A stretch of DNA of 64,000 nucleotides from positions 310,001-374,000 of the forward strand of contig NZ_SMLM01000003.1 in the NCBI RefSeq assembly GCF_004682015.1. Direction: 5' to 3'. Position numbers and translations under genes: made by a program. Positions 1 through 64,000 of this stretch are shown here, one piece after another. The first letter of the stretch is position 1; every line of letters begins with the position of its first letter. The notes beneath the pieces were generated by a model. The model did no database searches and was not told where the DNA came from. It saw only the letters and a program-made list of their open reading frames with translations. The DNA is from Ramlibacter henchirensis. Its GTDB lineage: Bacteria > Pseudomonadota > Gammaproteobacteria > Burkholderiales > Burkholderiaceae_C.

Positions 1-1
1 G

Positions 2-490
2 CCCACGCACCAGATCGTCGGCATGGGCGAGGCCTTCCACCTCGCGAAGCTGGAGATGGCGCAGGACCACGCCAAGGCGACGGCGCTGCACAAGCGGCTG
101 CTCGAGGGCCTCAAGGGCATCGAGCAGGTGTTCATCAACGGCAGCACCGAGCCGGGCCGCCGCGTTCCGCACAACCTGAACATGAGCTTCAACTTCGTCG
201 AAGGCGAGTCGCTGATCATGGGCATCAAGGGGCTCGCCGTGTCCTCGGGATCGGCCTGCACCTCCGCTTCGCTGGAGCCCAGCTACGTGCTGCGCGCGCT
301 TGGCCGCAGCGACGAACTGGCGCACAGCAGCCTTCGAATGACGATCGGCCGATTCACGACCGAGGAAGAAATCGACTACGCGGTGGAGACGATCAAGAAG
401 AACGTCGCCAAGCTGCGCGAACTCAGCCCGCTCTGGGAGATGTACCAGGACGGCGTGGACCTCAGCACCATCCAGTGGACCGCGCACTAG
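2..490 (+). CDS. iscS: cysteine desulfurase IscS, C-terminal part
   Basis: Pyridoxal-phosphate enzyme that takes sulfur from L-cysteine and hands it as persulfide to IscU for Fe-S cluster assembly in the cytoplasm. The frame is open from base 2, so the gene is cut by the window edge and about 162 residues of the usual ~400 remain. The mobile-loop active-site cysteine lies in a recognisable [20 protein letters not shown] stretch, and the tail ends in a short region near the end typical of IscS. It is the first visible gene of an isc operon, 30 bases before iscU. The regulator iscR, normally upstream, would lie outside the window. Identity is secure from this motif and the neighbours. Confidence 0.95.
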
Positions 491-520
491 ACAACCATTG
501 AAAAGACGTTAGGAGAGAAC

Positions 521-907
521 ATGGCTTACTCCGAAAAGGTCGTGGACCATTACGAGAACCCGCGCAACGTGGGTTCCTTCGACAAGGGCGACGCGACGGT
601 GGGCACCGGCATGGTCGGCGCACCCGCCTGCGGCGACGTGATGAAGCTGCAGATCAAGGTCAACCCGCAGACCGGGGTGATCGAGGACGCGCGCTTCAAG
701 ACTTACGGGTGCGGCTCGGCGATCGCGTCGAGCTCGCTGGTCACCGAGTGGGTCAAGGGCAAGACCCTGGACCAGGCGGCGGCGCTGAAGAACAGCCAGA
801 TCGCCGAGGAACTGGCGCTGCCGCCGGTGAAGATCCACTGCTCCATCCTGGCCGAGGACGCCATCAAGGCGGCCGTCGAGGACTACAAGAAGAAGCATGC
901 GCATTGA
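521..907 (+). CDS. iscU: Fe-S cluster assembly scaffold IscU
   Basis: Scaffold on which [2Fe-2S] clusters are built from IscS sulfur and later released by HscA/HscB. The 128-residue protein is full length for the family. The three ligand cysteines are at about residues 37, 64 and 107, with Asp39 next to the first. The LPPVK motif at 100-104, just before Cys107, is the known HscA recognition site. A GGAGA ribosome site precedes the ATG. The last 11 bases overlap the start of iscA, which suggests coupled translation. Nothing unusual is visible. Confidence 0.97.
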
Positions 908-1283
908 TCCCGTCGAAACCGCGGCCGTCGAAGGCGCGGGCGGCGAGTCCGGGCAGCCGAAAGCCGTCACGCTGACGCGGGCGGCTGCCCGCCACGTGCT
1001 GCGCTACCTTGCCAAGCGCGGCAAGGGCATCGGCGTGCGGCTCGGGGTCAAGACCACCGGCTGCTCCGGCCTGGCCTACAAGCTCGAGTACGTGGACGAG
1101 GCGGCGCCCGAGGACCTCGTGTTCGAGAACCACGGCGTGAAGGTCCTGGTCGATCCCAAGAGCCTGGCCTACATCGAAGGCACGGAGCTGGACTTCGTGC
1201 GCGAAGGCCTGAACGAGGGCTTCCGGTTCAACAACCCGAACGAGCGCGACCGCTGCGGTTGCGGCGAGTCGTTCAGGGTGTGA
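897..1283 (+). CDS. iscA: iron-sulfur assembly A-type carrier IscA
   Basis: A-type carrier protein that receives Fe-S clusters or iron and passes them to target apoproteins. The three conserved cysteines are visible at about residues 56, 120 and 122 (TTGCSGLAY and RCGCGESF). At 128 residues it is some 20 longer than Escherichia coli IscA, because of an N-terminal extension of about 20 residues before the conserved [10 protein letters not shown] start; a shorter start is therefore conceivable, but the ATG at 897 overlapping iscU is a normal coupled start. It is followed by a GC-rich palindromic repeat and hscB. Confidence 0.93.
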
Positions 1284-1295
1284 GCGTCGCAGGGC

Positions 1296-1362
1296 CGCCC
1301 CAAGACGCGAAGGCCCCCTCGGGGGGCAGCGAGCCCACGAAGTGGGGGAGCGTGGGGGCCCT
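1296..1362. repeat. GC-rich palindromic intergenic repeat between iscA and hscB
   Basis: GGCCCCC at 1312-1318 can pair with the adjacent GGGGGGC at 1321-1327 or with GGGGGCC at 1354-1360, giving alternative hairpins. From memory, closely similar elements recur between genes in Comamonadaceae, though copy number could not be tested here. The repeat runs into the likely start codon of hscB. Confidence 0.6.
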
Positions 1363-1879
1363 ATCCCTCTCCGACAACGACTTCGTCCTGTTCGGCCTGC
1401 CGGAACGCTTCGCGCAGGACCGCGGCGCCATCGACACGCGCTGGAAGGAACTGCAGCGCGAAGCCCACCCCGACCGCTTCGCCGCACAGGGCGGCGCCGC
1501 CCAGCGCGCGGCGATGCAGTGGTCGGTGCGCATCAACGAGGCCTACAACCGCCTGAAGGATCCCGCCAGGCGCGCAGCCTACCTGTGCGAACTGCGCCGC
1601 GCGCCCATCGACGCCGAACGCAACACCTCCATGCCGCAGGCCTTCCTGATGCAGCAGATGCACTGGCGCGAGGAGCTGGAGGAGGCCCGCAGCAGCGACG
1701 ACCTCGACGTGCTCGCCGACGAGCTGCAGCAGGCCCGCGCCAAGGTCTTCGACGACATCGAGCGCCTGCTCGACCGTGAGAACGACGCCGCCGCAGCCGC
1801 GCAGCAGGTGAGGGGGCTGATGTTCATCGAGCGCTTTGCCCATGACGTCGAAGCGCGCTTCGACCAGCTGGGACAATAA
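1352..1879 (+). CDS. hscB: Fe-S biogenesis co-chaperone HscB
   Basis: J-domain co-chaperone that brings IscU to HscA and stimulates its ATPase. The diagnostic HPD tripeptide is at residues 39-41 (EAHPDRFAA), followed by the J-domain helix III region ([19 protein letters not shown]) and a C-terminal helical IscU-binding domain. With the GTG at 1352 the protein has 175 residues, matching the usual ~170. The frame is open further upstream to 1259, but that extension only translates the palindromic repeat and part of iscA. The only ribosome-site-like bases (GGGGGAG) belong to the repeat and are very close to the GTG, so the start is uncertain. Confidence 0.9.
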
Positions 1880-1884
1880 AAGCC

Positions 1885-3744
<1,860 letters not shown>

Positions 3745-3746
3745 CC

Positions 3747-4085
3747 ATGGCCGTCATCCGCATCCTTCCGCATCCGGAGTACGCGCCCAAGGGTGCGGAG
3801 ATCAGCGCGCCCGCGGGCACCTCGATCTGCGAGGCGCTGCTGGACAACGGCATCAAGATCGAGCACGCCTGCGAAATGAGCTGCGCCTGCACGACCTGCC
3901 ACGTGGTCGTGCGCGAAGGCTTCAACTCGCTCAACGAGGTGGACGAGAACGAAGAAGACCTGCTCGATCGCGCCTGGGGCCTGGAGCCGAACTCGCGGCT
4001 TTCCTGCCAGGCCATCGTGGCGCAGAAGGACCTGGTGGTCGAGATTCCCAAGTACTCGATCAACCACGCGAAAGAAAAGCACTGA
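3747..4085 (+). CDS. fdx: ISC-type [2Fe-2S] ferredoxin
   Basis: Adrenodoxin-type ferredoxin that supplies electrons during Fe-S cluster assembly. The 112-residue protein shows the C-x5-C-x2-C...C ligand set at about residues 42, 48, 51 and 87; Cys46 is the extra cysteine commonly seen in this family. The ATG at 3747 is preferred over the TTG at 3741 that overlaps the hscA stop, because the family begins at this point. It is the last gene of the isc operon visible here; no iscX follows. Confidence 0.95.
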   Translation: MAVIRILPHPEYAPKGAEISAPAGTSICEALLDNGIKIEHACEMSCACTTCHVVVREGFNSLNEVDENEEDLLDRAWGLEPNSRLSCQAIVAQKDLVVEIPKYSINHAKEKH

Positions 4086-4153
4086 GGCGCAGCGCGCCGC
4101 GGCGGCGTGGAAACGTCGCCACTGGCGCGTGCCGTGTGCACGGCGGCGGGCGC

Positions 4154-4180
4154 TTGCAGCTCGGCAGCAGCCCGCATAAT
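4154..4180 (+). promoter_or_regulatory. candidate dnaQ promoter, possibly leaderless
   Basis: TTGCAG (4154-4159) and CATAAT (4175-4180) are 15 bases apart. The -10 box ends only 7 bases before the dnaQ ATG at 4188, with no Shine-Dalgarno sequence between. The 12-mer GCATAATCGCGG (4174-4185) recurs exactly at 4911-4922 ahead of the tRNA. Confidence 0.5.
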
Positions 4181-4187
4181 CGCGGCC

Positions 4188-4916
4188 ATGCGCCAGATCG
4201 TCCTCGACACCGAAACCACGGGCCTGTCCGCCGAGACGGGCGACCGCATCATCGAGATCGGCTGCGTGGAACTGGTGGGACGCAAGCTGACCGGCAACAA
4301 CCGGCACTGGTACCTCAATCCCGAGCGTGAAAGCCACGAGGACGCGCTCAAGGTCCACGGCATCACCAGCGAGTTCCTGCGCGACAAGCCCAAGTTCGCG
4401 GCCGTCGCAGACGAACTGCTGGAATACGTCGGCGGCGCCGAGATCATCATCCACAACGCCGCCTTCGACGTCGGATTCCTGAACAAGGAGCTGGAGCTCC
4501 TGGGCAAGCCGGGCTTCCGCAACTTCGTCGACAACGTGATCGACACGTTCGCCATGGCCAAGGAGATGTACCCGGGCAAGCGCAACAGCCTCGACGCGCT
4601 GTGCGATCGCCTCGGCGTCGACAACTCCGGCCGCACGCTGCACGGCGCGCTGCTGGATGCCGAACTGCTGGCCGACGTCTACATCAACCTCACGCGCGGC
4701 CAGGAAGCACTGCTGATGGACGTGTCGCCGCAGGACGCCGTTGCCGGCATCCAGACCCGAGTCGACCTGCGGCAGTTCACGCTGCCCGTGCTGCTCGCCA
4801 GCGAACAGGAAGCCGCGGCCCACGAGGAAATGCTGGCGCAGTTGGACAAGGCCAGCGGCGGCAAGACGCTGTGGCGCATCCAGACCCGCGAGAGCGGCTC
4901 CGCGCCTGTGGCATAA
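4188..4916 (+). CDS. dnaQ: DNA polymerase III epsilon subunit (proofreading exonuclease)
   Basis: 3'-5' exonuclease subunit of the replicative polymerase core. The DEDDh motifs are in order: DTETTG at the N-terminus (Asp7, Glu9), a second motif at IIHNAAFDVGFLNKE, and a third at HGALLDAELLADVY. The 242-residue length matches E. coli DnaQ. A longer frame opens at 4107, but the ATG at 4188 gives the family start MRQIVLDTETTG. The C-terminal 40 residues after the exonuclease domain would contact the alpha subunit. The next gene is tRNA-Val 37 bases downstream. Confidence 0.95.
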   Translation: MRQIVLDTETTGLSAETGDRIIEIGCVELVGRKLTGNNRHWYLNPERESHEDALKVHGITSEFLRDKPKFAAVADELLEYVGGAEIIIHNAAFDVGFLNKELELLGKPGFRNFVDNVIDTFAMAKEMYPGKRNSLDALCDRLGVDNSGRTLHGALLDAELLADVYINLTRGQEALLMDVSPQDAVAGIQTRVDLRQFTLPVLLASEQEAAAHEEMLAQLDKASGGKTLWRIQTRESGSAPVA

Positions 4917-4922
4917 TCGCGG
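4911..4922 (+). promoter_or_regulatory. candidate -10 region of the tRNA-Val promoter
   Basis: GCATAATCGCGG overlaps the end of dnaQ and is identical to the sequence ahead of dnaQ. It lies about 32 bases before the tRNA. No good -35 box is seen at the proper distance. Confidence 0.35.
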
Positions 4923-4953
4923 GCTTTCCGGCAGCTTTCGTTGCCGCGAAAAC

Positions 4954-5028
4954 GGGTGATTAGCTCAGCGGTAGAGCACTGCCTTCACACGGCAGGGGTC
5001 ACATGTTCGATCCATGTATCACCCACCA
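4954..5028 (+). tRNA. tRNA-Val (anticodon CAC)
   Basis: A complete cloverleaf can be drawn: acceptor GGGTGAT (4954-4960) pairs with ATCACCC (5018-5024), the D arm contains GCTCAGCGGTAGAGC, the anticodon stem is CTGCC/GGCAG with loop TTCACAC (anticodon CAC, reading GTG), and the T arm is ACATG-TTCGATC-CATGT. The discriminator is A and the CCA end is encoded. The 3' 47 bases are the attachment site of the neighbouring island and are repeated at 18936-18982, so integration leaves the tRNA intact but replaces its downstream DNA. Confidence 0.97.
4982..5028 (+). repeat. attL core (3' end of tRNA-Val)
   Basis: The 47 bases from the anticodon stem to the encoded CCA match 18936-18982 at every position; the match stops on the base before and the base after. 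Sites of this length in a tRNA 3' end are typical targets of tyrosine integrases. Confidence 0.93.
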
Positions 5029-5134
5029 TCTGACAGCCAAAAGTTGTTGGGTGACAACGAGTTAGGTTCACGCTCGCAGCGATTCATCGCAACCGCACCA
5101 GCCTTCCAAGGCAGTGCCCTTACGGAGAATCGAA

Positions 5135-6046
5135 GTGCCCCGACTCGCTGCTTCACGCATGCAATTTGACCTCGCTGCCGCCGTCAAGGCCATCGAGGAT
5201 CGTCCCCCTTCCAATCACACCCTGCGCGAGCTGGTGCAGGCGTTCAGCGCCGCCACCGCTGGCGACGCCGACCTGCGCCTTCGCAAGTGGCTCGACGCCT
5301 TCGGCGAGCTGCCTGCGTGGGACGTGAAGGCCGATGAACTGCAGAAGGCCGCCGACGCCATGCGGCAGGCTGGCTACGCTCCAGCGTCCGTCAACCGGGA
5401 CCTGTCGGCGCTCGGCAGCGCCTACAAGTGGGCCAAGAAGAACCGCCTGTGCCCGCGCGGGTTCGTCAGCCCCACGACGCAGATCAGCCGCTCGCCCGAG
5501 CCGATCCGCCGGGTGCACGTCGAGCCCGCCGTCATCGACGCGGTGCGCAAGCTGGCCCTGATCTACCCCGACGCGCGGTTCGGCGTGTACGTGTCGCTCC
5601 TGATCGACACCGGCGCGCGCAAGTCCGAGCTGCTGCGCCGCTATGGCCGTGACCTCGACCTGGAACGCTGCGAAGTCCTCGCCCCGGTGACGAAGAACGG
5701 CACGCCGCGCGTGCTGATGTTCCGCGACTCCACCTCGACGCTCATTCGCCGTGTCTACAAGAGCATCGACCCCGACCGGCTGCTGTTCGAGGGCAGGGTG
5801 CGCGGCCAGCCGATCAACTTTCGCAAGGCGTGGGAGTTCGTCACGCGCGAGGCGGGCAGGCCCGATCTGCGCATGCACGACCTGCGCCATGTGCGCGCCG
5901 CCGACTTGCTGCGATCTGGCGAGTCGGTGGCGGTCGCCGCGCAGGTCCTCGGTCACGATGCCGCCGTTTTGACGCGCCGCTACGGTCACCTCGAAACGCG
6001 CGCGCTCAGGCAGGCGCAAGAACGGTCGTGGGCGCAAGCTGCCTGA
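5135..6046 (+). CDS. int: tyrosine-type site-specific integrase
   Basis: Recombinase expected to integrate and excise the island at tRNA-Val. The catalytic set of the phage-integrase family is complete: Arg162 in TGARKSEL, His248-x-x-Arg251 in MHDLRH, His274 in VLGHD and the nucleophile Tyr283 in RRYGHL. The first ~100 residues look like a SAM-like core-binding domain (VNRDLSALGSAYKWAKKN). The GTG at 5135 is chosen because GGAG lies seven bases upstream; a longer frame from GTG 5114 adds seven residues without a ribosome site. The protein has 303 residues, compact for the family. It is next to attL and reads away from the tRNA, followed by a hairpin terminator. Confidence 0.93.
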   Translation: MPRLAASRMQFDLAAAVKAIEDRPPSNHTLRELVQAFSAATAGDADLRLRKWLDAFGELPAWDVKADELQKAADAMRQAGYAPASVNRDLSALGSAYKWAKKNRLCPRGFVSPTTQISRSPEPIRRVHVEPAVIDAVRKLALIYPDARFGVYVSLLIDTGARKSELLRRYGRDLDLERCEVLAPVTKNGTPRVLMFRDSTSTLIRRVYKSIDPDRLLFEGRVRGQPINFRKAWEFVTREAGRPDLRMHDLRHVRAADLLRSGESVAVAAQVLGHDAAVLTRRYGHLETRALRQAQERSWAQAA

Positions 6047-6067
6047 TCGAGTGATCGCACATGCTGA

Positions 6068-6095
6068 AGCGGGCCTTGAGCCCGCTTTTCTTTTT
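6068..6095 (+). terminator. Rho-independent terminator after the integrase
   Basis: Stem AGCGGGC (6068-6074) with GCCCGCT (6080-6086), a five-base loop, then TTTTCTTTTT. It isolates int from the downstream genes. Confidence 0.85.
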
Positions 6096-6122
6096 GGGCG
6101 ACTGATTCATACGTACTTGCAA

Positions 6123-6171
6123 CGAGTCGGTTACCGAGTCGGGTGGATGTGCACTGAGGCCCACAAGTGCA
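6123..6171. promoter_or_regulatory. short repeats in the int-6249 intergenic region
   Basis: CGAGTCGG occurs twice (6123-6130 and 6135-6142), followed by the inverted pair TGCACT (6150-6155) and AGTGCA (6166-6171). They could be integrase arm or excisionase sites, or an operator for the genes to the right. Confidence 0.3.
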
Positions 6172-6248
6172 TGCATCTTCTTTAGAGTTCGCCGCGTTTC
6201 GCTGCGAGCGTGACACCAACTCAACTCAATCAACCAAGCAGTACCAAC

Positions 6249-6482
6249 ATGGAATGGTCGACCATCCACGAGGCGTGGGACGCCTTCGTCAGCCAGCATC
6301 CTGAGCTGGGGTACAACCCCGGCTTTTTCCAGCTCCACAACTTCCTGCGTCATCACCGCGCGCCCCTGGTGCGTGCTGACGCGATCCGCAAGGTCAAGGG
6401 CAAGCACTGGATCGCCCACCGCGAACGCTTCCCGCAGATCGCTTTCGACGCTGCCACCGGCCACCTGGCGGCGCTCGCCTAG
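6249..6482 (+). CDS. small DNA-binding-like protein, possible excisionase
   Basis: A 77-residue protein I do not recognise with certainty. The second half (ADAIRKVKGKHWIAHRERF) has the helix-then-wing pattern in which a basic strand follows a short helix, as in excisionase and AlpA-type winged-helix proteins. The ATG at 6249 is preferred to the upstream GTG at 6210; neither has a strong ribosome site. Lying between the integrase terminator and the primase, it could be the directionality factor or a replication regulator. The role is inferred from position and pattern only. Confidence 0.6.
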   Translation: MEWSTIHEAWDAFVSQHPELGYNPGFFQLHNFLRHHRAPLVRADAIRKVKGKHWIAHRERFPQIAFDAATGHLAALA

Positions 6483-6497
6483 CACGGGGCAGCACCT

Positions 6498-8897
6498 ATG
6501 CAGATCAAGATGACGGTCTTCGACGACGTGAATGCGCTACAGCGGCGCGAGCGCGTCGTGCACTGGGATGATCTGGCGCGCGAACTGATGTCGCCCCCGC
6601 AGTACGCCAGCAAGGCGGCAATGCCGCTTCTCAAGCTCGCTACATTCGGCGACCATCGCAGTGCGCAGGGCTCGGTGCGCTGGGACGCCAACGTGCGCGA
6701 AGTGCACGGCATCGAGGGTGACTACGACACCGAGGTCACCAGCGTCGAGCGCGCGCACGACATCCTGACGCGCGCGGGCGTCGAAGCACTCCTGTACACG
6801 ACGGCCCGCAACGAGCCCGGCAAGCCACGCTGGCGCGTCCTGTGCCCGCTCTCAACCCCTTGCGTGCCACACGACCGGCGCGCGTATGTCGGCATCCTGA
6901 ACGAGATTCTCGGTGGGGTTCTCGCGGACGAGAGTTTCACGCTGAGCCAGAGTTTCTACTATGGTGCTGTGAGTGGCTGCGAGTTCAAGGCGCTGCGCTC
7001 TTCGGGCCGTTGCATCGACGACTTCTCGCTTCTCTACGATGGCGTGTTCCCTACGGAAGATCGCCATGAAGCGAACGCAGAAGACATCGATGCGGCTGTT
7101 CGCGCGCTCGCGTTCGCGAACGTCACCGACGAGACGATGCTGGACATCCGCTCCGCTGTTGCCGCTCTCAGGCCTCACCGCTACGAGCAGGGAAGCTACC
7201 TCAAGTGGTTCGAGATCATCCTGGCGTTGAATAGCCTGCGTTTCGCCAACCGCGAGGCCGAAGCCCGCAACATCGCAATTGAGTTCAGCCGCAGGGGCGG
7301 CGCGGCTTTCGACCCGCGCGCCTTCGACCGCCTGTGGCGTGAGGTCCCCAAGCGTTACACCTACCGCACGATCTTCAAGCGCGCAGCCGAGGACGGCTGG
7401 GCGAATCCTCGCGCGTCTGCAACGCAGCCTGACCGAGCCGATGGTGGGCGCGTCGATCACACCGACAGCGGCAACGTCAACGCGCTCTACGAAGAGACGA
7501 AGGGCGACCTGCGCTATGTCGTCGAGCGCAAAGTGTGGCTGTGGTGGACCGGGTGCGGCTGGCAAGTGGACGAGTCAGGCAGCCGCGCCCGCGACGCAGC
7601 ACTGAAGGTCGCCGAACGCTACTGGACCGCTGCCGCGACGCTCGAAAAAGATGCGGATCGCCTCGATGGCGAGGAACGTAAACACGCTCAAAAGCTCGCA
7701 CGAGCCGTGCGCTCCTGGGCGCTGCATTGCCGGAACAAGAAGGGCCTCGACAACATGCTCGCGCTTGCCGCGCGTGACTCGCGCTTTGCCGTGAGTGCCA
7801 CGGAGCTTGATCTCGACGTGTGGGCACTCGGCGTCGCGAACGGAGTTGTCGATCTGCGTACCGGGGTCCTGCGCGCCAACAGCCGCGAGAACTTCATCAC
7901 GAAGAGCTGCAACTGCCGCTTCGACCCCGATGCCGGTGCGCCTGCATGGCGCGACTTCATCGCAAAGATCACCGGTCTGCCGGATGGCCCGAACTGCTTC
8001 ATTCCTCGCCCTGAGCTGGCAAGCTATGCCCAGCGCGCGATTGGATACTGGGCGACGGGTTCGACACGCGAGCAGAAGATGTTCGTTGCCGTTGGCGACG
8101 GCTCGAACGGCAAGAGCGTGATGTTCGACGTGATCGAACACATCCTCGGCCCCTACTGCGTCCAGGTTCCGCCCGATGCGATGATGGCTTCGAGCCGCGA
8201 TGCAGATGCGGAACGCCCGACCCCGGTGGCGCGCAGCCTGGCTGGCGCGCGGCTCGCCTTCGGCAGCGAAGCGAAGGAACGGCACAAGCTGAACGCCGCA
8301 TGGGTCAAGAAGCAAACCGGCGACGGGAAAATGACCGCGCGCGGCATGCACGAGAACACGTTCACGTTTTCCATTACTCACAAGCTCGCGCTGCTGACGA
8401 ATCACGAACCGCAGCTCGATCACATGGATGAGGCCACTCGTGGGCGCATTCACACTTGGCCGTTCGACCGCCGCTGGAACCGCCCGGGCTTGTCGAGGCG
8501 TGACCCTAACCTGCCTGACGGTGACAAGGACCTGAAAGAGAAGCTGCTGGCCGAAGGCGAAGGCATCCTCGCATGGATCGTCGCTGGGGCCGTCCTCTAT
8601 TGCCGCGAAGGGCTGGAACCGCCTGCGCCGGTGGCCGAGCGAACTGTCGCCTACTTCGACCAGCAGGACGCGCTTGTGCAGTGGCTCGCCACGACGGAGA
8701 AGTGCGCGCTGGCCGAAGGCACACGCGCGAACGAACTGTTCGAGTCTTACAAGTCGTGGTGCGGGGTCGAGGGATTCACGCCGACGCCCTCGAACGTAGC
8801 CTCATTCGGGAAGCGTCTGAAATCGACAGGTTGCGAGTACGAGCGCGACAAGGCCGGCAGCGTCTACGGCCTTCGTGTCGGCACTCCGACGTTCTGA
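6498..8897 (+). CDS. phage/plasmid primase-helicase (P4/D5 type)
   Basis: A 799-residue replication protein. The N-terminal ~170 residues look like an archaeo-eukaryotic primase-polymerase domain (acidic EGDYDTEV pair, then FYYGAV). Residues ~210-305 match a PriCT-2-like helical region (WFEIILALNSLRF ... TYRTIFKRAAEDGW). The C-terminal half is a D5/SF3-like helicase with Walker A GDGSNGKS at ~533-540, an acidic region near LAFGSEAKERHKLN and sensor residues LLTNHEPQLD. Such proteins start and unwind replication of satellites like P4 and of some integrative elements. It suggests the excised circle replicates on its own. It starts 15 bases after the small gene upstream. Confidence 0.88.
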   Translation: MQIKMTVFDDVNALQRRERVVHWDDLARELMSPPQYASKAAMPLLKLATFGDHRSAQGSVRWDANVREVHGIEGDYDTEVTSVERAHDILTRAGVEALLYTTARNEPGKPRWRVLCPLSTPCVPHDRRAYVGILNEILGGVLADESFTLSQSFYYGAVSGCEFKALRSSGRCIDDFSLLYDGVFPTEDRHEANAEDIDAAVRALAFANVTDETMLDIRSAVAALRPHRYEQGSYLKWFEIILALNSLRFANREAEARNIAIEFSRRGGAAFDPRAFDRLWREVPKRYTYRTIFKRAAEDGWANPRASATQPDRADGGRVDHTDSGNVNALYEETKGDLRYVVERKVWLWWTGCGWQVDESGSRARDAALKVAERYWTAAATLEKDADRLDGEERKHAQKLARAVRSWALHCRNKKGLDNMLALAARDSRFAVSATELDLDVWALGVANGVVDLRTGVLRANSRENFITKSCNCRFDPDAGAPAWRDFIAKITGLPDGPNCFIPRPELASYAQRAIGYWATGSTREQKMFVAVGDGSNGKSVMFDVIEHILGPYCVQVPPDAMMASSRDADAERPTPVARSLAGARLAFGSEAKERHKLNAAWVKKQTGDGKMTARGMHENTFTFSITHKLALLTNHEPQLDHMDEATRGRIHTWPFDRRWNRPGLSRRDPNLPDGDKDLKEKLLAEGEGILAWIVAGAVLYCREGLEPPAPVAERTVAYFDQQDALVQWLATTEKCALAEGTRANELFESYKSWCGVEGFTPTPSNVASFGKRLKSTGCEYERDKAGSVYGLRVGTPTF

Positions 8898-9144
8898 CCC
8901 AAAGATGCCGATGACAGGGTGGCAGCAGTGGCAGCTTGTTTGCCACTTTTCCACTGAAGGCATGGTCAACGAAGACCGGGCGAGTAGACGCAACCTTGGT
9001 GCCACTGCTGCCACCTGCCAGCATCGAACATATTGCTCGCCGGGTGCCGATAATCGCGCGTAGATCACGAAGCGTCGCATTGAGCAAACGGCAGGGGTCG
9101 AGGCGCGCTGCGAGACTGCGCGATACTCAGCCGCGGAGGCGGTG

Positions 9145-9828
9145 ATGCTGCACAAGTTAACCGGAACGAAGATGATCCCGCTTGAGCGGGAGTACGAAGG
9201 CTGGGTGGTTCGAGGGATTCAAGACTACTTCGAGCATCGAGGGCAGAAGGTCGTGATCTTTGCCTTCTCACCGCTGTTGGAAAAGGACTACCCCGCAGAC
9301 GAGATCATGAAGCTGCCCGCCGGGTACAAGGGCTTCGGGCTGCAGTTCAAGCGGCCCTCTTCTTTCGCGACAGACTCCGTCAGATGGGCGGTTGATGCGA
9401 CGCAGCACAAGTCCATCGCATCGGGCAAGTCCATCTTCTACGCGCTGCCGACCTTCGCCAATCGCGACGTCTACAAAGAGGCTCTGCAGCACTGCCTCTT
9501 TTTTCACCCGACGATCACGTCGCCGTGGCTGGGTGAACCCCTAGAGATTTTTCTGGACCCGAAGGGGAACGTAACGAGTTTGCGCCTCAAGCAGTCAAAG
9601 GCGGCAATAGGTGGCGGGGAGGAACTCCACGGGGCTGGTTTCGCCCTGCGGTGGGGTGCGTTCATAGAGATCGCGGAGAGATGTCACATTGGGGTAAAAG
9701 GGAGCGGATTCGCCGCCGACATCGCGGCGCACATTGCTCGAAGCAAGGAAGCCCGTAGCGAGTCGTTTCAAGCGGGCGCAGCGCAGCCCGCGGACTCGAC
9801 GCTATACCTGATGGCATTCAAGCCGTAG
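9145..9828 (+). CDS. unknown protein, possible PD-(D/E)XK-type nuclease
   Basis: A 227-residue protein not assigned to a named family. An early acidic helix (REYEGWVVRGIQDYF) is followed by a strand and KGFGLQFKRP, similar to the E...QxK pattern of restriction-endonuclease-fold proteins. The rest is mixed with no further clear motif. GGAGG lies five bases before the ATG at 9145, which fixes the start. It stands alone between 248 and 197 bases of non-coding DNA, and base composition is lower in G+C than in the primase. A nuclease or DNA-binding role is a guess from one motif. Confidence 0.7.
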   Translation: MLHKLTGTKMIPLEREYEGWVVRGIQDYFEHRGQKVVIFAFSPLLEKDYPADEIMKLPAGYKGFGLQFKRPSSFATDSVRWAVDATQHKSIASGKSIFYALPTFANRDVYKEALQHCLFFHPTITSPWLGEPLEIFLDPKGNVTSLRLKQSKAAIGGGEELHGAGFALRWGAFIEIAERCHIGVKGSGFAADIAAHIARSKEARSESFQAGAAQPADSTLYLMAFKP

Positions 9829-9898
9829 AGCACTGGGGACCCTGGCCGCGCGCGGGGCGGGCGGGGGCGATGAGGCCCGCTGGTCGCGAGTTTTTGGC

Positions 9899-9926
9899 TT
9901 TCGCAAACTTGATTTCGCAATTGCGA
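9899..9926. promoter_or_regulatory. palindromic operator candidate before the HTH gene
   Basis: TTTCGCAA occurs twice (9899-9906 and 9913-9920); the second copy is half of the perfect 12-bp palindrome TCGCAATTGCGA (9915-9926). It lies 100 bases ahead of the HTH gene and might be its autoregulatory site. Confidence 0.35.
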
Positions 9927-10025
9927 TCAGACCGGGCGCTCTCGACAGCTTCAACTCGACTTGACCTCGGGTGAGCGAAATTGGCCCGCAGGCGCAAATC
10001 GACACGCGCGGGCAGACTCGCTCGC

Positions 10026-10298
10026 ATGCAACCCCACACCTACGAGCGCGCCGCAGGACACGACCCGCGCCTCGCTGACGAGCCGTTTCCCAGCACGCCG
10101 GGTTTTTGGCCGGTGCGCCAAGCCGCCGCGTTCGTCGGCCTCTCTGTGAACGGCCTTGTGGCGGGCATCGAGAACCATGACATCCCGGTCGTGATGCGGC
10201 GCATCGGACGCGGTGGCAAGCGGTGGGTCAACGTCGAGCAGCTCCGCGCCTGGGTAGCCGAATCCGCAACTCCCGCTTCCGACGAGAACCTTTTCTAG
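10026..10298 (+). CDS. AlpA/MerR-like helix-turn-helix regulator
   Basis: A 90-residue DNA-binding protein. The central segment (VRQAAAFVGLSVNGLVAGIE, then PVVMRRIGRGGKRWVNVEQLRAWV) has the helix-turn-helix followed by a basic wing typical of AlpA and MerR-N excisionase-like regulators. In P4-like satellites AlpA-type proteins control excision and early genes. The ATG at 10026 was chosen; an upstream TTG at 9981 would add an Arg-rich tail. Eight bases separate its stop from the next gene, so it probably heads a small operon up to 11346. Confidence 0.75.
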   Translation: MQPHTYERAAGHDPRLADEPFPSTPGFWPVRQAAAFVGLSVNGLVAGIENHDIPVVMRRIGRGGKRWVNVEQLRAWVAESATPASDENLF

Positions 10299-10306
10299 GA
10301 GCTGAA

Positions 10307-10504
10307 ATGACCGTGCATCTCCACGAGCCTGGCGAAGTCGCCGTGATGACCCCAGCAGACATCAAGAAACTCGCCGCCGAGGTCGAGCGCATGAGGAAGC
10401 TGTCGGCCCAATCCTCATCCCGTGCGGGCCTCGCCGACGCCTTCAACCGGCTCGCCGTCGCATGCTGGGCGAAGCGCCGCGCCTCATCGAAGGGACCGAT
10501 GTAA
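10307..10504 (+). CDS. small unknown island protein
   Basis: A 65-residue, mostly helical protein with a middle like KKLAAEVERMRKLSAQ and a basic C-terminus. AGGAG ends six bases before the ATG, so translation is likely. The stop codon abuts the next start codon. No family recognised; the regulator-linked operon position suggests an accessory or regulatory role within the element. Confidence 0.6.
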   Translation: MTVHLHEPGEVAVMTPADIKKLAAEVERMRKLSAQSSSRAGLADAFNRLAVACWAKRRASSKGPM

Positions 10505-10858
10505 ATGGATATCGACAAGCTCTACCGGCTCGAAGCGCATCTCGAAGTGCTAGGTGAAGCACGTCGTGGGCGCGCCGAGGCGTACCGCAATCGCATTGCT
10601 GCTTCCCGCGCCTTGCGTACCGAAGCCACCATCGCAGCGCACCCCGAATACCAGGTGATGTCGCTGGCCGATCTCGCCGCCCGACCGAGCGATGAACTGA
10701 AGCAAGCAGGCGTGGATGAGAGCCTGCTGCGGCGTGCCGCCGTCGAGCGGCATCTCGCAGACGCAATCATGCGCGGCGATCCGCGTGACGAAGAAGAGTT
10801 CGTCGCCTTGTCGGCGCTGGTGCCGCGACTGCGCGACTACGCAATGGGAGCTGCCTGA
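10505..10858 (+). CDS. unknown island protein (117 aa)
   Basis: A charged, helix-rich 117-residue protein without a recognised domain. Arg, Ala and Glu dominate (EARRGRAEAYRNRIAASRALRTEA), and a short proline-containing turn separates two helical halves. Its ATG directly follows the previous stop, and its own TGA overlaps the next ATG (ATGA), so the three small genes are translationally coupled. Not assigned; small helical proteins of this kind are common next to AlpA-type regulators in integrated elements. Confidence 0.65.
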   Translation: MDIDKLYRLEAHLEVLGEARRGRAEAYRNRIAASRALRTEATIAAHPEYQVMSLADLAARPSDELKQAGVDESLLRRAAVERHLADAIMRGDPRDEEEFVALSALVPRLRDYAMGAA

Positions 10859-11346
10859 TGGCCGTGCTGAAGAAAATCGAAGCCGTGCGCGCGCGAATCC
10901 GCGCGCTGAAGAACGAGCGCACTGCGCTCGAAGCGCAGCCGCGCAGTCGCGACGCCGTGCGCGAGAAGGTCGTCGCAACTGTGACCGCGTGGCACGAGCG
11001 CGCGCGTCAGCGACATGCGCGTAACCTGCGGCAACTCGCGCACGGCCACCATGTCAGTCTGCTCGATCTGAATCTCGCCGACGATGCCGGTCCCACCTGG
11101 ACGCTGATGCTCGGCCCTGAAGCCGTCCAGCGCGCGCTGCTGCAGGACATCGACTGCGTACCCGAAGGTGTCAGCGCCGAGGCTCGCGCCGCCCGGCTGG
11201 AGGCTATCAGCAAAGAGCTGGAAGCAGTGGAGGCCGAAGAAGAAGTGCTGATCGTGCAAGCCGAGGTCAATGGCGAGCGCGTGTGGCGTCGCGGAGACGC
11301 CAGCCCGGCGGCGATTTTCGGGGCGATCCCAGCGCACAGCCCCTAG
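10858..11346 (+). CDS. unknown coiled-coil island protein (162 aa)
   Basis: A 162-residue protein with a predicted coiled coil at both ends (KKIEAVRARIRALKNERTALEA and LEAISKELEAVEAEEEVL) around a central segment with little charge pattern. The start overlaps the preceding stop by one base. It closes the small-gene operon that begins at 10026. No family was recognised. A structural or regulatory role in the element's biology is possible but unsupported by any motif. Confidence 0.65.
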   Translation: MAVLKKIEAVRARIRALKNERTALEAQPRSRDAVREKVVATVTAWHERARQRHARNLRQLAHGHHVSLLDLNLADDAGPTWTLMLGPEAVQRALLQDIDCVPEGVSAEARAARLEAISKELEAVEAEEEVLIVQAEVNGERVWRRGDASPAAIFGAIPAHSP

Positions 11347-11571
11347 CCGCGAGAGGCCGGTATTCCGCGTTGGCCCGACGCTCCCCATGCCTTGCCGGGG
11401 GCTTGCGATCCGTCGCACCACACGCGCATCCTGACCTGCCCCATTCTTGCCACTTTGTTGTGTGGCGGCTTACCACCCCGGAAAAGTCACGGCCCGTTCC
11501 TGTTGAGTTGCTAGACTCTTCGTCTGTGGCCAGCTGAGATAGGGCCGAAATAGCCGGTGCAGGGAGCGTCG

Positions 11572-12546
11572 ATGCAGAATCCATTGAAGTCCTCGCGACT
11601 TCTATTTGTCAGTTCAGTCTTCTACTTTGCAGTCGGGCTCGTCGTTCTGCTACTGAGGGACGACTTCACGGTGATGGTTTATGGCGAACCGCATCGAAGC
11701 GCTCTTTTCCTGTCTGTCGGTTTATTCGCGTTAGCAGTCGGTGTCGGCGGCATGCTCCTGCTCTATCTGCGGGGGGGAATCGAGTTCCGGCGGGAAGACT
11801 TTCAAGACACTGGCCCGGGGTTTTTGCCGACCGACACACTAGGCCGGCGGCTCCGCGAACTGCGGCTGCGCGTTGACCGGCTTGACGAAAATGTTTCACA
11901 AATAGGAAAAGCTCAAGTCGCTGGCCAGCTCGGCGACAAGGATCAGCTCGTGGCCAGCTTGCTCCCCGCCATCAATGCGGAGTTGGCAAAGGAACTCGAA
12001 AACCGTTACTCCGCGGCGGCAGTGAGAGCGAAGGGATTGCAGGAGGTTAGGGAGACTCTGCAGCGGGCGCACCGCAGGTTGGAGAATGAGCTTGATTCCT
12101 TGTCTCGCCGAGGCAATCTAAACTTGGTGATCGGCGTACTAACCACTGCCCTCGCAGTCACGTTGCTCGCCTACATGGTCCTGGGCCACGAGAAGCAGTT
12201 CAGTTCGGTCACAGACCTGTTGTCGCACTACGTGCCACGAGTGACCATCGTCGTGTTCGTAGAAGTTTTCTCGTTCTTTTTCTTGCGTCTGTACCGTACA
12301 ACGCTAGCCGAGATTAGGACTTATCAAGCTGACTTGACTGAAATCTCGGTGAAGCAAGTCGCGGTCGAGGCGGTTTGGAACTCGACGGATGATGTGACTC
12401 GCAGGACGCTCTCAAGAGAACTGCTTAATGCTCCTCGACACACAGTGGGACAACAGGTGGCCACCGATGATCTGGACCCGAAGGCTCTCGCGGAGTTGTT
12501 GGTTAAGTTCTCGCAGCTGCTTCCAAAAAAAGGCAAAGATGACTGA
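11572..12546 (+). CDS. four-TM membrane protein with coiled-coil domain
   Basis: A 324-residue protein with four likely membrane segments, two at about 8-28 and 45-67, and two at about 187-207 and 224-244. Between the pairs is a long cytoplasmic coiled coil (RRLRELRLRVDRLDENVSQIG ... RAHRRLENELDSLSRRG). A C-terminal soluble tail follows. AGGGAG lies five bases before ATG 11572; the GTG at 11557 is less likely. Clearly richer in A+T than the left half of the island. Membrane proteins of this build occur as effectors or sensors beside phage-defence genes, and it precedes a nuclease cassette by 21 bases. Function unknown. Confidence 0.75.
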   Translation: MQNPLKSSRLLFVSSVFYFAVGLVVLLLRDDFTVMVYGEPHRSALFLSVGLFALAVGVGGMLLLYLRGGIEFRREDFQDTGPGFLPTDTLGRRLRELRLRVDRLDENVSQIGKAQVAGQLGDKDQLVASLLPAINAELAKELENRYSAAAVRAKGLQEVRETLQRAHRRLENELDSLSRRGNLNLVIGVLTTALAVTLLAYMVLGHEKQFSSVTDLLSHYVPRVTIVVFVEVFSFFFLRLYRTTLAEIRTYQADLTEISVKQVAVEAVWNSTDDVTRRTLSRELLNAPRHTVGQQVATDDLDPKALAELLVKFSQLLPKKGKDD

Positions 12547-12567
12547 GAGCTGCTTCTGCTTTGAGCA

Positions 12568-12948
12568 ATGAGCAATCAACGCGACTTAATCCAAGCGCAG
12601 GCGTTGGCCGAGGAGCTACGACGTTTCGCGAAAGAGCGCGATTGGGATCAATTTCACTCGCCTAAGAACCTGATCCTGGCGTTAGTCGGTGAGGTCGGCG
12701 AGCTTGCCGAGATTTTCCAGTGGATGCGCGAGGACGAGTCTGCCCGCGCCGCATCCGATCCCCGGACATCAACCGCTGTTCGAGAAGAGCTGGCCGATGT
12801 CACGTTGTATCTCGTGCGGCTCGCAGACGTTCTTGGCGTCGATCTAGACGACGCAGTGCGTCGCAAGCTGAAGGCCAATGCAGAGAAGTACCCGGTGGAA
12901 ACCGCTCGTGGTAGCAGCAAGAAGTACAACAAGCCGCCGCAGCCATGA
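12568..12948 (+). CDS. MazG-like nucleotide pyrophosphohydrolase
   Basis: A 126-residue all-alpha NTP pyrophosphohydrolase resembling the dCTP-pyrophosphatase (XTP3TPA/RS21-C6-like) group of the MazG superfamily. The metal-binding acidic motifs are present: GEVGELAEIFQW (E-x2-E) and EELADVTLYLVRLAD (E-x2-D). Such enzymes hydrolyse (d)NTPs to the monophosphate and pyrophosphate. Its stop codon overlaps the next gene by four bases (ATGA), so the two are translated together. Pairing with a nuclease-helicase suggests a defence function acting on phage nucleotides or a nucleotide signal, rather than housekeeping. Confidence 0.9.
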   Translation: MSNQRDLIQAQALAEELRRFAKERDWDQFHSPKNLILALVGEVGELAEIFQWMREDESARAASDPRTSTAVREELADVTLYLVRLADVLGVDLDDAVRRKLKANAEKYPVETARGSSKKYNKPPQP

Positions 12949-14846
12949 TCGTCTATCAATCAGACAAGCGCGAGTTCCTTCACGACAACGACCACCGCGA
13001 CATCCAGGATGTTATTCACGACCGCTTTCAAGCGGCCACCGGCCGTCGGGTAGGGGGCAGCGAGCTGAGTTCATGGCGTGACTCGCTGAACGCATTGGCG
13101 AAGGTGCTGAGGGATCGCGACATCCCGGACGACCTCGGCGTCGCAGTGGAATTCGTGCTGCCGCAAAGCACGAAGCGGATCGATGTGATTCTCGCTGGGC
13201 ACCACGAAGACGGCACCAAGCGCATCGTCGTCGTTGAGCTGAAAGGCTGGACAGATGCGAAGGCGACGAAGAGTGATGGCATCGTCACTACGCGGCTGGG
13301 TGGCGCTGAACGATTCACAGTGCACCCGTCGTATCAGGCGTGGTCCTATGTGGCGTTCTTGGAGGGCTTCAACGAGGCGGTGTACGAGGGGGGAATTCGC
13401 CTTCAGCCATGTGCGTACCTGCACAATTTCGACACTCCCGGGGTTTTGGACAGCGACCACTACAAGCCTTACGTCTCGAAAGCCCCCCTATTTCTGAAAG
13501 GTGAAGCGGACCGCGAGACGCTGCGCGCCTTCATCAAAGAGCACGTCAGGCATGGGCGAGGAAAGTCGATCCTGTACGAGGTCGAGAAGGGCCGCATCAG
13601 GCCCTCTAAGGCGCTTGCCGATTCAGTGGTCAACCTGCTCAAGGGGAACAGCGAGTTCACGTTGCTTGACGACCAAAAAGAGATCTACGAAGCGGCGCTG
13701 GCTGCTTGCCGACAGGCCAGCACCAGTTCGCGCCGTGTGGTGATCGTAGAAGGTGGCCCCGGTACGGGCAAATCGGTCGTCGCGGTCAACCTGCTCGCCG
13801 CATTGCGACATGGCTTGAACGTGAAGTACGTCTCGAAGAACGCCGCGCCGCGTGAGGTCTACAGCCATCAACTCGCGCAGGGTCCCGGCAATGCACACTT
13901 GGCAAACCTGTTCACGGGTTCCGGTTCCTTTATGAACTGCCAGCCAGCCGCGTTCGATGCGCTGATCGTTGACGAGGCGCACCGACTGACCGAGAAGAGC
14001 GGCTTCTATCAGAACGAAGGTGATCATCAGATCAGGGAGATCATCCGAGCCGCAAACTGCGCCATCTTCTTCATTGATGACCGCCAGCGCGTCACGCTCA
14101 AAGATGTCGGCAGCGTCGAATTGATTCGCCAGCTCGCCGAGGAGCAGGGTGCGTCCGTCGAGCAGTACAAGCTACGTTCGCAGTTCAGGTGCGCCGGGTC
14201 AGACGGCTACCTGGCTTGGCTGGACAATACACTAGGCATCGAGGAGACGGCGAATGACTCTCTAGACGGAGTCCGCTACGACTTCCAGGTGTTCGATGAC
14301 CCGGCTGACATGCACGCAGCAATCGAAGCGAAGAATGCAAACAACAAATCGCGCGTAGTGGCAGGCTACTGCTGGAAGTGGGCCAGTAGAAATGATCCAG
14401 CAGCCGATGACATCGTGATCGGCAGCTACCGACGGCAGTGGAACCTGCTGGATCAAGGGAGCCTCTGGCTGGTGTCACCAGACTCGAGCGCGCAGGTGGG
14501 TTGCATTCACACCTGCCAAGGGCTCGAGCTGGACTACGTTGGAGTGATTATTGGGCCTGACCTCGTTGCAGGCCCGACCGGCACGCTCAGGTCTGTGCCG
14601 CGCGCACGCGACCGCCATGACAAGACAATGAAAGGCTACGTCACTATGTCGCGTGACGACCCTGAAGGTGCGTACCGCGCGGCAGATCGAATCATTCGGA
14701 ACACGTACCGAACGCTGATGACCCGAGGAATGAAGGGGTGCTACGTGTACGCCACGGATTCTGCCCTCAGAGAGCACCTGCGGTCACGAATGAGGGATGC
14801 AGTCGTTGTCGCGGCCGGCGAAGAACAGTCGCAGGCAGCAAAGTAG
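12945..14846 (+). CDS. nuclease-helicase, DUF2075/Schlafen-like P-loop protein
   Basis: A 633-residue fusion. The N-terminal ~200 residues carry a PD-(D/E)XK pattern (RIDVILAG near residue 78, then VVVELKGW at ~96-102), fitting a DNA/RNA nuclease. The rest is a superfamily-1-like helicase of the DUF2075 type: Walker A GGPGTGKS at ~270-277, Walker B LIVDEAHR at ~341, and a late QGLELDYVGVIIG motif near 525. Proteins with this build are often coded in variable islands next to MazG-like enzymes. The ATG overlaps the MazG-like stop; an HNH nuclease gene starts 12 bases after its end. I infer an invader-restricting role. The substrate is unknown. Confidence 0.85.
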   Translation: MIVYQSDKREFLHDNDHRDIQDVIHDRFQAATGRRVGGSELSSWRDSLNALAKVLRDRDIPDDLGVAVEFVLPQSTKRIDVILAGHHEDGTKRIVVVELKGWTDAKATKSDGIVTTRLGGAERFTVHPSYQAWSYVAFLEGFNEAVYEGGIRLQPCAYLHNFDTPGVLDSDHYKPYVSKAPLFLKGEADRETLRAFIKEHVRHGRGKSILYEVEKGRIRPSKALADSVVNLLKGNSEFTLLDDQKEIYEAALAACRQASTSSRRVVIVEGGPGTGKSVVAVNLLAALRHGLNVKYVSKNAAPREVYSHQLAQGPGNAHLANLFTGSGSFMNCQPAAFDALIVDEAHRLTEKSGFYQNEGDHQIREIIRAANCAIFFIDDRQRVTLKDVGSVELIRQLAEEQGASVEQYKLRSQFRCAGSDGYLAWLDNTLGIEETANDSLDGVRYDFQVFDDPADMHAAIEAKNANNKSRVVAGYCWKWASRNDPAADDIVIGSYRRQWNLLDQGSLWLVSPDSSAQVGCIHTCQGLELDYVGVIIGPDLVAGPTGTLRSVPRARDRHDKTMKGYVTMSRDDPEGAYRAADRIIRNTYRTLMTRGMKGCYVYATDSALREHLRSRMRDAVVVAAGEEQSQAAK

Positions 14847-14858
14847 GGGTGATCGAGA

Positions 14859-15905
14859 ATGCGTTACTCAGTTCTTGACAATGATGGGAATCCGCTGGAC
14901 GCCCACTTTGAGATCGACTCTTCTGAGATAGTTTTTCATTCGCGCGGCGGAGCAAAGGGCCAGGACGCTCGGAACTCGCAGTACGAGGCTGGCCTGAGGC
15001 TCTTAGTTGGCCGACTGCGTTCAGCTCAGGTCGTGCTCAGTGGCGCGTTTGTTGACAGTAGCCAGGTGAAGTCAGTGCCGCTGGAACAGCGCCGAATCCT
15101 AAGCGCCGCTGAGGGTGCGACGACGGCAGAAGAGGTCTGCAAACTTCTGGCATCTCGGATGAAGGTGTTCGGACAGTCGCCCTCGGCATCAGGCGGGAAC
15201 TCGACGAAGAGGATCCGCATCCGGCTGTCGGCCCCATTTCAGCTCACTGATGAGAAGGTGGTCGATGTAGTTGCAGCCGCGCCGGAGCGGCTTCCTGCAT
15301 CGCAGCTTGAGAAGGTCGGCGCTCAAGACCTCCTGTTCGCGGTCGAGCAACTGCTTGCAGGTGCATCGCATAGGTTCGGGGAGTCCACCGACTACGACGT
15401 GCTGCTTGACACCGGCAAGCGGCTTCCTCCTAAAGCCATCTTCGGGATCGCTGCGACGCGCGCGCTGGGCTTCTCGGTCCTACCGGGGCACTTTTCAGGA
15501 GGCGTCGGCACCCCATGCTTCAAGGCACTAGAGGGCGCGGGTTATCAGATTGTTCCGAAGGATGCGCCCGATCCTGAAGTCCCTCGCGAAGCGGCAGATC
15601 GCGAGTACGTCGAAGGCACCCCGAAGCTGCGGTCGCACCTGCGAAAAGAACGTCGAAGTGGCCTTGCGGCGGCGAAGAAGGACGAGTTCAGGCAGGCGCA
15701 CGGTCGATTGTTCTGCGAGCGGTGCGAAATGGATCCCGTGAAGGTGTACGGGGACAGCAGCGGAGAGGCGTGCATCGAGGTGCACCACCGTGCCGTGCAG
15801 GTGCAGGACATGGCACCTGGTCACAAGACGAAGCTGTCAGACCTCAAGTGTCTCTGCGCGAGCTGCCACAGAGTCGTGCACAGGCGCCTTCAGCAAGAGA
15901 GCTGA
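14859..15905 (+). CDS. McrA-like HNH endonuclease
   Basis: A 348-residue protein with a C-terminal HNH/zinc domain: CERC near residue 287, the catalytic-type IEVHHR near 307, and LCASCHRVVH near the end, giving two CxxC pairs around the beta-beta-alpha core. The middle segment (LPPKAIFGIAATRALG ... GHFSGGVGTPCFKALEGAGYQIV) resembles the N-terminal head domain of ScoMcrA, a type IV enzyme that cuts modified DNA. The N-terminal ~120 residues are unrecognised and could bind DNA. Last gene of the apparent MazG-nuclease-HNH operon. Type IV restriction is the favoured reading, with moderate confidence. Confidence 0.82.
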   Translation: MRYSVLDNDGNPLDAHFEIDSSEIVFHSRGGAKGQDARNSQYEAGLRLLVGRLRSAQVVLSGAFVDSSQVKSVPLEQRRILSAAEGATTAEEVCKLLASRMKVFGQSPSASGGNSTKRIRIRLSAPFQLTDEKVVDVVAAAPERLPASQLEKVGAQDLLFAVEQLLAGASHRFGESTDYDVLLDTGKRLPPKAIFGIAATRALGFSVLPGHFSGGVGTPCFKALEGAGYQIVPKDAPDPEVPREAADREYVEGTPKLRSHLRKERRSGLAAAKKDEFRQAHGRLFCERCEMDPVKVYGDSSGEACIEVHHRAVQVQDMAPGHKTKLSDLKCLCASCHRVVHRRLQQES

Positions 15906-15940
15906 GCAGCCCGGGAAGGCGCGAACCGCACCCCACATCG

Positions 15941-16276
15941 TCAGGCAGACGCTCGGATCCACGTCTCAGAGGGGCTGCCTGGCTTCACCTTCTTTCGTCG
16001 GCTGAGAGCTTCCCGAAAAATGTCGAGGATCTCCCGATCCCGCTCGACGCAGCTGAGCAGAGCCCCTGCGAGTACGAGTACGTCCGCCTTGTCGAGCATG
16101 AGGTACTGGCACTTTCCATCATCTGCCTCGAATACCACCCCGACACTGCCGCGAATCCCGTTCGGCTCGTTCCGCCCACGGTAGTGATGGAGCTGGACCC
16201 GAACCTGCTTCTTCTCATGCGGCTTGGAGCGGACAAAATTTCTTCCAATCAAGAACTGTCGTGTCAGTTTCGCCAT
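15941..16276 (-). CDS. unknown protein, antisense to its neighbours
   Basis: A 111-residue minus-strand frame with ordinary protein-like composition (ending RKKVKPGSPSETW). It starts with ATG at 16276 behind GGAG, in convergent orientation to the HNH gene 35 bases away. A competing plus-strand frame over the same bases has poor composition and begins inside the HNH gene. The strand pattern (GVVFEADDGKCQYLML) suggests a small beta-rich domain. No family recognised. It separates the HNH cassette from the three-gene cassette. Confidence 0.55.
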   Translation of the reverse strand: MAKLTRQFLIGRNFVRSKPHEKKQVRVQLHHYRGRNEPNGIRGSVGVVFEADDGKCQYLMLDKADVLVLAGALLSCVERDREILDIFREALSRRKKVKPGSPSETWIRASA

Positions 16277-16638
16277 GGCCTGCACCGTCTCCTGCCTCGT
16301 CAAGCGACCTCGCCGAACTTATTCGATCGAAATCGCAGTTCGGCACACGTTACGGCTGAAGAGCGTACCGGCTGCCCCGCTAATCTGAACTGGCTGTGTG
16401 GATCCGCGGCCCCACTGGACCTCACCGTGCTCGCCCCACGTAGCCTCGACATCGCCACTGACTCGCAAGTGCTTGAAGAGGGGGCTTCCGCCAATCTACG
16501 TCTATGAGGCTTCGACACGTTGACACCACTGGATCGTTAACCTATGTCAGAGTTGCAGGATGGGAATCCAGCAATTGCTGAGCTACGAGATGGTGTGTCA
16601 CCATTCGGCAGGCGGCGCTCAAAGCGTCCGGGGGATGC
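16277..16638. other. non-coding stretch between divergent island genes
   Basis: No convincing frame on either strand. It must hold the promoter of the minus gene ending at 15941 and that of the three-gene operon starting at 16639. It is richer in A+T than the host genes. Confidence 0.6.
16520..16548 (+). promoter_or_regulatory. candidate promoter of the three-gene MBL operon
   Basis: A perfect -35 TTGACA (16520-16525) is followed after 17 bases by TATGTC (16543-16548), a half-matching -10. The expected leader to the ATG at 16639 is about 85 bases. Confidence 0.45.
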
Positions 16639-17313
16639 ATGCCGACGTCTTTTGAAAACAAAGGTTCCACTGTCGTAGTCGCGGGGAGCTTCGCGCCGTC
16701 GATGTTTCACCCATTGTGGTTCCAAAGCAACGATCTGCTTGGCAAGCAGGAGACCAAGGCGGCAGCCGAGAAGCAAACACTGTTAGTCAGCGACGAGCTT
16801 ACGGTGTTCAGCGTGGCCGGCATGGACTTCCATGTCCGCGCGGATCGGATTCAGGTTGGAACCGCGCAAGAGAACCTGTTCGGCCCCGTTCGTGATCTTG
16901 TGATTGGCACCATGCAGTTGCTTGAGGCTTCCACAGTGCGAGCCGTAGGCATCAACTGGACCGCCCATTTCAAGCTGCCATCGCGAGATGCATGGCACGC
17001 TGCAGGGCACAAAATGATTCCATATGAGTTTTGGGCGCGGACGTGGACCAAACATGTGGGCATGAGGAACGTCACTGTCGAGCTAGAGCGCAAAGATGGA
17101 CGCGGTGGTTATGTGCAAGTCACAGTGCAGCCATCCAATGTGGTCGAATCGGGCGTGTATGTGTCCGTCAATGATCACTACGATATGGCTAAAGAAGGGG
17201 AGCCGAGCACGGGCGCGCAATCGGCGAGCTTGCTGCAAGATCAGTGGGACGGTTCACAAAAGATCGCTATGGAGTTGCTTGAGCAAATTCAGAAGGAGTG
17301 CGTAAGTGGTTGA
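16639..17313 (+). CDS. unknown protein, gene 1 of the MBL operon
   Basis: A 224-residue soluble protein I cannot assign. It has alternating strands and a conserved-looking Trp/His core (VRAVGINWTAHFKLPS, HAAGHKMIPYEFWARTW) and no signal peptide or membrane segment. The pattern recalls the scattered TIGR04255-type proteins, but that comparison is from memory and weak. The start ATG follows GGGG. Its stop overlaps the next gene by eight bases. Presence as the first gene of a tight operon at the cargo end of a mobile island makes a sensing or adaptor role in defence plausible. Confidence 0.75.
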   Translation: MPTSFENKGSTVVVAGSFAPSMFHPLWFQSNDLLGKQETKAAAEKQTLLVSDELTVFSVAGMDFHVRADRIQVGTAQENLFGPVRDLVIGTMQLLEASTVRAVGINWTAHFKLPSRDAWHAAGHKMIPYEFWARTWTKHVGMRNVTVELERKDGRGGYVQVTVQPSNVVESGVYVSVNDHYDMAKEGEPSTGAQSASLLQDQWDGSQKIAMELLEQIQKECVSG

Positions 17314-17854
17314 GACATCGGAAGTCTCCGCTAAGCAACAGCGGTTCACCTCCTCCACGGCAAGACTCGACCAGATCACGGGTCGGCTTCCGCGCGCTCA
17401 TTCGCTACTGCCCGAGCTTGGCAATACGGCCCCGCTTCGCCATGACGTGAAGTCTGAAGAAACGGCACTACGCGGACGTCCACAGCCCGCCACTTCTTTC
17501 AAGACACTTGAATCGTGGGTCTGCAAAGTTGAATCTGTTGATGCGGCTGCGGGGACGTTCACGGCTGTAGCTGCAAGCGACCGGCAGGGCGGACTTCAGG
17601 AGCACGCAGAATTTCAGCTTGACGAACTGTCGGCAGATGACGTCGGCTTAGTTGAGCCTGGCGCTGTCTTCTACTGGTCTGTGGGATACCAAATTGATGA
17701 GTTCGGCGGCCGAGTTACTGCGTCTGCCATTCGCTTCCGGAGATTGAGGCATTGGACTCGCAGAGAACTTGACGCAGCGAAGGTCCGAGCTGCCGGGTAC
17801 GCGAAGTGGTTCGTGGGAGAAATGGGAGATGCCGGGACCGCCGCTGCCAAATGA
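17306..17854 (+). CDS. unknown protein, gene 2 of the MBL operon
   Basis: A 182-residue protein without a recognised domain. The first 60 residues look disordered; the rest (SWVCKVESVDAAAGTFTAVAASD ... GAVFYWSVGYQIDEFGGRVTASAIRFRRL) looks like a small beta-barrel, followed by a C-terminal helix. AAGGAG lies seven bases before the GTG at 17306, which decides the start. It overlaps gene 1 by eight bases and gene 3 by 26, implying coupled translation and perhaps a complex. The function is unknown. Confidence 0.75.
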   Translation: MVETSEVSAKQQRFTSSTARLDQITGRLPRAHSLLPELGNTAPLRHDVKSEETALRGRPQPATSFKTLESWVCKVESVDAAAGTFTAVAASDRQGGLQEHAEFQLDELSADDVGLVEPGAVFYWSVGYQIDEFGGRVTASAIRFRRLRHWTRRELDAAKVRAAGYAKWFVGEMGDAGTAAAK

Positions 17855-18893
17855 ACTCGAACTTACTCTGATTGGTCCAAATGTCGGTGAGAGCGTCATT
17901 GCCCACTACCAAGGCAATTGGTTTCTTTTCGATAGCTGTACGGATCGGAAAACTGGCGAACCGGCTGCCCACGTTTATCTAACGTCCATCGGGGTCCAGC
18001 CGGAACAAGTCCGTGTGATCGCCTGCACCCACTGGCACGACGACCACTTCCGTGGACTCGGTAGGCTTAGCGAGGTTTACTCGCACGCTCAGCTTTGGAT
18101 GTCACACGCGCTCCGACGCGAAGAGTTCATCGACGTGGTAGAGGCGTGGCGCAATTTTCCTTCTGGAGCTTATCCACACACTTCGGGCCTTGAGGAGTTG
18201 ACAAAGTGCGTGGACATCGCACGTGAAAGGAACAGGCCGCCAATGTTTGCGTCCCACGACAAGCGTATGTGGCTGTCAGAGGATGGCACTGGAGAGCTGT
18301 GGTCGCTTAGCCCATCGGCGGCGATGATCGTAAAAAGCCAACAAGACATCGCAGCTCTGTTCCCCGCGACCTGGTCAATCAAGAAAGCGGCAGCCGAGAG
18401 TCGACCGAATCACATCGCAGTTGCAATGCATCTGCGCGCGGGAAATCACTCGATCATTTTGGGATCTGACCTTGAAGAAGAGGGCGATCCTCAAACGGGA
18501 TGGAGCGCAGTGATTGCGAGCACGGCGAAGCCGCCGCAGCGCGGGAGTCTGTACAAAGTCGCGCATCACGGCTCTGAAACTGGGCACCACGGCGGCATTT
18601 GGACCAGCTTACTTTCGGCAAGGCCAGTGGCCGTACTAAGTCCTTTCTCGCGCAGTCACCTGCCGCGCGACTCGGACGTGACCCGCCTAAAGGGGCTGTC
18701 GTCAGCGGTGTACATAACTGCCAAGCGAGGGAAGACTGAGGTGAAGCGTACCGGCGCAGTGGGCAAGTTCACGCAGCAGAAGAAGCTGCGCGTAATTGCC
18801 GGGCTCGCGGGGGCCGTGACCTGTCGAATCGACGCGAGTAATCCGGCAGCCGAATGGTCGATTCAGCTCGAAGGGCTGGCGGAGAAGCTGTAG
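17829..18893 (+). CDS. MBL-fold metallohydrolase, gene 3 of the MBL operon
   Basis: A 354-residue metallo-beta-lactamase-fold enzyme. The dinuclear metal motif is His68-Trp-His70-Asp71-Asp72-His73 (THWHDDH), followed by LGSDLEEEG and VAHHGSE, as in ComEC-like and related hydrolases. There is no signal peptide or membrane segment, so it acts in the cytoplasm; the substrate could be a nucleotide, nucleic acid or other ester. The ATG at 17829 is preceded by GGGAG; a longer frame from 17769 overlaps gene 2 more deeply. It is the last gene before attR, about 40 bases away. Confidence 0.85.
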   Translation: MPGPPLPNELELTLIGPNVGESVIAHYQGNWFLFDSCTDRKTGEPAAHVYLTSIGVQPEQVRVIACTHWHDDHFRGLGRLSEVYSHAQLWMSHALRREEFIDVVEAWRNFPSGAYPHTSGLEELTKCVDIARERNRPPMFASHDKRMWLSEDGTGELWSLSPSAAMIVKSQQDIAALFPATWSIKKAAAESRPNHIAVAMHLRAGNHSIILGSDLEEEGDPQTGWSAVIASTAKPPQRGSLYKVAHHGSETGHHGGIWTSLLSARPVAVLSPFSRSHLPRDSDVTRLKGLSSAVYITAKRGKTEVKRTGAVGKFTQQKKLRVIAGLAGAVTCRIDASNPAAEWSIQLEGLAEKL

Positions 18894-18935
18894 CCGCTTG
18901 TGCTACGCTTGCGGCTCGTTCGCTTGCGGGCGTGT

Positions 18936-18982
18936 CCTTCACACGGCAGGGGTCACATGTTCGATCCATGTATCACCCACCA
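18936..18982 (+). repeat. attR copy of the tRNA-Val 3' end
   Basis: Exact 47-bp copy of 4982-5028. The 5' half of a tRNA is absent upstream of it, so this is not a second tRNA gene but the right junction of the island. Confidence 0.93.
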
Positions 18983-18990
18983 ATCTGAAA

Positions 18991-19026
18991 ACTCCGTAAG
19001 TCCCTGACTACGGAGTTTTTTCTTTT
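18991..19026 (+). terminator. terminator downstream of attR, probably the tRNA-Val's own
   Basis: Stem ACTCCGTA (18991-18998) with TACGGAGT (19009-19016), then TTTTTTCTTTTT. It lies eight bases after the repeated CCA end, just where a tRNA terminator would be in the empty site. Confidence 0.85.
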
Positions 19027-19157
19027 TGGCATCGTTCCCGAATCAGCCGGAAAGCCAAACAGGTCTACGCCACATCGGATGCTGATCGCAAGGCTCACGC
19101 CGCGGCTAAGGAGATCCTGCAAGCCAAGAGGGATGACCTGGCTGGCAAAGCGTTCGC

Positions 19158-19613
19158 TCAGCGCGCCAGTTGCCCGCGAAGCTCGCCGCCCGGATTTGCG
19201 GCCGTGTGGATGTTCACGTAGTAGCGGCCGCCCTTCAGGTCCGCGTATTGCTCGGCGGTGAGGGTTGCGGTGCCCGTGATGGGCGACTGCGCGACGCTCG
19301 GGAACGGAATCTTGACGCCCGCGTTCTGCCCGGCAGGAGCGGGGCCGTGGATGTGACCCATTGTCGCCGGCCCGGTCAGGCCCGAGTAGGTGACGCGGTA
19401 CGTCATGGCCATCGTCGAGGGGTTCACCGTCACTTCGGCGCTTCCGGTCCCAGCGCTCGAGACCGGCGGCACTTCCTGCGCCCCGGAGAGCGTCGCGCGA
19501 TACGTCTCCATGCCACCCGTGCCACCGCCCATACGCATTTGGCCACAGGCGCCGAGAGCCATCGCGAACGCGGTTGCAACAAGGCAGCGGGCAAACAAGT
19601 GACGTGAAATCAT
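19158..19613 (-). CDS. CHRD-domain lipoprotein
   Basis: A 151-residue protein with a lipoprotein signal (basic start, hydrophobic core, lipobox ending ALGAC) and one CHRD domain (YRATLSGAQEVPPVSSAGTGSAEV ... HIHGPA ... YYVNIHTAANPGGELRGQL). CHRD domains occur in chordin and in many bacterial envelope proteins of unknown role. The ATG at 19613 gives a 22-residue signal; an earlier in-frame ATG at 19643 would weaken it. The gene reads toward the island terminator. No operon partner is evident. Confidence 0.88.
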   Translation of the reverse strand: MISRHLFARCLVATAFAMALGACGQMRMGGGTGGMETYRATLSGAQEVPPVSSAGTGSAEVTVNPSTMAMTYRVTYSGLTGPATMGHIHGPAPAGQNAGVKIPFPSVAQSPITGTATLTAEQYADLKGGRYYVNIHTAANPGGELRGQLAR

Positions 19614-19774
19614 GAGGGGCACCCCAGGAAGTGGATGTCTCATTGTGGTGAAGGCATGGGCCGGCCGGGGTGGTGGATTCCCTGCCTTCGGAACCTCATC
19701 CTTGCAGCATCTACTCGCTCGCGTGATGCGCGCAAACGAGGTGAACCGTGGGCGCGCTGCGGAGTCAACCAGAG

Positions 19775-20713
19775 ATGATTCCGAGACATCTGCGCGCGGC
19801 AGTCGCGCCAGCCGCGTTGGTCGCGGCACTGGTCGGGAGCGGATGTGGTGGCGGCGGCGACGTCGCTCCACCGACCGCGCCGCCCGCGACTTCCGTTAAC
19901 AGCGCCACCTACGCGGCCGGCAGCCCGCAACGGCTGGCCTACGATCAGCTCAATGCAGCCCGGCTGCGCTGCGGCTTCGGGCTGCTCGCGCAATCCGCGG
20001 CCCTCGACCAGGCAGCGGCGGCCCATGGCAACTACATGAGCCTCAACAGCGAGTTGGGCCACGGCGAGGATCCCGGCAAGCCCGGCTTCACCGGTGCGAC
20101 GCCGCTCGACCGCGCCCTGGCCGCGCGCTATGCCCCGCGCGCTGTGGGCGAGGACATCTCCGCCAGCGGATCGCCCGGCGGCTCGACGGCAGCCGATGCG
20201 ATCCGCAACCTCATGGCCGCCCCGTACCACGCCAAGTCGCTCCTGACCGGCTTCCGCGAAGTAGGCCTCGCATGGAACGTCGTGGCCTCGCTCGACACGC
20301 TGACCGTCGATCTGGGCGTCCCGGCTTCGGCGCAGTTGCAGTCACCACAGGGTGTGGCCACGTTCCCTTGCGCGGACACCACCGATGCCGTGGCCCGTGG
20401 CGGCAACGAATCGCCTTCGCCCTTCCCGTCCAACCCGGATGCGCAATGGGGCCAGCCAATCACCGTGGCAGGGCCCCAGGCGCTGCGCATCACCTCGGCC
20501 ACCATCACCGGTCCGTCCGGACCCGTGGCACTCCTGGTCACCTACGGCTCGGGCGCGACGGCCGACCCCAATGGCGCCTTCGCCGACGGATGGTTCTCCC
20601 TCATCCCGGAGGTGCTGCAGCCCAGCACGAGTTATGCGGTTGCGATCGACTACACCGTCAGCGGCACTCCCGGCTCTGCGCGCTTTTCGTTCACCACGGG
20701 CGGTGGCCGTTGA
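19775..20713 (+). CDS. CAP/SCP-domain lipoprotein
   Basis: A 312-residue secreted protein with a lipoprotein-type signal (LVAALVGSGC followed by Gly-rich linker). Residues ~50-170 form a CAP (cysteine-rich secretory, antigen 5, PR-1) domain: LAYDQLNAARLRCGFG, an early AAHGNYM histidine motif, GHGEDPGKPGFTG, and GEDISASGS. The second half (SATITGPSGPVALLVTYG) is a beta-rich domain. Bacterial CAP proteins are exported, with lipid or surface roles mostly unknown. The ATG at 19775 was preferred to GTG 19748. It is a single gene, divergent from the CHRD gene and convergent with the operon that follows. Confidence 0.85.
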   Translation: MIPRHLRAAVAPAALVAALVGSGCGGGGDVAPPTAPPATSVNSATYAAGSPQRLAYDQLNAARLRCGFGLLAQSAALDQAAAAHGNYMSLNSELGHGEDPGKPGFTGATPLDRALAARYAPRAVGEDISASGSPGGSTAADAIRNLMAAPYHAKSLLTGFREVGLAWNVVASLDTLTVDLGVPASAQLQSPQGVATFPCADTTDAVARGGNESPSPFPSNPDAQWGQPITVAGPQALRITSATITGPSGPVALLVTYGSGATADPNGAFADGWFSLIPEVLQPSTSYAVAIDYTVSGTPGSARFSFTTGGGR

Positions 20714-20747
20714 ATGCCGTGCCCGCGGTGGCCGCAATCTCGAAACC

Positions 20748-21491
20748 TCACCGACCCTTCGGCTGCATCGCGGCCTGGTAGCGCGCCTTGTTCTCCGCAT
20801 TGGGCGGGTACAGGCCCGGCAGCGCTGCGCCCTTGTTCACTTCGTCCATGATCCAGCCCTCGAGCCGCTCCTGCTCCGGCGCTTCCTGCAGCACGTGCTC
20901 CAGCAGCGCAGCGGGGATCAGCACCGCGCCGTCGTCGTCGCAGACCATCACGTCGCCCGGGAACACCGCAACGCCGCCGCAGGCGATCGGCTGCTGCCAC
21001 GCGACGAAGGTGAGTCCGGCCACGGACGCCGGTGCGGCAGCGCCGCCGCACCACACCGGCAGATTCGTGCCCAGGACGCCTTGCACGTCACGCACCACGC
21101 CATCGGTGACCAGGGCGGTGATGCCGCGCCTGGCCATCCGGGCGCAAAGAATGTCGCCGAAGATGCCCGCATCCTGCACGCCCATGGCGTCGACCACGGC
21201 GATGCAGCCCGCCGGCATGTCCTCGATGGCGGCGCGCGTGGAAATGGGCGAGCCCCAGGACTCCGGCGTGGCGAGGTCCTCCCGGGCCGGTACGAAGCGA
21301 AGCGTGAAGGCTCGCCCGACCAGCCGCGGCTGGCCGGCGCGGATCGGGCGGGCGCCGCGCAGCCACAGGTTTCGCAAGCCCTTCTTCAGCAGCACGGTGG
21401 TGATGGTGGCCGTGGTGACGCGCGAGAGCGTCTCGATGACCTGGGGGTCCAGGTCCATGGTTGCGGGTGCGGGGGTGGGGGGCATGGACAT
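20748..21491 (-). CDS. RraA-family (HMG aldolase-like) protein
   Basis: A 247-residue member of the RraA/HMG-aldolase family, which includes 4-hydroxy-4-methyl-2-oxoglutarate aldolases and RNase E regulators. The core is visible: VVDAMGVQDAGIFGDILCARMARRGITALVTDGVVRD, with the G-x-T-D/R-D region that binds substrate and metal. It is longer than the ~160-residue RraA. AAGGAG stands eight bases before the ATG. It is the last gene of the minus-strand operon with a DapA-family lyase, 12 bases from it, so a catabolic aldolase or decarboxylase role is more likely than RNase control. Confidence 0.88.
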   Translation of the reverse strand: MSMPPTPAPATMDLDPQVIETLSRVTTATITTVLLKKGLRNLWLRGARPIRAGQPRLVGRAFTLRFVPAREDLATPESWGSPISTRAAIEDMPAGCIAVVDAMGVQDAGIFGDILCARMARRGITALVTDGVVRDVQGVLGTNLPVWCGGAAAPASVAGLTFVAWQQPIACGGVAVFPGDVMVCDDDGAVLIPAALLEHVLQEAPEQERLEGWIMDEVNKGAALPGLYPPNAENKARYQAAMQPKGR

Positions 21492-21503
21492 GGGAAGGCT
21501 CCT

Positions 21504-22436
21504 TCATCCGAGTTCGTGCAGGCGCTTGTCCTGCCGGCGCACCAGGCGATCGATGTCCGCAAGGTCCTGGGCCGAGAGCCTGGGTCCGGGCTTGCGAACG
21601 AACGGCGAGGCGATCGCGCCGCGCTGGTGCAGCAGGTGCTTGCGCACGGCCAGCCCGATGCCGGCCTGCTGCTCGTAGCGCGCGAGCGGGAGGTACGCGT
21701 CGAACAGGTCATGGGCGCGCTCGACGTCGCCTCCCGCATGGGCCGCGACCACGTCGACCATCATCTCGGGCCAGGCGAAACCGGTCATCGCGCCATCGGC
21801 GCCGCGCGACAGTTCCTCGGGCAGGAACAGGCCGCCGCCGTTGCCGGTGAGGATGGATACGCGGCGCACTTCGCCCTTGTCGCCGGCGGCGCGAATGGCC
21901 GACAGCTTCGCCAGGCCCGGCCAGTCCTCGTGCTTGAGCATCACGCAGTGCGGCGAATTTTTCAGGATGCGCAGGATCACCGCCGGTGACATCTGCACGC
22001 CGGTCGCGACGGGATGGTCCTGCAGGCACCAGGGCACCGGCCCCAGCGTCTCGTTCACCATGTCGAAGTAACCCGCGATCTGGTCGTCCGTGCGCACCGT
22101 GGAGGGCGGCGCCACCATCACGCCGGACGCACCGAGGTCCATCACCGCCCGGGTGAGTTCGCCCATGGCCGCGAAGCCGGGCGAGGACACGCCCACGACG
22201 ATGGGGACCCGGCCGGCGGCACGCTGCACGACCTGGCGGGTGAACGCCTTGGCTTCTTCCGCGGTGAGCTTCGTCGCTTCGCCCATGATCCCCAGGATCG
22301 TGAGCCCGGTGACGCCGCGCTCGAGGCAGAAGTCCACCATGCGGTCGGTGCTGGCGAGGTCGAGCGCGCCGCCGTCGGTGAACGGCGTGACGGTGATGAG
22401 GTAGACGCCCTTGGCGGACGTGTCGAATCGGTGCAT
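21504..22436 (-). CDS. DapA-family (N-acetylneuraminate lyase superfamily) lyase
   Basis: A 310-residue class I aldolase or dehydratase of the DHDPS/NAL superfamily. The GxxGE phosphate/carboxylate motif is at LTILGIMGEATKL, and the Schiff-base lysine is most likely in CVMLKHEDWPG. The usual tyrosine in a YNxPxxTG segment is replaced (CLQDHPVATGV), so it is probably not a lysine-biosynthetic DHDPS. In the operon context it may cleave or dehydrate a 2-keto-3-deoxy sugar acid or similar compound. GGAG lies seven bases before the ATG. It follows the transporter gene by 13 bases. Confidence 0.88.
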   Translation of the reverse strand: MHRFDTSAKGVYLITVTPFTDGGALDLASTDRMVDFCLERGVTGLTILGIMGEATKLTAEEAKAFTRQVVQRAAGRVPIVVGVSSPGFAAMGELTRAVMDLGASGVMVAPPSTVRTDDQIAGYFDMVNETLGPVPWCLQDHPVATGVQMSPAVILRILKNSPHCVMLKHEDWPGLAKLSAIRAAGDKGEVRRVSILTGNGGGLFLPEELSRGADGAMTGFAWPEMMVDVVAAHAGGDVERAHDLFDAYLPLARYEQQAGIGLAVRKHLLHQRGAIASPFVRKPGPRLSAQDLADIDRLVRRQDKRLHELG

Positions 22437-22449
22437 TGGGAACTCCGGT

Positions 22450-24495
22450 CTATGAAATCCGCGGCTTGGCCGAGTGCGCGGCCCGCCGTGCGAGCTGCAT
22501 CACGAGGACAAGCAGCAGGAGGACGAAGCCCGTGCCGTTGGCGAGGCCCGACGGGTAGACGAGCGCGAGGCCGGCGGCGACGAGCAGCACGCGTTCGAAG
22601 GCGCTCGTCCGCAGCAACGCCCAGCCCTGGAAGGCGGCGGCCAGCGCAGCGATCGCCGCGGCGGCCGTGAGGGTCACCTTGGCCACCAGCAGCCAGTCGG
22701 CGCCCGCCGCCGCCTTGGCCGATCCCATGAGCAGCAGCGCGCGGCCATCGGGATCGAGCACGAACATGAACGGCAGCAGGAACGCGGGGAGCGTGTACTT
22801 CCAGCAGTGCAGCGTCGTCTTGTACGGATCGCCGCCGGTGATCGCCGCCGCCGCGAAAGGCGACAGCGCCGTGGGGGGAGACACTTCCGAGAGAACGGCG
22901 TAGTAGAAGATGAACATGTGCGCGGCGAAATCGGGCACGCCGAGCTTGGTCAGCGCCGGCGCGGCGATCACCGCGCAGATGATGTAGGACGCCGTCACCG
23001 GCACCGCGAGGCCGACGATCCACACCACCAGCGCGGTGAAGATCGCGGTCAGCAGCAGGGACCCCGCGGCGTACGCGATCACGATGGAGCTGAACTTCAG
23101 GCCGAGCCCGGTGAGCGTGACCACCCCCACGATGATCCCCGCGCCCGCGCAGGTCGCCCCCACGTTGAGCATGCCGGTGGAGCCGCCTGCCATCGCCCTG
23201 GTCAGCGGCATGTCCAGGAGCTTGCGGCCCAGTTTCCCCGGTGCGGTGAACAGGTCGTACGGGATCAGCGAGGTGTCGCGTCGCAGCAAGCTCGTCGCCA
23301 GGGAGACGGCGGTCGCCCAGAACACCGACATCACCGGGGAAAAGCCCCACACCATGAAGGCGATGATCGAGACCAGCGACAGGAAGTGGAACCAGTAGCG
23401 GCGCGCCAGGGCCCACGCCGTCTGAACTTTCTCGAAGGTGATGTTGCCCATCGCGTACTTGCGCGCGTCGATCTCCACCATCAGGAAGAGCGCCAGGTAG
23501 AACAGCACCGTGGGGATGACCGCCATCAGCAGCACATCCATGTAGGAGATCTTGAGGAACTCGGCGATCAGGAACGCCGCCGCCCCGAGCACCGGCGGGG
23601 AGATGATGGCGCCAAGGCCGCCAGCTGCGAGCAGGCCGCCCGCCGCGTTGCGCTCGTAGCCGACCTTGGAAAGCATGGGGTAGGCCACGGAAGCGAGCGT
23701 GACGGTGGTCGCCACGCCGGAACCGGAGGGCCCGCCCAGCAGGAACGAAGACAGCACCACGGTGCGCCCTGCGCCCGTGGGCCTGCCCCCCATCGCCGCG
23801 AAGGAGAAATCGATGAAGAACTTGCCGGCGTTGGAGTACTGCAGGAAAGCGCCGAAGATGGTGAACAGGATGATGAGCGAGGACGAGACGTCGATCGCCA
23901 CGCCGAAGATGCCTTCCAGCGTCATGTACATCACACCCACCAGCCTGCCGACGTCGTAGCCCTTGTGCGTCCACGGCGCAGGCAGCCACGGGCCGGCCAG
24001 CGCATAGGCGAGGAACGCGGCCGTGATGACCGGCATGACCCAGCCGCTCGTGCGCCGCATGGCCTCCAGCACGAGCACGATCAGCGCGATGCCGAACGCG
24101 ACGTCCCAGGGCAGCGGTAGCGTGTTGCGGTCCGTGAAGTCATCGCCGCCGCGGATGGCGTACGCCGCCACCGCGATCGCGATCGCCGCCGCCAGCCAGT
24201 CCCACCACATGATCCGGTGGCGGAAGCGCCGCGCGACGGGGAACAGCAGGAAGGTGAGGGCGAGCACGAACGCCACGTGGACGCCGCGCATCGTCTGCGT
24301 CGGCACGATGGAATACGCGGAATAGAGGTGGAAGGCGCTCATTGCGACCGCCCCCAGGGTGAGGAAGACGGCGAGGCCGCCGCGCGGCCTGTTGGCCGCG
24401 CCTTCCTCCGCCTCGATGTACTCCTCGGCCTTCTGCAGGCTCTCAGACGAGACTGCCGCGGCCTCCGAGAGCGACACGCGGGCAGGCTCGTTCAT
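22450..24495 (-). CDS. TRAP transporter fused 4TM/12TM permease
   Basis: A 681-residue inner-membrane protein with many hydrophobic segments, of the fused DctQ-DctM type that works with TAXI binding proteins. An N-terminal cytosolic tail of ~45 residues is followed by the small-subunit-like helices, then the large subunit with typical repeats (FLLGGPSGSGVATTVTLASV, GGLLAAGGLGAIISPPVLGAAAFLIAE, FFIFYYAVLSEVSPPTALSPFAAAAI). It would import the operon's carboxylate substrate using an ion gradient. It lies 24 bases after the binding-protein gene. Confidence 0.93.
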   Translation of the reverse strand: MNEPARVSLSEAAAVSSESLQKAEEYIEAEEGAANRPRGGLAVFLTLGAVAMSAFHLYSAYSIVPTQTMRGVHVAFVLALTFLLFPVARRFRHRIMWWDWLAAAIAIAVAAYAIRGGDDFTDRNTLPLPWDVAFGIALIVLVLEAMRRTSGWVMPVITAAFLAYALAGPWLPAPWTHKGYDVGRLVGVMYMTLEGIFGVAIDVSSSLIILFTIFGAFLQYSNAGKFFIDFSFAAMGGRPTGAGRTVVLSSFLLGGPSGSGVATTVTLASVAYPMLSKVGYERNAAGGLLAAGGLGAIISPPVLGAAAFLIAEFLKISYMDVLLMAVIPTVLFYLALFLMVEIDARKYAMGNITFEKVQTAWALARRYWFHFLSLVSIIAFMVWGFSPVMSVFWATAVSLATSLLRRDTSLIPYDLFTAPGKLGRKLLDMPLTRAMAGGSTGMLNVGATCAGAGIIVGVVTLTGLGLKFSSIVIAYAAGSLLLTAIFTALVVWIVGLAVPVTASYIICAVIAAPALTKLGVPDFAAHMFIFYYAVLSEVSPPTALSPFAAAAITGGDPYKTTLHCWKYTLPAFLLPFMFVLDPDGRALLLMGSAKAAAGADWLLVAKVTLTAAAAIAALAAAFQGWALLRTSAFERVLLVAAGLALVYPSGLANGTGFVLLLLVLVMQLARRAAHSAKPRIS

Positions 24496-24519
24496 GCCGG
24501 GCTAACCCGTGTCCCCGCG

Positions 24520-25476
24520 TTAGTTGACCTTGACGCCGCGCTCGGCGAAGTACTTGAGCGCGCCCGGGTGGTACGGGATGGGGGTGGCGCTCGCCTTCTG
24601 GTTCTCCAGCTTGAAGTTCTCGGCTTCCTTGTGGACCGCGACCAGTTCGTCCTTCTTCTCGAACAGGGTCTTGACGATGTTGTAGGCCGTCTTCTCGTCC
24701 ATGCTGTCGTGGGCGACCAGGATGTTCATGACCGTCGCCTGCTTGTTGTCGGCGTCCATGCCCTTGTAAACCGCCTTGGGGATGGTGTCCTCGACATACA
24801 GGTTGCCGTACTTCCTGTTCATGGCCGCCACGAGCTCGGCATGGTCGATCATCCTGATCTTGGTGTTGGGCGTGTTGGCCAGGTCGGTCACCGCCGCGGT
24901 GGGCAGGCCCCCGACCCAGAAGAACGCGTCGATCTTGCCGTCCTTGAGGGCGTTGACCGATTCCGCGACGCCCAGGCGCTCGCGTTTCATGTCGCCGTCC
25001 TTGTCCATGCCCGCCGCCTCGATGAGGCGGAAGGCCATCACCTCGGTGGCGCTGCCGGGCGAGCCGGTCGACACGCGCTTGCCCTTGAGGTCGGCGAACT
25101 TGTTGATGCCCTTGCCCTCGACGCTCACCACGTGCATGCGGTTCGGGTACAGCACGGCCAGCGTCTTCACCGGCACCTTCTGGCCCTTGAACTTGTCCTC
25201 GCCCTTGTAGGCGTCCTGGGCCGCATCGCTCATCGAGAAGGCGACATACGGCTTGCCGCTCGCGATCAGCTTCAGGTTGTCGACCGAGCCGCCCGTCACT
25301 TCAGCCGTGGCCTGCATTCCGGGGACGTACTTGGACAGCACGGCCGCGAGCCCGCCGCCCATGGGGTAGTACACGCCGCCGGTGCCGCCGGTCGCGATCG
25401 AGATGTTCTGCGCGATGGCCGCGAACGACAGGCCGGCAGCGACGAGCGCGGCAAGAAAGTACTTCAGGAACTTCAT
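24520..25476 (-). CDS. TAXI-family TRAP solute-binding protein
   Basis: A 318-residue periplasmic receptor with a Sec signal (MKFLKYFLAALVAAGLSFAA, cut near AIAQ). The TAXI signature region is present: ISIATGGTGGVYYPMGGGLA, followed by the two-lobed binding fold. It presents substrate to the fused TRAP permease encoded next. TAXI receptors are reported to bind dicarboxylates or amino acids, so the ligand is not certain. AGGAGA stands before the ATG. A 108-base gap separates it from the dehydratase gene upstream in the same direction. Confidence 0.93.
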   Translation of the reverse strand: MKFLKYFLAALVAAGLSFAAIAQNISIATGGTGGVYYPMGGGLAAVLSKYVPGMQATAEVTGGSVDNLKLIASGKPYVAFSMSDAAQDAYKGEDKFKGQKVPVKTLAVLYPNRMHVVSVEGKGINKFADLKGKRVSTGSPGSATEVMAFRLIEAAGMDKDGDMKRERLGVAESVNALKDGKIDAFFWVGGLPTAAVTDLANTPNTKIRMIDHAELVAAMNRKYGNLYVEDTIPKAVYKGMDADNKQATVMNILVAHDSMDEKTAYNIVKTLFEKKDELVAVHKEAENFKLENQKASATPIPYHPGALKYFAERGVKVN

Positions 25477-25584
25477 CGGTTTGTCTCCTGTTGAACGAGC
25501 AGGGGCACTGCCCCGGTGCCTCCCGATTCTTGCAATGCGCCCGGTCGCCCGCTCTAGTGGCTTTCCAGCAGTGAGCCCCGGGTT

Positions 25585-27342
25585 CTACGTATTGGGGATC
25601 GTCCCGACAGGTTTCGGCGGCCGCAGAAAATCGAAATCGACACCTTCGTCTGCCTGCGTGACGGTGGCAAGGAAGAGCTTGCGGTAGCCGCGCTCGGCCG
25701 CCGGCGGGACCGGCGGCGCTTCCTGGGTGCGACGCGCGAGTACCTGTTCGCTCACGAGCAGCGTCAGTTCGCGGCGGGAGACGGACAGGCGGATGCGGTC
25801 TCCGGTGCGTACGTAGGCGAGCGGTCCGCCCACCGCAGCTTCCGGGACCACGTGCAGCACGATCGTGCCGAACGCCGTTCCGCTCATCCGGCCATCGGAG
25901 ATGCGGACGATGTCCTTCACGCCGGCGCGGGCGAGCTTGCGCGGGATCGGGATGTATCCGGCCTCCGGCATGCCGGGGGCGCCCTTGGGCCCGATGTTCT
26001 TCAGGACCAGGATGTCGTCCGCGTTCACGTCGAGATCGTCGCCGTCGACGCGCTGGGCGAGGTCCGCCGCGTTCTCGAACACCACGGCCCGGCCCTCATG
26101 CTCCATCAGCCCAGGGTCGGCCGCGGACTGCTTGATGATGGCCCCGCCGGGCGCGAGGTTGCCCTGCAGCACCGCGATGCCACCCTGCGCGTAGACCGGG
26201 TTGTCCCTCGGACGCACGACATCCTGGCTGAACGGCGCCGGCGCACGGTCGAGCTCTTCGCCCAGCGTGCGGCCGGTCACCGTCATCGCGTCCAGGTGCA
26301 GCAGGGGCTTGAGTTCCCTCAGGAGCGTGGCCATGCCGCCGGCGGCGTGGAAGTCTTCCATGTAGTGCCGGCCGGAGGGCTTGAGGTCCACGAGCACCGG
26401 CGTCTCGCGTCCCATCCGGTCCAGCGCCTTGAGATCCACCTGAAGCCCCAGCCTGCCCGCAATCGCCGTCAGGTGCACGATGGCGTTGGTCGATCCGCCG
26501 ATGGCGAGCAGCACTCGCATCGCGTTCTCGAACGCGTTGGCGGTGAGGATCCGGTCGATGCCGAGGTGGCTCCTGGCCATCTGCACCGCCACCGCGCCGG
26601 TCTCTTCGGCCACGCGCATCCGGTCGGCGGTCACCGCCGGGGGCGAGGCGCCGCCTGCCACCGTCATTCCCAAGGCTTCCGCAACGCACGCCATCGTGCT
26701 GGCCGTGCCCATCACCGAGCAGGTTCCCACGCTGGGCACCAGCTGGTCGTTGACGCCTCCGATCTCATCGTCGTCGATCTCGCCGGCACGGAAGCGCCCC
26801 CAGTAGCGGCGGCAGTCCGTGCATGCGCCGACGCGTTCGCCGCGGTGCGAACCAGTGAGCATGGATCCCGTGATCAGCTGCACCGCCGGGATGCCGGCCG
26901 AAGCGGCGCCCATCAGCTGCGCCGGCACGGTCTTGTCGCAGCCGCCGATCAGCACCACGGCGTCCATCGGCTGCGCCCGGATCATCTCCTCCGTGTCGAT
27001 GGACATGAGGTTGCGCAGGTACATGCTGGTCGGATGGGCGAAGCTCTCGTGCAGCGAGATGGTCGGGAACTTCACCGGCAGGCCGCCGGCCAGCATGATC
27101 CCGCGCTGCACCGCCTCGAGCAGTTGCGGCATGTTGCCGTGGCACGGGTTGTAGCCGCTGCCGGTATCGGTGATGCCGATCACAGGCCTGTCCAGCGCGG
27201 TGTCGCTGTAGCCTGCCCCCTTGATGAAGGCCTTGCGCAGGAACAGGGAGAAACCGGCGTCACCGTAGCTGGTGAGCCCCTTGCGCATCCCGCTTGCTTC
27301 GCCGCCGGCGTGGCCCTGCAGCTTGTCTTGGTTCCGGCTCAT
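25585..27342 (-). CDS. IlvD/Edd-family dehydratase, probably sugar-acid type
   Basis: A 585-residue Fe-S dehydratase. The family signatures are present: GGCDKTVPAQLMGAA and, near the C-terminus, VRISDGRMSGTAFGTIVLHVVPEAA. The ligand cysteine region ACTDCRRYWGRFRAGE and VGTCSVMGTASTM are closer to sugar-acid (arabinonate/xylonate-type) dehydratases than to the biosynthetic IlvD. It would convert an aldonic acid to its 2-keto-3-deoxy form, which the DapA-family lyase could then split. First gene of the minus-strand operon; divergent from the MFS gene, so a shared control region lies near 27350-27450. Confidence 0.9.
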   Translation of the reverse strand: MSRNQDKLQGHAGGEASGMRKGLTSYGDAGFSLFLRKAFIKGAGYSDTALDRPVIGITDTGSGYNPCHGNMPQLLEAVQRGIMLAGGLPVKFPTISLHESFAHPTSMYLRNLMSIDTEEMIRAQPMDAVVLIGGCDKTVPAQLMGAASAGIPAVQLITGSMLTGSHRGERVGACTDCRRYWGRFRAGEIDDDEIGGVNDQLVPSVGTCSVMGTASTMACVAEALGMTVAGGASPPAVTADRMRVAEETGAVAVQMARSHLGIDRILTANAFENAMRVLLAIGGSTNAIVHLTAIAGRLGLQVDLKALDRMGRETPVLVDLKPSGRHYMEDFHAAGGMATLLRELKPLLHLDAMTVTGRTLGEELDRAPAPFSQDVVRPRDNPVYAQGGIAVLQGNLAPGGAIIKQSAADPGLMEHEGRAVVFENAADLAQRVDGDDLDVNADDILVLKNIGPKGAPGMPEAGYIPIPRKLARAGVKDIVRISDGRMSGTAFGTIVLHVVPEAAVGGPLAYVRTGDRIRLSVSRRELTLLVSEQVLARRTQEAPPVPPAAERGYRKLFLATVTQADEGVDFDFLRPPKPVGTIPNT

Positions 27343-27453
27343 TGGTCCGCCTTCTTTGACCCGCTTGGGGCTTGCTCATTCTGGAGCAAGTCACCGCGAT
27401 CCGCAGCCATGGCCGGCATTGGCTATCCTGTGGCTGTGAGGCCTGACAGCTCG

Positions 27454-28689
27454 ATGGAGAGGGACGTGGTGGGGGCCGCGGCGGTGGTCGCCACGGATGC
27501 GGTGACCGCATCGAGCCCCGGCCATGATCGACGCCTGGTCGGCTGGCTGTCGCTCGCGCAGCTGATCAGCTGGGGCAGCGTCTTCTACACGTTCGCCCTG
27601 CTGCTCGGTCCGGTGGAGCGCGAACTCGGGCTCACGCGCACGCAGTCGTCCTTCGCCTTCAGCCTCGCCCTGCTCGCGGAAGGCCTGCTGGCGTACCCGG
27701 TCGGGCGGTGGATCGACCGCGGCCACGAGCGCATCGTGATGACGGGCGGCACGCTGCTGATCGCCGCCGGCCTGACACTGCATGCCTTCGTGCAGTCCGC
27801 CGCCGGCTTCTTCGCCGCCTGGCTCCTGCTCGGCGCCGCGTTGGCCGCCACCCTCTACAACGCCGCCTTCTCGGTCGTGACGCGGCGTTTCCCGCGCGAC
27901 TTCCGCCGCGCGATCATCACCATCACCTTCCTGGGCGGGCTGGCGAGCAGCGTCTTCATCCCGCTTTCCGCCGCGCTGATCTCCGCCTGGGGCTGGCGCG
28001 CCGCCTTGCTGGTGCTCGCCGGCATCCACCTGCTGGTCTGCCTGCCGATCCACGCGCTCGTCCTGCGAAACGCTCCGGCAGGTGCGGCATCCGCGCCCGG
28101 CGGCGGCCACTTTCCTCCCGCGCTCCTGCGCCACCCGGCGTTCCTGCTGATTGGCGTGTTCGTGGTGGGCATGATGGGGATCACCGCCGCGATCCCGCCG
28201 CACCTCGTCAGCCTGCTCCGCGAGAGCGGGCTCGCCGAAGCCTGGGTCATCGCGATCCCGGCCACCATCGGCGCGGTGCAGGTCCTGGGACGCGTGCTGC
28301 TGTTCTTCTTCGAAGGCCGCTTCGACCTGCACCTGGCCAACCGGCTCATTCCCATCCTGGTTCCTCTCGCCCTGGCGGCGCTGATCGCCGGCGCCGGTTC
28401 GCCGTGGGGCGGCGTGCTCTTCGTGCTGCTCTACGGACTGGGCAACGGCATGCTGACGATCGTCAAGGGAACGGCGATCGCCCAGTACGTCGACCGCGAG
28501 CATGTCGCGTCGCTCAATGGTGCGCTTGGCGTTCCCGTCGCGATCGCGCGGGCCTCGGCGCCCGTGCTCCTTGGCGTGATGTGGACGCACGATGCGGGCT
28601 ATCGCTGGGGGCTGGGGATGCTGCTCGCGGTCGGCGTGCTGGCGTCGCTGGCGCTGGTGATGGCGCAGCGCCGTGCGCCGGTAGCCTAG
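27454..28689 (+). CDS. MFS transporter
   Basis: A major facilitator of about 411 residues with twelve hydrophobic segments, from WLSLAQLISWGSVFYTFALL to WGLGMLLAVGVLASLALVMA. The loop 2-3 region has the MFS-like YPVGRWIDRGHERIVMTGG. The start is uncertain: ATG 27454 gives a 33-residue soluble head before the first helix; ATG 27409 adds 15 more. TTGGCTATCC just upstream of 27430 could be part of a promoter. Divergent from the dehydratase operon. It could be an alternative importer or an exporter; the substrate is not readable from the sequence. Confidence 0.88.
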   Translation: MERDVVGAAAVVATDAVTASSPGHDRRLVGWLSLAQLISWGSVFYTFALLLGPVERELGLTRTQSSFAFSLALLAEGLLAYPVGRWIDRGHERIVMTGGTLLIAAGLTLHAFVQSAAGFFAAWLLLGAALAATLYNAAFSVVTRRFPRDFRRAIITITFLGGLASSVFIPLSAALISAWGWRAALLVLAGIHLLVCLPIHALVLRNAPAGAASAPGGGHFPPALLRHPAFLLIGVFVVGMMGITAAIPPHLVSLLRESGLAEAWVIAIPATIGAVQVLGRVLLFFFEGRFDLHLANRLIPILVPLALAALIAGAGSPWGGVLFVLLYGLGNGMLTIVKGTAIAQYVDREHVASLNGALGVPVAIARASAPVLLGVMWTHDAGYRWGLGMLLAVGVLASLALVMAQRRAPVA

Positions 28690-28831
28690 TCCAGGCAACG
28701 GTGCGTGGCGCCGGAGGGGCTGGGCGGGCCGGCTTCGCTTGACTGCCTCCCGGAGGGGAATGCCATCATGACAGCCGCCGGCCTGCGACGCACAATGGAA
28801 CGGCATTCCGTAGAGCCATCGGAGGCGCCCC

Positions 28832-31708
28832 GTGCCCTCGACAGGGAAGCAGGATTCATCGCCGCAGGCCCCAGGCCCCCATGCCGCACCGATGGGTTGG
28901 CCGAGACACCAGCCTGCCGACATCACCGGGCGCCAGCGCACCGGGGAGACGAGCCATGAACTCCAGGAACTGTGGCGTGTCGCCTTCGAGGCCAACCCGA
29001 CGATGTACTTCATCGTCGACGAGGCCGGCGCCATCGTGTCGGTCAATCGCCTGGGAGCCCAGCAGCTCGGTTACGCGGTGGGCGAGCTCGTCGGGCAGCC
29101 GGTGCTGAATGTCTTCTTCGAGCCCGACCGCGCCATCGTCCAGAAGAACGCCGACAACTGCCTTCGACACCCCGGCCGATCGTTCCGGTGGGAAGCGCGC
29201 AAGGTGCGCAAGGACGGCACGATGCTCTGGGTACGCGAGACGGCCAATGCCGTCCTGCTGCCGGACAACCGGCCGGTTCTGCTGGTCGGCTGCGAGGACG
29301 TGACCGAGCGCAAGCACGCCGAGCAGGCGCTGCGGGACAGCGAGGAGCGCTTCCGCACGCTGGTCGAGTTCTCATTCGACGTCTACTGGGAATCCGACGC
29401 GCAGCATCGCTTCACGAGGCAGGAATACGGCCCGGAGCTGGCGGACGCGCCGGCCCGCCGCTCCGAGCTCGGCAAGACGCGCTGGGAAGTGCCGTACCTC
29501 GAGCCGGACGAGGAGGCCTGGCGCAGGCACCGGGCAACGCTCGACGCCCACCTGCCGTTCCGTGATTTCGAGCTCGCGCGCCCGACGCCCGACGGCGGCA
29601 AGCGTTACGTGTCGGTCTCCGGCCTGCCCGTGTTCGACGAGACCGGCGCCTTCGTCGGTTACCGCGGCGTCGGCCGGCACATCACCGAAAGCAAGCTCGC
29701 TGAACAGGCGCTGCGCCAGCGCGAGAAGGAGCTGCGCGAGATCGTCGAGACCATGCCGGCCATGGTCTTCGTCGCCGACGCGAGCGGGCGCAACTCCATG
29801 GGCAACCGGCGTTGGCTCGAATACGCCGGGCTGGCCCCGGGGGCCGTCGGTTCGCCGGCCCCCGTGCATCCGGACGACGATGCGCGCTACAGGGCCGCGC
29901 GCGCCCACAGCATCGCGACGGGCGAGCCCTTCGAGCAGGAGGTGCGGCTTCGTCGCTTCGACGGCGAGTACCGCTGGTTCCTCAGCCGTGCCGTGCCGCT
30001 GCGCGATGACCAGGGCCGGATCCTGAAGTGGTACGGCGTCCTCACGGATATCCACGACCGCAAGGTGGCCGAGGAAGAACGCGCCGCCCATGTGTGGTTC
30101 CTGGAACGCATGGACCGCATCAACCGCGCGATGCAGGGCACGAACGATCTCGAGCAGATGACGAGCGACGTGCTGGACGCGGTGCTGGAAGTCTTCGGGT
30201 GCGATCGCGCCTGGCTGGTCTACCCGTGCGACCCCGGGGCACCGTCCTGGAAGGCGGTGATGGAGCACACGCGGCCGCAATTCTCCGGTGCGTTCGCCCT
30301 GGGCGCCGACGTGCCGCTCAGCCCGGATACCGCCAGCACTTTCCGCGCCGCACTCGCCGCGGAGGGCGCCGCCTTGGTGTTCGACCCGCACGGCCTGCAG
30401 GTGACCGCATCCGCCGAGCGCTTCGGCGTTCTCTCCCAGGTGGCCACGGTGGTGCGGCCCAGGGTCGACCGGCCCTACCTCTTCGGCCTGCACCAGTGCT
30501 CGCACGCGCGTGTGTGGAGCGAGCCGGAGAAGCGCCTGGTCGAGGAGATCGGCCGCCGCCTGGAGGATGTGCTCACCAGCCTGCTCATCTTCCGCAGCCT
30601 GCGCGAGAGCGAACGCAAACTGGAGGAGGCCCAGCGCATCGGGCGCATGGGCTACTTCGAATACGACCTCGGCACCCAGAGCCTGACGCTCTCGGACGAG
30701 GCCTGCCGGATCTACGGCGTCGAGCAGCACCAGTTGTCGTCCTGGCAGGGGCGGGTCCTCGAGCTCGTGCACGCCGAGGACCGCGACACGCTGACCGGGG
30801 CGATCGCGGCTGCCGCCGGGCGCAACGGGCGGTTCGCCGTCGAGTTCCGCGCCCTTCGCCCGGACGGGGAGGTGCGGATCGTGCACAGCCGCGGCGAGGC
30901 GACCGGGGACGCGGCGCAGGGGCTGCGCGCGTTCGGGACGCTGCAGGACATCACGCAGCTGCGGAACGCGCAAGAGGCGCTGCGTGACGCCGAGGCGGCG
31001 CTCGCGCGCGCCAACCGCGTCACGACCCTCGGGGTGCTCGCCGCCTCCATCGCGCACGAGGTGAACCAGCCGCTGGGCGCCATCACGACCAGCGCTGCCT
31101 CGTGCGCGCGTTGGCTGGCGGCCGAGCCGCCGCAGATGGAGAAGGCGCGGTCGGCGCTCCAGCGCATCGGCGCCGACGGCAAGCGGGCAGCCCACGTCGT
31201 CGACCGCATTCGCGCCCTGGTGAACCGCCAGGCGCCGCGCACGGCCCGCCTCGATCTCGGCGAGGCGATCCTTGAAGTGGTCGCGCTGACGCGCAACGAA
31301 GTGCGGCGCAACGCCATCGTGCTGGACACGTCGCTGGCGCCCGACGTGCCGCCCATCGAGGGGGACCGGGTGCAGCTGCAGCAGGTGGTGCTGAACCTCA
31401 TCGTCAATGCCGTCGAGGCGATGAGCGGCAGCGGCCCGGCAACCCGTGAGCTGGCGATCGCCTCCAGCTGGGACGGCGCGAACACCGTGACGGTCGAGGT
31501 GCGCGACTCGGGGCCGGGCGTCGACCCCGACCGGGCCGACCGGCTCTTCGAGCCGTTCTACACCAGCAAGGCGGACGGGATCGGGATGGGCCTGTCGATC
31601 AGCCGTTCCATCATCGAAGCCCACGGCGGGTGGCTCTCGGTGACGCCCAACCTGCCGAGCGGCGCCGTGTTCCGGTTCTCGTTGCCCGTGGACCCGCCGG
31701 TGTCCTGA
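28832..31708 (+). CDS. multi-PAS/GAF sensor histidine kinase
   Basis: A 958-residue soluble sensor kinase with no membrane segments. PAS domains lie at about 48-150, 165-290, 298-415 and 600-715, with a GAF-like segment at ~440-590 (CDRAWLVYPCDPG). The HisKA box is ASIAHEVNQPLGAI with phospho-accepting His742; the ATPase has an N-box near 851 (VVLNLIVNAVEAM) and G-boxes DSGPGVD and GIGMGLSIS. The H-box type (HEVNQPL) is that of FixL/DctB-like kinases. GGAGG lies six bases before the GTG start. The cognate FixJ-type regulator begins two bases after its stop. The signal is not readable. Confidence 0.92.
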   Translation: MPSTGKQDSSPQAPGPHAAPMGWPRHQPADITGRQRTGETSHELQELWRVAFEANPTMYFIVDEAGAIVSVNRLGAQQLGYAVGELVGQPVLNVFFEPDRAIVQKNADNCLRHPGRSFRWEARKVRKDGTMLWVRETANAVLLPDNRPVLLVGCEDVTERKHAEQALRDSEERFRTLVEFSFDVYWESDAQHRFTRQEYGPELADAPARRSELGKTRWEVPYLEPDEEAWRRHRATLDAHLPFRDFELARPTPDGGKRYVSVSGLPVFDETGAFVGYRGVGRHITESKLAEQALRQREKELREIVETMPAMVFVADASGRNSMGNRRWLEYAGLAPGAVGSPAPVHPDDDARYRAARAHSIATGEPFEQEVRLRRFDGEYRWFLSRAVPLRDDQGRILKWYGVLTDIHDRKVAEEERAAHVWFLERMDRINRAMQGTNDLEQMTSDVLDAVLEVFGCDRAWLVYPCDPGAPSWKAVMEHTRPQFSGAFALGADVPLSPDTASTFRAALAAEGAALVFDPHGLQVTASAERFGVLSQVATVVRPRVDRPYLFGLHQCSHARVWSEPEKRLVEEIGRRLEDVLTSLLIFRSLRESERKLEEAQRIGRMGYFEYDLGTQSLTLSDEACRIYGVEQHQLSSWQGRVLELVHAEDRDTLTGAIAAAAGRNGRFAVEFRALRPDGEVRIVHSRGEATGDAAQGLRAFGTLQDITQLRNAQEALRDAEAALARANRVTTLGVLAASIAHEVNQPLGAITTSAASCARWLAAEPPQMEKARSALQRIGADGKRAAHVVDRIRALVNRQAPRTARLDLGEAILEVVALTRNEVRRNAIVLDTSLAPDVPPIEGDRVQLQQVVLNLIVNAVEAMSGSGPATRELAIASSWDGANTVTVEVRDSGPGVDPDRADRLFEPFYTSKADGIGMGLSISRSIIEAHGGWLSVTPNLPSGAVFRFSLPVDPPVS

Positions 31709-31710
31709 GG

Positions 31711-32346
31711 ATGCGAGTGGACCGGCCCGTCGTCTACGTGGTCGAGGACGACCCGTCGATGAGGGAGGCCGTCCAGGACCTGATCGCCTCGGTGGGCCTG
31801 GAGGCCCGCGGGTTCGCGTCGCCCCGGGAGTTCCTCCAATCGAGCCGCCCCGACGTGCCCGGCTGCCTGGTCCTGGACGTTCGCCTGCCAGGGTCCAGCG
31901 GGCTCGCCTTCCAGCAGGAACTGGCACGCGCCGGCGTCCTGCTGCCCGTCATCTTCATCACCGGCCACGGCGACATCCCGATGTCGGTGCGCGCCATCAA
32001 GGCGGGGGCGGTGGAGTTCCTCACCAAGCCTTTTCGCGACCAGGAACTGCTCGATTCGGTGCATGCCGCCATCGAGCGCGACCGTGCGCTGCGGCAGGAT
32101 GCCGCAGCCCTGGAGGACCTGCGGCAACGCTTCGCCACCCTGACGCCGCGCGAGCGGGAGATCATGGCGCTGGTGATCGTCGGGCGCATGAACAAGCAGA
32201 TCGCAGGCGAGCTCGGCGTGAGCGAAGTGACCGTCAAGGTCCACCGGGGGCAGATCATGCGCAAGATGCGGGCGAAGTCGCTGCCCGAGCTCGTTCGCAT
32301 GGGCGACATGCTGCGCCTGGGCGGCACGTGGTCACCGTCCACCTGA
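31711..32346 (+). CDS. FixJ-family response regulator
   Basis: A 211-residue two-domain regulator. The receiver has acidic pocket EDD at 12-14, phospho-acceptor Asp56 (LVLDVRLPG), a conserved Thr/Lys side (FITGHGD, FLTKPF), and a LuxR-type helix-turn-helix at ~145-205 (LTPREREIMALVIVGRMNKQIAGELGVSEVTVKVHRG). ATG 31711 directly follows the kinase stop (TGAGGATG), so the two are translationally linked. It would be phosphorylated by the PAS kinase and control unknown promoters. Its last codons overlap the end of the convergent gene on the other strand by about 15 bases. Confidence 0.93.
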   Translation: MRVDRPVVYVVEDDPSMREAVQDLIASVGLEARGFASPREFLQSSRPDVPGCLVLDVRLPGSSGLAFQQELARAGVLLPVIFITGHGDIPMSVRAIKAGAVEFLTKPFRDQELLDSVHAAIERDRALRQDAAALEDLRQRFATLTPREREIMALVIVGRMNKQIAGELGVSEVTVKVHRGQIMRKMRAKSLPELVRMGDMLRLGGTWSPST

Positions 32347-32748
32347 GCCGGACCTTGCCTTCGCCGCCGGGCCCACCCGTCGCAGTGCGGCCTTGAGCAC
32401 CTCGAGCGGGACGGGCTTGGTCAGGTGGACGGAGAAGCCCAGGTCGGATGTGCGACTGCGGGTGCCGGCATCGTCCCACGCCGTACAGGCGATCAGCAGC
32501 GGTGCAGGCCAGAGCTGTCTCAGCACGGCGGCCGCCTGGAACCCGTCCATGATGGGCATGCCCAGGTCGAGCATGACCGCGTCGTAGCGCTCGCGGCTCG
32601 CTTCCCGGACGGCCTCCAGCCCGTTGTGGGCCGTGCGGGTGCGGTGCCCCTCGAGTTCGAGCAGGATCGACAGGGCGGTCGCGGCGTCGCGGTTGTCGTC
32701 CACCACCAGGATGCGCAAGGCGCCGGGGTGCTGGCCGTCCTCAGGCAT
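32332..32748 (-). CDS. single-domain response regulator
   Basis: A 138-residue CheY-like receiver without an output domain: acidic pair at VVDDN, phospho-acceptor Asp61 (VMLDLGMPIMDG), a switch region ACTAWDD, and Lys in HLTKPV. The ATG at 32748 gives the family start; a longer frame from 33105 is antisense noise overlapping the neighbouring gene. It overlaps the upstream receiver-fusion gene by eight bases, so both belong to one operon. It may act as a phosphate sink or relay for the nearby kinase. The Thr of the classic switch is present in CTAW. Confidence 0.88.
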   Translation of the reverse strand: MPEDGQHPGALRILVVDDNRDAATALSILLELEGHRTRTAHNGLEAVREASRERYDAVMLDLGMPIMDGFQAAAVLRQLWPAPLLIACTAWDDAGTRSRTSDLGFSVHLTKPVPLEVLKAALRRVGPAAKARSGSGGR

Positions 32749-33769
32749 GCGCCACTCCCATGCTGCGAGCCGAACCCCGGCCGACCCAGAGCTCGGCGGC
32801 AAGCACCGCTTGCACGTGCAGGGCCTGGAGCCTCGTGTAGAGCTGCTCCAGGAGGTGCAGGGTGCGAAGTTCCGGGAACCACGACGCCAGCGTCTGCAGC
32901 TCGGCCAGCACGGCATCCCAGTCGAATGGCTGCCGGGTGCGGTGTTGCGCCAGGACGCTGCGGCAATGCTCCAGCACCTGACCCGCGCCCCCGCTGCGCT
33001 CCTTGGCCAGCATTTCCTCGATGTCGTACTTCCAGCGTGCCTGCTCCAGGGCCTTGTCGCACGACAGGAAACCCGAATCGGCCAGCGCCTGCGCGAAGGC
33101 CTCATCCAGCGCCGGCGTCCCGATCACGGCGCGCAGCACTCCGGTGGTCGATTGCGGCCCGGGCGGAATGAGCCGCGTGCGCTTGACCAGCCGCGGGACC
33201 GACCACGCCATCTCCGGTGTGATGGGCAGGACGGCCGTAGCGGCCGCAAGCGTCGTGTGCACGGCGCGCAACTGCTCGGCGCCGTCGACTTCGCACGGTG
33301 AAGGCATTGAACACTCCTCGCTCGGAAGGGTCGGGGATCCAGGCTCGCCGTCACGGCGCCCGTGTGGCGGCGGAAACCTGCCCTCGATCGCCACGGACGG
33401 GCTCCGCTGCGCCGCCAGGCCGATGCAGTCGAGCAGTTCGTCGCCGGCGAACGGCTTGGTGAGATAGGCGATCACGCCCGCCTTGAGGGCGCGCCTGCGG
33501 GTGGCCTCGTCCGGGTACGCCGTGATGAGGATGGTGGACACGCTGCCCCCGGATGCCGCGACGTGCTCGTGCAGCGCCAGCCCGCTCATCCCCGGCATGC
33601 GCATGTCCGCGACCACGCAGGCGACGCGATCCAGATGGCCCGAGTCGAGCAATTGCTGCGCAGACACGAACGTTTCGGCGTCCAGGCCCGCCGACGCGAG
33701 CAGGTCCTGTGTGGTGTCGCGGATGGACGGGTCATCGTCCACGATCGCGACGAGTGCGCTTTGCGGCAT
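32741..33769 (-). CDS. response regulator with unrecognised C-terminal domain
   Basis: A 342-residue protein. Residues 1-125 are a FixJ-like receiver (VDDDPSIR, phospho-acceptor Asp55 in VVADMRMPGMSG, ILITAYPD, YLTKPFAGDELL). After a Pro/Gly-rich linker, residues ~160-342 form a helical domain I do not know (ITPEMAWSVPRLVKRTRL, ARWKYDIEEMLAKERSGG, QTLASWFPELRTLHLLEQL). No HTH or enzyme motif is evident. GAAGGGG lies eight bases before ATG 33769. An internal ATG near 33306 could start the C-terminal part alone. It is upstream of and coupled to the single-domain receiver. Confidence 0.82.
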   Translation of the reverse strand: MPQSALVAIVDDDPSIRDTTQDLLASAGLDAETFVSAQQLLDSGHLDRVACVVADMRMPGMSGLALHEHVAASGGSVSTILITAYPDEATRRRALKAGVIAYLTKPFAGDELLDCIGLAAQRSPSVAIEGRFPPPHGRRDGEPGSPTLPSEECSMPSPCEVDGAEQLRAVHTTLAAATAVLPITPEMAWSVPRLVKRTRLIPPGPQSTTGVLRAVIGTPALDEAFAQALADSGFLSCDKALEQARWKYDIEEMLAKERSGGAGQVLEHCRSVLAQHRTRQPFDWDAVLAELQTLASWFPELRTLHLLEQLYTRLQALHVQAVLAAELWVGRGSARSMGVAHA

Positions 33770-34142
33770 CCGTGATCCCCTTCGTGTCTCGGTTTGGAGA
33801 CTACGCGTGACGGGGTCGGACAGCCATTGTGCGTGCGTCGATCGAGACTGCACGCATGGAAGCTCCGGTTGGACGGGGGAATGAGTCGCCTACGACCTTG
33901 GTATAGGTGGCGAGCGAAGCGCCTCAGGTGAGGTTCGCGAAGTTGAATGCGGCGCTTGCTGCCGGCTGCTGCCTGTTTCAGCCTCGAGATCTCCTGCATC
34001 CCCGCTGGGCTCGTGCGGTGCAGGGGTGCAGTTCGTCAGCCGGAGAATCGATGTGCCTGCTGCGCCTTACGCGCTCGCAGCACCTTTGACCACGCCATGC
34101 ATCAACTTATGAGGTGAACAATCGCTTGACCGATGGGGCCAT

Positions 34143-34340
34143 GTGAAGCTGCGATCCTCGCTCAAAGAGAGCCACTCTGGAGAAGAAGCGAGGGCCGGAG
34201 TCGGCGCGCCCAGGACCGGGCGAGCGACGCCTCTGTCGGCGCAGGCTGCAAATGCCTTCGAAAAGCTCAAATGGATCGACGGCGATCTTGCCGAGCAGTA
34301 TGAAAAGACCCGTGGGGAACGGCGCAAACGCAGCCGCTAG
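34143..34340 (+). CDS. possible small basic protein
   Basis: A 65-residue frame starting with GTG. The first half is low complexity, and the second (ANAFEKLKWIDGDLAEQYEKTRGER) looks like a charged helix. No strong ribosome site is seen. It lies in an otherwise featureless 730-base stretch (33770-34499) between the receiver gene and the next small gene. Coding is doubtful. Confidence 0.25.
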   Translation: MKLRSSLKESHSGEEARAGVGAPRTGRATPLSAQAANAFEKLKWIDGDLAEQYEKTRGERRKRSR

Positions 34341-34499
34341 CGCCGCGCCGGCTTGCGGGCGACAAACCCGGGCTGAACGCGCCCTTACAGGTTCGAGTGT
34401 CCGTTACGGGCATGGACGAGCAGCCCCGTGGAGACTTCCTACGTCCTAGTCAGCGACGGACTACATCTGTAGGAGCGGCCTGGGTCATCAGGGAGCTCC

Positions 34500-34721
34500 A
34501 TGAAACCGAACGCACTACGGACCATCCAGAAGCTGAGCATGCAGGACGTCCTGCGCTTTGCGAACGACCCTCGCCTGTATCGCGTGATAGCCCTTGAGCA
34601 GTTACTTGGCGGGCGCTGGAAAGTGATGCTCCGCTCCTTCGATGAGGCGGCCAGCAAGACGCTTGTGCGGTGTGGGACCGACCAGGTTTTTGTAGTGCCG
34701 GGCGGGGCTCTCTTGCATTGA
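34500..34721 (+). CDS. small hypothetical protein (73 aa)
   Basis: A 73-residue frame with normal protein composition (MQDVLRFANDPRLYRVIALEQ, then GGRWKVMLRSFDEAASKTLV). AGGGAG lies five bases before the ATG. No family recognised, no signal peptide or membrane segment. Isolated between signalling genes, it is convergent with the receiver gene that ends at 34819. Likely a real small gene, but without functional clues. Confidence 0.5.
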   Translation: MKPNALRTIQKLSMQDVLRFANDPRLYRVIALEQLLGGRWKVMLRSFDEAASKTLVRCGTDQVFVVPGGALLH

Positions 34722-34818
34722 GCGGGAGGACAGCGGCTTGCGCCACTGTCGAAGGGGCGGATGCAGTCAGGCCCTACCTTGAACAGGAGCGCAAAGACCG
34801 GATTGCGCAGAGCGCCTC

Positions 34819-35274
34819 TCAGTCCCGGGAAGGATGCCCCACCGGGCGTGCTTCTCCCGGGTGCAGCGACTCGTGACGGCTGCGCTCGTCGTCTTGCACG
34901 CACCTGCGGTAGATCGCCTCCGCAACGCGGCGCATCAGGCCTGCGGGCTCACAAGGTTTCCTGAAGTAGCCGTCGAACCCTGCGGCCACGCATGAATCTT
35001 CCATGCCTTCGGTTCCCCAGCCCGAAACCGCGAAGACGGCAGGCTGAGCGGAGCCAGCGTCGGTGCGGATGGACGCCAGCACCTTGTAGCCGTCTTCTCC
35101 AGGCATCGCGAGGTCCAGCAGGATCACGGGAGGCCGCACCTCGTGCGCGACGTCCACCGCTGACCGGCCATCGCGCGCAGTAAGGACATCGAATCCCTCC
35201 GCCTCGAACAACATTGCCAGGGTGTCGGTGAAATCCCGGTCATCGTCCACCAGCAGGACAGTGCGCGCGCCCAT
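34819..35274 (-). CDS. CheY-like response regulator
   Basis: A 151-residue receiver-only protein with acidic residues at VDDDRDF, phospho-acceptor Asp54 (ILLDLAMPGEDG), AVSGWG at the switch position and Lys in YFRKPCEP. It carries a C-terminal tail of ~25 charged residues. The ATG at 35274 is the family start and is preceded by a G-rich run; a longer frame to 35382 adds an unlikely leader. It is a lone gene, near but not in an operon with the PAS-kinase cluster. No output domain, so it probably relays or modulates. Confidence 0.88.
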   Translation of the reverse strand: MGARTVLLVDDDRDFTDTLAMLFEAEGFDVLTARDGRSAVDVAHEVRPPVILLDLAMPGEDGYKVLASIRTDAGSAQPAVFAVSGWGTEGMEDSCVAAGFDGYFRKPCEPAGLMRRVAEAIYRRCVQDDERSRHESLHPGEARPVGHPSRD

Positions 35275-35743
35275 AGAACCCCCCACCTCGTGGCGCAACA
35301 ATATGTGACGACCAGGCAAGCGCTCTAGGGGTATGCGCGAAATGTTCGGACGTCCAGTGTTTGGGATGGTGTCATCAGCCAAGGCCTTGCTTCGAAGTCC
35401 CCGCGCATGTGGCGAACTTTGCGATGGTGCCGCATCGCCCGGGTGAATTGACCCACCGACCGCGGCAGATCACCCACCCCGGAACCGATTTGCGGAGGTT
35501 CCTCACTCGGAGTCCGCGTGCCGCTCACCGGGCGTGCTTCTTGCGTTGATTGCACCCGGCCCGGTTGCGACCAACAGCGGCTGAGGGCAGGGCGCAGCCA
35601 ACCAACCCAGCAAGCGGCCGGCCCCCTCCGACTACCCAGACCTGCTCGGCGGAAGGGCGAATCTTTCGCGCGCCAGGAGTGCCAGAATCGCGACGACCGG
35701 CGACAGAACCGGGCGAGCGGGCGGAGATGTCCAGGAGAACCCA
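35275..35743. other. non-coding stretch before the large secreted protein
   Basis: No convincing gene. The 16-mer CACCGGGCGTGCTTCT at 35526-35541 also occurs at 34840-34855 inside the receiver gene; the meaning is unclear. AGGAG at 35733-35737 is the ribosome site of the next gene. Confidence 0.5.
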
Positions 35744-38700
35744 ATGATCTCCAGAGACGCCATGAAGAGGTCCTCGATCGAGAGGGCCTTCACCGCGATT
35801 GCCCTGGCGCTGATGCGGTGGCGCTTGTCGCCCTTCACGACAGTGAAGCGTGCGAGGTGGCCTGGCGCCTTGCGGCAGGTCGCTGCTCTCTTCATCATCG
35901 TTCTCGGCCTCGCCGCCGGCGGCATGGCCGCTGCCGCGCCGCCTGCGCCAACTCCTCTCGGACCGGTCAACGGCGCGAACGTCACGGTGCCGGCCACCAT
36001 GTCCTGGTCGGCCGTCACCGACCCGAGCGGCGCTGCCATCGCGGGCTACAACTGGAGAGTCAGTGCCTCGCCGAGCATGACGCCCTTGGTCTTCGCGGAC
36101 TCGACGAACGGAACGACCACGCAGGACACCCTGAGCGGCCTCTCGCCCGGTTCGTATTTCTGGCAGGTCCAGGCGGCCGGCAGCGCGGGCGAATCGAGCG
36201 CGTGGTCGCCGGCGCAAAGCTTCAACGTCACCGGCGCCGGCCCCGGCACGCCGGGCACGCCCGTGCTTGCGCCCACGCGCGGGTATTCGACCTTCCATCC
36301 GTGGGAGAGCGTGCATTTCAGCTGGAGCGCCGTTCCAGGTGCGCCGACCTACCGCCTCGAGGTCTCGAGCGACCCCAGCTTCCCGCTGGGCACCCCGGGC
36401 GTCGTGACGTTCTGGAACGAGAACATCCGCGCGACCACCGACGGCTTCGTGCACCACCCCAGCCTGGGTGAAGGCACCTTCTATGCACGCGTGTTCGCCA
36501 CCGACTCGGATTTCGTCGGGGGCATCCGCAGCCTGCCTTCCAACGTCATCCAGTACACGGTGTTCTACAACAACCCCATCGGGCCGCCGCCGGTGCTGGT
36601 GTCTCCCGTGAATGGGGAGACGCTGACGCTTCCGGTGACGCTCCGTTGGGAGCATGTCCCCAACCCGCAGGCCTCGGGCTACGTCTGGGAAGTCGCCACC
36701 GACGCGACGTTCTCGAACATCGAGGCGTTCTACAACCAGTCCACCGAGCCGTTCGCCGTCCTGCCGCCGCTCACGCCCGGACCCAAGTTCTGGCGCGTGC
36801 TCTCGCAGCATGGCCTGTCTTCGTTCGATCCACGCACGGGCGCCTCGACCAACGCCAACACAGAATGGTCCGCGACGGGACGATTCACGGTCAGCGCCGC
36901 GCCGGCTGTGCCGGTGGCGATCACGACCGTGGGCGGCGCCCTGCCGCAGTCGGTCTACGGCGGCCCCGGCCGCCATGTCGGTGTGCAGCTCAGTGGCGTG
37001 GCCCCGGCGGGCGGGGCGGCGGTCGCCATGACCAGCTCGAACCCGGCCTTGGTGCCGGTGCCGGCGACACTCACGGTGGCGGCTGGCTTCGCCGAGAACA
37101 GTGTTGCGATCCCCATCGGGCAGGTGACAGCCCCCACGGCGGTGGTGCTGACGGCGACGTTCAATGGCGCATCCATATCGCGCCAGCTGACCGTGCTGCC
37201 GCCGACACTCAACGACGATCCGTTCCAGGCGAACCCGACACGCGCCACGGGCGGAGCAGCGATGTTCGGCTATGTGGACCTGGAGGGCGGCGCCTTCCCC
37301 GGCGTTGCGCCGGCGGGAGGATTCATCGTGAACCTCTCGACCAACTCTCCGGCTGCGATCGTCCCCAACGCGGTCACGATTCCCGCGGGCTCCGTCGGCG
37401 TCGGGTTCCCCATCCAGACGAGCCCGGTGCCGACGAGCACGGTGGTCACCATCACAGCGAGCGCGGGAGGCGTGACGACGCAGTGGCCGATCACGCTGGA
37501 AGCAGCCGCTGCGCCCACGTCGTTCTTCGTCAGGCCGATGTCGACGACAAGTGGCTCCCAGGGCGTCGTCACCGCCGCGGAGGGGACAGGATTCGACCAG
37601 ATCCTGCAGGTGACGAGCAGCAACCCGGCGCTGGCGCAGGTGCCCAGCGTCGTGACGGTCTTCGCCGGGAGCGGTGTCGGCTTCTTCGACATCACGACCA
37701 CCCCGGTCACCGCGCAATCCATCGTGACGATCTCGGTGTCCGGAGGGGGCGTGACCCGGTCCGCTGCGCTGACGCTGCATCCGGCCTTGCCTGCGCTGAC
37801 GTCGCTCACGGTGAATCCGACCACTGTCGCAGGAGGCGCTACCGCGACCGGCACCGTCCGGCTGGCGAGCGCCGCACCTGCGGGCGGGGTCGCGATCAAC
37901 CTGGGGAGCAATCTTCCCCGCGCGGCCAGCGTGCCGGCGAGCGTCACCGTCCCCGCGGGTGCCACCAGCGCCACTTTCACGGTGACGACCTTCCCCAGCG
38001 CCCTGACGACCGTTCAGCTCACGGCCGCCCTCAACAACGTGTTCCAGTCCGCGGCGATCACCGTCGGCCCGTCGGCCCCGCCGCCGGGGCCGACGCTCTC
38101 GGCAGTGAGCCTCACCCCGACGAGCGTCGCGGGCGGTACGGCTTCGACCGGCAGGGTGACCCTGAGCGGCGCCGCGCCGAGCGGCGGAGCGGTGGTGACG
38201 CTCTCGGACGATTCGGCCGCGACCGCCGTGCCGTCCAGTGTCACCGTCCCCGCGGGAGCCAGCAGCGCCAGTTTCACCGTCACGACGTCGCCGGTGACGG
38301 CCGCGACCGCGGCGAGCATCTCCGCGGTCTTCGGCGGCGTGACGCGTACTGCGGCGCTCACGGTGAATGCCCCGACGTCACCACCGCCGCCGGAGGCGCC
38401 GTCCGCGCCTTCCGCGCCGACGCTGCTCTCTCCGGCCGCCGACGCAAGACCAGCGCAACCCGTCACTTTCGACTGGAGCGACGTCGCCAACGCGACCAGC
38501 TACGAGATCCAGGTCGATGATTCCTCGACCATGACGGCCCCGTTCAGGGCGAGCCGGGTGGTCAACGTTTCGCAGGCGACCATCGAAGGCCTGCCCGCGC
38601 AACGCCTGTGGTGGCGCGTGCGGGCGCAGAACTCGGCGGGTGTGTTCGGTCCGTTCTCGAGCGCGCGGCGCTTCGAGCCGCGGGCGGCTACGGCTCCCGC

Positions 38701-39550
38701 AGCAGCGAGCCTGTCGTCGGTGTCGGTGAACCCCGCGAGCGTGGTGGGCCCGGCCTCTTCGACCGGCACTGCGAGCTTGACTGCGCCGGCACCCTCGGGC
38801 GGTGTGGTCGTGGCCCTGGCCAGCAGCAACCCGGCAGTGGCCGCCGTTCCCGCCAGCGTCACCGTGCCGGCGGGTGCGACCAGCGCCAGCTTCGCCGTGA
38901 CCACCAGCGCGGTTGCCGCGAACACCGGCGTGACGCTCACGGGGACCTACAACGGCACGAGCCGGACGGCCTCGCTCACGGTGACGCCGGCGGCCGCGCC
39001 ACCGCCACCCGCGAGCCTCGCTACCTTGGCCTTGAACCCCGGCAACGTGACCGGCGGTGGGACCTCGCAGGCGAGCGTGACGTTGACAGGCCCGGCACCG
39101 GCCGGCGGAGCGGTGGTGGCGCTTTCCGACAACTCGACCGCGGCGGCGGTGCCGGCGAGCGTCACCGTGCCTGCCGGCGCCAGCAGCGCCAGTTTCACCG
39201 TCACGACGAGCCCGGTCACGGCCGCGACTGCGGCGACGATCTCCGCAGTGTTGGGCGCCGTCACCAGGACGGCGGTGCTCACGGTCAACCCGCCCGGCAC
39301 CAATGCGGCCTTGACGGTGAGTGCGAGCGGACGCAGCGGAGAACGGATCACATCTAGCCCTGCGGGCATCAGTGTCACCGTCGGCAGCAGCGGCTCGGCC
39401 TCCTTTGCCACCGGAACGTCGATCACGCTGAACGCATCGAACGGCCGCGATGTGATCTGGTCGGGTGCATGCTCCAGCGGCGGCAACAAGACCAGGACCT
39501 GCACGTTGACGATCAATGGCAATGCCTCTGTCAGCGCCAACGTGCAGTAA
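35744..39550 (+). CDS. large secreted multi-beta-domain protein
   Basis: A 1268-residue protein with a long basic N-terminus and a hydrophobic segment at ~47-66 (LFIIVLGLAAGGMAAAA), probably a Sec signal. Two to three fibronectin-III-like domains come first (WSAVTDPSGAAIAGYNW, FSWSAVPGAPTYRLEVSSD), then five ~95-residue repeats, one more Fn3-like domain (~900-990), two more repeats and a C-terminal Gly/Ser-rich bacterial repeat domain with CSSGG...CTL. The repeat unit ends in VPASVTVPAGATSATFTVTT-like strands. A surface or extracellular adhesin-like role is inferred; no enzyme motif or cell-wall anchor is seen. AGGAG before ATG 35744 fixes the start. Confidence 0.82.
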   Translation: MISRDAMKRSSIERAFTAIALALMRWRLSPFTTVKRARWPGALRQVAALFIIVLGLAAGGMAAAAPPAPTPLGPVNGANVTVPATMSWSAVTDPSGAAIAGYNWRVSASPSMTPLVFADSTNGTTTQDTLSGLSPGSYFWQVQAAGSAGESSAWSPAQSFNVTGAGPGTPGTPVLAPTRGYSTFHPWESVHFSWSAVPGAPTYRLEVSSDPSFPLGTPGVVTFWNENIRATTDGFVHHPSLGEGTFYARVFATDSDFVGGIRSLPSNVIQYTVFYNNPIGPPPVLVSPVNGETLTLPVTLRWEHVPNPQASGYVWEVATDATFSNIEAFYNQSTEPFAVLPPLTPGPKFWRVLSQHGLSSFDPRTGASTNANTEWSATGRFTVSAAPAVPVAITTVGGALPQSVYGGPGRHVGVQLSGVAPAGGAAVAMTSSNPALVPVPATLTVAAGFAENSVAIPIGQVTAPTAVVLTATFNGASISRQLTVLPPTLNDDPFQANPTRATGGAAMFGYVDLEGGAFPGVAPAGGFIVNLSTNSPAAIVPNAVTIPAGSVGVGFPIQTSPVPTSTVVTITASAGGVTTQWPITLEAAAAPTSFFVRPMSTTSGSQGVVTAAEGTGFDQILQVTSSNPALAQVPSVVTVFAGSGVGFFDITTTPVTAQSIVTISVSGGGVTRSAALTLHPALPALTSLTVNPTTVAGGATATGTVRLASAAPAGGVAINLGSNLPRAASVPASVTVPAGATSATFTVTTFPSALTTVQLTAALNNVFQSAAITVGPSAPPPGPTLSAVSLTPTSVAGGTASTGRVTLSGAAPSGGAVVTLSDDSAATAVPSSVTVPAGASSASFTVTTSPVTAATAASISAVFGGVTRTAALTVNAPTSPPPPEAPSAPSAPTLLSPAADARPAQPVTFDWSDVANATSYEIQVDDSSTMTAPFRASRVVNVSQATIEGLPAQRLWWRVRAQNSAGVFGPFSSARRFEPRAATAPAAASLSSVSVNPASVVGPASSTGTASLTAPAPSGGVVVALASSNPAVAAVPASVTVPAGATSASFAVTTSAVAANTGVTLTGTYNGTSRTASLTVTPAAAPPPPASLATLALNPGNVTGGGTSQASVTLTGPAPAGGAVVALSDNSTAAAVPASVTVPAGASSASFTVTTSPVTAATAATISAVLGAVTRTAVLTVNPPGTNAALTVSASGRSGERITSSPAGISVTVGSSGSASFATGTSITLNASNGRDVIWSGACSSGGNKTRTCTLTINGNASVSANVQ
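37805..39300 (+). repeat. tandem beta-sandwich repeat coding region
   Basis: Four of the seven ~95-residue repeat units are here at about 37800-38090, 38095-38390, 38700-38990 and 39010-39295, with an Fn3-like unit between the second and third. Strongly conserved parts code for SVTVPAGA(S/T)SASFTVTTSPVTAAT, showing recent duplication. Confidence 0.75.
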
Positions 39551-39634
39551 GCCGCATCCTGGGAACCTCACTGCCGCTTGCCTGGTGCCTTGTGGCAGGA
39601 GCATCCATTCGGTCGACGTGTCGCGCAGCGACGC

Positions 39635-40564
39635 CTACACCGCCGCGTCCGCGCGCCGCTCCCGGATCGCACCCCCGTTCAGACTCCGCCCCAGCGCCAG
39701 CTTGCGAATGCAAGCCGCGAACGACCGCACGGCCGGCGGCTGTTTCGCGTCGCGCTTCCACAGCATCCCGGGCGTGCGCACCGGCGTCGGACTCTCCAGC
39801 GGCACGATGCGCACGTCTTCCCGCGGCGTGACGGCGTGGCTGGAGACGATCGTCGCCAGCTGCGTGCGGGCCACGATGCCGATCATGGGCGCGATCGCAT
39901 TCATCTCCGCCGCCACCACCGGTTCCGCGCCGGCCGCGCGGAAGCATTCCTCCAGCATCGTGCGGGTCGCGAAGGCATGGGGCAGCAGCACCAGGTTCTG
40001 CCGGTGCAGTTCCACCATCCGCACGCGCCGGCGCTGGGCCAGCGGGTGTGAGGGCGCAACGACGAGGACCATCTCCTCGGTGTAGAGCGGCTCGAACCAC
40101 AGGTGCGTGGGATCGGCGGGCTGGTAGGCGATGCCGACATCGAGTGTGGAGTCGATCAGCCGCTGGCCGATGGCATTGGCGGCGAGTTCCTCCACCGTCA
40201 CCTTCACCGTGGGATTGCGCTGCAGGAACATCGCCAGGCACTCGGGGACGAAGGTGATGTTGAACGTCCCCGTGGCGCCGATGCGTACCTCGCCCGTGAG
40301 TTCATCGCCGGCGCGCATCAGGTGCGACAGGCCGTCGTCCACTTCGCGCAGCGCCTTGGACGCGTAGCCCAGGAAGCTCTCGCCGGCCTGCGTGAGCACC
40401 ACGCGCTTGCCGATCCGCTCGAACAGCGGCTGGCCGACTTCGTCCTCGAGCTGTTTGATCTGGTGCGAAAGCGTCGACTGCGTTACATGCATCCGCTCGG
40501 CCGCGCGGGTGAACGACAGGCACTCGGCCAGAGACACGAAGTAGCGCAGGTGGCGCAGTTCCAT
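39635..40564 (-). CDS. LysR-family transcriptional regulator
   Basis: A 309-residue LysR regulator. The N-terminal winged HTH is clear (MELRHLRYFVSLAECLSFTRAAERMHVTQSTLSHQIKQLEDEVG), with a two-lobed effector domain after residue 90 and a CbbR/CatR-like RLIDSTLDVGIAY region. The ATG at 40564 is the canonical family start; an upstream frame adds 19 residues. It is divergent from the dioxygenase operon, with 112 bases between the two ATGs. It presumably senses a ring-cleavage or CoA intermediate and activates the operon. Confidence 0.93.
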   Translation of the reverse strand: MELRHLRYFVSLAECLSFTRAAERMHVTQSTLSHQIKQLEDEVGQPLFERIGKRVVLTQAGESFLGYASKALREVDDGLSHLMRAGDELTGEVRIGATGTFNITFVPECLAMFLQRNPTVKVTVEELAANAIGQRLIDSTLDVGIAYQPADPTHLWFEPLYTEEMVLVVAPSHPLAQRRRVRMVELHRQNLVLLPHAFATRTMLEECFRAAGAEPVVAAEMNAIAPMIGIVARTQLATIVSSHAVTPREDVRIVPLESPTPVRTPGMLWKRDAKQPPAVRSFAACIRKLALGRSLNGGAIRERRADAAV

Positions 40565-40583
40565 AGGGTTTACCCCGGCGAAT

Positions 40584-40611
40584 GATCGACGGCATCGATC
40601 CAAACCATCGA
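40584..40611. promoter_or_regulatory. candidate LysR binding site
   Basis: Perfect dyad TCGAT-N7-ATCGA (40595-40611), containing the T-N11-A spacing typical of LysR boxes, overlaps a second dyad GATCGA-N5-TCGATC (40584-40600). It lies in the LysR-dioxygenase gap. Confidence 0.55.
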
Positions 40612-40676
40612 AATTCTTCACTACTTCCCGGTACTGTCAATCGATAGAGTCCCGGCAAGCCCAACGGAGGTGACCC

Positions 40677-41570
40677 ATGGCCCAACTGGAATACGACACC
40701 CTCAGCATCACCGACGCGGTGATCGGCCGGCTGGCCGAGTGCCGGGACCCGCGCTTCAAGGAGGTGATGACCTCCCTCATCAAGCACCTGCATGCCTTCG
40801 CCCGCGACGTCGACCTCAAGGGCGACGAGTGGATCAAGGCCATCGAGTTCCTCACCGCCTGCGGCAAGGCCTGCGACGACAAGCGCCAGGAGTTCATCCT
40901 GCTGTCGGACACGCTGGGGCTGTCGATGCTCGTGGTCGCCCTCGAGCACGCGCGCGCGCTCAAGGGCCGCACCGGCGCGACTCCGCCGACCGACGCCACC
41001 GTGCAGGGACCGTTCTACTGGGAAGGCGCGCCTGAGCTGCCGCTGGGCGCCGACATCGCCGAAGGCGTGTCGGGCGAGCCGGCCCTCTACAGCGGCCGCG
41101 TGACCGACCTGGAAGGCAAGCCGCTCAAGGGCGCACTGCTGGACATCTGGTCGGGCGACGGCGAAGGCGTGTACGACATGCAGCGCGACGACTCGCCCAT
41201 GCGAGCCCGCGCCCGCATCCGCACCGACGACCAGGGCCGCTACTGGTTCTGGTCGATCCGCCCGACCTATTACCCGGTGCCGGACGACGGCCCGGTGGGC
41301 GACATGCTGCGCAAGATGGGCCGCCATCCGAACCGCCCCGGCCACATCCACATGATGGTCTCGGCGCCCGGGCACAAGAAGCTGGTCACGCACCTGTTCG
41401 TCAAGGACAGCCCCTACCTCGACTCCGACGCGGTGTTCGGCGTGCGCGAGAGCCTGGTGGTCGACTTCGAGAAGAAGGAGCCGGGCACGGCCATGGACGG
41501 GCGCAAGATGAACAAGCCCTACCACGTCGCCCACTACGACTTCCGCCTGATTCCGCAGGGCGCGGCATGA
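40677..41570 (+). CDS. intradiol ring-cleavage dioxygenase, hydroxyquinol 1,2-dioxygenase type
   Basis: A 297-residue Fe(III) dioxygenase. It has an N-terminal helical dimerisation domain (~1-100) and a beta-sandwich catalytic domain. The two tyrosine ligands are in GVYDMQ and TYYPVPDDGPVG, and the two histidines are in GHIHMM. The family strand YLDSDAVFGVRESL is also present. The sequence type is closest to hydroxyquinol 1,2-dioxygenase, which opens hydroxyquinol to maleylacetate; catechol or chlorocatechol use cannot be excluded. GGAGG lies before ATG 40677. Its stop overlaps the next gene by four bases. Confidence 0.88.
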   Translation: MAQLEYDTLSITDAVIGRLAECRDPRFKEVMTSLIKHLHAFARDVDLKGDEWIKAIEFLTACGKACDDKRQEFILLSDTLGLSMLVVALEHARALKGRTGATPPTDATVQGPFYWEGAPELPLGADIAEGVSGEPALYSGRVTDLEGKPLKGALLDIWSGDGEGVYDMQRDDSPMRARARIRTDDQGRYWFWSIRPTYYPVPDDGPVGDMLRKMGRHPNRPGHIHMMVSAPGHKKLVTHLFVKDSPYLDSDAVFGVRESLVVDFEKKEPGTAMDGRKMNKPYHVAHYDFRLIPQGAA

Positions 41571-42382
41571 GTTCATCGATCAACAAGATCGGCAAGTCGA
41601 CCGTGCCGCGCACGGCGATCAGCACGTCGGACGAACACAGCATCACGGTGCGCGGCGAAGACCTGTGCCGCGACCTGATCGGACGCATCTCCTTCACCGA
41701 CTATTTCAGCCTGCTGGTCACGGGCAAGCGGCCCTCGCAAGCCGATGCGATGGTGCTCGATGCGACGCTGGTCGCGATCGCGGAGCATGGCCTCGTGCCC
41801 AGCGTACAGGCCAGCCGCATGACGTATGCGGCGGCGCCCGATGCGCTGCAAGGCGCGGTGGCGGCGGGCATCCTGGGCTGCGGCAGCGTGATCCTCGGCG
41901 CCTCGGAAACGGCGGGCAGGCTGTTCACCGAGGTCGACGAAGCCGCCAAGGGCAAGGACCTCGCCGCGGCCGCGCGCGAAGTGGTTCGGCGCTGGCGCGA
42001 AGCGAAGCAGCCCATCCCGGGCTACGGCCATCCGCTGCACAAGGAGCGCGATCCGCGCGTGGCCCGCCTGTTCGAGGTGGCGAAGCAGGCGGGCAGCAGC
42101 CTGCGCTTCGTCGAGATCGCCGAAGCGGTGGAGAAGGTGATCCCCGAAATCGTCGGCAAGGACCTGCGCCTGAACGTCTCGGCCGCCATTCCGGCCGTGC
42201 TGCTGGGCACCAACTTCCCGCTGCGCGCGCTGCGCGGCGTGCCGATCCTCGCCCGCTGCGCGGGGCTGATCGCGCACCTCACCGAGGAAGCCGTCAACCC
42301 GAGCGGATTCGCGCTCTCGTACCAGGCCACGCGCGAGCTGGTGTACGAAGGCGAGCCGCCGGCGAAGGAGGCCGCGAAGTGA
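41567..42382 (+). CDS. citrate synthase-like lyase (citryl-CoA lyase type)
   Basis: A 271-residue protein, short for a citrate synthase (usually ~430) and matching citryl-CoA lyases. The conserved catalytic-type segment PGYGHPLHKERDPR and the strand GLIAHLTEEAVNP are present. Such proteins cleave citryl-CoA or related (3S)-hydroxyacyl-CoA thioesters. Here it lies between a dioxygenase and a CoA transferase, so it may split a CoA ester of a ring-cleavage product. The ATGA overlap with the upstream gene and the GTGA overlap downstream indicate tight coupling. The true substrate is unknown. Confidence 0.83.
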   Translation: MSSSINKIGKSTVPRTAISTSDEHSITVRGEDLCRDLIGRISFTDYFSLLVTGKRPSQADAMVLDATLVAIAEHGLVPSVQASRMTYAAAPDALQGAVAAGILGCGSVILGASETAGRLFTEVDEAAKGKDLAAAAREVVRRWREAKQPIPGYGHPLHKERDPRVARLFEVAKQAGSSLRFVEIAEAVEKVIPEIVGKDLRLNVSAAIPAVLLGTNFPLRALRGVPILARCAGLIAHLTEEAVNPSGFALSYQATRELVYEGEPPAKEAAK

Positions 42383-43524
42383 TCGAAGTCCTGAAGGACG
42401 TGCGCGTGCTCGAACAGGGCACCTTCATCACCGGCCCCGCCTGCGGCATGCTGCTGGGCGACCTGGGCGCGGACGTCATCAAGGTGGAACAGCCCGGCAG
42501 CGGCGACCCGTTCCGCGCGTTCAAGGGCGGCCTCTACAGCCCGCATTTCCAGACCTACAACCGCAACAAGCGCAGCATCACGCTCAACACCAAGCAGCAG
42601 GCCGACCGCGAGCGCCTGTACGAGCTGGTGAAGACCGCCGACGTCTACATCCAGAATTTCCGGCCCGGCGTGGCGGAGGAGCTCGGCGTGGGCGAGAAGC
42701 AGCTGCGCGCGATCAACCCGCGCCTGGTCTACTGCTCGATCAGCGGCTTCGGCCCGGACGGCCCGTCGGCTTCGCGTCCCAGCTACGACACGGTGGCGCA
42801 GGCGGCGAGCGGCTATCTCAAGCTGCTGGTCAACCCCGCCAATCCGCGCGTCGTCGGCCCGGCCATCGCCGATGCGGTGACCGGTTTCTATGCCGCCTAT
42901 GGCGTGCTCGGCGCGCTGTACGAGCGCTCGCGCACCGGCCGCGGCCGCAAGGTCGAGGTGTCGATGCTGGAGGCGATGTCGCACTGGAACCTGGACGCGT
43001 TCACCCACTACTACTCGGCGGGCGAGGTGATGGGGCCATTCAGCCGGCCGCGCGTGTCGCAGTCGTACGTGATGGAGTGCAAGGACGGCAAGTGGGTGGC
43101 GCTGCACATGTCCTCGCCGGAGAAGTTCTGGCAAGGGTTGGCCAACGCCATCGAGCGGCCGGACATGTTCCAGGACCCGCGCTTCGCCACGCGCGAGGCG
43201 CGCATCCAGAACCAGGAAGCCATCATCGAGCTGCTCTCGGGCATCTTCGCCAGGCGCACGCGCACGGAATGGTGCAACCGCCTGCTGGCCGAGGACGTGC
43301 CGCATGCGCCCATGTACGACACCGACGAAGCGCTGGAGGACCCGCAGGCCAGGCACCTGCAGTTGCTGGTGCAGGCCACGCATCCGACCATGGGCGACTT
43401 TCGCACCGTGCGCCCGCCCGTGAGCTACGACGGCGAGCGGTCGCTGTCCGTGCGCCCGCCGCCGACGCTGGGCGAGCACAACGGCGAGATCGAGGCCATG
43501 CTCCGCGAGAGGAGCGCGGCATGA
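42379..43524 (+). CDS. class III CoA transferase (CaiB/BaiF family)
   Basis: A 381-residue CoA transferase. The N-terminus is typical ([42 protein letters not shown]), with the conserved [10 protein letters not shown] and the catalytic aspartate expected in the segment around [12 protein letters not shown]. It would move CoA between acyl-CoA donors and a dicarboxylate in the pathway of this operon. The start is GTG 42379 overlapping the stop of the lyase gene; a frame running through from 41665 is only a shadow. Followed by 81 bases before the ABC importer genes. Confidence 0.9.
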
Positions 43525-43605
43525 CGCCGTCCGCAAGCTTTTGACCTGGATCCACCGCTTCACACCGCGCGCCAGCGCTTGATAACGACCGAAAAGGAGA
43601 CAGCC

Positions 43606-44808
43606 ATGACCCACTCGCACAACGTGCCTCGCCGCACCGTCCTGGCGGCGGCCGCGCTCACCGCTGCCGCGCCGCTGGCTTTCGCGCAGCAGCCGCCGAT
43701 CCGCATCGGCAGCACCCTGGCCCTGACCGGGCCGCTGTCCGCCACCGCGCAGGTGCACAAGCTGGTGGGCGACATCTACGTCGAGGACCTCAACCGCCGC
43801 GGCGGCCTGCTGGGCCGCAAGGTGGAATGGGTGCTGAAGGACGACCAGTCCAAGCCGGACCTGGCCCGCACGCTGTACGAGCAGCTCATCACCTCGGACA
43901 AGGTGGACCTGCTGATGGGGCCGTACGCCACCGGCGCAATCCTCTCCGCCATGGGCGTTGCGCAGCGCTACGAGAAGGTGCTGGTGCACCACACGCTGGG
44001 CGTGCCCTCGCTGGCCAAGTACGACAAGCAGTTCCCGGCCTGGTCGCTCGGCTCCGACCCGGCCAACACGACGACCAACACCGTGTTCGAGGCGCTGGCC
44101 AAGGGCCCCAAGCCGCCCAAGACCGTCGCGGTCGTCACGAGCAAGTTCCCGTCGATCCACTTCATGTCGATGGGCGCGCGCGAGACGATCAAGAAGCGCG
44201 GCCTGCAGGAAGTGCTGTTCCTCGAATGGGAGTTCGGCAACCGCGACTTCGGCCCGATCGCCAGCCGCATCAAGGACGCGAAGCCGGACTTCGTGTGGGT
44301 GGGCGCCATCGGCCTGGACGGCAACCTGCTGCTCGACGCGATGAAGAAGATCGACTACGCGCCGCCGCAGCACTTCTACCTCTACCCCGCGCCCGGCCCG
44401 CTGGTCACGCTGCCGGAGGCGCAGGGCGCGCTGTCGGTGACCATCTTCGAGGAGCACCCGCCCTTCAGCTCGCGCCCGAAGGCCCAGGAGTTCATCAAGA
44501 CCTACCGCGAGCGCGCGGCCAAGGCCAACTTCCCCGACACCTCGGTCGAGGTGCAGGCCGCTGCTTCGTTCACCGCCTGGCAGATCCTGGAAACGGCGGT
44601 CAACGCCACCAAGGGGCTGGACGACAAGCAGATCGCCGAGTGGCTGAAGAAGAACAAGGTCGAGACCATCCAGGGCAACCTGCGCTTCGACGGCCCATCG
44701 AACTACGGCGACGACCTGATGCGCATCAAGCAGGTGCAGAACGGCAAATGGCAGGTGGTGTACCCGCCCGAGTTCGCAGCACCGGGCGCGAAGATGATCG
44801 CGCGCTGA
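43606..44808 (+). CDS. branched-chain-type ABC substrate-binding protein
   Basis: A 400-residue type I periplasmic receptor of the LivJ family. The signal has a twin-arginine-like start (PRRTVLAAAALTAAAPLAFAQ), and the mature protein begins with IRIGSTLALTGPLSA, typical of aromatic and branched-chain binders. AAGGAG lies six bases before ATG 43606. The stop is four bases before the first permease gene. In this catabolic context the ligand is more likely an aromatic acid or its breakdown product than leucine. Confidence 0.93.
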   Translation: MTHSHNVPRRTVLAAAALTAAAPLAFAQQPPIRIGSTLALTGPLSATAQVHKLVGDIYVEDLNRRGGLLGRKVEWVLKDDQSKPDLARTLYEQLITSDKVDLLMGPYATGAILSAMGVAQRYEKVLVHHTLGVPSLAKYDKQFPAWSLGSDPANTTTNTVFEALAKGPKPPKTVAVVTSKFPSIHFMSMGARETIKKRGLQEVLFLEWEFGNRDFGPIASRIKDAKPDFVWVGAIGLDGNLLLDAMKKIDYAPPQHFYLYPAPGPLVTLPEAQGALSVTIFEEHPPFSSRPKAQEFIKTYRERAAKANFPDTSVEVQAAASFTAWQILETAVNATKGLDDKQIAEWLKKNKVETIQGNLRFDGPSNYGDDLMRIKQVQNGKWQVVYPPEFAAPGAKMIAR

Positions 44809-44812
44809 CCCG

Positions 44813-45676
44813 ATGTCCTTCCCGAGCTGGACGCTGCTCGCGCAGTCGGTGCTGTCGGGCGTGTTCGCGGGCGCCCTCTACGGCTTGCTGGGGCTGGGCC
44901 TGGGCTTGTCGTGGGGGCTGCTGCGCACCATCAACCTGACGCACTTCGCCTTCGCGTTCCTCTCCGCGTACATCTGCTACCAGCTGGCGGTGGTGTCCAA
45001 GGTGGACCCGCTGCTCACGCTGGCGGGCATCGTGCCGCTGATGTTCGCGCTGGGCGCGGCGCTGCACTGGCTGACCGACCGCTTCCGGCTGTCACCGTTC
45101 AGCTCGCTGCTGCTCACGTTCGGCTTCATGGGCATCGCCGAGTCGGTGATGCAGACGATCTGGACGGCGGACCCGCGCAAGCTGGAGTCGCACTACGCCG
45201 AGATGAAGCTGCGGCTCGGCCCGCTGTTCCTGCCGATCCCGGAATTGCTGGCGCTTTTCCTGGCCGTGGCGATCTCGGTCGCGGTCTGGGCGGTGCTGCG
45301 CTACACGGACCTCGGCAAGGCGCTGCGCGCTTCGGCGGAAGATGCGCCCGTCGCCGCCGCCTTCGGCATCAACCAGCGCCGCAACGGCTACCTGCTCGCG
45401 GGCACCTGCGCTGCGCTGGCCGGCGTGGCGGGCGTGTGCATCGCGCTGTCCAGCAGCATCAGCCCGTCGCAGATGTACGCATGGGTGGGCGTGGTGTTCG
45501 CCGCCGTGATGCTCGGCGGCCTGGGCACCGCGCTCGGGCCGCTGGTGGCCGGCGTCATCATCGGCGTCAGTGAAGCGGTCACGATGGCCGTCACCTCGCC
45601 CTCATGGGCGCCGCTCGTGTCGTTCACGCTGCTGATCCTGATCCTGCTGTTGCGGCCGGGGCGCATCGGGCGATGA
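44813..45676 (+). CDS. ABC permease, LivH type
   Basis: A 287-residue inner-membrane permease with eight or nine hydrophobic segments. It starts LLAQSVLSGVFAGALYGLLGLGLGLSWGLLR and contains the LivH-like loop LRYTDLGKALRASAEDAPVAAAFGIN, which contacts the ATPase. ATG 44813 is four bases after the binding-protein gene. The stop overlaps the next start (ATGA). It forms the membrane channel with the LivM domain encoded next. Confidence 0.93.
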   Translation: MSFPSWTLLAQSVLSGVFAGALYGLLGLGLGLSWGLLRTINLTHFAFAFLSAYICYQLAVVSKVDPLLTLAGIVPLMFALGAALHWLTDRFRLSPFSSLLLTFGFMGIAESVMQTIWTADPRKLESHYAEMKLRLGPLFLPIPELLALFLAVAISVAVWAVLRYTDLGKALRASAEDAPVAAAFGINQRRNGYLLAGTCAALAGVAGVCIALSSSISPSQMYAWVGVVFAAVMLGGLGTALGPLVAGVIIGVSEAVTMAVTSPSWAPLVSFTLLILILLLRPGRIGR

Positions 45677-47454
45677 AGCTGCGCGCCGCTCCCGCAGCCG
45701 TCGCCGGCGCCGGCGTGCTGCTGGCCGTGCTGCCGTTCTTCCGGCTGCCGGCCTTCTACGAGTCGTTCCTGTACCTGGCGCTGTTCTGGATCGTGCTGGC
45801 CACGTCCTGGAACATCCTGTCGGGGTACGCGGGCTATTTCTCCTTCGGACACGGCGCGTTCTTCGGCGCGGGCGTGTACACGAGCGCGACGCTCGCAGCG
45901 AAATTCGAGTGGCCGTTCCTCTGGACGCTGCCCGTGGCCGCGCTCATCGCGGCGGCCATCGGCGTGGGCGTCGGCGCGGTGGCCTTCCGGGTGCGCGGCG
46001 TTCGGGGCGAGCTGTTCGCGCTGCTCACGCTGGCTGTCACGTTCGTCGTCGCCACCATCGTCGGCAACACGCCGATCGACGGCGGACCCGGCGTGTACCT
46101 CAACGCGGTGCCGGTCCCGAAGCTCGGCCCGACGCCGACCGGCAGCCTGTTCCTGATGATGCTGGCCGCGGCCGTGGTGACGTTGCTGATTTCCTGGGGG
46201 ATCCGCCATTCGCGTTTCGGGGCGGGCCTGTTCGCGATCCACGACGACGAGGAAGCCGCGGAAGTGATGGGCGTGCCCACCTACCGCTGGAAGCTGGCGG
46301 CGCTGGCGGTTTCGTGCGCCCTGGCGGGATGGGCCGGCGGCATCCATGCGCTCTTCATTTCGTACGTCACGACGGCGGAGACGTTCAACCTGACCGTGCC
46401 GCTGACGGTGGTGCTCATGAGCATCCTGGGCGGGACGCGCCACTGGATCGGCCCGGCGATCGGGGCGGTGGCGATCACCTGCCTGCTGTTCGCCTTCACG
46501 GGCGGGGAATATGCGGTGCTGGGGAAGGGCGTGATCGGGTTGATCCTGGTGATCGGGATCCTGTTCATGCCGGAAGGGGTGATGGGGAAGTTGCGGCGCA
46601 GGATGCGGCCCGACGCATCGGCGCGTGCCCCCCTCCCAACCTCCCCCCAGAGGGGGGAGGAGCAAGGGAAGGTCCTCCCTCCCCCTCTGGGGGAGGGTTG
46701 GGGAGGGGGCACGCACGCTGCCCAAACGCCCCTGCTCCAGGTCAAAAACCTCTCCAAATCCTTCCGCGGCCTCAAGGCCCTCTCCAACGTCAGCCTCGAA
46801 GTCCGCCGCGGCGAGATCCTCGGCCTGCTGGGTCCTAACGGCTCGGGCAAGTCCACCTTCATCAATGTCGTCAGCGGCCATTACCTGCCCAACGGCGGCG
46901 AGGTGTGGCTCGAGGGGCGCAACATCGCGGGCCTGCCGGCGCACCAGATCGCGCGCGCCGGCATCGCGCGCACTTACCAGATCCCGCGGCCCTTCTCGCA
47001 GATGAGCGTGCTCGACAACGTGGCGATCGCCGCGATGTACGCGGGCCAGGGCCTGCGGTCGATGGAAGAGGGCCGCCGCGAGGCGCTGCAGTGGCTCGAA
47101 TTCACGCACCTGGCCGGCAAGGCCAAGGTGCTGCCGGGCGAGCTCAACCTGCACCAGCGTAAGTTCCTCGAGCTGGCCCGTGCGCTTGCATCGAGGCCGA
47201 GGCTCGTGCTGCTCGACGAAGTGCTGTGCGGGCTCACGCCCACCGAGATCCAGTCCGCCGTCGCGCTGATCCGTCGCATCCGCGACCAGGGCACGACCAT
47301 CGTGTTCGTGGAGCACGTGATGGACGCCGTGATGGCGCTGACGGATCGCATCGTCGTGTTCGACCAGGGCGCGATGCTGGCCGAAGGCGCGCCGCGCGAG
47401 GTGATGCAAAGCCCGGCGGTGATGAGCGCGTACCTGGGGGTGTCGCATGCTTGA
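45673..47454 (+). CDS. fused ABC permease-ATPase, LivM-LivG
   Basis: A 593-residue fusion. Residues ~1-315 are a LivM permease (FYESFLYLALFWIVLATSWNILSGYAGYFSFGH, and the loop FAIHDDEEAAEVMGV). Residues ~350-593 are a LivG ATPase: Walker A GPNGSGKS near 398, LNLHQRKFLELARAL at the signature position, and Walker B RLVLLDEVLCGL. The linker (~318-347, Pro/Gly-rich) is coded by a 90-bp palindromic element read in frame. No in-frame start codon follows the element, so a separate LivG is unlikely. Its end overlaps livF by eight bases. Confidence 0.9.
   Translation: MKLRAAPAAVAGAGVLLAVLPFFRLPAFYESFLYLALFWIVLATSWNILSGYAGYFSFGHGAFFGAGVYTSATLAAKFEWPFLWTLPVAALIAAAIGVGVGAVAFRVRGVRGELFALLTLAVTFVVATIVGNTPIDGGPGVYLNAVPVPKLGPTPTGSLFLMMLAAAVVTLLISWGIRHSRFGAGLFAIHDDEEAAEVMGVPTYRWKLAALAVSCALAGWAGGIHALFISYVTTAETFNLTVPLTVVLMSILGGTRHWIGPAIGAVAITCLLFAFTGGEYAVLGKGVIGLILVIGILFMPEGVMGKLRRRMRPDASARAPLPTSPQRGEEQGKVLPPPLGEGWGGGTHAAQTPLLQVKNLSKSFRGLKALSNVSLEVRRGEILGLLGPNGSGKSTFINVVSGHYLPNGGEVWLEGRNIAGLPAHQIARAGIARTYQIPRPFSQMSVLDNVAIAAMYAGQGLRSMEEGRREALQWLEFTHLAGKAKVLPGELNLHQRKFLELARALASRPRLVLLDEVLCGLTPTEIQSAVALIRRIRDQGTTIVFVEHVMDAVMALTDRIVVFDQGAMLAEGAPREVMQSPAVMSAYLGVSHA
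46624..46713. repeat. 90-bp palindromic repeat inside the LivM-LivG gene
   Basis: Outer arms CGTGCCCCCCTCCC (from 46624) and GGGAGGGGGCACG (ending 46713) are near-perfect complements; two inner GC-rich hairpins sit between them. The length is divisible by three and no stop occurs in the frame used. Similar palindromes are common between betaproteobacterial genes; this one codes for a Pro/Gly-rich linker. Confidence 0.75.
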
Positions 47455-48151
47455 ACTGCAGCAGCTCACCGTGGCCTACGGCCAGGCGCGCGCGCTCTGG
47501 GACATTTCCATGCACGTGAAGCAGGGCGAGCTGCTCTGCGTCGTCGGGCCCAACGGCGCCGGCAAGACCACGCTGGTCAACACGCTGGCCGGCATCCTGC
47601 GCCCGGTGTCTGGGCGCATCGTGATGGAGGGCCGCGACATCACGCGGCTGGCCCCGCACCGGTTCTGCGAGGCCGGCATCGCGCTGGTGCCCGAGGGGCG
47701 GCGCCTCTTCGCCGGCATGACGGTGGCGGAGAACCTGGACATCGGCAGCTTCCTGCCGGCGGCGAAGAAGCGGCGGCGCGAGACGCTCGACGAAGTGCTG
47801 CAGCTCTTCCCGGCGCTCAAGGCCAGGCTCCCCGCGCCGGCGGGCGAGCTCTCCGGCGGGCAGCAGCAGATGGTGGCCATCGGCCGCGCGCTGATGGCGC
47901 GCCCGCGGCTGCTGCTGCTGGACGAGCCTTCGCTCGGCCTGTCGCCCATCGTCGTGGGCGACATGTTCGATGCCATCCGCAAGGTGAGCGCCGGCGGCAT
48001 CACCATCGTGCTGGTCGAGCAGAACGTGTCGATGGCGATGCGCATCTCGCACCGTGCCTGCGTGCTCGAGCTGGGCCGCATCGTGGCCGAAGGCGTGCCG
48101 GAGGAGCTGATGAAACGGCCCGAGATCCGGCAGGCCTACCTGGGTGTCTGA
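47447..48151 (+). CDS. ABC ATP-binding protein, LivF type
   Basis: A 234-residue ATPase of the LivF family. Walker A GPNGAGKT is at ~38-45, the signature LSGGQQQMVAIGRAL near 138, and Walker B RLLLLDEPSLGLSP near 160, with the switch His region LVEQNVSM. It pairs with the LivG domain of the fusion. It overlaps the upstream gene by eight bases. It is the last component of the importer (binding protein, LivH, LivMG, LivF). Confidence 0.94.
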   Translation: MLELQQLTVAYGQARALWDISMHVKQGELLCVVGPNGAGKTTLVNTLAGILRPVSGRIVMEGRDITRLAPHRFCEAGIALVPEGRRLFAGMTVAENLDIGSFLPAAKKRRRETLDEVLQLFPALKARLPAPAGELSGGQQQMVAIGRALMARPRLLLLDEPSLGLSPIVVGDMFDAIRKVSAGGITIVLVEQNVSMAMRISHRACVLELGRIVAEGVPEELMKRPEIRQAYLGV

Positions 48152-48170
48152 ATCAAAGGAGAAACCAAGC

Positions 48171-49202
48171 ATGCTGTTCCCCACCACCATCGTCGGCAGC
48201 TATCCGCAACCGGAGTGGCTGATCGACCGCGCCAAGCTGGCCGGACGCTTCCCGCCGCGCGTGCGCGCGCGAGAGCTCTGGCGCCTGCAGGAGCCCTATC
48301 TCGCGCAGGCGCAGGACGACGCCACGCTGCTGGCCATCCGCTTCCAGGAAGAAGCGGGGCTGGACATCGTGTCCGACGGCGAGATCCGCCGCGAGAGCTA
48401 CTCCAACCGCTTCGCCACCGCGCTGGAAGGCGTGGACCTGGACAACCCCGGCAGCGCGCTGGACCGGTCCGGCCATCCCAACCCGGTGCCGCGCATCGTG
48501 GGCAAGATCCGCCGCAAGCACGCGGTGGAAGTGGAGGACCTGAAGTTCCTCAAGCGCAACACCACGCGCAAGACCAAGATCACCGTGCCCGGTCCGTTCA
48601 CCATGCTGCAGCAGGCGCAGAACGACTTCTACAAGTCCGAGGAAGAGGCCGCGGCCGACTACGCCGACGCGGTCAACGCCGAGATCAAGGACCTGTTCGC
48701 GGCCGGCGCCGACGTCGTGCAGATCGACGAGCCCTACATGCAGGCGCGCCCCGAGAAGGCCAGGCAGTACGGGCTGGCGGCGCTGAACCGCGCGCTGGAC
48801 GGCGTGCAGGGCACGACCTGCGTGCACATCTGCTTCGGCTACGCGGCCATCATCCACGAGCGGCCGAGCGGCTACTCCTTCCTGCCCGAGCTGTCCGGCT
48901 GCCGCTGCAAGCAGGTCTCCATCGAGACGGCGCAATCGAACCTGGACACCAGCGTGCTCCAGCAGCTGGGCGGCAAGCAGGTGCTGGTCGGCTGCATCGA
49001 CCTGTCGGACATGAACGTGGAGACGCCCGAGGTCGTGGCCGGCCGCATCCGCAAGGCGCTGAAGCACATCAAGCCCGAGCAGGTGATCCTCGCGCCCGAC
49101 TGCGGCATGAAGTACCTGCCGCGCGAAGTGGCGCAGGGCAAGCTGCGCTCGATGGTGGAGGCCGCGCGCATGCTGCGGCAGGAGCACGGGGTGCGGCAAT
49201 GA
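48171..49202 (+). CDS. MetE-like cobalamin-independent methyltransferase
   Basis: A 343-residue protein matching the C-terminal zinc half of cobalamin-independent methionine synthase. Features are FPTTIVGSYPQPEWL at the start, DGEIRRESY, the VQIDEPYM core, and likely zinc ligands in VHICFGY and LAPDCGMKYLPREVA. Stand-alone proteins of this size methylate or demethylate varied thiols or small molecules. Next to an aromatic catabolic operon it could remove or transfer a substrate methyl group. AAAGGAG is nine bases before ATG 48171. It overlaps the next gene by four bases. Confidence 0.88.
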   Translation: MLFPTTIVGSYPQPEWLIDRAKLAGRFPPRVRARELWRLQEPYLAQAQDDATLLAIRFQEEAGLDIVSDGEIRRESYSNRFATALEGVDLDNPGSALDRSGHPNPVPRIVGKIRRKHAVEVEDLKFLKRNTTRKTKITVPGPFTMLQQAQNDFYKSEEEAAADYADAVNAEIKDLFAAGADVVQIDEPYMQARPEKARQYGLAALNRALDGVQGTTCVHICFGYAAIIHERPSGYSFLPELSGCRCKQVSIETAQSNLDTSVLQQLGGKQVLVGCIDLSDMNVETPEVVAGRIRKALKHIKPEQVILAPDCGMKYLPREVAQGKLRSMVEAARMLRQEHGVRQ

Positions 49203-50167
49203 GCGGGTTTTCCACTTCGCGCCGCAGGCTGCTGGCTGCCGCGGCGGCGCTGCCCGCCGCGATGGCGCTGCCGGCGTTCGCGCAGGACGGCAACGTCCGC
49301 CTGATCGTGCCGTTCGGCGCGGGCACGACGACCGACATCGTCAGCCGCGTCGTGGCCGAGGGCCTGGGCCGCGCGCTGCAGCAGACCATCGTGGTCGAGA
49401 ACCGCGCCGGCGCGGGCGGCGCCTCGGGCAGCGACCTGGTCGCCAAGGCGGCGCCGGATGGACGCACCATCGTCATGGGCACCGTGGGCACGCACGCCAT
49501 CAACTCCTCGCTGTTCCGCAAGCTGCCGTACGACCCGCTCAAGGATTTCGCGCCGCTCGCTCTGGTGGGCTTCACGCCGACGCTGCTGGTCGTGGCCGCC
49601 GATTCGCCGGCGAAGTCCCTGCGCGACCTGGCGGCGCTCGCGGCGCGGCGGGAGGGCATCACCTTCGCTTCGGCCGGCAACGGCACCTCGGGCCACCTCG
49701 CGGGCGAGATGCTGGCGCAGCGGCTGGGCGGGCGGATGGTGCACGTGCCGTACAAGGAAGGCGGCATGGCGCTGACGTCCGTCATCGGCCGCCAGGTGGA
49801 CTTCATGTTCTATCACCCGGCCGCGGTGAACCCGCAGATCCGGGCCGGCAAGCTGCGCGCCCTGGGCGCCAGCAGCGCTCAACGCAGCGCGGCGGCTCCT
49901 GACGTGCCCACGCTGCTGGAGCAGGGCGTGCGCGACTTCGACCTGGTTGCCTGGTTCATGCTGTATGCGCCGGCCGCGACGCCGGCCGCCACGCTGGACC
50001 GGCTGCGCCGTGCATCCACGACGGCCCTGGCCGACGCCGCCGCGAAGCTGCAGGAGCAGGGCGTGGAGCAGCGCCGGCTGCGCCCCGACGAACTCGCCGC
50101 CTTCAACAAGTCGGAGATCGACAAGTGGGGCGAGCTGGTCAGGCGCTCTGGAGCGCAGGTGGATTGA
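49199..50167 (+). CDS. Bug/TctC-family solute-binding protein
   Basis: A 322-residue periplasmic receptor of the Bug family, greatly expanded in Bordetella, Ramlibacter and relatives. The signal has a twin-arginine-like start (STSRRRLLAAAAALPAAMALPAFAQ), followed by VRLIVPFGAGTTTDIVSRVVAEGLG and the ENRAGAGGASGSDLVAKAAPDG strand typical of this family. TctA/TctB membrane partners are absent, as for most Bug genes. The ATGA overlap with the methyltransferase gene places it in the same operon. Its 3' end overlaps the convergent crp-like gene by 29 bases. Confidence 0.93.
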   Translation: MSGFSTSRRRLLAAAAALPAAMALPAFAQDGNVRLIVPFGAGTTTDIVSRVVAEGLGRALQQTIVVENRAGAGGASGSDLVAKAAPDGRTIVMGTVGTHAINSSLFRKLPYDPLKDFAPLALVGFTPTLLVVAADSPAKSLRDLAALAARREGITFASAGNGTSGHLAGEMLAQRLGGRMVHVPYKEGGMALTSVIGRQVDFMFYHPAAVNPQIRAGKLRALGASSAQRSAAAPDVPTLLEQGVRDFDLVAWFMLYAPAATPAATLDRLRRASTTALADAAAKLQEQGVEQRRLRPDELAAFNKSEIDKWGELVRRSGAQVD

Positions 50168-50927
50168 CGGTCGGCCTCGCCGCCGACTTCAGCATCGCGG
50201 TGAACAGCTGCCGGTCGGTCTTGTAGCAGCTGCACGAGGCCGCCCTCAGCCCGCGGTGGTCCAGCACCGTCACCCGGCCGCGGCTGTAGTCGATCAGCCC
50301 GCCGCGCTGCATCTCCTTGGCCGCGGCCGTGATGCCGACGCGGCGCACGCCCAGCATCTGCGCCAGGAACTCCTGCGTGACATGGATGCTGCGCGAGCCG
50401 GCGCGGTCGTGCGTCATCAGCAGCCAGCGCGCGAGCCGGGGCGACAGCTGGTGCGTGTGCAGGCAGGCGCTGGAAGCGGCCATCTGCCGCAGGGTGACGT
50501 GCACGAACCGGTTCACGGCGGCCCGCAGTTCGGCGTTGCGAAGGATCTCGGCGTCGAAATCCTCCGCGTCCGCACGCAAGGCCGTGCCGCCCTCCTGCAC
50601 GATGGCCGTCAGCGGCGCCGACGCGATGCCCAGCGCAAGCTGGATGCCGACCATGCCTTCGTGGCCGACCATGGCCACTTCGGCGCAGGGTTCGCGCTCG
50701 CAGGTGGCGAACAGGCAGACCAGGGCGTCGACCGGGAAGTAGACGTGCCGCGTGGGCGCGTCCGCTTCCTGCAGCAATTCGCCCAGCTCCAGTTCCACGG
50801 GCCGGCACATCGACTCCAGCAGCCGCGCCTCCTCCCGCGGGAGCAGGTCGATGAAGGTGTTGTGGGGGCTGACCATGGGGCTAGGCTCGCTGAATATCTC
50901 ACCCAGGGCCCGTGCGAGCGGCTTCAC
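50139..50927 (-). CDS. Crp/Fnr-family transcriptional regulator
   Basis: A 262-residue regulator with an N-terminal cNMP-binding-like beta barrel (ELGELLQEADAPTRHVYFPVDALVCL) and a C-terminal winged HTH (VTQEFLAQMLGVRRVGITAAAKEMQRGGLIDYSRGRVTVLD). The residues that contact cAMP in Crp are not evident, nor are the four Fnr cysteines, so the signal is unknown. GTG 50927 is chosen because it overlaps the stop of tolC (GTGA) and GAGGG lies upstream; ATG 50876 is an alternative. It is the distal gene of the type I secretion operon. This may be feedback control of secretion or of the envelope. Confidence 0.9.
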   Translation of the reverse strand: MKPLARALGEIFSEPSPMVSPHNTFIDLLPREEARLLESMCRPVELELGELLQEADAPTRHVYFPVDALVCLFATCEREPCAEVAMVGHEGMVGIQLALGIASAPLTAIVQEGGTALRADAEDFDAEILRNAELRAAVNRFVHVTLRQMAASSACLHTHQLSPRLARWLLMTHDRAGSRSIHVTQEFLAQMLGVRRVGITAAAKEMQRGGLIDYSRGRVTVLDHRGLRAASCSCYKTDRQLFTAMLKSAARPTVNPPALQSA

Positions 50928-52282
50928 CCGCCGGCCCTCACGGGTTTGAAGTAACTGGCCATCTCCACCAGGTCGGACATCTGCAGCACGCCGGCGGCAA
51001 AGCGCAGGCGAAGCAGGCTCAGCAGGTGGTTGTAGCGCGCCTGGGCGAGGGTGCGCCGGGCGTCGAACAGCTGCTGCTGAGCCTGCAGCACGTCCAGGTT
51101 GATGCGCTGGCCGCCGGCCACGCTGCGCCGCGTGGCTTCCACCAGCAGCGTCGCGGAATCCAGGGCGGCGCGGGCCGCATCCAGGCGCGCAACACTGCTG
51201 GCGGTGAGATCGAACTGCTTGCGCAACTCGATCAGCACTTCGTTGGTGGCGACATCCAGGTCCGCCTTGGCCTTTTCGGCGTTCGACTCGGCCTGCGCGA
51301 CCGCGGCCGAGACCGCTCCGCCCGAATACAGCGGCACGTTGAGCTGCACGCCGACGCTGCGGATGTTGGCCTTCTGGTTGAAGGTGGTGATGCTCTCCGA
51401 ATCGTTGCGGCCTGCGCTGGCCACCAAGTCGAGCCGGGGCAGGTGGCCGGCACGGTGCCTGTTGGCCTCTTCCTGCGCCACGTCGACCGCGTGCCGCCGC
51501 GCCTGGATCTCCGGGTTGGTGCTGAGGGCGATGCCGCGCCAGTCCGCGAATTCGCCCGGCACGAGCTGCTTGACCCGGAAATCGTCGGTCAAGGCATCCA
51601 GCTGCGAGACGTCCTGCCCCACGATGGCGCTCAGCGCATCGCGCGCGTTGCGGACGTTGTCGTTGGCCTCCAGCACCTGCGCGACGGCCAGGTCCAGCCG
51701 CGCCTGCGTTTCCACCACGTCCGTGCGCGTGCCTTCCCCGCGCAGGAACAGGCGCTGGTTGGTCCGCCGCTGCTCCGACAGCGCGTCGCGCTGCGCCACC
51801 GCGAGCGCCAGCTGGTCCTCCGCGTACTTGGCGAAGGTGTAGGCCGAGGCCAGGCGCACGATCAACTCCTGGCTGCGCCCGGCGAACTGCGCGTCGCTGC
51901 CCTTCGTCTGCGCCACGCCCTGGCGGTAGCGCGCCATGCCCTCCGGGTGGTACAGCGGCTGGCGCAGCTGGAGGTTGGCGGACAACGCGCTGTAGCGGCG
52001 GTGGTCGGTCGCCCCGCCGCCGACCCCGGTGTTGGTCACGTCCGCACGGTTTCGGGACGGCGCGTAGGTGGCCGCGATGCTGGGCAGCAGGTTGGACCTC
52101 CCCAGCACCGCGAACTGCTGCGCGGCCTCGTTCTCGTGCTGGGCCGACCGGTACACCGGGTCGTTCTTGACGGCGGCCTCGTAGGCTTCCACCAGGCTGA
52201 TGGCGAACGAGGAGGGCGCCGCAACGGCCAGCAGCGCGGCGGCCGCTACCAGCCGCAGTTTGTTTTTCTTGGCGGTGCTCAC
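50924..52282 (-). CDS. TolC-family outer membrane channel
   Basis: A 452-residue outer-membrane factor. A signal peptide (LRLVAAAALLAVAAPSSFA) is followed by SLVEAYEAAVKNDPVYRSAQHENEA, the usual start of TolC/PrtF proteins, and by the internal repeat of coiled-coil helices and strands. It forms the exit duct of the type I system. It starts two bases after the HlyD gene and overlaps the regulator gene at its end. Confidence 0.93.
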   Translation of the reverse strand: MSTAKKNKLRLVAAAALLAVAAPSSFAISLVEAYEAAVKNDPVYRSAQHENEAAQQFAVLGRSNLLPSIAATYAPSRNRADVTNTGVGGGATDHRRYSALSANLQLRQPLYHPEGMARYRQGVAQTKGSDAQFAGRSQELIVRLASAYTFAKYAEDQLALAVAQRDALSEQRRTNQRLFLRGEGTRTDVVETQARLDLAVAQVLEANDNVRNARDALSAIVGQDVSQLDALTDDFRVKQLVPGEFADWRGIALSTNPEIQARRHAVDVAQEEANRHRAGHLPRLDLVASAGRNDSESITTFNQKANIRSVGVQLNVPLYSGGAVSAAVAQAESNAEKAKADLDVATNEVLIELRKQFDLTASSVARLDAARAALDSATLLVEATRRSVAGGQRINLDVLQAQQQLFDARRTLAQARYNHLLSLLRLRFAAGVLQMSDLVEMASYFKPVRAGG

Positions 52283-52284
52283 GA

Positions 52285-53637
52285 TCAGTCCTCCTTGAGC
52301 GCCATGCGGGCGTTGTCGATCATGGGCTTGAGCAGGTAGCTCATCATGGTCCGCTCGCCGGTCTTGACGAACATGTCCACCGGCATGCCGGGGCGGATCT
52401 GCAGCTGCGAAACCATCTTCATGCCCTCGGGCGCCACCTTGGCCTTCACGGCGTAGTAGGGCTGTCCCGTCTTCTCGTCCACCAGCCGGTCGGCCGAGAC
52501 GTGGGTCACCACGCCGGGGATGTGGGGCGTGAGGTTCTGGTTGAACGCCGAGAAGATCAGCTCCACCTTCAGGTCGGGGTTCACCTTGTCGATCAGGTGC
52601 ACGGGCAGCTGGCCGTCGACGACCAGCGGGTCGCCGCTGGGCACGATGTCCATCAGGCGGTAGCCCGCGGGCACCACGCCGCCGTTGGTGAACACGTTCA
52701 TGGCCACCACGGTGCCGTCCACCGGGGCGCGGACGATGGTGTTGGTCACCTCATGGTCCAGGCCGGCCAGCTTGTTGGACAGCGCCTCGGCGTCCTTCTG
52801 GGCCTCCGACAGCTGCGTGCGCACCTCCTTCTGGTACTCCTGCTGCTTCTGCACGCGACGCATGCGGATCTCGGAGATCTGGCGGGCGCTGCGGCCGATG
52901 CTGCCGCTGTCCTCGGCGATCGAGGTGTTGATCTGCGCATAGAGCCGCTCCAGCTCCAGGAGGCGGTTGCGCGGCACGTAGCCGTCCCTGGCCAGGTCGC
53001 GCATGCCCTCGAGCTGCTCCTTGAGGAACTGCAGCTGCTCGCGCTTGCCCTGGCGCGATTCCTCCAGGCCCTGGTTCTGCAGGGTGAGCCCGATGATGTT
53101 TTCCTCCAGCGCCGCCATTTCGCTGCGCAGCGCGGACTGGCGCGTGGTGATGAGCTGGCGCTGGACGGTGATCATGGTCGCGATCCGCGGGTCGCCCTGC
53201 ATGCGCAGCAAGTCGGCGGGGAAGGCGATGGTTCCGCGGCTGTCGCGCTCCGCGATGAGGCGGGCTTCGGCGGCGCGGGCGGCGAAGTACTGCACCCGGA
53301 TCGCCTCCGCCGCCGCGCGCGGCTGCACGGCGTTCATGCGCACCAGCGGGTCGCCCGCCTTCACCACGTCGCCTTCCTTGACCAGGATCGATTCCACGGT
53401 GCCGCCCACCTGGTGCTGCACGGCCTTCTTGTTGGTGGCGACGGTCACGGTGCCGGTCAGCGGAACGCCCTTGTCAAGCGGCGCCAGCGAGGCCCACGCG
53501 CCGAAGCCGCCCAGGCCGGCCAGGATGACGGCCCAGCCCAGCCGCACGTGCTTGCGTGAATCGACGTCGACGACGGGGTTCGCCTTGAGCGCCGCGGTCT
53601 GGAGGGCCGCGAGTTCGTTGCTGGAAGGGTTCTTCAT
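52285..53637 (-). CDS. HlyD-family membrane fusion protein
   Basis: A 450-residue type I secretion adaptor of the PrtE/HlyD kind. It has a short cytosolic N-terminus, one membrane segment (VRLGWAVILAGLGGFGAWASLAPL), a biotinyl-lipoyl-like strand (VKEGDVVKAGDPLVRMN) and a long central coiled coil with repeats up to ~290. The second lipoyl half (IVRAPVDGTVVAMNVF) and a C-terminal beta domain (IRPGMPVDMFVKTGERT) follow. It links the ABC exporter to TolC. The gap to the ABC gene is 48 bases. Confidence 0.94.
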   Translation of the reverse strand: MKNPSSNELAALQTAALKANPVVDVDSRKHVRLGWAVILAGLGGFGAWASLAPLDKGVPLTGTVTVATNKKAVQHQVGGTVESILVKEGDVVKAGDPLVRMNAVQPRAAAEAIRVQYFAARAAEARLIAERDSRGTIAFPADLLRMQGDPRIATMITVQRQLITTRQSALRSEMAALEENIIGLTLQNQGLEESRQGKREQLQFLKEQLEGMRDLARDGYVPRNRLLELERLYAQINTSIAEDSGSIGRSARQISEIRMRRVQKQQEYQKEVRTQLSEAQKDAEALSNKLAGLDHEVTNTIVRAPVDGTVVAMNVFTNGGVVPAGYRLMDIVPSGDPLVVDGQLPVHLIDKVNPDLKVELIFSAFNQNLTPHIPGVVTHVSADRLVDEKTGQPYYAVKAKVAPEGMKMVSQLQIRPGMPVDMFVKTGERTMMSYLLKPMIDNARMALKED

Positions 53638-53685
53638 GATGGTCTCCTCACTCTCGATTGACGGATGAACGATGGCGGGCGGGCC

Positions 53686-55425
53686 TCAGCCCACTACGGG
53701 CGCCGTCCCGGTGCGGGCAGGCTGGGGCTGGCTCTTCTCGCGGGCGGTGGTCAGGTCGGTCAGGACCTTGGCCGTCGGGCCGAACATCGCCGTGGCGCCG
53801 GCGCGCAGGACGAGCAGCTTGCTGGTGACGCCCAGTGCGCTGGTGCGCTGCGTGATCAGCACCAGCGTCTTGCCGCGGTTGCGCAGGTCGACGATGGCAT
53901 CCACCAGGGCTCGCTCGCCGACCTCGTCGAGGTTGGAGTTGGGCTCGTCCAGCACCAGCAGCGACGGGTCGTCGTACATGGCGCGGGCCAGGCCGATGCG
54001 CTGCTTCTGGCCGCCCGAGAGGCCGGCGCCACTGTCGCCCAGCGGTGTCTCGTAGCCCAGGGGGAACTGCAGGATCATCTCGTGCACCCCGGAGCGCTTG
54101 GCCGCCACCACCACCTTCTCGGAGTCGATCTCGCCGAAGCGCGCGATGTTCTCGGCGATGGTCCCGGCGAACAGCTCCACGTCCTGCGGCAGGTAGCCGA
54201 TGGAGGGGCCGAGTTCGTCCTTGTTCCACAGGTAGACGTCGGCGCCGTCCAGGCGGACCGTGCCCACGCCGGCCGGCCACACGCCCACCAGCAGACGGGC
54301 CAGGGTGGACTTGCCCGCGCCGCTGGGGCCGATCACGCCGAGCACGTCGCCGGGTTCGAGCGCGAAATTGAGCTGGCGGACGGTGGGCGTGGTGACTCCC
54401 GGGGGCGCGGCGGTCACGCCTTCCACCGCGATGCGGCCCTGGGGCTTGGGCAGCGACATGCCGGTGCGGCGCTCGGGGTTGGCGGCCAGCAGCTGGTGCA
54501 GGCGGGACCACGCGCTGCGCGTGCCTTCCCAGTTGCGCCAGACGCCGATCAGCTGCTCGACCGGGCTCAGCGTGCGGCCCATGAGGATCGAGGCGACCAC
54601 CATCATCCCGCCGGTCATCTTGCCGTCCAGCACCAGCATGGCGCCGAAGCCCAGGACCAGGGACTGCATCGACATCCGCACGAACTTGGCGAGCGAGGTG
54701 ATGGCGCCCGCCCGCTCGCTGCCCTTGGCCTGCAGCATGAGGAAGCGCGTGTGCATCGCGAACCAGCGGTTCATCAGCTGCGGCAGCATCCCCATCGCCT
54801 CGATCGCCTCGGCGTTGCGAAGGTTGTTGGTGGCGAGGTTGTTGGCCGCGATCGAGACGGAGGTGGCCTCCGCGATCGGCTTGCGCGTCGCCGATTCGTT
54901 CAGCCAGGCCAGGCCGACCAGCACGATGGCGCCGCCGAGCGCGAACAGGCCGAGCGGGACGCTGAAGAAGAAGATGATCGCCAGGTACAGCGGGAACCAG
55001 GGCGCATCGAAGAACGCGAACAGGCCGTTGCCGGTGACGAACTGGCGCACCGACGTCAGGTCCTGCAGCGCCTGTCCGGCGTTGCCGCCCGCCTGCTTCA
55101 GGTTCTGCTCGAAGGCGGCCGTGTAGATGCGCTTGTTCAGCCGCATGTCCAGCTGGGCGCCCACGCGCACCAGCACGAAGCTGCGGACGAACTCCAGGGC
55201 GGCCATGAAGAACAGGGCGCCCAGGATCATCACGGTCAGCATCACCAGGGTGGTCTGGTTGCGGCTGGCCAGCACGCGGTCGTACACCTGCAGCATGTAG
55301 ATGGAGGGCGCCAGCACGGTGATGTTGATCACCGCGCTGAAGAAGGCGACCGTCCAGAACGCGCCCTTGAACTCCGACAGCGCCTGGGCGACCTCGCTCC
55401 TGCGCTGGGCGGTTGCGGTTTTCAT
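53686..55425 (-). CDS. type I secretion ABC transporter (PrtD type)
   Basis: A 579-residue membrane ATPase. Six membrane helices occupy the first ~300 residues (FWTVAFFSAVINITVLAPSIYMLQVYDRVL, then the mid-protein helices). The nucleotide domain has Walker A GPSGAGKSTLARLL near 361, signature LSGGQKQRIGLARAM, and Walker B SLLVLDEPNSNLD. It lacks the HlyB C39-like domain, as in PrtD/AprD exporters of RTX proteases. GAGGAG lies just before ATG 55425. It likely exports the RTX peroxidase coded upstream; a 110-base gap with a perfect palindrome separates the two. Confidence 0.94.
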   Translation of the reverse strand: MKTATAQRRSEVAQALSEFKGAFWTVAFFSAVINITVLAPSIYMLQVYDRVLASRNQTTLVMLTVMILGALFFMAALEFVRSFVLVRVGAQLDMRLNKRIYTAAFEQNLKQAGGNAGQALQDLTSVRQFVTGNGLFAFFDAPWFPLYLAIIFFFSVPLGLFALGGAIVLVGLAWLNESATRKPIAEATSVSIAANNLATNNLRNAEAIEAMGMLPQLMNRWFAMHTRFLMLQAKGSERAGAITSLAKFVRMSMQSLVLGFGAMLVLDGKMTGGMMVVASILMGRTLSPVEQLIGVWRNWEGTRSAWSRLHQLLAANPERRTGMSLPKPQGRIAVEGVTAAPPGVTTPTVRQLNFALEPGDVLGVIGPSGAGKSTLARLLVGVWPAGVGTVRLDGADVYLWNKDELGPSIGYLPQDVELFAGTIAENIARFGEIDSEKVVVAAKRSGVHEMILQFPLGYETPLGDSGAGLSGGQKQRIGLARAMYDDPSLLVLDEPNSNLDEVGERALVDAIVDLRNRGKTLVLITQRTSALGVTSKLLVLRAGATAMFGPTAKVLTDLTTAREKSQPQPARTGTAPVVG

Positions 55426-55503
55426 GAATCTCTCTCCTCGGGGCAATGAAGGGGACCCCGGGCCGGCTCGGCCCGGTGCCTGGAAAACGAAAACAAAGGG
55501 GAA

Positions 55504-55529
55504 CTGCCCGGCGGCGCGCCGCCGGGCAG
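55504..55529 (-). terminator. perfect palindrome between rtx gene and exporter genes
   Basis: Twenty-six bases read identically on both strands, with arms CTGCCCGGCGGCG and CGCCGCCGGGCAG (55504-55529). On the minus strand a T-rich run (TTTGTTTTCGTTTTCC) follows. It probably ends part of the transcripts and so lowers exporter expression, as known in hly operons. Confidence 0.7.
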
Positions 55530-55535
55530 CGGCTG

Positions 55536-58500
55536 TCAGCCGATCACGTCGGCCGCCTGCAGCGTCGTGACTCCGATCAGCGCGACCTGCATGTCCGTCG
55601 TCAGGCCGTTGGCCCCGCCGACGTTGCCCTGCATGACCGAGCCGGTCGTCCCGACGCCTGGCGTGGGCTCGTTGTGGTAGCGCAGCTGTGCGTTGGCCGT
55701 GAAGCCGGCGCCGCTCGTGGTGCTGAACGTGAAGTTCTGGTCCCCTGCCACCGCCGTGTTGGCGTCGATGGTGGTGAAGTCCAGCTTGTCGGTTCCGCTC
55801 GTGAAGTCGTTGACGCGGTCGCGCAGCAGGGGCGCTTCGTTCGGGATCTCGGCGGTCGAGTTGAAGTCGAACGTGTCGATGCCCGTGCCGCCCGTCGAGA
55901 TGTCGGACCCCAGCCCGCCCGTCAGCGTGTCGGTGCCGGCGCCGCCGTTCAGCGTGTCGTTGCCGTCCTGCCCCTGCAGGTTGTCGTTGTCGCCACCGCC
56001 GTTCAGCGTGTCGTTGCCCGTGCCGCCCAGCAGCGTGTCGTTGCCGGCGTCGCCATTCAGGACGTCGTTGCCGCCCAGCCCGTTCAGCGTGTCGGCGCCG
56101 TCGCCGCCGTTCAGGGTGTCGGCCCCGGCCCCGCCGGTGATGGTGTCGTTGCCGCCGTTGCCGGAGATGACGTTGCCGTTGGCATTGCCGATGATCGTGT
56201 CGGCGCCGCTGCCGCCCGTGAGGTTGTTGATGCTGGTGATGACATCGCTGGTGGCTGCCGTGGCGCCGCTGCCGCCCACCACCGCGCCGGCGTTCAGCGT
56301 CACGTTCAGGCCGGTCGTGTTGGCCGAGTAGTTGACCGTGTTGCTGCCGCCCAGCCCGTCGATCGTGTCCCGGGCGTTGTCGTTCGTCATGATGAAGGTG
56401 TCCGCGCCCGCACCGCCGGTCAGCACGTTGGAGCCCGCGCCGTCGGTCATGGTGTCGCCGCCGGAGCTGCCCGTGATGTTCTCCACGCCGGACAAGGTGT
56501 CGCTTCCCGTGGCACCGCTGGTGGAGGTCCCCGTCGGCGTCGAGAGGTTCACCGTGGCCCCCGCGGTCGTGCCGGCAAGCGTGTAGAGGTCGGTGCCATC
56601 ACCCCCGATGTAGGTGTCGTTGCCGTCCGTGGCGCCCACCGCGCCGCTCGCGACCAGGGTGTCGTTGCCCGCGCCGCCGTCCACCAGGTCGACACCGGTC
56701 CCGCCGTTCAGCGTGTCGGCGCCGGCGCCGCCGTTGAGCGTGTCGTTGCCCCCCAGTCCGTTCAGCGTGTCGTTGCCGTCGCCGCCCGAGAGGTTGTCGG
56801 TTCCGCCCCCGCCCGTGAGGGTGTCGTTGCCCCCGCCACCCACGAGGGTGTTGCCGTTGTTGTTCCCGGTGATCGTGTCGCTGCCGGTCCCGCCGGTGAA
56901 GTTGTTGATGTTCGTGATCTGGTCGGTGTTCCCCGTCAGCCCGCTCAGGGTTCCGCTGCCGATCACCTCGGTGTTGGTGCCCGTCAGCGTGACGCTCAGG
57001 TTGGCCGCCGAGGCGGAGTAGTCGATCGTGTTGCTGCCGCCAAGGCCGTTGATCGTGTCGCGGGTGTTGTCGTTCGTCATGACGAACGTGTCCGCACCTG
57101 CGCCGCCGGTCAGCACGTTGGTGCCAACGCCGTCCGTGATGGTGTCGCCGCCCTGGCTGCCGGTCACGTTCTCGATCGCGTTCAGCGTGTCGGTGCCCGT
57201 CTCCGTGCTGGTCGAGGAGTTGGCGGTCAGGTTGACGTTGGCGCCGGCGGCGGTGGCCGCCAGGCTGTACGCGTCCGTGCCGCCGCCGCCGCGCAGGATG
57301 TCGTTGCCGTCGCCCACGGTGGCCAGCAGCGTGTCGTTGCCGGCATTCCCCTCGACGATGTCGTTGCCGGCGCCGCCGGTGAGCGAGTCGCCGCCGTTGC
57401 CGCCTTCGAGCACGTCGTTGCCCAGGCCACCGTTGATCGTGTCGGCGCCGCCGAGGCCCAGCAGGATGTCGCTGCCCGCCGTGCCCGTCATGCTGTTGGC
57501 CAGCCCGTCTCCGATCATCGCGGTCTGGGCCGAGACGACCTGCTGCGTTCCGAACGCATCGGTGTAGGTGGTGACCACCCGCGTCGTGATGTTGGACAGG
57601 GTGCCCGTCGTGGCGCTGGTGGCGCCGGCAATGTCGACCCAGTTGCCCGTGGCGGTGTCCAGCTGCTGCCACTGGAGGGTGCCTGCCGGCCCGGTCCCCA
57701 GGTCCTCGTCCACGACGGTGTTCGTGGCCGTCAGCGTGGCGTTGGTGTCCGTCGTCGTCCAGCTCGTGATGTTCACCCCGCCGGTGGCGGCATCGTCCGC
57801 GTTGGTGACGGTCACCGCGATGGCCTGCGTATCCGACAGCACACCGTCCGTCACCCGCACCACCACGTCGTAGACGTTGTTCAGCCCGACGTCGGCCGCC
57901 GCCTCGAAGTTGGGCGCCGCGACGAAGGACAGCGTGCCGACGAGGGAGTCGATCACGAAGCGGTCGGCGTCCGCGCCTTCGAGCGAGAACAGGTACAGCG
58001 CTTCCGGATCCTGGTTGGCCAGCGTTACCGTCGTCACCGCCTGGGTGTTCTCGGCGACGGTGAACGCGCCCGGCGTGGAGATGGCCAGCCCGAGCTGCAC
58101 CATGCGGTCGAGGAACTGCAGCTGCTCGATGTTGCGCAGCGTGTCGGTGCCGTCGCTCGACGCTCCCGCCGCCGGAGCGATGTGCGTGACCGTGACGATG
58201 CCGTCGGCGGCCTGGTCGACCAGGTACTCCTCGAAGCTGCCGTTGTAGACGGCGGTGTCGACCGCCAGCGAGTCGGCCTCGGACTGCAGGATCTCGCGAA
58301 CGATGCTCAGTTGCGCCGGGTTGATCTCGCGGGTGAGCATCCGGTCGCGGATCTCGTCCATGCTGTCGACGCTGAAGTCGGCCTCCGCCCCTCCTTCCGG
58401 CATGTCGACCGCGATGCGCACGTTCAGCCACGCGTCGCCGTCGATGATGTCGTCGCCCAGGTTGCCGGTGATGGTGTCGCTGCCGCCGCCGCCGAGCAGG

Positions 58501-61500
58501 ATCTCGGCGCCGAGGGTGACGTCGATGATGGTCGTGTCCGGCGCCAGCGCGCTCACCGCCGCATCCGTCGTCCCGAGCAGCTCTGCCAGGCCGTCGATCA
58601 GCCCGACGTTGCCGGCCTTCAGGGCGCTGGAGTCGGTCGGGGCCTCCACGCCGTCGCCGCCGACTTCGGCTCTCAGGATCGCCGCACCGGTCAGGACGTC
58701 GTCGTGGTTCCATCCGGACAGGCCTTCGACGGAATCGAAGCGGTCGCGCAGGATGAAGTTCGGGTCCGTCGTGAAGATGGGAACGCCCAGGTCGGAGTTG
58801 GCGCCGGTCGGGTCGTCCTTGTGGATCGCCCAGTCGAAGCCGAACATGCCGTTGCTTCGCGTGATGCCGGTGTTCTGGACCATGATGTCGTCACCCGACT
58901 CGCCGTCGTAGTCGGTGTCGTTGCCCTGGCCGTTGAGCACGTCGTGGCCGACGATCGTGCTGTTGAAGAACAGCTCGGAGTTGTCCCCTGCGATCCCGTC
59001 GAAGCCTTCTCCGCCCTCGATCCAGTCGTTGCCCTCGTTGCCCATCAGCACATCGGGGCCGTTGCCGCCCAGGACGAAGTCGTCGCCCGTGCCGGCGAAC
59101 ACCTCGCTGAAGTCCTGCCCGGTGAAGATGAAGTCGTTGTCCGCGCCGCCGAACAGCAGGTCGTTGCCCGGCCCGCCGCCGATCACGTCGTTGCCGTTGT
59201 CGCCGCGCAGGAAGTCGGCGGCCCCGGGCTCGGTGCCGCGGTCCTGGATGATGTCGTCGCCGTCGCCGCCGAAGATGTGGTCGGGCGAGTCGCCGCCGTC
59301 GATGAAGTCGTCGCCGCCGTCGCCCCAGAGGGTGTCGAGGCCGCGGCCGCCGGTCAGGATGTCGTTGAACTGCGTGCCGCCCAGGACGACGTGGTCGCCG
59401 CCGGTGAAGTTGTAGCTCAGCATGCCGTCGTATTCCATGACGCCGTCGCCGTTCTTGTCCAGGCGGGCGTCGTATTCGCCGGCCTCGACGACGCCGTCAC
59501 CGTCCGCGTCCGCCGTCGCGCGCTGGACCAGCGGGCTGAGCATGTCCAGCAGGAGATCGCCGTGCAGCGGATCGCCGTTCATCGTCAAGCCGTCGGGGCC
59601 GAGGATGCCGGTGCGCTGGTTGTCCTGGTCCATCTCCAGCGTGTAGTTCGGGGTGACGAACAAATGGCCGGGCAGGTGCGCGGTGGTGCCTTCTTCGCCC
59701 AGGTCGCTGTTTCGCATCACCATCGCGGCGAACGTGTTGGGTTCGAGTTGGTTGAGCAGGTTCAGGCCCTGCGTGCGGCTCAGGTAGTAGAAGCGGTCGC
59801 CGTTCTGCAGGTTTTCCAGCTGGGACTCGAATACGAAGTTGAAGGTCGGGCCCAACATGCCGCCGAACTCGGTCGTGGACTCGGCCAGGCCGCCGATCCA
59901 GAAGTCGATCTTGTCGACGCCGCCGTTGTCGGTGGCGTACTCGCCGGTGCTGTTCAGGAAGGCGGTGCGGTCCGCCATCCACGCCTGGATCTGGGCGGGA
60001 TCGGTCAGCCCGTGCGTGCCGAACACCAGGTCCATCGCGGCGTCGCGCTTGGCTTCGACCGTCGCCGCCGAGGTGATGGAATCGTGCTGCCCGTAGGCCG
60101 CGATGAAGTTGACCACGGAGAGCGGGTTCTTCAGGTGCGGTGCGAGGTCGATCCAGCTGGTGTAGGGCTCGTACTGGAGGTCGCCCGTCATCTCGTAGAA
60201 CTGCTCGCGCGCCTCGTTGAAGGTGGGCATGGCCGTCTCGCGGGCGCGGGTCATGTTGATCGTCGCCAGGTCCAGCGGCAGGCCGAGCAGGTTGTTGCGC
60301 AGCGCCTCGGTCACGAACTCGTCGATCTCGTTGCCGACCTGCGAGGACATGCCCAGCATGATCCCGGAGATGGCGCCGGCTACATCGACAGGGATGGGAT
60401 TGCCGTTGGCGTCGACTCCCATGTTGAACTCCACCGGGTTCAGGAATGCCTGGATCAGCCCGATGTCGTACTCGCCCATGGTCGCGGCGTTGGTGCGATC
60501 GACGGTCTCCGTCAGCATCGAATGGCCGAAGCGGTAGACGACGTTGGCGAACTCCTCGACGATGGCCGGGTCGAGATCGGCCGAGTTCTGGAAGATGAAC
60601 GGGTCGATCTGGGGCGACACCGCGCGGGCGAACTCCTCGAACACCATGTGCTGGTACTGCATCTCGGTGACGAAGCGGCCGGCCTGGAACAGGCGCTCGC
60701 CGTCCCAGGTGGCGCCGGCCGCCACTTCCTGGCCGAGCGCGGCCCATTGCTCGGCCGTGCGCGGGCCCGTGCCCAGGTCGGTCGTGAGCCATTCGTTCAG
60801 GAACGCCACGTCCTGCTTGGCGATCGCGTCGGCGATCAGCGTTTCCTTGTACTGGTCCACCAGCCGGTTGTGCTCGGAGTGGAAGACCGAGTGGATGGCC
60901 GTCAGGCCGATGTTCTCGTTGCCGCGGCCATCGCCGGTGATGAAGTGCCGGCCCAGCATCTCGTCGTCGTAGGTGAGCCGGTTGCCGTCGTCGCCCGTGC
61001 CGGGATCCGTGTCCGCGGTCTGCGCCACGAGGTCGTTCGTCGTCATGGGATTGCCGTCGAGATCGACCATGGCAGGCGCGGCGTGGTGCGCGATGTCGTC
61101 CAGGAAGGCGTGGTTGGTGCGGACCGCATTCGTGGGCACCAGGGTCCCCAGGCCGCCGTTTGCGGTCGGATCGGCCTCCACCAGTTCGAGCCGGGCCTCG
61201 CTCGTGACCGGATCCACGACCTGTGTCACGAACTGCACGTAGCCGTTGTCGCCCCGAAGGTACTCACCGTAGCGGTCCGTTGCCAGCAGGGGCACGTTGA
61301 ACACGTCCTGGTCGGTCAGCTGCACGCCCAGCAAGTCGGCTGCCTGCGCTTTCACCTCGGTCCAGTTGGCGGCCCCGTACTGGCCTTCGAGCAGGGCGCC
61401 CGTGGCGACCGTGTTGCCGGTTGCGTCGGTCGTGTACTCGCGCAGGAACACCTGGTGCGAGGGGTGCGAGGTGTAGGTCTGGTTCTGGTCGACGAAGGGC

Positions 61501-62207
61501 GTCGTGGTGTTGACGTGGCCGTCGTCCGCCGTACCGGCGATGCCGTCGGCGCCCGGATCATCGGTGGCCCGCGTGAGGACCATGAAGTTGGTGCGGCTGC
61601 CCGCCACATACAGCGGGTCGTCCGGCTGCAACGGCACGAACACGGTGCCGCCGCCCTTGGTGATGAGGTCCAGGCCGTGGTCGAAGAACTGGCCGAACAG
61701 CGTCATCACGCCGTTGAACGGAGGCGACAGGCCGACGTCGGGCGACTGGTTGGGGATGAAGAGCGTGCCGTTCTCGGAGACCTGCACTTCCTCGAGGCCC
61801 GGGAACGTGGCTTCGCCCGCCCGGTCCTCCGCAGCCTGCACCGCGGCCGGGTTGCTTGCCGTCTGGTCGACGATCAGGTTGCTGATGATGCGCGGCTCCG
61901 GATCGACGTACAGGTTGGTGGTGCCCGGCATCGGCGTGACGTACTGCGGCAGCAGCGTGCCGGTGGTCAGCCGGGGCATCACCTGGTCGGCCGACCCGTA
62001 TAGCTGCTGGCCCGGCAGCAGGTTGTTCCAGGTGCCATCCACCGTGCGCAATCCGAAGGGCGCCAGCGGGTTCACCGCGTCGCGCAACGCATCGCCGTTG
62101 ACGGTCCCATCGGGATTGGTGGTCTCCTCCGCGATCTTGATCTGGTTGAGGATGAAGAGCAGGTCCTCGGTCGTCACGAAGAAGTCGTACTGCAGGGGGG
62201 TCGCCAT
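55536..62207 (-). CDS. secreted RTX protein with animal-type haem peroxidase domain
   Basis: A 2223-residue exported protein. Residues ~100-900 match an animal haem peroxidase: distal-type His177 in FGQFFDHGLD, the LTAIHSVFHSEHNR segment, and His562 in VVYRFGHSML. A first RTX nonapeptide block is at ~955-1070 (GGDGDDII, GNEGNDWIEGG), a cadherin-like segment is near 1380-1470 (VAENTQAVTTV), and long C-terminal RTX blocks follow (~1580-2090), ending in a serralysin-like tail (FTSGTDKLDF). No Sec signal is present, as expected for type I export. Whether the peroxidase is active or binds haem covalently is not shown. The exporter genes follow. Confidence 0.92.
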   Translation of the reverse strand: MATPLQYDFFVTTEDLLFILNQIKIAEETTNPDGTVNGDALRDAVNPLAPFGLRTVDGTWNNLLPGQQLYGSADQVMPRLTTGTLLPQYVTPMPGTTNLYVDPEPRIISNLIVDQTASNPAAVQAAEDRAGEATFPGLEEVQVSENGTLFIPNQSPDVGLSPPFNGVMTLFGQFFDHGLDLITKGGGTVFVPLQPDDPLYVAGSRTNFMVLTRATDDPGADGIAGTADDGHVNTTTPFVDQNQTYTSHPSHQVFLREYTTDATGNTVATGALLEGQYGAANWTEVKAQAADLLGVQLTDQDVFNVPLLATDRYGEYLRGDNGYVQFVTQVVDPVTSEARLELVEADPTANGGLGTLVPTNAVRTNHAFLDDIAHHAAPAMVDLDGNPMTTNDLVAQTADTDPGTGDDGNRLTYDDEMLGRHFITGDGRGNENIGLTAIHSVFHSEHNRLVDQYKETLIADAIAKQDVAFLNEWLTTDLGTGPRTAEQWAALGQEVAAGATWDGERLFQAGRFVTEMQYQHMVFEEFARAVSPQIDPFIFQNSADLDPAIVEEFANVVYRFGHSMLTETVDRTNAATMGEYDIGLIQAFLNPVEFNMGVDANGNPIPVDVAGAISGIMLGMSSQVGNEIDEFVTEALRNNLLGLPLDLATINMTRARETAMPTFNEAREQFYEMTGDLQYEPYTSWIDLAPHLKNPLSVVNFIAAYGQHDSITSAATVEAKRDAAMDLVFGTHGLTDPAQIQAWMADRTAFLNSTGEYATDNGGVDKIDFWIGGLAESTTEFGGMLGPTFNFVFESQLENLQNGDRFYYLSRTQGLNLLNQLEPNTFAAMVMRNSDLGEEGTTAHLPGHLFVTPNYTLEMDQDNQRTGILGPDGLTMNGDPLHGDLLLDMLSPLVQRATADADGDGVVEAGEYDARLDKNGDGVMEYDGMLSYNFTGGDHVVLGGTQFNDILTGGRGLDTLWGDGGDDFIDGGDSPDHIFGGDGDDIIQDRGTEPGAADFLRGDNGNDVIGGGPGNDLLFGGADNDFIFTGQDFSEVFAGTGDDFVLGGNGPDVLMGNEGNDWIEGGEGFDGIAGDNSELFFNSTIVGHDVLNGQGNDTDYDGESGDDIMVQNTGITRSNGMFGFDWAIHKDDPTGANSDLGVPIFTTDPNFILRDRFDSVEGLSGWNHDDVLTGAAILRAEVGGDGVEAPTDSSALKAGNVGLIDGLAELLGTTDAAVSALAPDTTIIDVTLGAEILLGGGGSDTITGNLGDDIIDGDAWLNVRIAVDMPEGGAEADFSVDSMDEIRDRMLTREINPAQLSIVREILQSEADSLAVDTAVYNGSFEEYLVDQAADGIVTVTHIAPAAGASSDGTDTLRNIEQLQFLDRMVQLGLAISTPGAFTVAENTQAVTTVTLANQDPEALYLFSLEGADADRFVIDSLVGTLSFVAAPNFEAAADVGLNNVYDVVVRVTDGVLSDTQAIAVTVTNADDAATGGVNITSWTTTDTNATLTATNTVVDEDLGTGPAGTLQWQQLDTATGNWVDIAGATSATTGTLSNITTRVVTTYTDAFGTQQVVSAQTAMIGDGLANSMTGTAGSDILLGLGGADTINGGLGNDVLEGGNGGDSLTGGAGNDIVEGNAGNDTLLATVGDGNDILRGGGGTDAYSLAATAAGANVNLTANSSTSTETGTDTLNAIENVTGSQGGDTITDGVGTNVLTGGAGADTFVMTNDNTRDTINGLGGSNTIDYSASAANLSVTLTGTNTEVIGSGTLSGLTGNTDQITNINNFTGGTGSDTITGNNNGNTLVGGGGNDTLTGGGGTDNLSGGDGNDTLNGLGGNDTLNGGAGADTLNGGTGVDLVDGGAGNDTLVASGAVGATDGNDTYIGGDGTDLYTLAGTTAGATVNLSTPTGTSTSGATGSDTLSGVENITGSSGGDTMTDGAGSNVLTGGAGADTFIMTNDNARDTIDGLGGSNTVNYSANTTGLNVTLNAGAVVGGSGATAATSDVITSINNLTGGSGADTIIGNANGNVISGNGGNDTITGGAGADTLNGGDGADTLNGLGGNDVLNGDAGNDTLLGGTGNDTLNGGGDNDNLQGQDGNDTLNGGAGTDTLTGGLGSDISTGGTGIDTFDFNSTAEIPNEAPLLRDRVNDFTSGTDKLDFTTIDANTAVAGDQNFTFSTTSGAGFTANAQLRYHNEPTPGVGTTGSVMQGNVGGANGLTTDMQVALIGVTTLQAADVIG
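55900..57470 (-). repeat. C-terminal RTX calcium-binding repeat blocks
   Basis: Codes for stacked nonapeptides of the type GGAGNDTLN, in three clusters near 55910-56180, 56640-56860 and 57290-57480, divided by two ~200-residue inserts that are near copies of each other (VLTGGAGADTF(V/I)MTNDN). Calcium-dependent folding outside the cell is expected. Confidence 0.85.
59000..59400 (-). repeat. central RTX repeat block
   Basis: A second, separate set of nonapeptides (GGDGDDII, GGPGNDLLF, GNEGNDWI) between the peroxidase domain and the cadherin-like segment. Confidence 0.8.
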
Positions 62208-62707
62208 GGTGTTTTCCTCCGGGGTGGTGGTGTGGCGGGACTCGCGGTTTTGTTCGCGAGGGGACTTACGGCTTCATGGTGGAAGTGACCGACCTCACCA
62301 GCAATCCTCAGTTCTGGTGCATCGCTTCTGATGATGCGGATCAAGTCGCGCGCAGTTTTTTGCGACGCGTCTCCAAGTTCTGAAAGCGCGCCGGATGTTT
62401 ACTCGCGTGTCGCGTGTGTTCGTCCCACAGCCGTTGGCGAGTCACGCCACGAAGCTATGAAAGCGATAGCAATATGGCTGAGCCAAGAACGCCGTGCAGG
62501 TATCGAAACGGTCAGCGCCGCGCAGCGGCTTCGCGATCTTCCCGGCCTTGAGATAACAAGCTGCGTGAGACGTAATGATTCGATTCGGCGCAACGGTTCT
62601 GCTCGGCCGTGGCGGGTATCTGACGAATGTTCGTTGGCGTACAGACATGACCTGCGTCATCAACTTACCTTCGCGTCCCTGAGAGGTGGATAAGGAGGGA
62701 ACCTGGA
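62208..62707. other. 500-base divergent control region
   Basis: No convincing gene. It separates the rtx operon (minus) and the LuxR-type regulator (plus), and must hold both promoters. GTCGC and GCGAC flank an A/T-rich spacer near 62346-62367, a possible operator. GGAGG precedes the regulator ATG. It is visibly lower in G+C than the genes on both sides. Confidence 0.55.
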
Positions 62708-63496
62708 ATGACTGACTATGAGTGCCGCGCGCCCGGCGCAACGCCGACCGTCCCCATCCGCGCGCAGCCAGGCGGATTCGCGATCTTCAAGAACTCACCC
62801 TGCGTCTGGCCCGAGAGCATGGCCGGCCAGCCCGACTCGCCGCTTCGCGTCCACGTCGTGGACAGCGACGCGCACGTGCGCGGCGTCATCTCGCAGGAAC
62901 TCATGGGTGACAGCCGGACAGTCGTGGCGGGCCAGGCGGGCTCGCTGCGCGACGGCAGGCGCCTGGTGCGCGACCTGGGTTTCGACGTGCTGCTCGTCGA
63001 CGTCGCGCTCTCCGACGGGGCCGGGTTCGATCTGATGGCGCACGCCAAGAGCCTCAACCCCAAGGCCGAGGTGATCGCGCTGTCGAAACACGAGACGGAC
63101 GATGACGCGATGCGCGCCTTCGAGCTGGGCGCCGCGGGCTTCGTGGTCAAGAACTCCTGGTTCGTGAGCTTCGTGCAGGCCGTCCTGCAGGTGGCCAACG
63201 GCGGGGCGGCCATCACGCCGGCGCTTTCCAGGCGGCTCTTGCTCAAGCGTGGCGCGAGCGCTGCGACGCACTCGGTGCCGGGGCCGTCCGGCGAAGTGGT
63301 GCGCATCAAGCTCTCGCTTCGCGAACACGAGGTGCTGCGAATGATCGCCAGCGGACTTACGAGCAGCCAGATCGGCGACAAGCTGGCCATCAGCTCCACC
63401 ACCGTCAACTCGCACGTGAAGAACATGTACCACAAGCTGCACGTGCGCTCGCGCGCGCAGGCCGTGAGCTGCGCGAACACGTGGGGCTTGTTGTAG
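62708..63496 (+). CDS. LuxR-type response regulator
   Basis: A 262-residue regulator with an unusual ~40-residue N-terminal extension. The receiver domain follows (VHVVDSDAHVRGVI, probable phospho-acceptor in VLLVDVALSDGAG, Lys in GFVVKNSW), then a LuxR HTH (LSLREHEVLRMIASGLTSSQIGDKLAISSTTVNSHVKNMYHKL). The classic acidic pair is VDSD, so phosphorylation is likely but not certain; no histidine kinase is adjacent. Divergent from the RTX-peroxidase operon, it is a good candidate for its controller. A hairpin terminator follows. Confidence 0.88.
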   Translation: MTDYECRAPGATPTVPIRAQPGGFAIFKNSPCVWPESMAGQPDSPLRVHVVDSDAHVRGVISQELMGDSRTVVAGQAGSLRDGRRLVRDLGFDVLLVDVALSDGAGFDLMAHAKSLNPKAEVIALSKHETDDDAMRAFELGAAGFVVKNSWFVSFVQAVLQVANGGAAITPALSRRLLLKRGASAATHSVPGPSGEVVRIKLSLREHEVLRMIASGLTSSQIGDKLAISSTTVNSHVKNMYHKLHVRSRAQAVSCANTWGLL

Positions 63497-63516
63497 CCAC
63501 GGTGCTCCGTCGTCAG

Positions 63517-63546
63517 GCCGCCCGCATGCCGGGCGGCTTTTTTTTT
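63517..63546 (+). terminator. Rho-independent terminator
   Basis: Stem GCCGCCCG (63517-63524) with CGGGCGGC (63530-63537), loop of five bases, then nine T. Ends the LuxR-type gene. Confidence 0.9.
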
Positions 63547-63892
63547 GCAGCCAGCTAGATCAATCGTGACCGAATGCAAGTGGCGAACGCGGACCGCCGT
63601 TTTTTCGACTGTTCTTGCATTTGAAGCGGTGTGGCGGGGAAGGGCGCATGGCGCCTCGCTTGCGCATGGATCGGCAGCGGCCCTCGCGCCAACGCGCAGC
63701 AAGCCGGTCAGGCAGATCGCGTGCCTCGACCGGCGTCCAGGCGGCCCGACTCCTCCCCAGAACTTGCTTTTCCGCCCCCTGTCCTCGCGCGAGCGCGAGG
63801 CCTAAATTGGTCCGACCGCGCGCTGCGCCCTCGAAGTCAATGGGACGGGCCGGCGCTGCTTCCGACATGAGTCGTACGAGGAGGAGGCGGGC
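63547..63892. other. non-coding stretch before the last gene
   Basis: No gene that I can support. Overlapping short frames on both strands lack ribosome sites. GGAGGAGG just before 63893 is the ribosome site of the next gene. Confidence 0.5.
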
Positions 63893-64000
63893 ATGACTGA
63901 TCGAACCGAATCCCGGGAAAAGCTCCCGGTGGATGCGCCGAGAAGCGCATCGAGGCGCCTGTTGTTCAGGACGGCCGGTGCATCCGCGGCGGGCGTGTTC
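63893..64000 (+). CDS. truncated gene with twin-arginine signal
   Basis: Only the first 36 residues are inside the window. GAGGAGG lies before the ATG. The segment ASRRLLFRTAGASAAGVF is a twin-arginine signal (SRRLLF followed by a hydrophobic stretch), so the product is exported folded. The pattern is like the small Tat-type proteins next to formate dehydrogenase genes, but the window ends too soon to tell. Confidence 0.7.
   Translation, partial: MTDRTESREKLPVDAPRSASRRLLFRTAGASAAGVF

Follow-up and report, generated by a model that had tools for sequence, protein, structure and literature searches.

A conserved three-gene cassette of mobile elements and chromosomes with a predicted ComEC-type MBL nuclease and a likely role in phage defence

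Introduction

Bacterial immune systems that are unrelated in other respects increasingly turn out to share MBL nucleases as effectors. The accessible part of a study on gated MBL nucleases (Science 2025, PMC12799240) describes MBL proteins of this general type as DNases in defence, and the nucleases of its systems as switched by a protease; further nuclease homologues are paired there with other protease families. In the closest of these systems, Avs1a (AVAST), HamM (Hachiman) and CanC (Canu), a ComEC-like MBL effector is found in a mobile locus, and an insertion separates its HxHxDH motif from the aspartate ligand. Systems of this class are characterised by a trypsin-like or caspase-like protease as the partner and by two insertions that block the active site. 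Canu (canABC) is moreover a three-gene operon in which the nuclease gene comes last.

Here we analyse a trio of genes, called A, B and C, from Ramlibacter henchirensis. The trio lies in a stretch of 64,000 nucleotides (contig NZ_SMLM01000003.1, positions 310,001 to 374,000), which is referred to as the window. As far as the accessible part of PMC12799240 allows the comparison, the trio shares with these systems the ComEC-like MBL effector, the mobile locus and the first insertion, and with Canu the layout of three genes. It differs from them in that it has no recognisable protease, A and B are in no named family, and the second insertion of C is small (2-11 residues). The effector type of the trio is already known, and its partners A and B are matched by none of the libraries searched. 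If a strictly conserved, prophage-borne trio works with two partner families and without any identifiable protease, enzymes of this kind would have another mode of gating.

Results

The island and the gene layout of the trio

The window contains a 14-kb island that is integrated in a tRNA-Val gene and bordered on either side by the 3' end of that gene, in the form of a perfect 47-bp repeat (Table 1). The island resembles P4-like satellites in having an integrase, a P4-type primase and a tRNA attachment site. The integrase and the primase are at its start, whereas the trio is at its far end, and the G+C content of the trio (0.573) is below that of the island (0.611) and of the flanks (0.676 and 0.686). 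The sequence-only reading, which had placed the trio at the cargo end of a mobile island and noted its low G+C content, is confirmed on both points. Its three overlapping genes also agree with the ORF coordinates: A and B overlap by 8 bp, and B and C by 26 bp if C starts at the ATG. The same reading had credited the operon with a good -35 box. A TTGACA hexamer is present upstream of A, but no -10 hexamer matches it, and the search of 16200-19100 for pairs of sigma-70-like hexamers gave none, as against 1.0 expected from shuffles. The claim is not supported in this form.

The island seems to have another defence cluster upstream of the trio (12568-15905), with MazG-like, Schlafen-group-3 helicase and weak HNH-like genes.

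Table 1. Features of the island and of the A-B-C trio, in window coordinates.
Feature	Position	Strand	Evidence or remark
tRNA-Val (CAC), integration target	4954..5028	+	ARAGORN
Left attachment repeat, 47 bp, equal to the 3' end of the tRNA gene	4982..5028	+	perfect direct repeat
Tyrosine integrase of the island	5114..6046	+	Pfam Phage_integrase 1.9e-16
P4-type primase/helicase of the island	6498..8897	+	TIGR01613 188.3 bits (cut-off 108.7); D5_N
MazG-like pyrophosphohydrolase, island cargo	12568..12948	+	Pfam MazG-like 4.4e-17
Schlafen-group-3 helicase domain protein, island cargo with a possible defence role	12945..14846	+	Pfam 2.6e-97; PADLOC PDC-S41 1.2e-12, AbiO 8.6e-11
Weak HNH-type protein, island cargo	14859..15905	+	HNH E 0.014 (below cut-off); mREase_IV 6e-4
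TTGACA hexamer upstream of A	16520..16525	+	119 bp before A
Gene A, 224 aa	16639..17313	+	ORF
Gene B, 182 aa, GTG start	17306..17854	+	ORF
Gene C, 354 aa, ATG start; open frame extends back to TTG 17769	17829..18893	+	ORF; Pfam Lactamase_B 8.1e-10
THWHDDH metal motif of C, residues 67-73	18027..18047	+	H68, H70, D72, H73 in 30/30 aligned
HHGS motif of C, residues 246-249	18564..18575	+	H246, H247 in 30/30; aligns with ComEC KVPHHGS
Right attachment repeat, 47 bp, identical to the left	18936..18982	+	starts 42 bp past the C stop codon

Conservation of the trio as a unit

A complete A-B-C set, in the same order and on one strand, was found in 46 of the 51 loci examined; the genes of a set overlap or are only a short distance apart. 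After removal of the loci whose A protein is identical to that of another locus (L019, L030, L031, L033, L037, L044 and L047), 39 non-redundant trios remain. They are spread over Pseudomonadota, Bacteroidota and Verrucomicrobia, and the named hosts include Bacteroides, Adhaeribacter, Lichenibacterium, an uncultured member of the Verrucomicrobiales and E. coli. The commonest overlap between A and B is 4 bp (18 of the 39 trios, with longest-ORF starts). The alignments comprise 35 A (A7), 38 B (A8) and 30 C proteins (A9). Duplicates as well as plasmid and unnamed-genome copies were left out of them; A9 also omits L027, L036 and L043, in which C is short or cut, and A8 the FtsZ-fused B of L049.

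Trios were recovered with A, B and C as queries. Protein searches with single sequences gave two relatives of A and four of B, and the search with the 35 aligned A proteins gave 13 among the matches listed, three of which were already known. One record came out of a tblastn search of 72,556 plasmids; in this plasmid, from Adhaeribacter swui, A and B are followed directly by an MBL gene. Whole-genome searches added four A loci (398 genomes) and three B loci (369 genomes), and all seven are A-B-C trios. When viral contigs were scanned with the C alignment, A and B were found just upstream in each of the 32 loci; 30 of these are complete and in the other two C is cut by the contig end. The scan of viral contigs with B gave four loci. 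L044 and L047 are on contigs that the C scan had detected as well; L045 and L046 have B without A, L045 having a 26-residue scrap of C in addition. The scan of species genomes gave at least six loci, i.e. five trios and one weak non-trio match (L053), and the search of 299 genomes with C gave one extra, decayed copy with an internal stop. The trio is a conserved cassette of widely differing bacteria, where it occurs on chromosomes as well as in prophages and further mobile elements. The family searches matched no known metabolic operon.

In L045 (6534-9501), on a viral contig, the B gene lies between the genes of an AAA/SMC-like ATPase and a calcineurin-like phosphoesterase.

Distribution

The trio is not a core-genome component. 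A was absent from all 36 congeners searched. Of the 300 genomes searched in the order 2 have it, and of the 398 in the phylum 5, the R. henchirensis genome itself being counted in both. Among 5426 E. coli genomes, 14 have near-identical trios; a distant search that started from the trio of L022 gave 17 of the 5426, i.e. the same 14 and three more, with 68-69% identity over part of the query and a coverage below 80% in all.

In five out of five E. coli prophages opened, the cassette is located between the antiterminator Q and holin genes, on the strand opposite to the late genes (in one of the five, SX45, the sequence match covers B and C only). Elsewhere the trio directly adjoins integrases (L015, L048). 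In L008 an integrase and a VapE-like protein are nearby, and in L011 Zot and Rep genes. Plasmid copies are known from Adhaeribacter and Pantoea, the latter through a match for C only. The genomic copies L009 and L061 have no mobile gene nearby, as judged by eye from the ORFs. Three tblastn queries against 50,697 phage records gave no match. The viral collection is virus-only by construction, therefore its count is uninformative as to the share of trios that reside in prophages. Taken together, the trio is accessory and largely mobile. The sequence-only reading had proposed to look for co-occurrence of the genes in islands; they are found together in prophages, in a satellite-like island and on plasmids.

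Another genomic trio (L060:7742-10392) starts about 300 bp after a tRNA-Thr gene, and no attachment repeat was found there.

Protein C

The residues H68, H70, D72, H73, D214, H246 and H247 of C, which in the MBL fold are the expected metal ligands, are kept in all 30 aligned members. They are also invariant in five plasmid and genome copies that were aligned separately (L059-L061 are outside that set). The profile of the 30 C proteins matched solved structures of the ComEC/Rec2 nuclease domain (8.8e-11 and 4.4e-9) with an identical order of motifs, and the motifs NN, LLxAD(I/L)E and K(V/I)PHHGS are common to both families; the window C as a single sequence gave no match to the ComEC/Rec2 structures. 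In contrast to ComEC, C is a stand-alone protein of an accessory operon, and the window C scores 32.5 bits with the model of the full-length ComEC protein (NF008580), which has a cut-off of 969.

The family also resembles known anti-phage effectors. At a threshold of 1e-3 the PADLOC profiles LmuA (Lamassu), RTasMBL (DRT-associated) and Avs1a match 29, 28 and 4 of the 30 C proteins, respectively, whereas the window C misses all three. Neither a reverse transcriptase nor a Lamassu partner was found in the scanned window proteins or in the A and B families. The NCBIfam models give matches that, where scores are listed, are far below the cut-offs: Avs1a (NF041809) matches 13 of the 30 C proteins (best E 1e-5; the top listed score is 20.6 bits, cut-off 420), and the 6A-MBL anti-phage system (NF058524) matches 15 of the 30 at E <=1e-3 (the top listed, C of L028, has 28.5 bits, cut-off 220). 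The window C is not among the matches listed at 1e-3 for either model. By profile, C is a ComEC-type MBL predicted nuclease. The THWHDDH motif, from which an effector hydrolase had been suggested, is indeed there, and the profile kin of C comprise MBL effectors of anti-phage systems and the nuclease domain of ComEC.

Two stretches distinguish C from the ComEC structure 9ic4. Between the histidine motif and D214 the C family is 25-52 residues longer, and this insertion contains a near-invariant Glu (29 of 30); between D214 and the HH pair it is 2-11 residues longer. A C-terminal Ala is present in 28 of the 30 members, its column being 3 or 4 residues from the end in 21. The conserved C-terminal stretch is possibly a docking tail.

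Proteins A and B

No library model searched identifies A or B: A has no convincing family in Pfam, PADLOC or NCBIfam, and both proteins are without a match in PADLOC 2023. The operon had not been matched to a named system in the sequence-only reading either. The predicted fold of A is a duplicated beta-alpha-alpha-beta-beta-beta-alpha unit that forms an alpha/beta saddle (AlphaFold2 pLDDT 95.8, pTM 0.90). The predicted model of B consists of an N-terminus of low confidence, an OB-like barrel (residues 64-144, from fold matches) and a C-terminal helix. The OB fold is typical of proteins that bind single-stranded nucleic acids or other proteins.

The E. coli homologue of A (WP_000143147.1) is named 'anti-phage protein' by RefSeq in 2 of the 14 E. 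coli records, and the ECOR29 variant is named 'hypothetical'. In view of this label, evidence on the E. coli trio may already exist elsewhere.

A special case of B occurs in a metagenome-assembled genome (MAG) of the Alphaproteobacteria (L049:1321-3030), where an in-frame fusion protein has both FtsZ domains (Tubulin GTPase 1e-49, FtsZ_C 2.2e-35) in front of the B domain. The fused gene is between A and C and has a 4-bp overlap with A. It is either a real fusion, which would suggest FtsZ as a bait or anchor, or an assembly chimera.

Discussion

We consider it likely that the trio protects its host from phages; C, a predicted DNA-cutting enzyme, would be held idle by A and B and released on infection. 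The likely defence role is based on the kinship of C, on the DNases described in the accessible part of PMC12799240, on the mobile setting and on the RefSeq label of A. The proposal of a compact defence module made in the sequence-only reading is likewise supported, at the level of sequence, by the profile relatives of C and the label of A. None of the three outcomes that it had named as refuting was observed: the trio is accessory and not core, it matches no known metabolic operon, and its synteny is strict.

The predicted models suggest that A, with its duplicated saddle, and the OB-like B may serve as a sensor of phage DNA or of a phage-altered host component. The two would form a sensor-switch that on infection releases C by binding and not by cleavage. 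The insertion of C that follows the HxHxDH motif and precedes the aspartate ligand may be a gate over the active site; the released C would cut DNA, and phage or host DNA would be destroyed (abortive infection). Activation by binding is preferred to proteolysis because neither A nor B resembles a protease. A fuller version can be put forward tentatively, as possible rather than probable: a protease-free MBL-nuclease immunity in which a sensor pair of two new families, the saddle and an OB fold with a variable N-terminal tail, would bind nucleic acid of the phage, or a host protein that the phage has hit, and so open a gated DNase of the ComEC type. The tail of B might then be the bait, as is hinted by the FtsZ-fused B of the alphaproteobacterial locus.

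Alternatively, C could be a gated pro-nuclease that is activated by proteolysis, with A or B as an unrecognised protease, which would make the trio another nuclease-protease branch beside HamM, Avs1a and CanC. The kinship that profiles show between C and MBL effectors of this kind is consistent with such an activation, as are the insertion before the aspartate ligand with its near-invariant Glu and the pairing of nuclease homologues with further protease families in the accessible part of PMC12799240. However, no peptidase family was found in the 35 A or 38 B members, the columns of A or B that are conserved at >=90% contain no Ser, Cys, Thr, His or Lys, and the second insertion of C is small. 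We regard activation by proteolysis as unlikely.

It is distinctly unlikely that the trio is in the first place an addiction module, i.e. that C is a toxic nuclease which is neutralised by A and/or B and ensures that the prophage or island is maintained, with phage protection as a secondary effect. In addiction modules a toxin gene that follows the antitoxin is the commonest layout, and the trio, with overlapping genes and the would-be toxin C after the would-be antitoxins, conforms to it; the mobile setting and the strict co-transmission of A, B and C also agree with such a role. On the other hand, there are three genes and not two, A or C is missing only in a few scraps or decayed copies among those seen, and the RefSeq label of A is 'anti-phage'. 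It is very unlikely that C hydrolyses a small nucleotide or other ester instead of DNA, with A and B as substrate-binding or targeting partners: RNase Z, lactonases and glyoxalase II do match C weakly, but among structure sequences the C profile matches the nuclease domain of ComEC best, and the two share the motifs named above.

As a phage-defence cassette with a nuclease gated by binding, the trio would give a role to the phage protein families phrog_36401, phrog_29493 and phrog_28593, which are now listed as of unknown function. The trio is small, present in E. coli and open to direct testing.

P4-like satellites and lambdoid prophages carry defence cargo. The position of the trio is similar to that of such cargo: in R. 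henchirensis it is the last cargo of an island that is inserted in a tRNA gene and encodes a P4-type primase, and in E. coli it occupies the Q-holin slot. In a congener (G771, contig C6) the 47-bp end of the tRNA-Val gene is present in three exact copies, as if islands were stacked in a row. Apart from the trio, the prophage of E. coli E8 also has genes for a HipA-family kinase and a DUF3037 protein (L062:28021-29594), and both domains are among the newly validated defence domains (PMC13092281).
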